DNA of 29,316 bases from a virus. Numbering within the stretch: position 1 is the first letter of the stretch; every line of letters begins with the position of its first letter. The stretch covers positions 1 to 29,316 of IMG/VR virus record IMGVR_UViG_3300035183_001484; one strand, 5' to 3'. Below the pieces are notes generated by a model. The model worked only from the letters and a program-made list of their open reading frames with translations, was not told the DNA's origin and ran no database searches. Shown here in pieces: positions 1 through 29,316 of this stretch. A program made the position numbers and the translations under genes.

Positions 1-252
1 TCATTTTTCATAGTATTGCCTGAACAATGACTGGAACTGATTGAAATCATAAATTTTTTTTCTTAATCCTTGTCTTTTTGATTTAATACTCCATCTGCGA
101 ATTAGGTAATAAACACTGGATTTTGGCAGATTGACAATTGCAGATATTTCTCTGACTGTTTTGTAATCCTCCATTTCTGATTGTTTATTTAATAAACGAC
201 CTATTTGTTTTTTTGTCATTATTGTCTTCTGGATTATAATCATCATCTCCAC
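1..252 (-). CDS. Small helix-turn-helix protein
   Basis: Minus-strand ORF with its stop at the window's first bases. The longest version is 83 aa, but that start overlaps the preceding gene by 68 bp. ATGs at 219 and 174 are more economical; the one at 174 lies about 10 nt past the upstream stop. The C-terminal part (VREISAIVNLPKSSVYYLI, followed by basic residues) looks like a small HTH DNA-binding domain in which a recognition helix follows NLPKSS. It is the last visible gene of the leftward operon driven from about 1369-1396. A role as an early regulator is inferred; no specific family is recognised. The start is uncertain, the reading frame fairly sure. Confidence 0.6.
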   Translation of the reverse strand: MEMMIIIQKTIMTKKQIGRLLNKQSEMEDYKTVREISAIVNLPKSSVYYLIRRWSIKSKRQGLRKKIYDFNQFQSLFRQYYEK

Positions 253-418
253 CTAAAACTTTCCACCAAGGCATTCCATATTCTTTTTCAATTTCTTCTT
301 TTGCTTCCTCATTAACAGCAACTTCCCAATCGTGTGTCCATTTGTCAAACATATCGTCAGTAGTATCCATAATTTCATCTATGATGTTATAGATTTTTTC
401 AAATTTTTTATCTTTCAT
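185..418 (-). CDS. Hypothetical acidic protein
   Basis: 77-aa ORF, strongly acidic, with KIYNIIDEIMDTTDDMFDKW near the N-terminus and an Asp/Asn-rich tail (GGDDDYNPEDNND). It has no signal peptide, membrane segment or recognisable domain. The start follows an A-rich leader without a Shine-Dalgarno sequence, as for its operon neighbours, and lies 16 nt beyond the stop of the upstream gene. Small acidic early phage proteins often act as host-interaction or anti-defence factors, but nothing in this sequence shows such a role. Function unknown. Confidence 0.6.
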   Translation of the reverse strand: MKDKKFEKIYNIIDEIMDTTDDMFDKWTHDWEVAVNEEAKEEIEKEYGMPWWKVLGGDDDYNPEDNNDKKTNRSFIK

Positions 419-434
419 CGTTAATTTTTATTTT

Positions 435-722
435 TTAATTCCGACTTTTCTTTTCTTTAATGTTTTGAAAATAAAGATTGTCAAACTCCATATCCCATAA
501 CTTATATTCGTGATAAAGCTTTTTTAACCATTTCTTTATAATCTTTTCAATTTCGTTATCAGGAAGTCCGAGTTCTGCCTGTAATCTTGCCCATTCCTGT
601 GCTTGGTTAAATAAAGATGTTTTTATAACTTGCCTTTCTTTAGAATAATGAAGTTTTTGAATTTGTTGTTCTTTTCTTTTTGTTGTTTCTTTTACTTGTT
701 CCCAATCAATTTGTTCATTCAT
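435..722 (-). CDS. Hypothetical charged, helical protein
   Basis: 95-aa ORF rich in Lys, Glu and Gln, probably largely alpha-helical (QVKETTKRKEQQIQKLHY, then EWARLQAELGLPDNEIEKI). No Cys or His metal site and no membrane segment. It overlaps the preceding gene's stop by 8 nt (that gene ends at 715), consistent with translational coupling. The leader before the ATG reads like the other minus-strand genes (ATTAAAA directly before ATG) rather than carrying an SD. I do not recognise a family. Confidence 0.6.
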   Translation of the reverse strand: MNEQIDWEQVKETTKRKEQQIQKLHYSKERQVIKTSLFNQAQEWARLQAELGLPDNEIEKIIKKWLKKLYHEYKLWDMEFDNLYFQNIKEKKSRN

Positions 723-1104
723 TTTTAATTCTTAACGTTAATCTACGACTATTAATTTCCTCTACTAAAGAAAACCAGCATTCAGGACAAAATGTCATCT
801 TATAAGTTTCAAGATCTCCTGCTTTAGAGAGATGAACTTCATAAAAATTTAAATCATCTGGTTCAAGAATTTTATTGCACATATAACACTCATCAACGTT
901 ATATTCAAATTCTATATGCATAAAATTTAAGAGTTCTTCGTCTGTAAAATGATTATCTATATCAGGAATTTCTTCTTTTATTTTTCTTAATGCTTCATAT
1001 TTAGCACTATTTTCTGTATAAGCATAAACATTAAATTTACCTTCTAAATCTGTTTCTGGATAATCCCTTTTTATTTTGTATGTCACAGAATACTTTTTAA
1101 TCAT
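715..1104 (-). CDS. Zinc-ribbon hypothetical protein
   Basis: 129-aa ORF. The N-terminal half is a mixed alpha/beta segment (about 1-65). The C-terminal half carries two Cys pairs, CYMC at residues 73-76 and CPEC at 106-109, spaced as a four-Cys zinc ribbon. Such knuckles bind nucleic acid or stabilise small phage proteins; which applies here is not visible. The start is preceded by AACATTAAACATTAAAA, an A/T-rich leader repeated before other genes of this operon. It lies between two membrane micro-genes upstream and hypotheticals downstream. Confidence 0.65.
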   Translation of the reverse strand: MIKKYSVTYKIKRDYPETDLEGKFNVYAYTENSAKYEALRKIKEEIPDIDNHFTDEELLNFMHIEFEYNVDECYMCNKILEPDDLNFYEVHLSKAGDLETYKMTFCPECWFSLVEEINSRRLTLRIKNE

Positions 1105-1113
1105 TTTTAATGT

Positions 1114-1200
1114 TTAATGTTTAATGAAGACTTCGTAAAATATAACAAGTAAACCAAGAATAATGAACGATATTTGTAAAATTAGTATTCTCTTTGGCAT
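1114..1200 (-). CDS. 28-aa single-pass membrane peptide
   Basis: Micro-ORF that reads MPKRILILQISFIILGLLVI and then FYEVFIKH, stop. Two basic residues precede an uninterrupted hydrophobic run of about 18 residues, a typical N-in membrane anchor. Its ATG overlaps the stop of the upstream micro-gene (TAATG at 1198-1202), which indicates coupled translation and supports both ORFs being real. It sits just ahead of the zinc-ribbon gene (next start at 1104). Function unknown; tiny early phage membrane proteins can act in exclusion or host inhibition, but this is inference. Confidence 0.55.
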   Translation of the reverse strand: MPKRILILQISFIILGLLVIFYEVFIKH

Positions 1201-1319
1201 TAGCAGAATGGAGTTCCGAATATCTCCAAACAGCGACCGATAACATAAGGAAGGAAATAAACGAAAACTCCGATAAGTGCGACTGTGATGATATAGAATA
1301 CAATTTCTGTTTTATCCAT
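1200..1319 (-). CDS. 39-aa single-pass membrane peptide
   Basis: Micro-ORF starting MDKTEIVFYIITVALIGVFV and ending in EIFGTPFC. Residues about 6-27 form a hydrophobic helix; the C-terminal tail contains two cysteines. It is the first gene downstream of the consensus leftward promoter (-10 at 1369-1374), with a leader of roughly 43 nt, and its stop is coupled to the next micro-gene (TAATG). The ATG is preceded by ATTAAACATTAAAG, the same A-rich leader as its operon partners. A competing 60-codon frame over 1121-1303 lacks this context. Function unknown. Confidence 0.6.
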   Translation of the reverse strand: MDKTEIVFYIITVALIGVFVYFLPYVIGRCLEIFGTPFC

Positions 1320-1368
1320 CTTTAATGTTTAATTTTTTAATTATCGACCTTTTCAATTTTTCAATTAC

Positions 1369-1396
1369 ATTATATCTCAATTTTTTAATTTGTCAA
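1369..1396 (-). promoter_or_regulatory. Leftward promoter of the early operon
   Basis: On the minus strand, TTGACA (1391-1396) and TATAAT (1369-1374) are separated by 16 bp, both hexamers perfect. Predicted start of transcription is near 1362. It drives the minus-strand genes 1319-1. It diverges from the rightward promoter at 1475-1503, the usual layout of a phage early control region. Confidence 0.8.
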
Positions 1397-1452
1397 GTTT
1401 TTCAAGAAGTTCAAAAATATAAGAAAATAAAGGAGTTTTTAATTTAAATTCA

Positions 1453-1477
1453 CAAGTTTTCAACATTTTGAAACTTG
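1453..1477. promoter_or_regulatory. Possible operator between divergent promoters
   Basis: The arms CAAGTTT (1453-1459) and AAACTTG (1471-1477) form an inverted repeat with an 11-bp spacer. The right arm overlaps the -35 box of the rightward promoter. A repressor site is plausible from position alone. The sequence is AT-rich and the match could be accidental. Confidence 0.3.
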
Positions 1478-1503
1478 ACTTTTGAAAATTTTTGAGATAT
1501 AAT
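1475..1503 (+). promoter_or_regulatory. Rightward promoter of the replication-gene operon
   Basis: TTGACT (1475-1480), 17-bp spacer, TATAAT (1498-1503). Predicted transcription start is about 1510, so the GC-rich segment 1510-1686 would be the 5' leader of the mRNA. It also rules out translation starting at the TTG at 1492, which lies inside the promoter. Confidence 0.75.
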
Positions 1504-1509
1504 TATTTC

Positions 1510-1686
1510 ATAATCGCGCGGGCGGAGATGCGGTTTCTTGTCGCTCCCTCCGCTTTTCGCTTAAAAAGGGGACGACAATTAAATAATAGGCCGGGGGAAA
1601 GAAAGGGGCGCCCGTCCCAACCAATCATTTGGCACACTACATTATTCCCGGCCGGCGCCCTTTTCTTTTATCCCGAGAATAAAAAA
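1510..1686 (+). ncRNA. GC-rich structured 5' leader (candidate pseudoknot)
   Basis: Within an AT-rich genome, 1511-1660 contains 84 G/C of 150 bases by hand count. A 15-bp helix pairs 1598-1612 with 1654-1668 (one G-U pair). GGGACG (1569-1574) pairs with CGTCCC (1613-1618), directly abutting that helix with no gap, so both can stack as an H-type pseudoknot. GGCCGGG (1589-1595) is complementary to CCCGGCC (1647-1653) between the two loops. A separate hairpin pairs 1522-1527 with 1548-1553. The frame is open through this region from an ATG at 1528, so an N-terminal protein extension is the alternative reading. It could regulate the replication gene, act as an origin, or be an inserted palindromic element. 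Confidence 0.45.
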
Positions 1687-2586
1687 ATGAAAAAGGAAAA
1701 AAGAGGATTTTTTGCCATCATTCCATCGGTCGCATTAAAAGATAAAAGACTAACATCAACGGATAAACTTATATTGGCGGAAATATACGGACTTATAAAT
1801 GATGAAGGGTGGTGTTATCCAAGCAACAAACACTTTGCGGAAATGTTTGAAATTTCTGAAAGACAAGTAATAAGATGTTTGGAACATATTAAAGAACTCG
1901 GTTATATAAATTTTTTTTATACCAATGAAGGCTTTAGAATTATTTATGTTAGCCTTTCTATGTTTCAGGAGAACATACAAGAAAGTTTTAACAAAATGAA
2001 AAGTAGTGTATCGGGGAAAGACGAAAGCATCATAAAAAGGATAAAAGGAAAAAAACTCATTTCAAAAGAAGAATGGGTTAAAAAAATAAAAGAAGGAAAG
2101 GAGAAAAAGGGGAAAAATGATATGACAAAAAGTTCAAAGAGATATGACACAAATGTCATACAGGGATATGACATAGATGTCAAACCCCCGTATGACATAG
2201 ATGTCAATAGAGAAATAACAATAAAAGAAATAACAAATAAAGAATTAACAATAAAGAATAAAGAAAAAAATTTTTCAAATTCTTTTTCTCATAAAGGGAA
2301 AGAACATTCTTTTACAAACAAACAACCGATAGCGAATGAAAATACTGGAAAAGAAGGTTCTGTGCCTATAAGATATGAAATGAGAACAAGCCATTCAGGA
2401 TTTAGCCATTTTGGGGGCATAAATAAAGGCAAAAAGAGATGTTCCAATTGCAGGGAAGAATTTGACGAAAAGGAGTTAGAACAATTGGATAAATGGAATT
2501 CTGCCTTAAAAAAAATAATGGTTTGTAAAACTTGCAAATTTAAGGAAAATGTGGTAGAATTAAAGAAACTGGCCTTGGGAAAATAA
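1687..2586 (+). CDS. Helix-turn-helix replication-type protein
   Basis: 299 aa from the ATG at 1687. Residues about 5-100 (RGFFAIIPSVALKDKRLTS, then PSNKHFAEMFEISERQV) match the winged HTH found at the N-terminus of phage O/DnaD-like replication proteins. The middle is a low-complexity Lys/Asn-rich linker with repeated YDxxV units (about residues 150-180), a pattern common in such proteins. The C-terminus has two Cys pairs, CSNC and CKTC, forming a likely zinc ribbon. I chose 1687 because the upstream in-frame region is the GC-rich leader and the promoter ends at 1503. It is the first gene of the rightward operon. It probably binds origin DNA and recruits host replication proteins, by family analogy. 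Confidence 0.7.
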   Translation: MKKEKRGFFAIIPSVALKDKRLTSTDKLILAEIYGLINDEGWCYPSNKHFAEMFEISERQVIRCLEHIKELGYINFFYTNEGFRIIYVSLSMFQENIQESFNKMKSSVSGKDESIIKRIKGKKLISKEEWVKKIKEGKEKKGKNDMTKSSKRYDTNVIQGYDIDVKPPYDIDVNREITIKEITNKELTIKNKEKNFSNSFSHKGKEHSFTNKQPIANENTGKEGSVPIRYEMRTSHSGFSHFGGINKGKKRCSNCREEFDEKELEQLDKWNSALKKIMVCKTCKFKENVVELKKLALGK

Positions 2587-2910
2587 ATGGAAAGGGAAAT
2601 TGATAAATACTATCCAATACTTTTTAGGGAACAATTAGACGAAAATTCAAAACTTTACAGGGCAATCAATTTGCCGCCAATCAATCAGGAATTTTCAATG
2701 GCAGGACAACAAATAGGTTTCAAATGTTTAGTTTGCTTTCAGGATGTTCCCCTAACCAACTTTATAGAAATGTCAGGGGGTAAAAAAATATGTCAAGATT
2801 GTTGGAAATGGAGAAGAGAGATGATAAAAAAGTTTCAAAATCAGAAGTCAGAAATTTTTAAAAAAAATGATAAAATAGAGGAAATAAGTGATTTGGATTT
2901 AAAATATTGA
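2587..2910 (+). CDS. Zinc-ribbon hypothetical protein
   Basis: 107 aa, beginning at the base after the stop of the replication-type gene. Cys pairs CLVC (47-50) and CQDC (69-72) give a four-Cys zinc ribbon followed by WKWRREMIKKF, a basic helix that could contact nucleic acid. Its ribbon resembles the C-terminal one of the gene just upstream, so the two may share DNA-binding logic. No enzyme motif is seen. Function unknown; a replication accessory role is suggested only by position. Confidence 0.6.
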   Translation: MEREIDKYYPILFREQLDENSKLYRAINLPPINQEFSMAGQQIGFKCLVCFQDVPLTNFIEMSGGKKICQDCWKWRREMIKKFQNQKSEIFKKNDKIEEISDLDLKY

Positions 2911-2932
2911 TAACAAAGAATTTTCAACGAAA

Positions 2933-3250
2933 ATGTCAAACCCAAAAACATTAAAACCATTTAAGAAAGGACAATCAGGAAATCCTAAAGGAAGACCAAA
3001 AGGAATTCCAAATTATATGACGATATTTTTAACTGCGGCAAAAGAAATTGTTAAACTAAAGAAATTAGGAAAAGAACCAGATGATTTTTTAAAAGCATTA
3101 TTAGTGGGAGCAGGGAAAAAAGCATTAAAAGGAAATTATTCATTTTATAAAGACATTATGGATAGGTTATATGGACAAGCAAAACAAACAATTGAAACAG
3201 AGGAAAAAAAGATTTTAGTTTTAACAGATGAAGAAGAAGAACAGAAATAA
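2933..3250 (+). CDS. DUF5681-type protein, possible small terminase
   Basis: 105 aa with the signature FKKGQSGNPKGRPKG near residues 10-24, the hallmark of DUF5681 proteins found in phages next to terminase genes. The basic Gly/Pro-rich N-terminus is followed by helices and ends in an acidic Glu-rich tail. Family members are often considered small-terminase or DNA-binding packaging proteins. TerL lies 1.4 kb downstream with RNase H between them, so a DNA-recognition role in packaging is plausible but not shown by the sequence. No other small-terminase candidate is evident in the window. Confidence 0.65.
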   Translation: MSNPKTLKPFKKGQSGNPKGRPKGIPNYMTIFLTAAKEIVKLKKLGKEPDDFLKALLVGAGKKALKGNYSFYKDIMDRLYGQAKQTIETEEKKILVLTDEEEEQK

Positions 3251-3257
3251 CAAAAAA

Positions 3258-3458
3258 ATGGAATGGGAGAATTATTCTGTCTTGATTTTGCCAAAAAAAA
3301 TTTGTAAAGAAATTCAAAGATTAGGAGATTTTGTCCCGTATTATTTATATGATGGTCCTTATAATGATTTTCTGTGGAATGGTATATATGTGATGGAAAG
3401 GCTTGAAGAGGGGGAAATAGGAATTATAGGAAAAGTAAGAATTGTGGTTAAAAAGTAA
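3258..3458 (+). CDS. Small hypothetical protein
   Basis: 66 aa from the ATG at 3258 (MEWENYSVLILPKKICKEIQ), placed 7 nt after the preceding stop. An upstream in-frame ATG at 3228 would overlap the previous gene and add only a Lys/Asn-rich leader, so I prefer 3258. The middle is aromatic and Gly/Asp-rich (VPYYLYDGPYNDFLWNGIYV); the end is beta-strand-like. No domain is recognised. Confidence 0.5.
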   Translation: MEWENYSVLILPKKICKEIQRLGDFVPYYLYDGPYNDFLWNGIYVMERLEEGEIGIIGKVRIVVKK

Positions 3459-3477
3459 AATTCAGAAAAAAGCGAAG

Positions 3478-3741
3478 ATGAAGATGAGGAAGAAAATGAA
3501 AAAGAAGAAAAGAAATGAAACACTTGAAGAACTTTTAGAAGAAAATAGGTTTAGAAAGAAATTTATTAACATTTTAGATTTTAATTTGTTTTTATTGAGG
3601 GAAATATGTTCTTCTATGAAAGTTATAAAAACATTAGAAAAATTAAAGGAAAAATTAGAGAATTATTCAATTGTTAAAACGGCAACTGAAACATTAATGA
3701 TGGAAAAAGATTTGGCAAAAACAAAAAAAATTAATGATTAA
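3478..3741 (+). CDS. Small basic hypothetical protein
   Basis: Very Lys-rich N-terminus (MKMRKKMKKKKRNETLEE) followed by amphipathic helices, 87 aa from the ATG at 3478. The start is unclear: ATGs at 3484 and 3496 and a TTG at 3442 are all in frame. It overlaps the start of the RNase H gene by 8 nt. The lysine run may be partly due to A-rich sequence, but the rest reads like a real helical protein. Function unknown. Confidence 0.45.
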   Translation: MKMRKKMKKKKRNETLEELLEENRFRKKFINILDFNLFLLREICSSMKVIKTLEKLKEKLENYSIVKTATETLMMEKDLAKTKKIND

Positions 3742-4159
3742 TGAAAAAACAATTAAAGTTTGGACAGATGGAGGTTCAAGTGGAAATCCTGGCAAAGGAG
3801 CAGTTGCTTTCATTATAGAATGGGATAATCAAAGAATTTTGTCTGCTATGACATTAAAAGAAGAAGTTACCAGCAATGAGGCTGAATACAAAGCATTATT
3901 AGGAGTTTTGATTTGGCTTTTGCAGTATCCTTATATTGAAATTTATCAATATCATTTAATCGTTTATAGTGATAGTCAATTAGTTGTCAATCAAGTAAGT
4001 GGGCTTTGGAACGTTAATGAAAAAAAGTTTAAAAACTGGTTGGAAAAATTAAGAAGCTTATTGTCTAAATTTCAATCTTGGGAAATTCAATGGATACCAA
4101 GAGAAGAAAATAAAGTTTGTGATGATTTAATAAAGCTTGTGCTCTACAAAAAAACTTAA
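3734..4159 (+). CDS. rnhA: Ribonuclease HI
   Basis: 141 aa, close to the usual length of the single-domain enzyme. It cleaves the RNA strand of RNA-DNA hybrids, for example primers or R-loops. The four acidic catalytic positions are visible: D12 in TDGGSSGNPG, E49 in TSNEAEYKALL, D80 in VYSDSQLVVNQ, and D130 in the C-terminal motif IPREENKVCDDL, in the order typical of RNase H. It overlaps the previous gene by 8 nt and is the last gene of the replication-side cluster before the 538-bp non-coding region. A role in primer removal during phage replication is likely from the family. Confidence 0.9.
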   Translation: MINEKTIKVWTDGGSSGNPGKGAVAFIIEWDNQRILSAMTLKEEVTSNEAEYKALLGVLIWLLQYPYIEIYQYHLIVYSDSQLVVNQVSGLWNVNEKKFKNWLEKLRSLLSKFQSWEIQWIPREENKVCDDLIKLVLYKKT

Positions 4160-4193
4160 AACTAAACTTCGTGCTCTTTATATTTTTAAGTTT
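4152..4193. terminator. Possible bidirectional A/T-rich terminator
   Basis: AAACTTAAAA (4152-4161) pairs with TTTTAAGTTT (4184-4193). On the plus strand it is followed by a short T stretch (AACATTTTT); on the minus strand it is followed by TTTTTG-like sequence. It overlaps the end of the RNase H gene. The stem has few G-C pairs, so strength is doubtful. Confidence 0.35.
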
Positions 4194-4240
4194 AACATTT
4201 TTGAAAACATAAAACTTTTTAAACTTTATTTTTTTTCTTT

Positions 4241-4346
4241 TTTTTCAACCCATTAATTCTGGACTCTGAGAATAAACTTATTTGTTTTCGTTTGTTCTGT
4301 GCTGAAAATGTTTATTCCCAGAGCTCAGATTCAACGGGTTGAAAAA
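4241..4346. repeat. 37-nt imperfect inverted repeat
   Basis: Arm 4241-4277 and arm 4310-4346 are complementary at 31 of 37 positions, with a 32-nt loop. Of the six mismatches, four become G-U pairs if the minus strand is transcribed and one if the plus strand is, so a minus-strand RNA hairpin is favoured. On either strand T-rich sequence precedes and A-rich sequence follows the stem, which is wrong for an intrinsic terminator. The inner end of the right arm carries a 12-nt motif (4308-4319) that recurs at 4476-4487. Confidence 0.75.
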
Positions 4347-4388
4347 TATATTCTCAAAATTTAACTTTTATAAACAATTTAAAATGCA

Positions 4389-4535
4389 TCAAGGACTTGA
4401 CAAAAGAGAAAAAGTGAGGTATAATATCTGATAGAGTTTTAGAGTACAACCTCTATAGAGGTAATTGGGGATGGGATGTTTATTCCCGTCGCCCGTCATC
4501 AATTGTAGCGGGTTGGCAGTCAGGTAAAATTTCAT
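4389..4535 (-). CDS. 48-aa small ORF with sequestered ribosome site
   Basis: On the minus strand, an ATG at 4535 opens a 48-aa frame (MKFYLTANPLQLMTGDGNKH at its start, LTFSLLSSP at its end). It has GGAGG (4543-4547) seven bases ahead, the clearest Shine-Dalgarno in the window, and a perfect promoter upstream (4590-4618). Part of the SD and the bases up to the ATG lie in a perfect 10-bp hairpin (4535-4544 with 4558-4567). The peptide has no recognised family and overlaps a candidate plus-strand RNA, so it may be an accident of that structure. Kept at low confidence. Confidence 0.35.
   Translation of the reverse strand: MKFYLTANPLQLMTGDGNKHPIPNYLYRGCTLKLYQILYLTFSLLSSP
4397..4425 (+). promoter_or_regulatory. 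Perfect consensus promoter of a candidate ncRNA
   Basis: TTGACA (4397-4402), exactly 17 bp, TATAAT (4420-4425); predicted start near 4432. No plus-strand gene lies between it and the terminator at 4636-4664, so its product is most simply a non-coding RNA of about 230 nt. Its -35 lies in a 14-bp inverted repeat shared with the opposing promoter. Confidence 0.85.
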
Positions 4536-4589
4536 TTCTATTCCTCCACTACACGTCGGAATAGAAACTACTTCCTGAACTGCAATTGT

Positions 4590-4618
4590 ATTATACACAA
4601 TCAAAATTTAAATGTCAA
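4590..4618 (-). promoter_or_regulatory. Perfect consensus promoter facing the ncRNA promoter
   Basis: On the minus strand, TTGACA (4613-4618), 17-bp spacer, TATAAT (4590-4595); predicted start near 4583. It fires leftward through the whole ncRNA region towards 4397 and beyond. Its transcript would cover the 48-aa ORF, the 37-nt inverted repeat and the weak terminator at about 4152. Facing promoters like this produce mutually antisense RNAs. Confidence 0.8.
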
Positions 4619-4635
4619 GTCTTTGATTGTGGAAA

Positions 4636-4664
4636 AGTCCGTGAATAAAATCACGGGCTTTTTT
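4636..4664 (+). terminator. Intrinsic terminator before terL
   Basis: AGTCCGTGA (4636-4644) and TCACGGGCT (4651-4659) form a 9-bp stem (one G-U) with loop ATAAAA, followed by six Ts (4659-4664). It ends the candidate ncRNA 34 nt before the terL start codon. Confidence 0.85.
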
Positions 4665-4682
4665 ATTTTATAGAAAAAATGT

Positions 4683-4688
4683 TATAAT
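4683..4688 (+). promoter_or_regulatory. Possible terL promoter (-10 only), near-leaderless
   Basis: TATAAT at 4683-4688 with a poor -35 (TTTTTA at 4660-4665, 17-bp spacing). Transcription from it would start near 4695, only about 3 nt ahead of the terL ATG (4698). Since a terminator precedes it, terL needs some promoter here or readthrough. Confidence 0.4.
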
Positions 4689-4697
4689 CAAAATGAA

Positions 4698-6035
4698 ATG
4701 GAGAAAATAAATTTTTTTAAATTAGCAAACTTTACTCCTAAACAGAAACTATTCTTGGAATTCACAAAAAACTATCGCTATACCTTATATGCTGGAGTTT
4801 TGGGTTCTGGCAAGTCATACAGCTTGAGATGGATAATTCTTTATTGGCTTTTATATTGGGGAGCAAAAGGATATAAAGGGGTGCAGGCAGGTTTATTCTG
4901 TAGAACCTATCCAGAATTAAACGACAGGCATCTCAAAAGAATTAAAACAGAATTCCCCGAATGGTTTGGAACTTATTATGAGCAGAAAAGTGAATTCCAT
5001 CTATCACAAGATTATGGTGGAGGAATTTTAATGTTTAGAAACCTTGATGAACCAGAAAAGTATTTCTCATCTGAATGGGCTATTGTCGGAGTAGATGAAA
5101 TCACGCAAATACCAAAAGAGACATTTGACATTTTGCTTCAGAGAAACAGGTGGCCAGACTTGGAAAATCCAAAATTCTTGGCAGTATCAAATCCATTGGG
5201 GGAATTTGCTAATTGGGTAAGAGAATTCTTTGTGGAAAAGACATCAAAGGACGAAAGATGTAAAGAAGCAGGATATTTAAAAGCAGAAATAGGGGACAAT
5301 CCATATTTGCCAGAAAACTATTACGAGGAATTATCAAAGGGAATGGACGAACCAATGAAAAAGGCTTTGCTTCAAGGTAATTGGTATTCTTTAGAGGGAA
5401 TTATAGACGAAAAAGGATATTTGCCATTATTAACATCATCGCAACTTCAAAACTCAATTATAGATGTTGACATTCAAAATTTTCATAAACCAGTTATAGG
5501 AATAGACCCAGCAGCAGGAGGAGATGAAACGGCAATAGTTTTAAGAGATAATTTTGTAGCAAAAATTCTTTTCAATAAAAGACTTACAGACACAATGCAG
5601 ATATTGCCACTCTTGAGCGATTATATTGTAAAATATCAGCCATCGGCAATTGTCGTAGATATCACAGGAATAGGCAAAGGAATTTATGACAGATTAAATG
5701 AAATAGGTTTATATCAAGAACTTCACGGCATACAATTCGGACAAAAATCAAATTATCCCGAAAGATTTTTCAATAAAAAGGCTGAATTATATTGGAAAAT
5801 GAGGGAATGGATACTAACAAGCGGAAAACTCTTGAAAGACGATGCTTGGAATGAGATTTTAACTTTACGATATAAGGAACATTCGGACAGGGTGATAAAA
5901 TTTCAATCAAAGGAAGATTTATTTAAAAAGGGTATAAAATCTCCAAATGTGGCTGATGCTTTGGCTTTGACATTTTCTGTTGACTTATCCACAATGATAG
6001 AACTTGACAAAATGCGGGAATTTATGATAGAATAA
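4698..6035 (+). CDS. terL: Terminase large subunit
   Basis: 445 aa, typical length. It is the ATP-driven motor and nuclease that packages DNA into the prohead through the portal. N-terminal ATPase: Walker A GVLGSGKS (33-40), Walker B AIVGVDE with D133/E134, and a coupling-type motif LAVSNP (161-166). C-terminal RNase H-fold nuclease: D270 in VIGIDPA, D321 in VVDITGIG and D420 in SPNVADALAL, the expected acidic triad. No SD precedes the ATG. It is the first gene after the structured non-coding region and is followed closely by a KH-domain gene. The packaging strategy (headful or other) cannot be read from sequence alone. Confidence 0.95.
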   Translation: MEKINFFKLANFTPKQKLFLEFTKNYRYTLYAGVLGSGKSYSLRWIILYWLLYWGAKGYKGVQAGLFCRTYPELNDRHLKRIKTEFPEWFGTYYEQKSEFHLSQDYGGGILMFRNLDEPEKYFSSEWAIVGVDEITQIPKETFDILLQRNRWPDLENPKFLAVSNPLGEFANWVREFFVEKTSKDERCKEAGYLKAEIGDNPYLPENYYEELSKGMDEPMKKALLQGNWYSLEGIIDEKGYLPLLTSSQLQNSIIDVDIQNFHKPVIGIDPAAGGDETAIVLRDNFVAKILFNKRLTDTMQILPLLSDYIVKYQPSAIVVDITGIGKGIYDRLNEIGLYQELHGIQFGQKSNYPERFFNKKAELYWKMREWILTSGKLLKDDAWNEILTLRYKEHSDRVIKFQSKEDLFKKGIKSPNVADALALTFSVDLSTMIELDKMREFMIE

Positions 6036-6050
6036 GGCTGAAAACCATTT

Positions 6051-6350
6051 ATGGAGAGTGAGAAACTTGATTTAATAAAAAATGAAATCTTGCAACTTCT
6101 GAAACAGATTTACAAAGAGGAACTCATACTAAAAGAAGCCAAGATTGATTTAAGGGGTATAAATCTGATTTTTGATTGTCAGACAAAAGAAGCAAAGGCA
6201 AAGATATTAGGTAAACAGGGAAAACATATTAAATTGGTGAGGAGAATTGTTAAACTTTTTGGTTTTATGAACTACAAAGCGAATATTAACATTTTCCTTG
6301 TTCCAGATGTTGAAAGACTTCAGCAATCTGCTGGTGGCAAAAATAAATAA
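6051..6350 (+). CDS. KH-domain RNA-binding protein
   Basis: 99 aa. Residues about 32-85 form a KH-like fold with the loop signature ILGKQGKHIKLVRRIVKLFG; GKQG at 54-57 is the GxxG loop that contacts single-stranded nucleic acid, and its flanks resemble bacterial KhpA and NusA-type KH domains. An N-terminal helix (1-30) precedes it. The gene begins 16 nt after terL; a TTGACA-18-TAGAAT pair at 6004-6033 could be a weak local promoter. A phage-encoded KH protein between terminase and portal is unusual. RNA binding is a family-based expectation; the partner RNA is unknown, and the structured RNA just upstream of terL is one candidate. Confidence 0.7.
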   Translation: MESEKLDLIKNEILQLLKQIYKEELILKEAKIDLRGINLIFDCQTKEAKAKILGKQGKHIKLVRRIVKLFGFMNYKANINIFLVPDVERLQQSAGGKNK

Positions 6351-6720
6351 AAAAGATTTGCTTTTAAACAGACCAGAAGCACTAAAAGAATTTGAGGCAG
6401 ATGGGAAAAGGTTTTATGTTCTAAAAGAGGAATGGTTCTACGATTTTAAAAGAATTTTGGCACAAAGAATTTTACAGCAGGCATACGAACAAAAATACTA
6501 CATCTATTCGGAAATTGTTTATAGAGAAACCGCAGATGGTTTATACGCAGTGGCATTGGTTCACCCAAGATGGATTGGCAAATTGAAATGGTTATTAGGG
6601 CTTCCAAACATTACTCCAGAAGAATTTAAACAAAGAGCCATTCAAAAAATAAGAGAATACGAATTCAAACCAATCTATGTCGAAGAATTTAAAGAACTAA
6701 ACAATGGAAAACAAACTTGA
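6307..6720 (+). CDS. Hypothetical protein between KH gene and portal
   Basis: 137 aa from the ATG at 6307, overlapping the KH gene by 44 nt; a TTG at 6298 would add three residues, and there is no ATG soon after the overlap. Mixed alpha/beta, aromatic-rich (FYVLKEEWFYDFKRILAQRI, and HPRWIGKLKWLLGLP). No catalytic motif, Cys cluster or membrane segment. Its end overlaps the portal start by 17 nt, indicating coupling within the packaging cluster. Function unknown; a head or packaging accessory role is inferred from position only. Confidence 0.65.
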   Translation: MLKDFSNLLVAKINKKDLLLNRPEALKEFEADGKRFYVLKEEWFYDFKRILAQRILQQAYEQKYYIYSEIVYRETADGLYAVALVHPRWIGKLKWLLGLPNITPEEFKQRAIQKIREYEFKPIYVEEFKELNNGKQT

Positions 6721-8644
6721 ACTTTCTTTAAAGGACTTGACAGAATGGAAAGATAAAGAAATTTTGGAAGACATAACAGAAAAATTCAATGACAGCCAGC
6801 AGGAGTTAAGAACAAAAAAGACCTATTGGACTGAATATATAAAACTTTACCTCAATCAGGAAAGAAAAAAGATTGGTGATTTATTAGTTGGTTCTAATCT
6901 TTTATTTACGCAGTTCCACGAAATTTATTCTTCAATTGATAACGATGAAATGAGGGTTGAATTTAAGGCAAGAATGCCAAAAGACGAGGAAAAGGTTGTT
7001 TATACAAACGCAGTTGCCAAGTTTGATTTTGATGAAATGAATATGTTATCAATACAAAGGGAACTCAATTGGAATACGATATTCTTCGGAACAGGACTTT
7101 TAGATGTTTCACAATACGATACAAAAAGAAAAGTTGTTTTGCCATCGGTCCAATCTCCATTTACTTTTTTCATTGACAAATACGCAGATACGATTGATGA
7201 TGCAAGATATGCGGGAAGGTATATTTACAAGACTTATTACGAGCTTATAAATGATAGCAGACTTGACCCCGTAATGGTTAAAAAGATTGTTGGAGCAAGT
7301 TATCCTTCCTCAATGGAAAAGACCGTATTAGAAAGAAAAGCAAAAAATATCCTTCTTGAAGGACTTTACACACAAGAACCAATCCATTCACAATCCTATT
7401 TGGAACTCCTTGAATGGTATATGTATGCTAACGGGAAATTATGGGTTATATGGACTGACAATAAAATTTCAACCATTTTAGGCTTTCAAAAAGTTGGTTA
7501 TAAAGACAAGGGAAATGGAGAAAGCAAAATTCCTTTCGTAGTTTATTATTATCAAAAAACCCCATTCGGCTTTTGGGGTATTGGACTTCCTGATATTTTA
7601 GAAAATTCCCACAGGATTTTGGTTTATCTTTCAAACTTAATGCTTCAAGGGGTAAGAATAGACGCAACACCACAATTCCTAATCAATCTCCAAGCAGTTC
7701 TAAATCCGAAAGACCTAATGACAAGAGAAATAAATAAGATTGTTTTCACAAAAGTTCCTCCTCAAGGGCAAATAGCACCATTTCCCAAAACACAGGCAGT
7801 TTCTAATGATGTTTTGGCATATTATCAAACAATTGTCAATGAAGCATTAGGAGCATCAGGAAGCCAAAGAATTTTAAGAGGTTCATTGGCATCAGTTAAA
7901 AAGACAGCCACAGAAATAGCAATGGCAAAAGCAAAACAGGATATGCTGATGTCAAGTATAATGAGAAACATCGTGTCAGGAGAAAAAGATTTTTGGTATA
8001 GATGGCTTAAAAGACATCAAAGATTTATGAAGGAAAATGATTACAAACTTGTGGAAATGATTGGTTCTTACGGGGCAAGCAAATTTGTGGAAGTTATTAA
8101 AAGACAATTTATTCCAGAAGTTGACCCATCAATTGAAGTAGTTTCATCTTTAGTAGCAGAACCTCAAAAAGTTGTCAGAAGAAGGGATTTGGCAGAAACA
8201 ATACCAATTTTGGCACAATCAGGCGGAAATGTAAAATATGCGGTTAGAAATCTTTTAAGAGATATGGACTTTACACCAGAACAAATTGACTTATTATTAC
8301 CACCATCACCACACCAATTAAAGGCAAGACAGGAAAATGAATATCTAAAAGAAGGAGTTTGGATAGATATTGACGAGAACGATAACGATATAGAACACCT
8401 TGAGGAACATTACAAAGTTACCGAGAATGATGTTGTAAAATTACACATAGAGGCACACTTAATGAACTTTATGAGAAAACAACAACAGCAAGCAGGAGTA
8501 AACCCATTACAACAATCATTACAACAGCCAGAAATGCAACAGCCAGAAGAAGCTCAAAAAGAATTAACACAAGAAGTTCCACAAGAAGCAACTCAATCAA
8601 TGGTCGGACAATTAATGCCACAAACAACAAGTGAAGTAAAATGA
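6704..8644 (+). CDS. Portal protein (P22-like podovirus type)
   Basis: 646 aa, in the size range of P22-type portals. The dodecameric portal forms the head vertex for DNA entry and the docking site for TerL and the adaptor. The N-terminus is helical with a long stretch typical of the clip/wing region (EMNMLSIQRELNWNTIFFGT, PSVQSPFTFFIDKYADTIDD), and a central block (GASGSQRILRGSLASVKKTATEIAMAKA) resembles the conserved core of these portals. The C-terminus (about 595-646) is a Gln-rich tail with repeated QQP/QPE units, possibly a flexible barrel extension. Its position after TerL and before scaffold and capsid fits. Its stop overlaps the next start (ATGA). Confidence 0.8.
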   Translation: MENKLELSLKDLTEWKDKEILEDITEKFNDSQQELRTKKTYWTEYIKLYLNQERKKIGDLLVGSNLLFTQFHEIYSSIDNDEMRVEFKARMPKDEEKVVYTNAVAKFDFDEMNMLSIQRELNWNTIFFGTGLLDVSQYDTKRKVVLPSVQSPFTFFIDKYADTIDDARYAGRYIYKTYYELINDSRLDPVMVKKIVGASYPSSMEKTVLERKAKNILLEGLYTQEPIHSQSYLELLEWYMYANGKLWVIWTDNKISTILGFQKVGYKDKGNGESKIPFVVYYYQKTPFGFWGIGLPDILENSHRILVYLSNLMLQGVRIDATPQFLINLQAVLNPKDLMTREINKIVFTKVPPQGQIAPFPKTQAVSNDVLAYYQTIVNEALGASGSQRILRGSLASVKKTATEIAMAKAKQDMLMSSIMRNIVSGEKDFWYRWLKRHQRFMKENDYKLVEMIGSYGASKFVEVIKRQFIPEVDPSIEVVSSLVAEPQKVVRRRDLAETIPILAQSGGNVKYAVRNLLRDMDFTPEQIDLLLPPSPHQLKARQENEYLKEGVWIDIDENDNDIEHLEEHYKVTENDVVKLHIEAHLMNFMRKQQQQAGVNPLQQSLQQPEMQQPEEAQKELTQEVPQEATQSMVGQLMPQTTSEVK

Positions 8645-8772
8645 GCAAGAAATTAAGAGTTCCGCCAAAAACAAAAAGTAGGGGAAAGAAGTTATTGTCG
8701 CAAGAAGGAGGATTTGCTTCAAAGGTGAGACCATTGAGAAAAAAAAGACAAAAACATAGAAAGAGAAATTGA
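8641..8772 (+). CDS. 43-aa highly basic protein
   Basis: Micro-ORF starting in the portal's stop (ATGA overlap): MSKKLRVPPKTKSRGKKLLS, then SKVRPLRKKRQKHRKRN. Nearly half of the residues are Lys, Arg or His with hardly any acidic ones, so it should bind DNA or RNA or be disordered in solution. The 4-nt overlap with the portal supports translation. It is followed after 46 nt by another small basic gene. Function unknown; a DNA-condensing or head-associated role is a guess. Confidence 0.55.
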   Translation: MSKKLRVPPKTKSRGKKLLSQEGGFASKVRPLRKKRQKHRKRN

Positions 8773-8818
8773 AAATTTATTAACGCAATCTTGGTCGTAA
8801 TTTAAACAAAATAAATCA

Positions 8819-9007
8819 ATGCCATTAAGTAAAAAAGGCAAAGAATTACTCAAAAAGTTTCAGGAACAATACGGAAAAGAGGAAGGAAAGAAATTTTTCT
8901 ATGCTTCAGTTGTTAAGGGGAATATCCCGCATAAAGAAGTCGCAAAAGGAAAGGGCAGTGGAAAATTAGAAAAAGCAATACGCACACACAAAAAACGAAA
9001 AAAATAA
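8819..9007 (+). CDS. Small basic phage protein (KKFFYAS type)
   Basis: 62 aa with an N-terminal helix LLKKFQEQYGKEEGKKFFYA, then SVVKGNIPHKEV and a Lys-rich tail. The pattern of an EQYG...GKKFFYAS-type segment resembles a family of very small phage proteins often found near portal genes; I know no proven function for it. The stop overlaps the start of the MerR-like gene (TAATG), indicating coupling. Confidence 0.6.
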   Translation: MPLSKKGKELLKKFQEQYGKEEGKKFFYASVVKGNIPHKEVAKGKGSGKLEKAIRTHKKRKK

Positions 9008-9186
9008 TGGAAGGACAAAAATTGATTAAAATTAAACAAGCATCCGAAATGTTGGGAGTTTCAGAAAACACTTTAAGAAGTTGGGCAAAAAGAGGAGTTT
9101 TAAGAGCGTTTCAAATACGGAAGGGCTTACATAGAAGATTTAGGGCAGAAGATATTGAAAAATTAAAAAGAGAATTCGGTATCTAA
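9007..9186 (+). CDS. MerR/excisionase-like DNA-binding protein
   Basis: 59 aa. Residues about 6-55 form a winged-helix HTH of the MerR/BldC/excisionase type: IKIKQASEMLGVSENTLRSW is the HTH, KRGVLRAFQIRKGLHRRF the wing and RAEDIEKLKREFG the C-terminal helix. Start chosen at the TAATG overlap with the preceding gene. Such proteins bind DNA as transcription factors or as recombination directionality factors. No integrase or regulator partner lies in this window, and its position inside the head-gene cluster is odd, so a late-gene regulator is the more economical reading. Confidence 0.75.
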   Translation: MEGQKLIKIKQASEMLGVSENTLRSWAKRGVLRAFQIRKGLHRRFRAEDIEKLKREFGI

Positions 9187-9209
9187 TTTTAAATTGAGAT
9201 ATTTAAATA

Positions 9210-9524
9210 ATGGAAGAAAAAGTTTTACTTGAAGAATACTTTGGAAAGCAGTTAAGGGAATATCTTGCTGAAAATTCAGAAAAAGCACAAGAACTTTATT
9301 TGAGATTGAAATCATTGTCAGTATCAGAAGAATGGAGGGTTTTTCAGAAAATCATTGAGGACACAAGGGAAAGGGTTATTCAAAATTTTGAGAATTCGCC
9401 AACGCAATTGGAAACATTGATTGCCTATAAAGAAAGCCTATCAGCCCTTGATTTTTTAAAGAATTTACCCGAAAATCTTATCAAAGTTATTGAGTTAGAA
9501 TTTACAAACTTGACAAGGTCGTAA
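9210..9524 (+). CDS. Hypothetical helical protein
   Basis: 104 aa, predicted to be almost wholly helical (LLEEYFGKQLREYLAENSEK, LKNLPENLIKVIELEFTN). It lies after the MerR-like gene with a 23-nt gap, and its end overlaps the -35 box of the promoter at 9510-9538. Length, helicity and position before the scaffold gene are compatible with a head-assembly or chaperone role, but no family is recognised. Confidence 0.6.
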   Translation: MEEKVLLEEYFGKQLREYLAENSEKAQELYLRLKSLSVSEEWRVFQKIIEDTRERVIQNFENSPTQLETLIAYKESLSALDFLKNLPENLIKVIELEFTNLTRS

Positions 9525-9538
9525 TTAAGTTGTATAAT
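9510..9538 (+). promoter_or_regulatory. Perfect consensus promoter for the capsid region
   Basis: TTGACA (9510-9515), 17 bp, TATAAT (9533-9538). Predicted start is at about 9545, two or three bases before the ATG at 9548, so the first mRNA would be nearly leaderless. It stands ahead of the Cys-rich, scaffold and capsid genes and may supply their high expression. Confidence 0.85.
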
Positions 9539-9547
9539 ATGGGGAAA

Positions 9548-9904
9548 ATGGCAAAGAAAAAAGAGGAAACAATTAAACAAGAAACATCAGAAACATCAGG
9601 CACACAAGAAATAAAGATGATTGTTGATCCTGACATTAGGGTTGTTTATCCCAATATCAGGGGTGGAATTTGCGAATTCTGTGGAGTTCCCGCAAAGGAA
9701 TGCAAGCATTATAAAGATGTTTTCTACAACAATCAGTTTCATTGTCTTTGCGGAGGAAACAGGTCTCAATCCACTTTCAACCAGTCAATCTACAAGTATG
9801 TTGAGGAATGGAAGGCTTGGATATGTAATTCAGAGGGTTGCAGGAAACAGGTTGAATTGAGAGGTGGATATACAAAGCCAGAAATTTTACAATTTTATGT
9901 TTAA
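9548..9904 (+). CDS. Cys-rich putative metal-binding protein
   Basis: 118 aa from the ATG at 9548 (an upstream in-frame ATG at 9539 is too close to the promoter). The N-terminus is charged and Thr/Ser-rich. From residue 42 it has many possible metal ligands: CEFC (42-45), C52, H54, CLC (66-68), and CNSEGC (93-98), suggesting two zinc sites. The core resembles zinc-finger proteins seen beside phage scaffold genes, but I cannot name a family. A virion assembly or regulatory role is inferred from its place at the head of the capsid transcript. Confidence 0.65.
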   Translation: MAKKKEETIKQETSETSGTQEIKMIVDPDIRVVYPNIRGGICEFCGVPAKECKHYKDVFYNNQFHCLCGGNRSQSTFNQSIYKYVEEWKAWICNSEGCRKQVELRGGYTKPEILQFYV

Positions 9905-9923
9905 TAGTCGTTAATTACTTTCC

Positions 9924-9949
9924 TTTCCTGTCTGCTCCCGGGCAGGAGA
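9924..9949 (+). promoter_or_regulatory. GC hairpin containing a Shine-Dalgarno
   Basis: TCCTGTC (9926-9932) pairs with GGCAGGA (9941-9947) with an 8-nt loop; the stem can be extended by about two pairs. The right arm contains AGGAG (9944-9948), 11 nt ahead of the ATG at 9960. Folding would hide this ribosome site, one of the few in the window, so it may tune scaffold translation or act as an mRNA-stability stem. Confidence 0.45.
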
Positions 9950-9959
9950 GCGTAAAACA

Positions 9960-10445
9960 ATGGGCGAAGAACAAATAAAATCAGAAGAATTGGTCCAAGA
10001 GGAACAGGTTCAGGAAGAACCAAAACAAACAGAGGAAGGTCCTGCTGTCAAGATTTTGAGGCAGAAATTAGAGCAGGAAATCAAAACAAAAAAACAATTA
10101 GAAGAAGAACTTGCAAAAGCAAGGGAACTTCTAAATGTTTCCGATATTGGAAGTCTGATGAGCAAGGTTGAAAGATTGGAACTTGAAAACATTGTCACTA
10201 AAAAGTATCCAGAACTATCAGACGAAATTGAGAATATTTCTCAATTTAGAAGAACAGGTGAAACAATTGAGGATACGATTTTGAGATATATCGGTAAAAA
10301 GACAATTGAAAACAAACCATCTCAAACAGGATTTTCTTTGGGTTCGAATAAATTAACTTCTGCTCCATCAGAACCCAAAGGAGAGGCTATGACTAAAGAA
10401 CAAGCAGAACAGGTATTTAAAAAACTTTACTATCAAGAGGAATAG
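9960..10445 (+). CDS. Scaffold-like protein
   Basis: 161 aa, very acidic N-terminus rich in Glu and Gln (EELVQEEQVQEEPKQTEEG), then a long coiled coil (about 25-85, KILRQKLEQEIKTKKQLEEE), and a short Ser/Pro linker leading to a C-terminal helix (TKEQAEQVFKKLYYQEE). This arrangement and the place directly before the capsid gene are typical of scaffolding proteins, which shape the prohead and leave or are removed before packaging. No protease motif is seen. Assignment rests on composition and synteny. Confidence 0.65.
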   Translation: MGEEQIKSEELVQEEQVQEEPKQTEEGPAVKILRQKLEQEIKTKKQLEEELAKARELLNVSDIGSLMSKVERLELENIVTKKYPELSDEIENISQFRRTGETIEDTILRYIGKKTIENKPSQTGFSLGSNKLTSAPSEPKGEAMTKEQAEQVFKKLYYQEE

Positions 10446-10494
10446 TTCAGATTGGTGATACAGGTTATCGGGTTGCTGATGGTAATGTCGCAAA

Positions 10495-11436
10495 ATGGCT
10501 ACTACAACTACTTCTAATCTTGAGGCATCCCAAAAAGCCTTGGGAATTTACTATGACAAAGTTGTTATAGAATCCCTTCAGCCAAACCTCTATTTTGAGC
10601 AATTTGGAACTGTAGAGGGAGTTCCACAAGGCAATTACACCTCAAGATTTTTCACATTTAACCAAATCGCAACTTCTTCTGTATCTACTCTTACAGAAGG
10701 AACGCCACCAACTGGTATTGCAGTTTCTGTCAATGCCGTTGATACAACCCCAACTCAATACGGGGTTAATGTTGAATTAACAGATTTAGTCGCTTTAACT
10801 GCTGTTTTTGATTTAGTCAATACAACTCTTAACGAAGTTGGAAAGGCAATGGCAAGAAAGATTGACCAAGTTATCCAAACAGTTGTTAATGCTGGTTCTA
10901 ATGTTATTTACGCAGGAGGTAAGGCATCAAGAGCTGCTTTAGCTGCTGGAGATTTATTTGACGCTGGCTTAATAAGGCAAGCTGCTGGTAAATTAAGAAA
11001 AAATTCCGCTCCTGAATTTACACAAAGAGGAGGCGGATTTGCCGCTATTACAACTCCAGATGTAGTTTATGATTTAAAATCTAATACTTCTGTAGGTCAA
11101 TGGATTGATATGCATAAGTATGCTATGCCTGAAAATATCTTTAATGGTGAAGTTGGTTCAATTGATAATGTTAGGATTGTTCAATCTCCTAATGTATCAA
11201 CATTCTCTTCAACAGTAACAGTTCATCCTACAACTTTTATTGCTGCTGATGCTTACAGAATTTCTTATTGGTTGGCTTCAAAAGTAAATACCTATGTTCT
11301 TCCTCCTGAAAGCAATCTTTCTGTTTCCAACCCATTAGGGCAGAAGGGTTCAGTTGGTGCTAAAACCAATATGGGGGTAGCAAGAACACAGGAAGAAAGA
11401 CTTGTTAGGGTAGAAAGTGCGGCAACCAATCTATAA
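10495..11436 (+). CDS. Major capsid protein, N4-gp56 family
   Basis: 313 aa. It resembles the HK97-fold N4-gp56 capsid family: an N-terminal arm with the ALGIYYDKVVIESLQPNLYF segment, an LTEGTPPTG loop followed by a QYGVNVELTDL strand, and a central helix region (LNEVGKAMARKIDQVIQTVV) matching the spine helix, then an A-domain with TTPDVVYDL. It lacks a long cleavable delta domain, in line with the separate scaffold gene. No SD precedes the start. A strong promoter lies 1 kb upstream and a terminator-like hairpin follows directly. Confidence 0.8.
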   Translation: MATTTTSNLEASQKALGIYYDKVVIESLQPNLYFEQFGTVEGVPQGNYTSRFFTFNQIATSSVSTLTEGTPPTGIAVSVNAVDTTPTQYGVNVELTDLVALTAVFDLVNTTLNEVGKAMARKIDQVIQTVVNAGSNVIYAGGKASRAALAAGDLFDAGLIRQAAGKLRKNSAPEFTQRGGGFAAITTPDVVYDLKSNTSVGQWIDMHKYAMPENIFNGEVGSIDNVRIVQSPNVSTFSSTVTVHPTTFIAADAYRISYWLASKVNTYVLPPESNLSVSNPLGQKGSVGAKTNMGVARTQEERLVRVESAATNL

Positions 11437-11442
11437 TCTTGT

Positions 11443-11472
11443 GGGGGCTGGTAATTAGCCAGTCCCCTTTTA
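11443..11472 (+). terminator. Terminator-like hairpin after the capsid gene
   Basis: GGGGCTGG (11444-11451) pairs with CCAGTCCCC (11459-11467; one bulged T), loop TAATTAG, followed by TTTTA. It fits an intrinsic terminator or a stabilising 3' end for capsid mRNA. Confidence 0.65.
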
Positions 11473-11500
11473 TGGTCATAATTAACTCTTTTTATCTAAA

Positions 11501-11926
11501 ATGGCTTTAAGAAGACCACTCAAAACGCAAAATTTAGTCCCATCTGCAGCAAGAAATGCGAGTGGAGATAGTGGAGCAATTGTTATCAATGATATGGATA
11601 TGTCAAATGTTTTAATAAAATTGAGTGTTTCTGCTGCTTCTGGAACTTCTCCAACTTTAGATGTTTATTTCCAGCAATCTTTAGATGGTGGTTCTAACTT
11701 TGTGGATATTGCTCATTTCCCGCAAGTTACAGGAACATTGACAAATCCTCACTATCTTAACCTCTCTGTAGGAGCTGATAATTCTATAAAATCAGGAGTT
11801 GGCGATGGAACAATTGCTGCTAACTCTCTTGGGACTTCTCTTGTTTCTAATGTTTGGAGAGTTAAATGGGTAATAGGAGGAACTTCTCCTTCCTTCACTT
11901 TTGCTGTTGATGCTTATTATGCTTAA
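11501..11926 (+). CDS. Putative capsid decoration protein
   Basis: 141 aa, small and beta-rich, Ser/Thr/Gly-rich with no charged core. The segment LDVYFQQSLDGGSNFVDIAHF is reminiscent of small phage head proteins encoded next to capsid genes. Position between capsid and adaptor, and flanking hairpins on both sides that could isolate its mRNA, suggest an abundant virion protein that stabilises the shell. The specific role is inferred. Confidence 0.55.
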   Translation: MALRRPLKTQNLVPSAARNASGDSGAIVINDMDMSNVLIKLSVSAASGTSPTLDVYFQQSLDGGSNFVDIAHFPQVTGTLTNPHYLNLSVGADNSIKSGVGDGTIAANSLGTSLVSNVWRVKWVIGGTSPSFTFAVDAYYA

Positions 11927-11933
11927 TCCTTTG

Positions 11934-11964
11934 GGATAAGATGGGGTTGCCCCCTGTCTTATCC
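11934..11964 (+). other. Long hairpin after the decoration gene
   Basis: GGATAAGA (11934-11941) pairs perfectly with TCTTATCC (11957-11964), enclosing GGGG-TTG-CCC(C). It lacks a T-run, so it is better viewed as an mRNA-stabilising or processing stem than as a terminator. Confidence 0.55.
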
Positions 11965-11984
11965 ACACATTAAAACTTATCAAT

Positions 11985-12659
11985 ATGACCTTACAAAAAA
12001 TCTTTGACAAAACAAGGAGATTAACAAATACAACTACGACAACATTGACAGATGCAAGGCTTTTAGATTTATCAAACGAAACTTATCTTGACATTCAAAG
12101 AAGGTTGGCACAGGAAGAGATAGAGATTTTCGGGACAATTAAAAAAACTGATTTAGTAGCAAATCAATCAAACTATCAATTGCCAACTGATATGCTGACA
12201 ATTTTGAGAATGGAAGTAAACTATGATGATCCTACGGACAATACGAAATGGGTTAAAGTCAATCAAACTGATTTAGGAAATCTTCCTTTTGAGTTCTACA
12301 ATCTTTTGAAATCTCAATCAAAATCAAGACCTTTGATGGACTTATTCGCTTCACAAATTTTTATTTTTCCACAACCAACAACAAACCAAACAAACGGGAT
12401 AAGACTTTGGTATATCCCTAAACAATCAGAATTTACAACTACATCAGACCAAATACCAGCAATTTTAGATAATTATTGGGAAGTTTTCGCTTATGGAAAT
12501 TCATTTAGATATTTTGAGGAAGTGGGGCATCCTAACGCAAACAGGAAATTAGAATTGTATGAGACTTTTATGGAAAAAATGATTTCAGACCTCAAAACAG
12601 AGGTAATAGAACCTATAAAAACCCAGCAAGTCGATTACTTTAATCAAGGGTTTTTGTGA
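11985..12659 (+). CDS. Head-tail adaptor protein
   Basis: 224 aa with an N-terminal helical core (FDKTRRLTNTTTTTLTDARL then NETYLDIQRRL) and a beta insert (TDMLTILRMEVNYDD, ...IRLWYIPKQ), ending in helices. This layout resembles podovirus adaptors of the P22 gp4 / T7 gp11 type that ring the portal and receive the tail. The region ANRKLELYETFMEKMISDLK is typical of the terminal helix. It lies between the decoration and fibre genes, as expected. The family assignment is by pattern. Confidence 0.6.
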   Translation: MTLQKIFDKTRRLTNTTTTTLTDARLLDLSNETYLDIQRRLAQEEIEIFGTIKKTDLVANQSNYQLPTDMLTILRMEVNYDDPTDNTKWVKVNQTDLGNLPFEFYNLLKSQSKSRPLMDLFASQIFIFPQPTTNQTNGIRLWYIPKQSEFTTTSDQIPAILDNYWEVFAYGNSFRYFEEVGHPNANRKLELYETFMEKMISDLKTEVIEPIKTQQVDYFNQGFL

Positions 12660-12665
12660 TAAAAA

Positions 12666-14045
12666 ATGGCTTATGATCCAGTGAAAAATTTTTGTAGAGT
12701 AAATGTAAATCAAGGCTATGATAGTTCTGCTACTACTATTCAATTGGCTTTAGGAGAGGGAAATAAATTGCCAGACCCCGCAACAGAGGGACAATACAAT
12801 TTGGTATGGTGGAATGCTACCGATTATTCAGACCCAACAGATGACCCATATAAAGAAATCGTTAGAGTATCCTCAAAATCAGGAGACCAAATAACAATCT
12901 CAAGGGGGCAGGAAGGAACAACAGCACAAAACCACAATTTATCAGGAAAATCTTACAAGATGATGCTGACATTGACAAAGAAAACTTATGAGGATTTACA
13001 AACGATTGAGGTTTATAAAGACGCAACATTTATAGGACAAAGAGCAAGATTAAATTTTCAAAACTTTACTGATATAAACGATGATGCAAGCAATCAAAGA
13101 ATAAATCTAAATTTTGCTAACTTGAGAATAGAAGATAGATTTGGAGATGGGAGCGATGGAGACTTAATAATTTCAACAGGAACAACAACTTTAGATTTTC
13201 AAAATCAAAACTTTTTAATTAAAAAATATAAAAATTTATCCATTACTGGAAATGCAACTTTATCTTTTGTTAATCCTCACGATAATGGGAGCGTAGCAAT
13301 CATTTATATTGCTGATACGGCAACAATTACAAGTTCAGTAGTGGCTATAGATTTAAGCGGCGTGGGGGCAAAAGGCGGTGTAGGAGCATCTGCGAGTGGA
13401 TACGATACTTTTCAGATAGGGTGGAATGATTTTTATAAAGCAACCGCTGGGGCAGGAGGAACAACATCCCCAGCAACTGGAGGAACTGGAATAGAGAGTT
13501 TTGTAAATAATAATTTGGGTTTTAGATTTTTGAAAAAATATGTTTTGTCAGTAGGTTCTGGAGGAGGTGCTGGTGCTTCAAATCAATCTGGAGCAACTCA
13601 GGGTGATGGAGGGCGAGGGAGTGGTGGAATTATTCTTTTTGCGAGAAAATTAAGTTTTAATTCTACGATTAATGCAAATGGATTAAACGGAACAAATGCA
13701 TCTGTTCCTTCTGGTGCTTATTATGCTGGCGGTGGCGGAGGAGGCGGTGGTGGTTTTGTTGTTATTTATTCCCAACAAATAATCAATTTGACAGGAACAA
13801 TACAAGCGAAAGGAGGTAATGGAGGCAATGGAGCACAAGGAGACAATACTACTCCTACCCCTACCTATTATGGAGGTGGCGGTGGTGCTTGTGCTGGAAA
13901 TGGGGGAGCAAATGGTTTAAGCATAATTCCTTCTGGTTTTTCATTAACAACCAATGTCTCTGCTGGTTCATCAGGGACAGGCACTAATAGAACTACTGGT
14001 GGTCAGGGAGGCGGAGGAGGATATATTTTGATTACTACGATTTAA
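12666..14045 (+). CDS. Glycine-rich fibre or adhesin protein
   Basis: 459 aa. Residues 1-160 are a beta-rich attachment domain (TIQLALGEGNKLPD, GDQITISRGQEGTTAQNH). From about 160 the chain carries parallel-beta-like strands, and from about 220 it turns into Gly-rich segments separated by hydrophobic beta strands: GGVGASASGYD, a run of nine Gly near residue 355, GGNGGNGAQG and YYGGGGGACAGNGG (about 401). Alternating poly-Gly and beta strands recall the polyglycine adhesin domains of T4-like phage receptor-binding proteins, so receptor binding is the likely job. It starts 7 nt after the adaptor gene's stop. Confidence 0.65.
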   Translation: MAYDPVKNFCRVNVNQGYDSSATTIQLALGEGNKLPDPATEGQYNLVWWNATDYSDPTDDPYKEIVRVSSKSGDQITISRGQEGTTAQNHNLSGKSYKMMLTLTKKTYEDLQTIEVYKDATFIGQRARLNFQNFTDINDDASNQRINLNFANLRIEDRFGDGSDGDLIISTGTTTLDFQNQNFLIKKYKNLSITGNATLSFVNPHDNGSVAIIYIADTATITSSVVAIDLSGVGAKGGVGASASGYDTFQIGWNDFYKATAGAGGTTSPATGGTGIESFVNNNLGFRFLKKYVLSVGSGGGAGASNQSGATQGDGGRGSGGIILFARKLSFNSTINANGLNGTNASVPSGAYYAGGGGGGGGGFVVIYSQQIINLTGTIQAKGGNGGNGAQGDNTTPTPTYYGGGGGACAGNGGANGLSIIPSGFSLTTNVSAGSSGTGTNRTTGGQGGGGGYILITTI

Positions 14046-14049
14046 AACA

Positions 14050-14319
14050 ATGCTTATATCAATTTCAGCACAACCATTAGGAGGAAGTTATAAAGATAGT
14101 TCATTCAGAAAGAATGTTATTACAACTAATTGGATTGAAGAAACAAAACCATCAACGACTTGGCAAGAGGAAGTTTTAAATTGGTGGGATACAATAACAA
14201 CGGAAAATATAGAGAATTTATTAACAGAAGCAAATGACAATTTAATTACAGAACAGCAAACAAACTTGACTTGGTCGGACGATTTAATAAAACCATCAAC
14301 CGTTTGGCAAGATGCCTAA
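14050..14319 (+). CDS. Small Trp/Thr-rich repeat protein
   Basis: 89 aa. It carries an internal duplication with Trp-Glu/Asp-rich units: NWIEETKPSTTWQEE near residues 33-47 and LTWSDDLIKPSTVWQDA at the end. Such KPSTxW repeats are a pattern I recall from phage tail-tip proteins, but the function is not known. Its 3' end overlaps the next start by 8 nt. Its position in the fibre cluster suggests a structural or trimer-forming linker. Confidence 0.6.
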   Translation: MLISISAQPLGGSYKDSSFRKNVITTNWIEETKPSTTWQEEVLNWWDTITTENIENLLTEANDNLITEQQTNLTWSDDLIKPSTVWQDA

Positions 14320-14920
14320 AATATCACAATTACAATCATATACAAACCCACAGGATAGTGATATTCAGCCAATTGTAGATACGACAAATACAACAACCAA
14401 GAAAATTACTTGGAGTTCCATTAAATCTGCCTTAAAAGGTTATTTTGATACTTTATATGGAAATGTTTTTGGCCCAGCATCTTCGGGAAACAATAACATT
14501 GTTTTATTCAATGGCACAACGGGAAAGGTTATAAAAGATAGCGGGAAATCATTGCCAACGGGAAATATAATAGGAGATACAGATATTCAAACTCTTTCAA
14601 ATAAAAGAATTTTCCCACGGCAATCAACAGCAACTTCTCCAACCTCAATTACTCCCGATAAATCTCAATTTGATGAGTATTATGTGACCGCTTTGGCAAA
14701 TGCGATAACAATTAATAATGAAGCAACTCCTTCTGTGGGAGATATTTTTATAATTTACATAACTGATAACGGAACAGCACAAACAATATCTTGGGGAACT
14801 CATTATGTTGGTTTAGGATTATCACTGCCAACTTCTACAACTGCTAATAAAACAATGGAAATTATTATCAAGTATGTTGGGTCGGCAAAATCATTAGTTA
14901 GTTATACAAATCAAGTATAA
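14312..14920 (+). CDS. Small tail-fibre protein
   Basis: 202 aa. The N-terminal stretch (SQLQSYTNPQDSDIQPIVDT, then KKITWSSIKSALKGYFDTLY) is a motif commonly seen at the head of phage fibre proteins; next comes a short coil with a FNGTTGKVIKDSG-type repeat, and the C-terminal half is a beta sandwich-like domain (AITINNEATPSVGDIFIIYI). Its stop overlaps the next gene's start (TAATG). Host-receptor or fibre assembly role inferred. Confidence 0.65.
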   Translation: MPKISQLQSYTNPQDSDIQPIVDTTNTTTKKITWSSIKSALKGYFDTLYGNVFGPASSGNNNIVLFNGTTGKVIKDSGKSLPTGNIIGDTDIQTLSNKRIFPRQSTATSPTSITPDKSQFDEYYVTALANAITINNEATPSVGDIFIIYITDNGTAQTISWGTHYVGLGLSLPTSTTANKTMEIIIKYVGSAKSLVSYTNQV

Positions 14921-15945
14921 TGTGGCTGACTGGTTGGAATTACAGGAAAAAAGTAACAATATCAGGAAGTTCTGGTGCTGGAACAAATTATCAGGTTTTA
15001 TTGAAAGTTGGTGAAAGTTCAGGATCAACAGGAGCAGATTTTCATTTAGAAGGATTAGCAGATGCTTTCCCTTCTGGAAAAAACCAATCAGGAGATTTAC
15101 GGCTAACATCAAGCGATGGTTCAACATTATTGGATTTTTGGGTAGAAAAAGTCACGGGAACAGCACCAAACAGGATTGCTTATGTTTGGGCTAAAGTTTT
15201 GGAGGATTTGGGAACTAACAAGGATATTTATTCTTATTTTGGTGGAGGGGCGAGTGCTCCAAATGTAAGCAACATTAAAAATACATTCTTGGTTGGAGAT
15301 GATTTTGATGATAATTCAATAGATACAAACATTTGGACTGAAACAGACCCCACCAACAGGATTACAGAAACGAATAGCAGGCTTGAAATGTATAATCCTC
15401 ACACAACAAATGAAAGCGAATATGGAAGATTTCTAAAATCTTTAACTAGTGTTAATGCGAATATTTTTGAAATAGTTGGATTTATAGATTGGACTAATCC
15501 AACAACAAATGAAGCTTTGGGTGGTATTTACGCTTATTTTTCAAATGGTAATGTGGTTAGATTAATTTGTAGGTCTTCGACATCTGGGTCATTAAGGGTT
15601 TCTATCGTTCAGGGAGGAACAAGTGTTTATAATTTTGAATCATCTATTTCCAAAGGAAGATTGGTAAAAATAACTTATAATTTCTCAAATAACGAAATAA
15701 AGGCTTTCTATGATAATAATGGAACTTGGACGCAGTTAGGAACAACACAGACTTTTAACCTTGGAACTACTGGATATGTTTATTTGACATCATTTGATTT
15801 AACTACTTTTGATGGTGCTAATACAATTATCATAGACGATATAAGGGCAAGGAAAATTGTTTCCCCCGAACCATCGTTTTCAAGCGCAGGACCATTGGAA
15901 GTATTTACTGGAACTCGTCGCAGATTATTGCTTTCAACCTACTGA
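14920..15945 (+). CDS. DUF2341/lectin-like tail protein
   Basis: 341 aa. The N-terminal WLTGWNYRKKVTISGSSGAG and the following beta-rich 110 residues match DUF2341, a predicted beta-sandwich often found in surface-binding proteins. The rest (about 125-325, with DDFDDNSIDTNIW) resembles a concanavalin-like lectin or glucanase fold (FYDNNGTWTQLGTTQTFNLG, then IIIDDIRARKI). Carbohydrate or surface binding is the probable role; no catalytic residue pair is evident. It overlaps both neighbours by one base. Confidence 0.65.
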   Translation: MWLTGWNYRKKVTISGSSGAGTNYQVLLKVGESSGSTGADFHLEGLADAFPSGKNQSGDLRLTSSDGSTLLDFWVEKVTGTAPNRIAYVWAKVLEDLGTNKDIYSYFGGGASAPNVSNIKNTFLVGDDFDDNSIDTNIWTETDPTNRITETNSRLEMYNPHTTNESEYGRFLKSLTSVNANIFEIVGFIDWTNPTTNEALGGIYAYFSNGNVVRLICRSSTSGSLRVSIVQGGTSVYNFESSISKGRLVKITYNFSNNEIKAFYDNNGTWTQLGTTQTFNLGTTGYVYLTSFDLTTFDGANTIIIDDIRARKIVSPEPSFSSAGPLEVFTGTRRRLLLSTY

Positions 15946-16205
15946 TGGAACAGGAACTTATCAAATTAGGCTTACAAGGTGGAGTGGCAATATCAACTTT
16001 AGTGGCTTTATATTTTTTCTTATCAAAGGTTGCTGAAATTGTAAAAAATAGAAATGGAGGAGATTTAAGTAAGAAAATTCAAGAAATTGAAGAAAATCAT
16101 TTGAAATCATTGGAGAAAAGGATAGAAAGATTGGAAGATATTATTATTGAATTATCAGAAAGAGTTAGTAAATTGGAAGCAAAAATTAATGGAAAACAAA
16201 CATAA
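15945..16205 (+). CDS. Holin-like membrane/coiled-coil protein
   Basis: 86 aa with one N-terminal transmembrane helix (about 8-27, GLQGGVAISTLVALYFFLSK) and a strong C-terminal coiled coil (EKRIERLEDIIIELSERVSK). This one-TM plus coiled-coil plan is shared by BhlA/XhlA-type holin-associated proteins. It overlaps the preceding gene (TGATG) and lies in the tail region far from the lysin at 28345. A holin role is plausible; a structural membrane-contact role is possible. Confidence 0.55.
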   Translation: MEQELIKLGLQGGVAISTLVALYFFLSKVAEIVKNRNGGDLSKKIQEIEENHLKSLEKRIERLEDIIIELSERVSKLEAKINGKQT

Positions 16206-16207
16206 CA

Positions 16208-16525
16208 ATGGCAGAGGAAATAAAACAAAAAACAACATTAGATGAAGTTAAACAGAGAGGAGGACTTGCTTTTCCTTTGGATTATGAGGATTTATCAGTT
16301 TTAGACAGCACTTATATTGGAGCTTATATAGTGACATTATCAAGTGGTTCAGCAGTTATTTATGACCCAAGAGTGAAAACAACATCGGTGGTAATAGCAA
16401 CGCACAGAGATTTTACAGGAGTAAATGTTGGACTTTTGAAGGCATATACTGATAATGGAGTAATTTATGTTCAATCTACTACCACAGATGATAATAGTCA
16501 GATTAACTGCCTTGTAAAATACTGA
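16208..16525 (+). CDS. Hypothetical beta-rich protein
   Basis: 105 aa. The N-terminal stretch is charged, the rest a series of short beta strands (GAYIVTLSSGSAVIYDPRV, GVIYVQSTTTDDNSQINCLV). It resembles small virion-associated beta barrels; no family is recognised. It starts 2 nt past the holin-like gene stop and its own stop overlaps the next start (TGATG), indicating coupled translation within the tail operon. A structural role is inferred from context. Confidence 0.55.
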   Translation: MAEEIKQKTTLDEVKQRGGLAFPLDYEDLSVLDSTYIGAYIVTLSSGSAVIYDPRVKTTSVVIATHRDFTGVNVGLLKAYTDNGVIYVQSTTTDDNSQINCLVKY

Positions 16526-18084
16526 TGCCAAAATCAAGGAAAAAAACAACAAAATCAGAGTTCGGAATATTAGTTTTAGATAATTTTAGTAAATCAAGTT
16601 TTGTGAAAAGAGAAGTTTCTTTTGACAGCGATTTATTACACAGATTAGTTTTATCACCAACTTATCTTTTTAAATTTGCGGATAATTCTTCCTTTCTTGA
16701 TTATGGAGATAAGCCTTATCCTCTTTTATCTCATTTGCCATCAACAACAATCAATCTAACAACAGGAAGCGGATATCCAACAGCCTATATGACACCATCT
16801 AATGCCAACGACAGCAGGATAATTTACATTGCCACTTCAACGGGAAAGGTTTATGCCTTGTCACAAACAGCAATAGCAAGAGACTTCGGACAGCCAGCAA
16901 CATTGACAACTTCACAAAACGAAACAACATTAGCAAAATTTATTGGTAAAATTTTCTTTATAAATCCATCGCAGACAAACATTTATTCAATTTCAGAAAC
17001 ATCAACAGGAACAACTTGGGATACCACAAGCGGTTTTGTTTCTCCAAAATTTGGTTTAACTTTCAATGTTTATTTCTATGTGGCAGACAAATCGGCAAGC
17101 GGAAATGCTTACAGAAATTTGATAAAAGTTTATAATACTTCTCTTTCGCAAATAGGAAGTTTAGACATCGGGCAAAACAAGGACATTCAGGACATTGTCA
17201 ATAACAACAATAGGTTTTTAATGGTAATTGCTAACGATGCTAATGTTTTCACAGAGCAGTATATGTTTTTATGGGACGGCTCTTATCAAAACAGACCATT
17301 CCACATTATCAGATTGCCAGGGATTTATTCAGGAAGTATAGTTTATGGCGGAGCATTCTTTATTTTTGTAAGATATGGGAATTCAACTTATATTTATGAA
17401 CTTGCTGGTTATGCCTTGAGATTGATTGATATTTTACCAAACATAGTAATCAACGAAACATTTCTGCCACAATATAGGATAACTTCCTATGGAAACTTCA
17501 TAATCTTTCCTGCGGTGATAAAAGATTTAAATATCAATTGTTTAATCCTTTATAACATCTTTGAGAAAGAAACAATGGCTTTGTATGCTTCAGACTTAAC
17601 AACCACAATTTACGGGGTTTGGAGCGTGTTAGACCTTGCAAAAAACTTCAGAGTGTTTTATAATTCAAGTGAAGCAGATAAAATTTATCATAGGCTGGTT
17701 TTGCCGAATGAGGGAATGAACTCTTATGAAACAAATCAGGGAACAAATAGTTTTTCGCAGATATCAGTGCCAAGTTATTACAGCAACATCATCAATTTTT
17801 TCAAAAGAATTATGATAAATAGGGTAGATGTTTTTTATGGCAACAAGCCAACGGGGACAAATAAAATTGACATTCTTTTAAGAGCCATAGATGAATACCA
17901 AGGACAAACAACATTTAATGAACAAACGCTTACGATTGATAGCAATAAGATGGACAATTATCACATTTTTGATGCTATTGGGCTTATTGGCAATAGACTT
18001 GAAATCAAGGCTTCCATTAACACAGATGGTTCTTTCAGGGGGGGACTTAAACGGGTCATCATTTACTACTCACCACTTACATAA
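16525..18084 (+). CDS. Nozzle-like (beta-propeller) tail protein
   Basis: 519 aa, nearly all beta strands with Tyr/Phe/Ile-rich repeats of roughly 45-60 residues (RIIYIATSTGKVYALSQTAI, GKIFFINPSQTNIYSISET, RFLMVIANDANVF, GAFFIFVRYGNSTYIYELAG), as in beta-propellers. A protein of this kind after the adaptor in podoviruses forms the tail nozzle (T7 gp12/P22 gp10 type). Its start overlaps the previous stop (TGATG). The assignment is by fold-type and location; no sequence-specific motif was recognised. Confidence 0.5.
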   Translation: MPKSRKKTTKSEFGILVLDNFSKSSFVKREVSFDSDLLHRLVLSPTYLFKFADNSSFLDYGDKPYPLLSHLPSTTINLTTGSGYPTAYMTPSNANDSRIIYIATSTGKVYALSQTAIARDFGQPATLTTSQNETTLAKFIGKIFFINPSQTNIYSISETSTGTTWDTTSGFVSPKFGLTFNVYFYVADKSASGNAYRNLIKVYNTSLSQIGSLDIGQNKDIQDIVNNNNRFLMVIANDANVFTEQYMFLWDGSYQNRPFHIIRLPGIYSGSIVYGGAFFIFVRYGNSTYIYELAGYALRLIDILPNIVINETFLPQYRITSYGNFIIFPAVIKDLNINCLILYNIFEKETMALYASDLTTTIYGVWSVLDLAKNFRVFYNSSEADKIYHRLVLPNEGMNSYETNQGTNSFSQISVPSYYSNIINFFKRIMINRVDVFYGNKPTGTNKIDILLRAIDEYQGQTTFNEQTLTIDSNKMDNYHIFDAIGLIGNRLEIKASINTDGSFRGGLKRVIIYYSPLT

Positions 18085-18085
18085 A

Positions 18086-19960
18086 ATGCCACAAATACAA
18101 TCAAAAATACAACCAACTATAAGAACGCAGCCAACTACTACAACGCCGCCAGCTAAAGGAGCTACTCCTGTAACATCACAGCAGGGAATTTTAGGAACTT
18201 TACAAAATACACTATTAGGATTTTTCAAGGGTATTTATAATTTTTTGACATCGTATGCTTCTAAATCTCAAACTGCTTCTTTTTTTGATGTTCAAAAATT
18301 TGGCACAGGAACTACTCCAACACAGCCAAAAACAGAAAAAACAACGCCAACTGGAGTTTTTAGTCCAATAGCTGGCAAACAATTTTCCCCCAAAATTGTG
18401 CCAATTATTTCTTCTGTAGAGGAACAATTAAAAAATAAACCTTATCCAACTCAACAATTCACCCCATTGACACCTGAAAGAAAACAGCAAATATTGGAGG
18501 ATATGCAGCACGAACAGGCGGTTCAGGCGGCAAGAACGGGAAGGGAGATTATGTCAAAGGTTCAAAAAACGGGGGAAGCAGTCTTGAAACAAATAGAAAA
18601 AACATTTCCTTCTATAACCACAAAAGGTGCAACAGGAAAACCATTAGTGGAAACAATTTCAGGAGAAACTTCTTCTGAAAATTTAATAACTAATCTTTCA
18701 CAATCGCCATTTGCTCAAGATGTTCAGAATTTAACAACTCCTCCACAAACAACAACGCAAACAATTTCTAATGTTCCGCAGGGAGCAGATGTTGAGATTT
18801 TTAGAGATCCATTAGGAGGTTCAACTCCATTTTTTGGTTATGTTATCAAGACAGGAGATACATTAACAAAAATCGCAAGGGATTTCGGGGTTTCCGTTGA
18901 GGACATTTTAAGACTTAATAAAGACAAAACAGATGCTATAAAGAATGTCACAGGAAGACCATTGGGAGACATTATTATTGCTGGAAAAGAAATAAGAATA
19001 CCTGTAGTTCAAAAAGATATCAAACAGCCACCATTATTAGGACAAAAAGTTTCTTCAACAGACGAGATAAACCAAAAAGCAAAAGAAAGTTTGCAAACTC
19101 CACAGACAACCATAGACGAGAACAAACTAAATCAACTTATTTTAGAAAAGACAGGGATAGATATTTCAAAGATTGATACTGCTATTAACAAATTGAACCA
19201 ATTGAACGATCCTAACTTTTATGCTAATCAATACAATCAATTACTTGAAAAGACTGGAATTTCAAAAGATATACAAGCGTTAGCAGACATAAGAAGTATT
19301 ATGGAAAGGACAAAGCAAGATGTTTTAGAAGAAGCAGCAAAAGTCGGAGGGTTGGTGACAGAAAGCCAAATTGCTGAAGTTGTTAATTTTAGACACGGGA
19401 TACTAAAAGCACAATATCAAGCACTCGCTGATGCTATTGAAGCAAAAGAACGAATGGTTGACAACATAATGAAATATACCGCTATGGATAGAAAAACCAT
19501 TGCTGATTTATTAGAAAGTCAATTAAATCTTGAAAAATGGAAAGCAGAATTGGCGATGAACGCTGTTAAATGGGATTTTAATGCTCAAAAAGAATTAAGA
19601 CATACAAATCTTAAAAAACTTGAGAATTATGCCGATGCTGGGGAATTACATACTGCTTCGGCAGATTATCTTTACAACTTTGTCAATCCAGAAAGTCCAA
19701 TGTATGCTGGAATTGATGCTAATGAGTTGAAGTTTTACATTAGAATGTCGCAAGAAAAAGCAAGGCAAAGAGAATTAGACGCAACAAGAACAAAACAATT
19801 GATACAGAATACATTAGAAGAAATGCAGACAAGAAGGGCAAAAGAAGCAAGGGCTTTGGCTAAAGAAGAAAGGGAAAAGGAATTACATCCATTAGGAAAG
19901 AGAAAATTAGAAAAATTGACCGAAGAAGGTGATGATACATTAAATCCTGAAAACTTCTAA
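18086..19960 (+). CDS. LysM-containing internal or tail protein
   Basis: 624 aa from the ATG at 18086, 1 nt after the preceding stop; the same frame opens earlier at 17891 but would overlap the nozzle gene by about 190 nt. The N-terminal 120 residues are Thr/Pro/Gln-rich and likely disordered. Residues about 251-300 contain a LysM domain (YVIKTGDTLTKIARDFGVSV, EDILRLN, IAGKEIRIP), which binds peptidoglycan. The rest is long helical and coiled-coil regions. This fits a virion protein that engages the cell wall during DNA ejection. No catalytic domain is visible. Confidence 0.65.
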   Translation: MPQIQSKIQPTIRTQPTTTTPPAKGATPVTSQQGILGTLQNTLLGFFKGIYNFLTSYASKSQTASFFDVQKFGTGTTPTQPKTEKTTPTGVFSPIAGKQFSPKIVPIISSVEEQLKNKPYPTQQFTPLTPERKQQILEDMQHEQAVQAARTGREIMSKVQKTGEAVLKQIEKTFPSITTKGATGKPLVETISGETSSENLITNLSQSPFAQDVQNLTTPPQTTTQTISNVPQGADVEIFRDPLGGSTPFFGYVIKTGDTLTKIARDFGVSVEDILRLNKDKTDAIKNVTGRPLGDIIIAGKEIRIPVVQKDIKQPPLLGQKVSSTDEINQKAKESLQTPQTTIDENKLNQLILEKTGIDISKIDTAINKLNQLNDPNFYANQYNQLLEKTGISKDIQALADIRSIMERTKQDVLEEAAKVGGLVTESQIAEVVNFRHGILKAQYQALADAIEAKERMVDNIMKYTAMDRKTIADLLESQLNLEKWKAELAMNAVKWDFNAQKELRHTNLKKLENYADAGELHTASADYLYNFVNPESPMYAGIDANELKFYIRMSQEKARQRELDATRTKQLIQNTLEEMQTRRAKEARALAKEEREKELHPLGKRKLEKLTEEGDDTLNPENF

Positions 19961-19963
19961 TCA

Positions 19964-22900
19964 ATGGAACAGGAACAACAAAAATCACTCTTCCAAAATG
20001 TTTTAGAAAAAGCAAGTTATATAGGGAACTTTGCTAAAAACATCGCTACATCCGCTATGAAAGGATTAACAAGAGAAAGCGGGGCTTTAACATTGTGGCT
20101 AAAAAACAAAATTACTGGAGGGAAAGAGGAATTTATGCCACAAGATAGCGTGTCAAAATTTATGTTTGGTGAAGAACCATTAAAAGAAAAAAATCCTATA
20201 CAAGTTGCCAAAGATGCCGTTAATTTTGTTGGTGATATTACTTGGAGACCATTTGCAAGAGGGGTAGGTAAAATTGGTTTGGCAGGATTAGAAAAAATAA
20301 CTGGAGAAAAATTAAAAGAGCCATTGAAAGTTGGAGAAGCACCATTGCCAAGATTATATAAGTTTATTTTTGGTGAAGAACCTCTATCTCCATTAGAAAT
20401 GGAATGGGCGAGATATAAAGAATGGGGCAGAAAGGTTGCTGGCGAACAATGGGGAGATAAAATTGGAAGTTTAGCATTTTTGGGATTTTTGGGATTGGAT
20501 TTATGGATACCAACTGGTAGTGGAGCGGGAAAAGTTTTTTTAAGAAAAGAAGTTTTACAGGATATAGCAAAATCAACAGATAAAAACTTCATAAAAGACA
20601 CGCTTTTAAAAGAATTGCCAGAACTTCACCATTCAAAAATCATTGACAAGGTTGATGATATTGCTGAAAAACTTGTGGGAGTAAATAAACTTTCTGATAC
20701 CAGAAAAGTTTTACAAAGAGAATTTGATAACATTGCCAAAGAAATGGGAGTTGATTTAGTGAAAATGAGAAAGGAAATGAAGGAAACTGACTTTAAGAAA
20801 ACTATTCCTGAAGCAGTAGAAAAACAAGCAATTCCTAAAGAACTTGAACCATTAGCAGAGGAAGCAAGGAAGTATAAGAATGCGGAGGAGTTTGTGAAGG
20901 CGATTCAAAAAAGAGTTTTGATTAATCCAGAATTACCAATTGAACCAATTCCAATAAGAAAAATTTATCCAAAACACATTGAAATAGCTCGTAAAATTAG
21001 ACCAAGCGTTGGCGGAATAAATGAACCAATTATCTTAACTCCAAATCCAGATGGAACTTTTAATGTGGGAGATGGTTTTCATAGATTGAGTGAAGCATTA
21101 AGAAAAGGGCAAAAAACTATTTTTGCCCAAGTGGATGATTTTGATATCGAAAGAGGATTGAAACCCCCTCGTAAAGGTATTACTCTTGCTGACCTCTACA
21201 ACCAAGCTACCAAAGGGGTAAAAGAAGTTAAACCAGAAGCAGAAAAAATTGCCAAAACCGCAACAGAAGGAGTAAAAGAACCTCCTATTCCTCCAAGACC
21301 ACCCAAAAATCCTCCATTAGATAATTTACCATTTAGACCAGAATTTAACCCAAAAGGGGGAGAATTTAGAGTAAGAGGATACTTTAAAAACTTATGGGAA
21401 AACAAACCAGACTTCCAGCAAAGAGTTGCCGATCAATTAGACGCACTTTCTATTTACTACAAACCTATCAAAAACAAAGAAATCATTGAAAGAGCAGTTG
21501 CGGAAATGATGCAATATGAAACATTAGAAGAAGCATATAAAAGTATAGGTTTTAAATTACAAAAATATCTTCCAAGAGACCCAGGAAGATTGACTACAGA
21601 AATTGTTAAGAATGTTTTATTGTCAGAAGCATACTGGGAAGCAGGAATGAAAGTGAGAGCAATGAAGATTATGGACAACATTATTAATCTTTATGGAGAA
21701 ATAGGACAAGCATTACAATCAGCAAAATTTACTCCAAAATTATCATCTGCGTTTTTATCTGCTTGGGCACCTAAAAAATTTACTCATATCTTAAAAGAAA
21801 TGGCTGAAAAAAAGGGAAAAACTTTATCTGACGAGTTTTTGAATGATATAGGGCAAAAAATAAGAAAAATCTATACAGATATAGAAGTTCCCGCAGAGAA
21901 AGAAAAAGTATTAATGGAATTAATCAACAAAGAAATTACTCCACAATTACCATTAACTTTCTTGGAAAAACTCAATCTTTGGAGATATGGAAATATGTTA
22001 TCTGGACCAGTAACGCACTTAAGAAATATGTGGGGAAATGTTGTTCAATTGGTTAGTAAGAATTTTTTTGTTTTACCAGCAGAAATAGTCGTGGAATACG
22101 CAAGACATCCGCATAATCCTGCTTTAAGATTTTCTGATTTACCAAAGATTTGGAAACATACATTAGGTTCTATGGGCTTGGCTTACGAAACAGCAGTTAA
22201 AGCATTTTCAAGTGGGGAAGTTTCTACGAGAATGTTTGATTTTTTGAAAGGTGATGAAGATGCTTTTGAAGCAATGATTAATTTTTCACGATACAATAAC
22301 AATCTCCCGCTTCTGTTAAAACCTGCCTCTGGAATTTCAAGATTTATGGAAGCAACAGATAAATTTTTCTCTACTTTAGTGGCAGAAGGGGAAAAATACA
22401 GATTAATAGAGCAAGCAAAGAAAGCAGGACAAAAAATTACGAAATCACTTGAAAGGCAGATAACGGAGCAAGCACAAGAGGTTGCCGAAGAATACTTCTT
22501 TAGAAGGAATTTAGGAGTGGGGAGAGAAAAATTAAATTATTTTGCTCAAACATTAGATTATGTCGGAGAGCGAATATTACGAATAAGAAATGAGGCATTG
22601 GAAAGCAAAAATCCTGCTCTCAAAACATTTGGTTTAGGCTTGAGTATGCTTGTTCCATTTATCAGAACTCCAGCAAATATAGGTATAACAATGATGGAAC
22701 ATTCTCCATTAGGATTTTTCAGACCGAGAGATAGTTATACATCAGAAAAACTTGCTCAAGCAATTGTGGGAAGTATTTTTACTGGCGTGGGTGCTTGGTA
22801 TGCTATCAATGATAGAACTACTTGGATTGCTCCAAAAGACCAAAAAGAAAGGGCTATTTTTTATGAAAATAGAAAACCATTTTCTATTAACATTCATGGT

Positions 22901-23980
22901 GTTGATGTTCCTCTGCTTTATTTTGGACCATATGGGGTAGCATTAGCAGTTCCCGCAGCATTAAAATGGGCATTAACAGAAAGAAAACCAGATATATCTT
23001 CTGGATTAAGTGAGGCATTAGCAGCAACAGCATTAGAAACATTAAGATTTACAATGTCACAAACATCTCTTGAAGGATTAACAAGGCTTGGAAAGGTTTT
23101 AAGCGGAGATGAGGATTGGAAACAATGGAGTTTTGCTGGGGGACATTTAGGACAATATATACCATTAGAAGGTTTTTTAAGGACAATCGCAAAATTAACT
23201 GACCCAGTTTATAGAAAAGTTGGAGTAGATTTCTTGGGCTCTGTCAAGGCAGATTTACCATATTTTAGGCAAACATTAGAAGCATATGAAAACATTGGGG
23301 GCGAAAGTGATTTTTCTCGTTGGCAAGTAGTTGTTCCGTATGGAACTGGAAAAGAAAGTATGCCATTCTCTCTTGCTTTAAAGGAATTACAAATTGACAG
23401 AAGGAGAAGGGAGGCTTGGAATTTATACCAAAAAGATAGAATTAAACTTGAAGACATTAATGATTGGGTTGAAAGAGCAAAGTTTGGTTTTAAATCTGAT
23501 AGAAAACTAACAGAAAGAGATATTGAGGAAGGAATGAAAGTTTTTGAGGCTTTAAAAACCCATCAATTTAAAAATAGAGGGGCTTTAAACGGGGCTTTAT
23601 ATTTTGCCACGATATTTTTGGAGCAATTAAAGAAAGAGGACAGAATAGAAGAATTTAAGCAAGCAGTAGAAGGATTACCAAAAGAATATGTGAAAGAAAT
23701 TAAGAAATTAAGAAAAGAAAGAAAAGAATTGGAGCAATCAGATTTACCAGCTCCTTTACCATTAGATTTATCAGGCAAGAGCAAGGAGGAAAAAGCAGAA
23801 ATTTTGCACAAATTCTTTAAGGATATTAAAGGTAAAGTATCCGAAGAAGAATGGTATAAGGTTCAAAGAATTTTAAAGGAGAAAAAAGTTTTAACAAAAG
23901 ATGTTGTAAAAATAATTAGAGAACTTATTGCTAAAGAAAAAGGATTGTCGCAATTAGAACCAGTAGGAGTTCAGCAATGA
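19964..23980 (+). CDS. Giant polyvalent internal/ejection protein
   Basis: 1338 aa, the largest gene. Residues about 325-400 hold a ParB/Srx-like segment (IPIRKIYPKHIEIARKIRPS, GDGFHRLSEALRKG; GDGFHR near 369), a domain often found in phage polyvalent proteins. About residues 675-700, LSGPVTHLRNMWGNVVQL matches the NP.T..RN..GN-type signature of LPD38-like polyvalent-protein domains. Long helices and several hydrophobic segments (near 170-190 and 930-1000) follow, then a charged helical C-terminus. Such proteins are packaged and enter the host with the DNA. It follows the LysM protein and its stop overlaps the next start (ATGA). Confidence 0.6.
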   Translation: MEQEQQKSLFQNVLEKASYIGNFAKNIATSAMKGLTRESGALTLWLKNKITGGKEEFMPQDSVSKFMFGEEPLKEKNPIQVAKDAVNFVGDITWRPFARGVGKIGLAGLEKITGEKLKEPLKVGEAPLPRLYKFIFGEEPLSPLEMEWARYKEWGRKVAGEQWGDKIGSLAFLGFLGLDLWIPTGSGAGKVFLRKEVLQDIAKSTDKNFIKDTLLKELPELHHSKIIDKVDDIAEKLVGVNKLSDTRKVLQREFDNIAKEMGVDLVKMRKEMKETDFKKTIPEAVEKQAIPKELEPLAEEARKYKNAEEFVKAIQKRVLINPELPIEPIPIRKIYPKHIEIARKIRPSVGGINEPIILTPNPDGTFNVGDGFHRLSEALRKGQKTIFAQVDDFDIERGLKPPRKGITLADLYNQATKGVKEVKPEAEKIAKTATEGVKEPPIPPRPPKNPPLDNLPFRPEFNPKGGEFRVRGYFKNLWENKPDFQQRVADQLDALSIYYKPIKNKEIIERAVAEMMQYETLEEAYKSIGFKLQKYLPRDPGRLTTEIVKNVLLSEAYWEAGMKVRAMKIMDNIINLYGEIGQALQSAKFTPKLSSAFLSAWAPKKFTHILKEMAEKKGKTLSDEFLNDIGQKIRKIYTDIEVPAEKEKVLMELINKEITPQLPLTFLEKLNLWRYGNMLSGPVTHLRNMWGNVVQLVSKNFFVLPAEIVVEYARHPHNPALRFSDLPKIWKHTLGSMGLAYETAVKAFSSGEVSTRMFDFLKGDEDAFEAMINFSRYNNNLPLLLKPASGISRFMEATDKFFSTLVAEGEKYRLIEQAKKAGQKITKSLERQITEQAQEVAEEYFFRRNLGVGREKLNYFAQTLDYVGERILRIRNEALESKNPALKTFGLGLSMLVPFIRTPANIGITMMEHSPLGFFRPRDSYTSEKLAQAIVGSIFTGVGAWYAINDRTTWIAPKDQKERAIFYENRKPFSINIHGVDVPLLYFGPYGVALAVPAALKWALTERKPDISSGLSEALAATALETLRFTMSQTSLEGLTRLGKVLSGDEDWKQWSFAGGHLGQYIPLEGFLRTIAKLTDPVYRKVGVDFLGSVKADLPYFRQTLEAYENIGGESDFSRWQVVVPYGTGKESMPFSLALKELQIDRRRREAWNLYQKDRIKLEDINDWVERAKFGFKSDRKLTERDIEEGMKVFEALKTHQFKNRGALNGALYFATIFLEQLKKEDRIEEFKQAVEGLPKEYVKEIKKLRKERKELEQSDLPAPLPLDLSGKSKEEKAEILHKFFKDIKGKVSEEEWYKVQRILKEKKVLTKDVVKIIRELIAKEKGLSQLEPVGVQQ

Positions 23981-25476
23981 AATACATTTTTTTGACATAT
24001 GACGGTATAGGACTTCCAGTTGCTTATAAACTTCTTTTAGAAGGCAATGATGTTATAGTAGGACAGGCAAAAAAATTGGAACATATGCCAAAAGAAGAAG
24101 AGGAATTATCAAAAAGAAGGCTGTCTTTATATGATGGAATGATTGAAAAGATGGACGCTGATGAACTTATAGAAAAAATGAAAAAAGAAAATCCAGAAGA
24201 CTGGTTTGTTATTTGCGATTTTAATTATGTTTATCCTTATTCAGAAAAACTCAAAAAAATGGGTTTTAGAGGGTTATTGCCAACAAGAGAAGATTTTGAG
24301 TTTGAGGAAGACAGGAACAAGGCGAAAGAATATGTTTTTAGAAAATATGAGATTTTTTCGCAACAAGACATTCAAGAGTTTGATAGTACTAAAGAAGCCT
24401 TGGAATTTTTAAAAGAAAGTGAAAAGATTTATGGGATAAAAGGCTTTAATCCCGATGCTCCAACATACTTTCCGATGTCAAATGACAAGCAGGTTGCCTA
24501 TGAGGAATTAGAGGATATAATGATGGAAAATCAAAAACATTATGAAAGTGAAGGATTTATTTTAGAGGAAAAAATTGAAGATATGATTGAGTGTATCCCT
24601 GAATTGATTGCCTTTGACGGGGAAATTGTGGGAATAAATGTCAATTTGGAGAACAAGCCAATAGGAGCAGGAAACATCGGCTTTCAAACAGGTGATGCCG
24701 CAAGTTTTATCTTTTGGGTTGGTAAAGATGAGCCTGCTTTCCAAAAGCTCTATGATTTATTTTTTAAACCATCAATAGACAAATGGGTAAGGGAAAATGA
24801 AATGATGGTATGGGACGCAGGAGTTATGTATTCTCCAAGCAGAGATGCATTTTATTTTATGGAATTCTGCAGTGCCCGTGAAGGTTATTCTGCTTTGTTT
24901 GACAAACTTTCAACATTTAATAGTGTATCGGAATACTACGAGAGAATTATGAATAAACAATATCTTTTTGACAAAGATGTCAAACCATTCGGAAATTCTA
25001 TCAGGATTTTTAATGAGATAAGGGATAATCATTTCAAGCATTTATATATGAAAGATGCTCGTATCATAACTGACGAAAAAAATTATAATGTGTGGGTAAG
25101 AGATGCCCATAACAAAAATGGCAAACTTTATACTACTGGCTATGACCACGATTTGGCAGTAATAACTTATGCGGGTAATAATTGGAAAGAGAATTTTTAT
25201 ATCATTGATAATATGCTTTCTGATGGCAAGACATTTGTTTTCCCTGGTATGATTTACAGGAAAGCTTTTGATTTGGTAAGAGATGATTATCCACAGAACT
25301 TTGAGAAGAGAATAAGATTTGTTTATAATTTTCTTGGAAGGGAAATGCCAAAGGAATGGCAAAGAGAAGAGGCAACGATTAAAGAACAAGCATTTGTTAG
25401 AAAAGAGCAAGAGGAAGAAAACAGACAAACGAAACAATTGTTAGACAATTTATTAAAACAAATTGATGAACTTTAA
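23977..25476 (+). CDS. PurD-like ATP-grasp enzyme
   Basis: 499 aa. The N-terminus (MKYIFLTYDGIGLPVAYKLL) resembles the pre-ATP-grasp Rossmann unit, residues about 100-120 (GLLPTREDFEFEEDRNKAK) the lid linker, and 190-220 (EGFILEEKIEDMIE) the ATP-grasp strand. The segment FYFMEFCSAREGYSALFDKL (about 293-312) corresponds to the conserved EFN.R.GDPE region of phosphoribosylglycinamide synthetase, with altered residues. ATP-grasp enzymes form carbon-nitrogen bonds from a carboxyl-phosphate. The substrate here is unknown; a purine-synthesis role is unlikely in a tail cluster, so modification of a protein or small molecule is possible. Overlap with both neighbours suggests a shared transcript. Confidence 0.6.
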   Translation: MKYIFLTYDGIGLPVAYKLLLEGNDVIVGQAKKLEHMPKEEEELSKRRLSLYDGMIEKMDADELIEKMKKENPEDWFVICDFNYVYPYSEKLKKMGFRGLLPTREDFEFEEDRNKAKEYVFRKYEIFSQQDIQEFDSTKEALEFLKESEKIYGIKGFNPDAPTYFPMSNDKQVAYEELEDIMMENQKHYESEGFILEEKIEDMIECIPELIAFDGEIVGINVNLENKPIGAGNIGFQTGDAASFIFWVGKDEPAFQKLYDLFFKPSIDKWVRENEMMVWDAGVMYSPSRDAFYFMEFCSAREGYSALFDKLSTFNSVSEYYERIMNKQYLFDKDVKPFGNSIRIFNEIRDNHFKHLYMKDARIITDEKNYNVWVRDAHNKNGKLYTTGYDHDLAVITYAGNNWKENFYIIDNMLSDGKTFVFPGMIYRKAFDLVRDDYPQNFEKRIRFVYNFLGREMPKEWQREEATIKEQAFVRKEQEEENRQTKQLLDNLLKQIDEL

Positions 25477-25479
25477 AAA

Positions 25480-28116
25480 ATGCCTGACATAAACAAAGAA
25501 TACATCAAAACATTGTCAAAGATAGTCGAGAAAATAAAGAGACTACAAGAGCAAGTGATAGATGTTTCTGATATTGAAAAAAATCTTTCTTTTAGGAAGA
25601 TTGCTAATTCTTTAGAAGATTTAAGAAAAACAACTGAAGACTTGAAAAAAATAACCGAAGGGGAATTAAAAACGAAAACCTTCAACATTGAGGTTTCCTT
25701 GAAAAATTTAGAAAAGAAAATGGTTGATGTTATTGATGGCATAAAAAAAGAAATTGTAGAAATAAAATTCATTGAGGGAAAGGATAAAGAATTAGGCAAT
25801 AAAATACAAAAAACTTCTTCGGAGATTATCAAAGAAATTAAGGAGGAATTAAACAATTTGAAAGAAGAATTAAAAAAATATGAGGATGAACTCAGATTTA
25901 CAAAGGAAGGATTATTAAAAAGTTCAGGAATTATTGGTCCATCCGCTTCTGGAATTGAAGTTTTATTGGATAACCTAAAAAAAGGGGTTTATTCAAAATT
26001 GAACTTTATTGAAGGAACTAATATAACTTTTGATTTTTCTGAAAACAAACAAGAAGGCAAAATAAATCTTACCATCAATTCCACTGGAGGCGGTGGAGGT
26101 GGTGGAGCTACAACATTTTTACAACTTACCGATACGCCATCTTCTTATAATACTCACGGATTAAAATTGGTTCAAGTAAATTCTTCAGAAAATGCTTTAC
26201 AATTTGCTTCAATTTCTTCCTTATTAACTGCTGGCAGTGGAATATCTTTATCAGGGACTACTAATGTAACCATTGCTAATACAGGAGTTCTTTCTTTAAA
26301 TACTTCCACTGGAGATCTAACACTTCAAGGGACAGCTAACCAAATAAATGTTTCTACCTCTGGAACCACAATAACTTTAGCAACTCCACAAGATATTCAC
26401 ACTGGAGCTTCACCAACATTTACAGGTCTTACTCTCTCATCTTTAACTGCTGGTTCGGTCATTTTTGCTGGTTCAGGCGGCATCATTTCTCAAGATAATG
26501 CTAATTTCTTCTGGGACAATACCAATAAGAGACTTGGTATTGGCACAACAGCACCGACGAATCCTTTAGATATTCATATCAATTCCAACCTTGCGCAGAA
26601 CGACTTAATCAGGCTGACACAAGAAGGTGCCTTTGCTTCTGCTCCTGTGGGTATAAGTTTTTTTAATTCTGCTGGAAATGTGCAAATGGCGAGTATAGAG
26701 GCTATTCCGGGTGCTTCCTATACGGCTTCTCAATTACGATTTTTTGTTGCTAATAGTTCAAAAGTAAGAACTCAAAGAATGGTTATTGATGTTAATGGTA
26801 ACCTTGGTGTCGGAACCCCTAGTCCGGGAACATTGCTTACTCTTAGAAAATCATCGGCTGGTAATGTTTTTGCCATTAGAAATACAGCTGATACAGCTGA
26901 TACTTTCACTATTACTGATGCTGGAATAATTACTTTGGGAACTTGGCAAGGAACAGCCATAGGGGTATCTTTTGGTGGCACTGGAGCTACGACTGCTTCT
27001 GGAGCAAGAACCAATTTAGGAGCAGCAGCAAGTGGTATAAATACTGATATTACTGCTTTACAGGGATTAAATCAGCAAAATGCTATTCAAATTAATCCTT
27101 ATGGAACTGGTGCTGGGAATACTGGAGAAATTAGATTGTTAGAATTAGTCGCTAATGGAACTAATTATGTTGGCTTTAAAGCACCAGACAATATAGCAAG
27201 CAATGTTATTTGGACTTTACCAGATTCAGATGGAACTAATGGGCAAGTTTTAACAACTAATGGGTCTGGTGTTTTAAGTTGGACAACTCCTTCTGGTGGT
27301 GGAGGGGGAGGAGGTTATGCTACCATACAGGAAGAAGGAACTTCTTTAACGCAAAGAACGACAATGAACTTTATCGGTTCAGGGCTCACGGCACAAGATG
27401 ATGCTGCAAATTCAAGAACAAATATAACTTGGGATAGATTTCTTGCTGAAAGAAAAGCACCATTTTATTATACTGACTTTCTTGGAATAGCTGGGTCAGC
27501 AACTGTTGAGGCTGCTTATCCATTTGATTATGGAGCAGTTAGTTCTGGAACAATAGCAAAAATTCCAGGAGAGGCAAATCACCCAGGTATTTTAAGAATT
27601 TCTTCATCTACTACAGCAAATAGCGGTGGCAATTATTTAACTGATACTACTGCTTTTTTAATTAGCGGTGGAGAAGTTTTTGAGATTATTTTTCAACCAA
27701 GAGTATCAGGAAATACTAATACAACTATTCGTATGGGGTTTTTAGATGCGACAGCTGCTGGAGATGCTACTGATGGTGTTTATTTTGAATTACCCGCTAA
27801 TTCTTTGGATATTGTAGGGAAAACTGCAAATAACGCTGTAAGAACAACTTCAGCAGCTATTGCAACATTGACAGTAAATACTTGGTATAGGTGTAGGATT
27901 GAGATAAATAGCAATGCTACACAAGCAAATTTTTATGTTTATAATGATAGTGGAACATTGTTAGGTTCTACAAGTATCACTACCAATATACCAACAACAA
28001 CTGGTAGAGAAACTGGAGCTGGCTTGGTGGCTACTAATTCTGGAACAACCGCAACATTATTAGCTTATTTTGACTTTATGGCGATAGGATATAATGGTAG
28101 AGAATTAACAAGATAA
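25480..28116 (+). CDS. Long tail fibre with C-terminal beta domain
   Basis: 878 aa. Residues 1-150 are a charged coiled coil (EKIKRLQEQVIDVSDIEKNL); a Gly linker near 200-210 leads to beta-repeat fibre segments (LGIGTTAPTNPLDIH, FGGTGATTASGARTNLGAA at about 495-520), both motifs typical of phage fibre shafts. A second Gly run near 605 is followed by the last 220 residues (FYYTDFLGIAGSATVEAAYP to ELTR), a jelly-roll or lectin-like beta domain that probably binds the receptor. It starts 3 nt after the ATP-grasp gene. No chaperone-type autoproteolysis motif is recognised. Confidence 0.8.
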   Translation: MPDINKEYIKTLSKIVEKIKRLQEQVIDVSDIEKNLSFRKIANSLEDLRKTTEDLKKITEGELKTKTFNIEVSLKNLEKKMVDVIDGIKKEIVEIKFIEGKDKELGNKIQKTSSEIIKEIKEELNNLKEELKKYEDELRFTKEGLLKSSGIIGPSASGIEVLLDNLKKGVYSKLNFIEGTNITFDFSENKQEGKINLTINSTGGGGGGGATTFLQLTDTPSSYNTHGLKLVQVNSSENALQFASISSLLTAGSGISLSGTTNVTIANTGVLSLNTSTGDLTLQGTANQINVSTSGTTITLATPQDIHTGASPTFTGLTLSSLTAGSVIFAGSGGIISQDNANFFWDNTNKRLGIGTTAPTNPLDIHINSNLAQNDLIRLTQEGAFASAPVGISFFNSAGNVQMASIEAIPGASYTASQLRFFVANSSKVRTQRMVIDVNGNLGVGTPSPGTLLTLRKSSAGNVFAIRNTADTADTFTITDAGIITLGTWQGTAIGVSFGGTGATTASGARTNLGAAASGINTDITALQGLNQQNAIQINPYGTGAGNTGEIRLLELVANGTNYVGFKAPDNIASNVIWTLPDSDGTNGQVLTTNGSGVLSWTTPSGGGGGGGYATIQEEGTSLTQRTTMNFIGSGLTAQDDAANSRTNITWDRFLAERKAPFYYTDFLGIAGSATVEAAYPFDYGAVSSGTIAKIPGEANHPGILRISSSTTANSGGNYLTDTTAFLISGGEVFEIIFQPRVSGNTNTTIRMGFLDATAAGDATDGVYFELPANSLDIVGKTANNAVRTTSAAIATLTVNTWYRCRIEINSNATQANFYVYNDSGTLLGSTSITTNIPTTTGRETGAGLVATNSGTTATLLAYFDFMAIGYNGRELTR

Positions 28117-28184
28117 AAACCCAACAATACATTATATAATTGAATTAAAGGTCGATGAATTAAAGAAAAATAAGTTAAAAAAAA

Positions 28185-28328
28185 ATGAACAAATTGTCTA
28201 AAGAAGAAATACAACTCCTTATTCAGATTGTAGAAAGTGTCAATTTACCTGTCAAACAGACAGAAGAAATTATATTGCCTTTATTACAAAAATTAAAGGC
28301 GATGTTAAGTGAAAATAATTCAAAATAG
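28185..28328 (+). CDS. 47-aa small helical protein
   Basis: Micro-ORF MNKLSKEEIQLLIQIVESVN... ending LKAMLSENNSK, with two amphipathic helices. Upstream (28117-28184) is a 68-nt gap with an isolated TATAAT (28135-28140). It lies between the fibre and lysin genes and may be a small lysis or structural protein. No family recognised. Translation is supported only by open frame, helicity and a suitable A-rich leader. Confidence 0.4.
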   Translation: MNKLSKEEIQLLIQIVESVNLPVKQTEEIILPLLQKLKAMLSENNSK

Positions 28329-28337
28329 TGATATAAT
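28309..28337 (+). promoter_or_regulatory. Probable promoter of the lysin gene, leaderless
   Basis: GTGAAA (28309-28314), 17 bp, TATAAT (28332-28337). The start would be at about 28344, on or next to the ATG at 28345, giving a leaderless message. The -35 is poor (four of six). Confidence 0.5.
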
Positions 28338-28344
28338 TAAAACA

Positions 28345-29316
28345 ATGTGGAGGTTTTCAAGTCGTCTCAACGAAACGTTATTACTTACAGACTACGGGTA
28401 TAACGAAGAACTATCTAAAAGATTTGGTATCCCGTTTCACAATGGTATTGATATCTCGGTTGGTTTAAATGACCCTATTTATAGTTTTGTTTATGATACC
28501 GCCAAAGTCTCAAAAGTCAATCCTGTTGTTAAAGACGAAGGAACTGTGGTTTTGATTGATGTTAATAACTATGAATATGTCTTTGCTCATCTTGACAATG
28601 TTCAGGTTAAAGAAAGTGATTTAATAAAATTCGGTGATTATCTTGGTAATCAAGACAGCAAAGGACAATCAGTTCAGGAACAATTAAAACCATACTGGCA
28701 ACATTTACATTTTGCTGTCAGGAAGATATCCACAGAAGGACAATACTCAACATTATGGAATTATGGCGACAAATACGTTAATATGGATAACAAACTTGAG
28801 GGATTTATTGACCCTAATGAAACTTGCTTACAGGTTGTTTATCGTGTGGCAGAGGCAATCTGTCAAATAGAAAGCGGGTGGAATAGATGGACTAACCAAT
28901 GGAATCCTTTAGCAAAAACTCTAAAAGAAAACAATAATCCAAGTGGTTTAAGATACTCAATTTTCCAAAAAGGAACTAAAAATGGGTTTGCTGTTTTTGA
29001 TACTCCATTAAATGGTTTTTCTGCTCTTGTCTATGATTTGATACAAAAAGCAAGTGGAAATACAAGAACAAAACTTAATGGAAAATCAACAATCAGGGAT
29101 TTTACAAGTGTTTGGGCTCCTTCTAATGATGGGAATAATCCATTTAAATATGCGGAAAGTATTGTTAGAATTTGCGGTTTCAGAAGTTTAGATGATAGAT
29201 TAGAAGATTGGTTATTGACCGAACTTGACTATGTGAGGAAATACTCTAACTATGCTAAAACTGCACCAGAAAAAACTTTTTCCACTAATTGGATTGGTAT
29301 GCTTTTTAATTATTTG
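28345..29316 (+). CDS. Two-domain lysin: M23 peptidase plus lysozyme-like domain (3' truncated)
   Basis: 324 codons in the window with no stop, so the gene continues past the end. Residues about 15-130 are a LytM/M23 metallopeptidase: HxxxD at H32-D36 (PFHNGID), AHLD at 81-84, and HLH at 120-122 give the zinc-binding and catalytic residues. It would cut peptidoglycan cross-bridges. Residues about 165-290 (AEAICQIESGWNRWTNQWNP, TIRDFTSVWAP) resemble the lysozyme-like or glucosaminidase-type domains with an EShaped-start helix of phage lysins. A promoter-like -10 gives a near-leaderless start. Role: endolysin, or a virion-associated hydrolase given the many tail genes before it. No signal peptide is seen. 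Confidence 0.75.
   Translation, partial: MWRFSSRLNETLLLTDYGYNEELSKRFGIPFHNGIDISVGLNDPIYSFVYDTAKVSKVNPVVKDEGTVVLIDVNNYEYVFAHLDNVQVKESDLIKFGDYLGNQDSKGQSVQEQLKPYWQHLHFAVRKISTEGQYSTLWNYGDKYVNMDNKLEGFIDPNETCLQVVYRVAEAICQIESGWNRWTNQWNPLAKTLKENNNPSGLRYSIFQKGTKNGFAVFDTPLNGFSALVYDLIQKASGNTRTKLNGKSTIRDFTSVWAPSNDGNNPFKYAESIVRICGFRSLDDRLEDWLLTELDYVRKYSNYAKTAPEKTFSTNWIGMLFNYL

Follow-up and report, generated by a model that had tools for sequence, protein, structure and literature searches.

Plasmids provide examples of sense and antisense RNAs that overlap or converge and fold into several stem-loops, among them RNAIII of pIP501 and pT181 and RNA I and RNA II of ColE1. In the pIP501 and pT181 leaders, a terminator precedes the gene that is controlled. 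Few phage ncRNAs are known outside model systems. The put RNA of phage HK022, located downstream of a phage promoter in early operons, comprises about 70 nt and two stem-loops (PMC9378689). In staphylococcal phages, the structured cabRNA lies within the terS/terL coding sequence (PMC10686824). RNA-based origins in mycobacteriophage prophages adjoin parABS and involve an ncRNA that is transcribed against the neighbouring gene and found in some relatives only (PMC7157519). The pRNA of the tailed phage phi29 is an ncRNA of 174 nt; the phi29 terminase has presumably lost nuclease activity, whose place pRNA may have taken (PMC11476376).

The Locus and Its Distribution among Relatives

The DNA analysed here, referred to as the window, is the stretch of 29,316 nt that covers positions 1 to 29,316 of virus record IMGVR_UViG_3300035183_001484. 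It contains a non-coding block, flanked by an RNase H gene (rnhA, 3734-4159) and by terL (4698-6035), in which an accessory segment spans 4238-4693. The window as a whole has four perfect TTGACA-N16-18-TATAAT sites where a first-order Markov model predicts 0.025, and two of the four are the pair flanking the candidate RNA described below. Elsewhere, divergent consensus promoters (1369-1396, minus strand; 1475-1503, plus strand) separate leftward small genes from a rightward replication gene, an arrangement also present in L004, L007, L010 and L012.

A TerL search identified 19 viral loci, to which its profile version added no records. In L018 (4870-7182), and also in L017, an in-frame intein-like insert ending in VTHN/S interrupts TerL at the Walker A motif; in L019, TerL carries an insert close to residue 122. 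Only L004 and L005, which are near-identical contigs, carry the block, with 76% identity to the window, and there it is placed directly between a terS-like gene (DUF5681) and terL. Pattern-based and TerL-based scans of viral_contigs gave no further homologue of the block, the RNA pattern scan and TerL scan of genome_contigs gave neither a block homologue nor a TerL relative, and blastn against phages, plasmids and E. coli genomes added none. Across all homologue searches, the matches outside L004 and L005 were chance ones (L021, L022, L024-L038, L068, L069). Likewise, searches with covariance models built for the core and for hairpin M1 (both described below) found nothing beyond the known carriers among related records.

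The block is absent from the terS-terL interval in nine lineages whose TerL is 70-92% identical and which possess the same terS-like gene (L002/L003, L007, L008, L009/L010, L012, L013, L014/L015, L016 and L017/L018), absence being scored in that interval and some records being fragmentary. The distance from the terS-like gene to terL is mostly 7-49 nt in these lineages and reaches 149 nt in L014/L015; in L007, a different ORF occupies the interval. By eye, an HNH-endonuclease-like ORF in L002 and L003 and a methyltransferase-like ORF in L012 also adjoin the terS-like gene upstream of terL, which gives the junction the appearance of an insertion hot spot. L006 shows an apparent deletion scar, in which the left edge of the block, TTTTTTTACAACCC, is fused to the T-rich tail of the terminator and the terL -10 box, although an assembly artefact at the hairpin is possible. 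Since the left neighbour differs among carriers (rnhA, the terS-like gene or another ORF), the block is a cassette whose right edge stays fixed at terL, and one that is accessory and not essential. Such natural presence and absence among close relatives makes its function testable by comparing phages with and without the RNA.

A Predicted Structured RNA with Its Own Promoter and Terminator

The plus promoter, TTGACA-17-TATAAT, occupies 4397-4425 on the plus strand and reads TTGACA-17-TACAAT in L004. A plus RNA of about 233 nt (4432-4664) is predicted, with its start placed from this promoter and its end from an intrinsic terminator. Segment 4432-4668 has a folding energy of -80.1 kcal/mol (z -7.45), and none of 200 shuffles was equally good. 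High-probability helices are predicted at 4447-4458/4503-4515, 4470-4476/4484-4490, 4516-4524/4574-4583, 4535-4544/4558-4567 (a perfect 10-bp stem), 4596-4605/4622-4631 and 4632-4644/4651-4663 (the terminator). The 5' domain (4447-4515) consists of a closing CAACC/GGUUG helix around hairpin P2, and its helices are seen both in the window (0.81) and in L004 (closing helix 0.51, P2 0.98). In the predicted hairpin that follows at 4516-4583, GCAGUCAGG pairs with CCUGAACUGC, and the 10-bp stem UUUCUAUUCC/GGAAUAGAAA forms the cap. Hairpin P6 (4596-4631) overlaps the minus promoter and in L004 extends to 14 bp, lengthened together with its partner strand. The terminator (4632-4672), GUCCGUGA/UCACGGGC followed by the T-rich tail, pairs with a probability of about 1, and L004 carries a compensatory change from C-G to U-A in it.

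Conservation is concentrated in a core at 4501-4583, where 1 of 83 nucleotides is changed relative to L004, against 82 of 370 (22%) in the remaining cassette (Fisher 4e-7); in the TerL DNA of the same pair, 30.6% of third codon positions differ. In each of the two promoters flanking the RNA, 1 of 12 hexamer positions and 6 of 17 spacer positions are changed. The alignment and covariation analysis proposed along with the original prediction is thin, as the L004/L005 copy is the only homologue found. Against column-shuffled controls that rest on two sequences (window and L004) and thus on two independent copies of the element, alifold gives z -7.0 (plus RNA) and -10.2 (entire block), and seven compensatory double changes stand beside two broken pairs. 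Compensatory changes and preserved helices are seen on both strands. Hairpins P1-P2 at the 5' end gain no support from the column alignment (z -0.7) because they shift in length and register; folding each sequence separately recovers the closing CAACC/GGUUG helix as well as P2.

All plus-strand ORFs within the candidate RNA have 20 codons or fewer and none is conserved, while the longest in L004 (34 codons) has no conserved counterpart in the window. The whole window, searched with gathering cut-offs, matches no Rfam family. Permissive matches all fall below the cut-off, among them long-hairpin miRNA models on the palindrome at 4241-4346, with scores far below it. The fold z, the shape kept at 76% identity, the retained promoters and terminator, and the lack of an Rfam match support a structured RNA, and the plus strand probably encodes an undescribed structured phage ncRNA with sharply defined predicted ends. 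The original prediction had described such an RNA, with a perfect promoter, consecutive stems, an intrinsic terminator, no plus-strand ORF and no recognizable class, and these elements all stand; it had overlooked the minus promoter, hairpin M1 and the absence from most relatives.

A Convergent Promoter and Hairpin M1

A second promoter, TTGACA-17-TATAAT (12/12), lies on the minus strand at 4590-4618. Reading from 4618 to 4590, it points at the plus promoter, and it is retained in L004 as TTGACT-17-TATAAT. As a conserved minus promoter faces the plus promoter, overlapping sense and antisense RNAs are expected. The putative minus RNA (4241-4583), delineated from the promoter and the strand bias of M1, would be antisense to the core and run into M1; no minus-strand terminator was found for it.

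M1 (4241-4346, minus strand) belongs to the same block and is a long hairpin of 105 nt and about 35 bp, a palindrome with 42-nt arms and an A-rich loop on the minus strand. Its energy is lower on the minus than on the plus strand in both the window (-45.8 vs -37.5 kcal/mol) and L004 (-50.3 vs -47.8 kcal/mol), as is its alifold z (-14.6 vs -9.7). This bias, which depends on a handful of G-U/A-C positions, arises because several A-C mismatches of the plus strand become G-U pairs on the minus strand. For P6 and the terminator, in contrast, the plus strand gives the better pairing (z -7.1 vs -5.1), and together these opposite biases form the pattern expected of two convergent transcripts, although few positions underlie it. 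By sequence inspection, M1 also has CAACC...ATGTTTATTCC...CGGGTTG in common with the plus RNA's 5' domain, which suggests that the two may descend from one duplicated unit.

Proposed Explanation and Alternatives

The explanation that we favour, at a confidence somewhat short of even, is an accessory, moron-like phage ncRNA cassette between the terS-like gene and terL, with a predicted cis-antisense partner. It is favoured because the hexamers of two perfect convergent promoters are kept while their spacers drift. The conserved shape with compensatory changes, the constrained core and the opposite strand preferences of M1 and of P6 with the terminator favour the same explanation, as do the nine lineages without the block and the terL -10 box retained in the L006 scar. 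Counting against it are the thin covariation from two independent copies, the failure to find a minus-strand terminator and the small number of positions behind the M1 bias. The cassette would encode a discrete structured ncRNA of about 233 nt with its own promoter and terminator, opposed by an antisense transcript fired from an equally strong minus promoter. The plus RNA would be the active product, and its nearly invariant 83-nt core may bind a partner, be it a protein or a second RNA. The minus RNA, being the full complement of the 5' domain and core, would pair with the plus RNA; alternatively, minus transcription would interfere by collision, and either way the level of plus RNA would be set. 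The cassette terminator would leave terL unsilenced, as terL would be re-supplied from its own extended -10 box. What we infer about expression, a binding partner and the acting strand builds on the promoters, terminator, folds, constraint and presence/absence pattern, which are read from the DNA itself. A bolder version, namely an RNA-only phage moron, a transferable, protein-free cassette whose RNA and antisense switch late genes or target a host function, is rather unlikely.

The block could also act in cis on terL, given its adjacency. As a late-operon leader, it would halt plus transcription at 4664 until antitermination, by a protein or by a folded RNA of the HK022 put kind, or until release from antisense attenuation lets it reach terL. 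Such a leader would account for the order of promoter, structured leader, intrinsic terminator and structural operon, and for an antisense promoter lying inside it, a feature of plasmid rep leaders under antisense attenuation. However, terL has a predicted promoter element of its own downstream of the terminator, the extended -10 box TGTTATAAT (4680-4688, plus strand), 9 nt before its ATG, which is retained in L004 and in the leaderless L006 scar. No anti-terminator is common to both homologues; a search for exact complements gave a 6-nt one in the window and none in L004. Additional promoters lie downstream near 6004 and 9510, and nine relatives retain terL without the leader. The terminator and the separate -10 box, with no conserved anti-terminator, argue for a stand-alone RNA over a terL leader, and we regard the latter as unlikely. 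As separate observations, terL may be leaderless, and consensus-like promoters at the terL 3' end (window 6004-6033; L007 5414; L008 2852; L010 4800; L013 3144) suggest separate promoters for structural operons in several relatives.

Convergent overlapping RNAs and a long palindrome are also what an RNA- or hairpin-based replication or copy-control element would offer, whether modelled on ColE1 RNA I/II, on the mycobacteriophage origins that do not use RepA, or on a hairpin site acting at the DNA level. An RNase H gene adjoins the block in the window, and RNA-based phage origins have a precedent (PMC7157519). On the other hand, the L004 block has no adjacent RNase H gene, the block is optional, and the plus RNA ends in a strong terminator with no extension as a primer. 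Moreover, an initiator gene of the window (phrog_270 match) carries iteron-like repeats at 2138-2206, which makes a replication role less likely, and we consider it improbable. These direct and inverted repeats, of the ATGACAyAgATGTCA type, constitute a candidate origin inside the initiator-like gene.

It is equally doubtful that the block is a non-functional remnant of an unidentified mobile element. Its variable left junctions, its accessory pattern and the L006 scar would fit such an origin, but a core with a single change in 83 positions and the maintenance of promoters and helices speak against loss of function. A retron ncRNA was also considered and rejected: no reverse transcriptase was found among the subset of window ORFs scanned, and an RVT_3 match is RNase H.

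Even less probable is a pair resembling type I toxin-antitoxin systems, in which the minus RNA would be the mRNA of a small protein (MKF[Y/S]LTANPLQL...), with the plus RNA as antisense to that mRNA. The predicted RNAs are convergent and overlapping, and a minus-strand ATG is preceded by GGAGG at a distance of 7 nt; yet the peptides (28 aa vs 48 aa) diverge fully after about 12 codons, and comparison of the minus-strand ORFs of the window and L004 gave no conserved small hydrophobic toxin. As the frame is not conserved and other genes of the phage have little or no Shine-Dalgarno sequence, a minus-strand small protein was rejected, which in turn favours the ncRNA cassette. Among gene starts at 1492-28309 of the window, most lack a Shine-Dalgarno sequence and have A-rich upstream bases, a hint that the host does not rely on such sequences.

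The proposed analogy with phi29 packaging RNA, acting with TerL and portal, rests on position beside terL and is extremely unlikely, because TerL D270, D321 and D420, which we take to be the nuclease motif residues, are invariant in the TerL alignment, the phage possesses a terS-like gene and a separate -10 box precedes terL; the RNA is moreover missing from nine lineages with a closely related TerL, where a packaging RNA should occur in every phage with that motor and beside an ATPase without a functional nuclease domain, and the candidate has no Rfam pRNA match. The packaging reading is thus removed by the same analysis that describes the cassette. The suggested link to a KH protein is not supported either, since L002, L003 and L007 have the putative KH gene but lack the RNA, and structure prediction did not confirm the fold (low confidence, pLDDT 59). 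This small GKQGKH protein, encoded after terL (6051-6350), is KH-like by eye with no confident model, and a PDB match to a NusA homologue reaches only E 0.42.

Comparison with Known Systems

The block RNA resembles phi29 pRNA in being non-coding and of similar size; unlike in phi29, the nuclease aspartates of TerL are retained, and the RNA is missing from close relatives. Unlike the ColE1-type RNA origin, in which a long primer leads to an RNase H-processed origin, the plus RNA is strongly terminated. With antisense-controlled plasmid leaders, the block shares an opposing antisense promoter in the leader (4618 to 4590, kept in L004) and predicted overlapping RNAs that form several stem-loops, and with those of pIP501 and pT181 also a terminator ahead of the next gene. 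It has no downstream rep gene, the search for exact complements gave no conserved anti-terminator, and the downstream terL has its own -10 box.

As in HK022 put, stem-loops lie downstream of a phage promoter; in contrast to put, the block RNA is without any Rfam match, and override of its terminator is not known. Like cabRNA, it would be a structured RNA from the terS-terL region, whereas cabRNA is not known to have a promoter, terminator or antisense promoter of its own (PMC10686824). Finally, the block shares with the mycobacteriophage RNA-based origins an ncRNA that would be transcribed against a neighbouring gene and that is present in only some relatives; those origins adjoin parABS, whereas the window has a replication initiator gene elsewhere.
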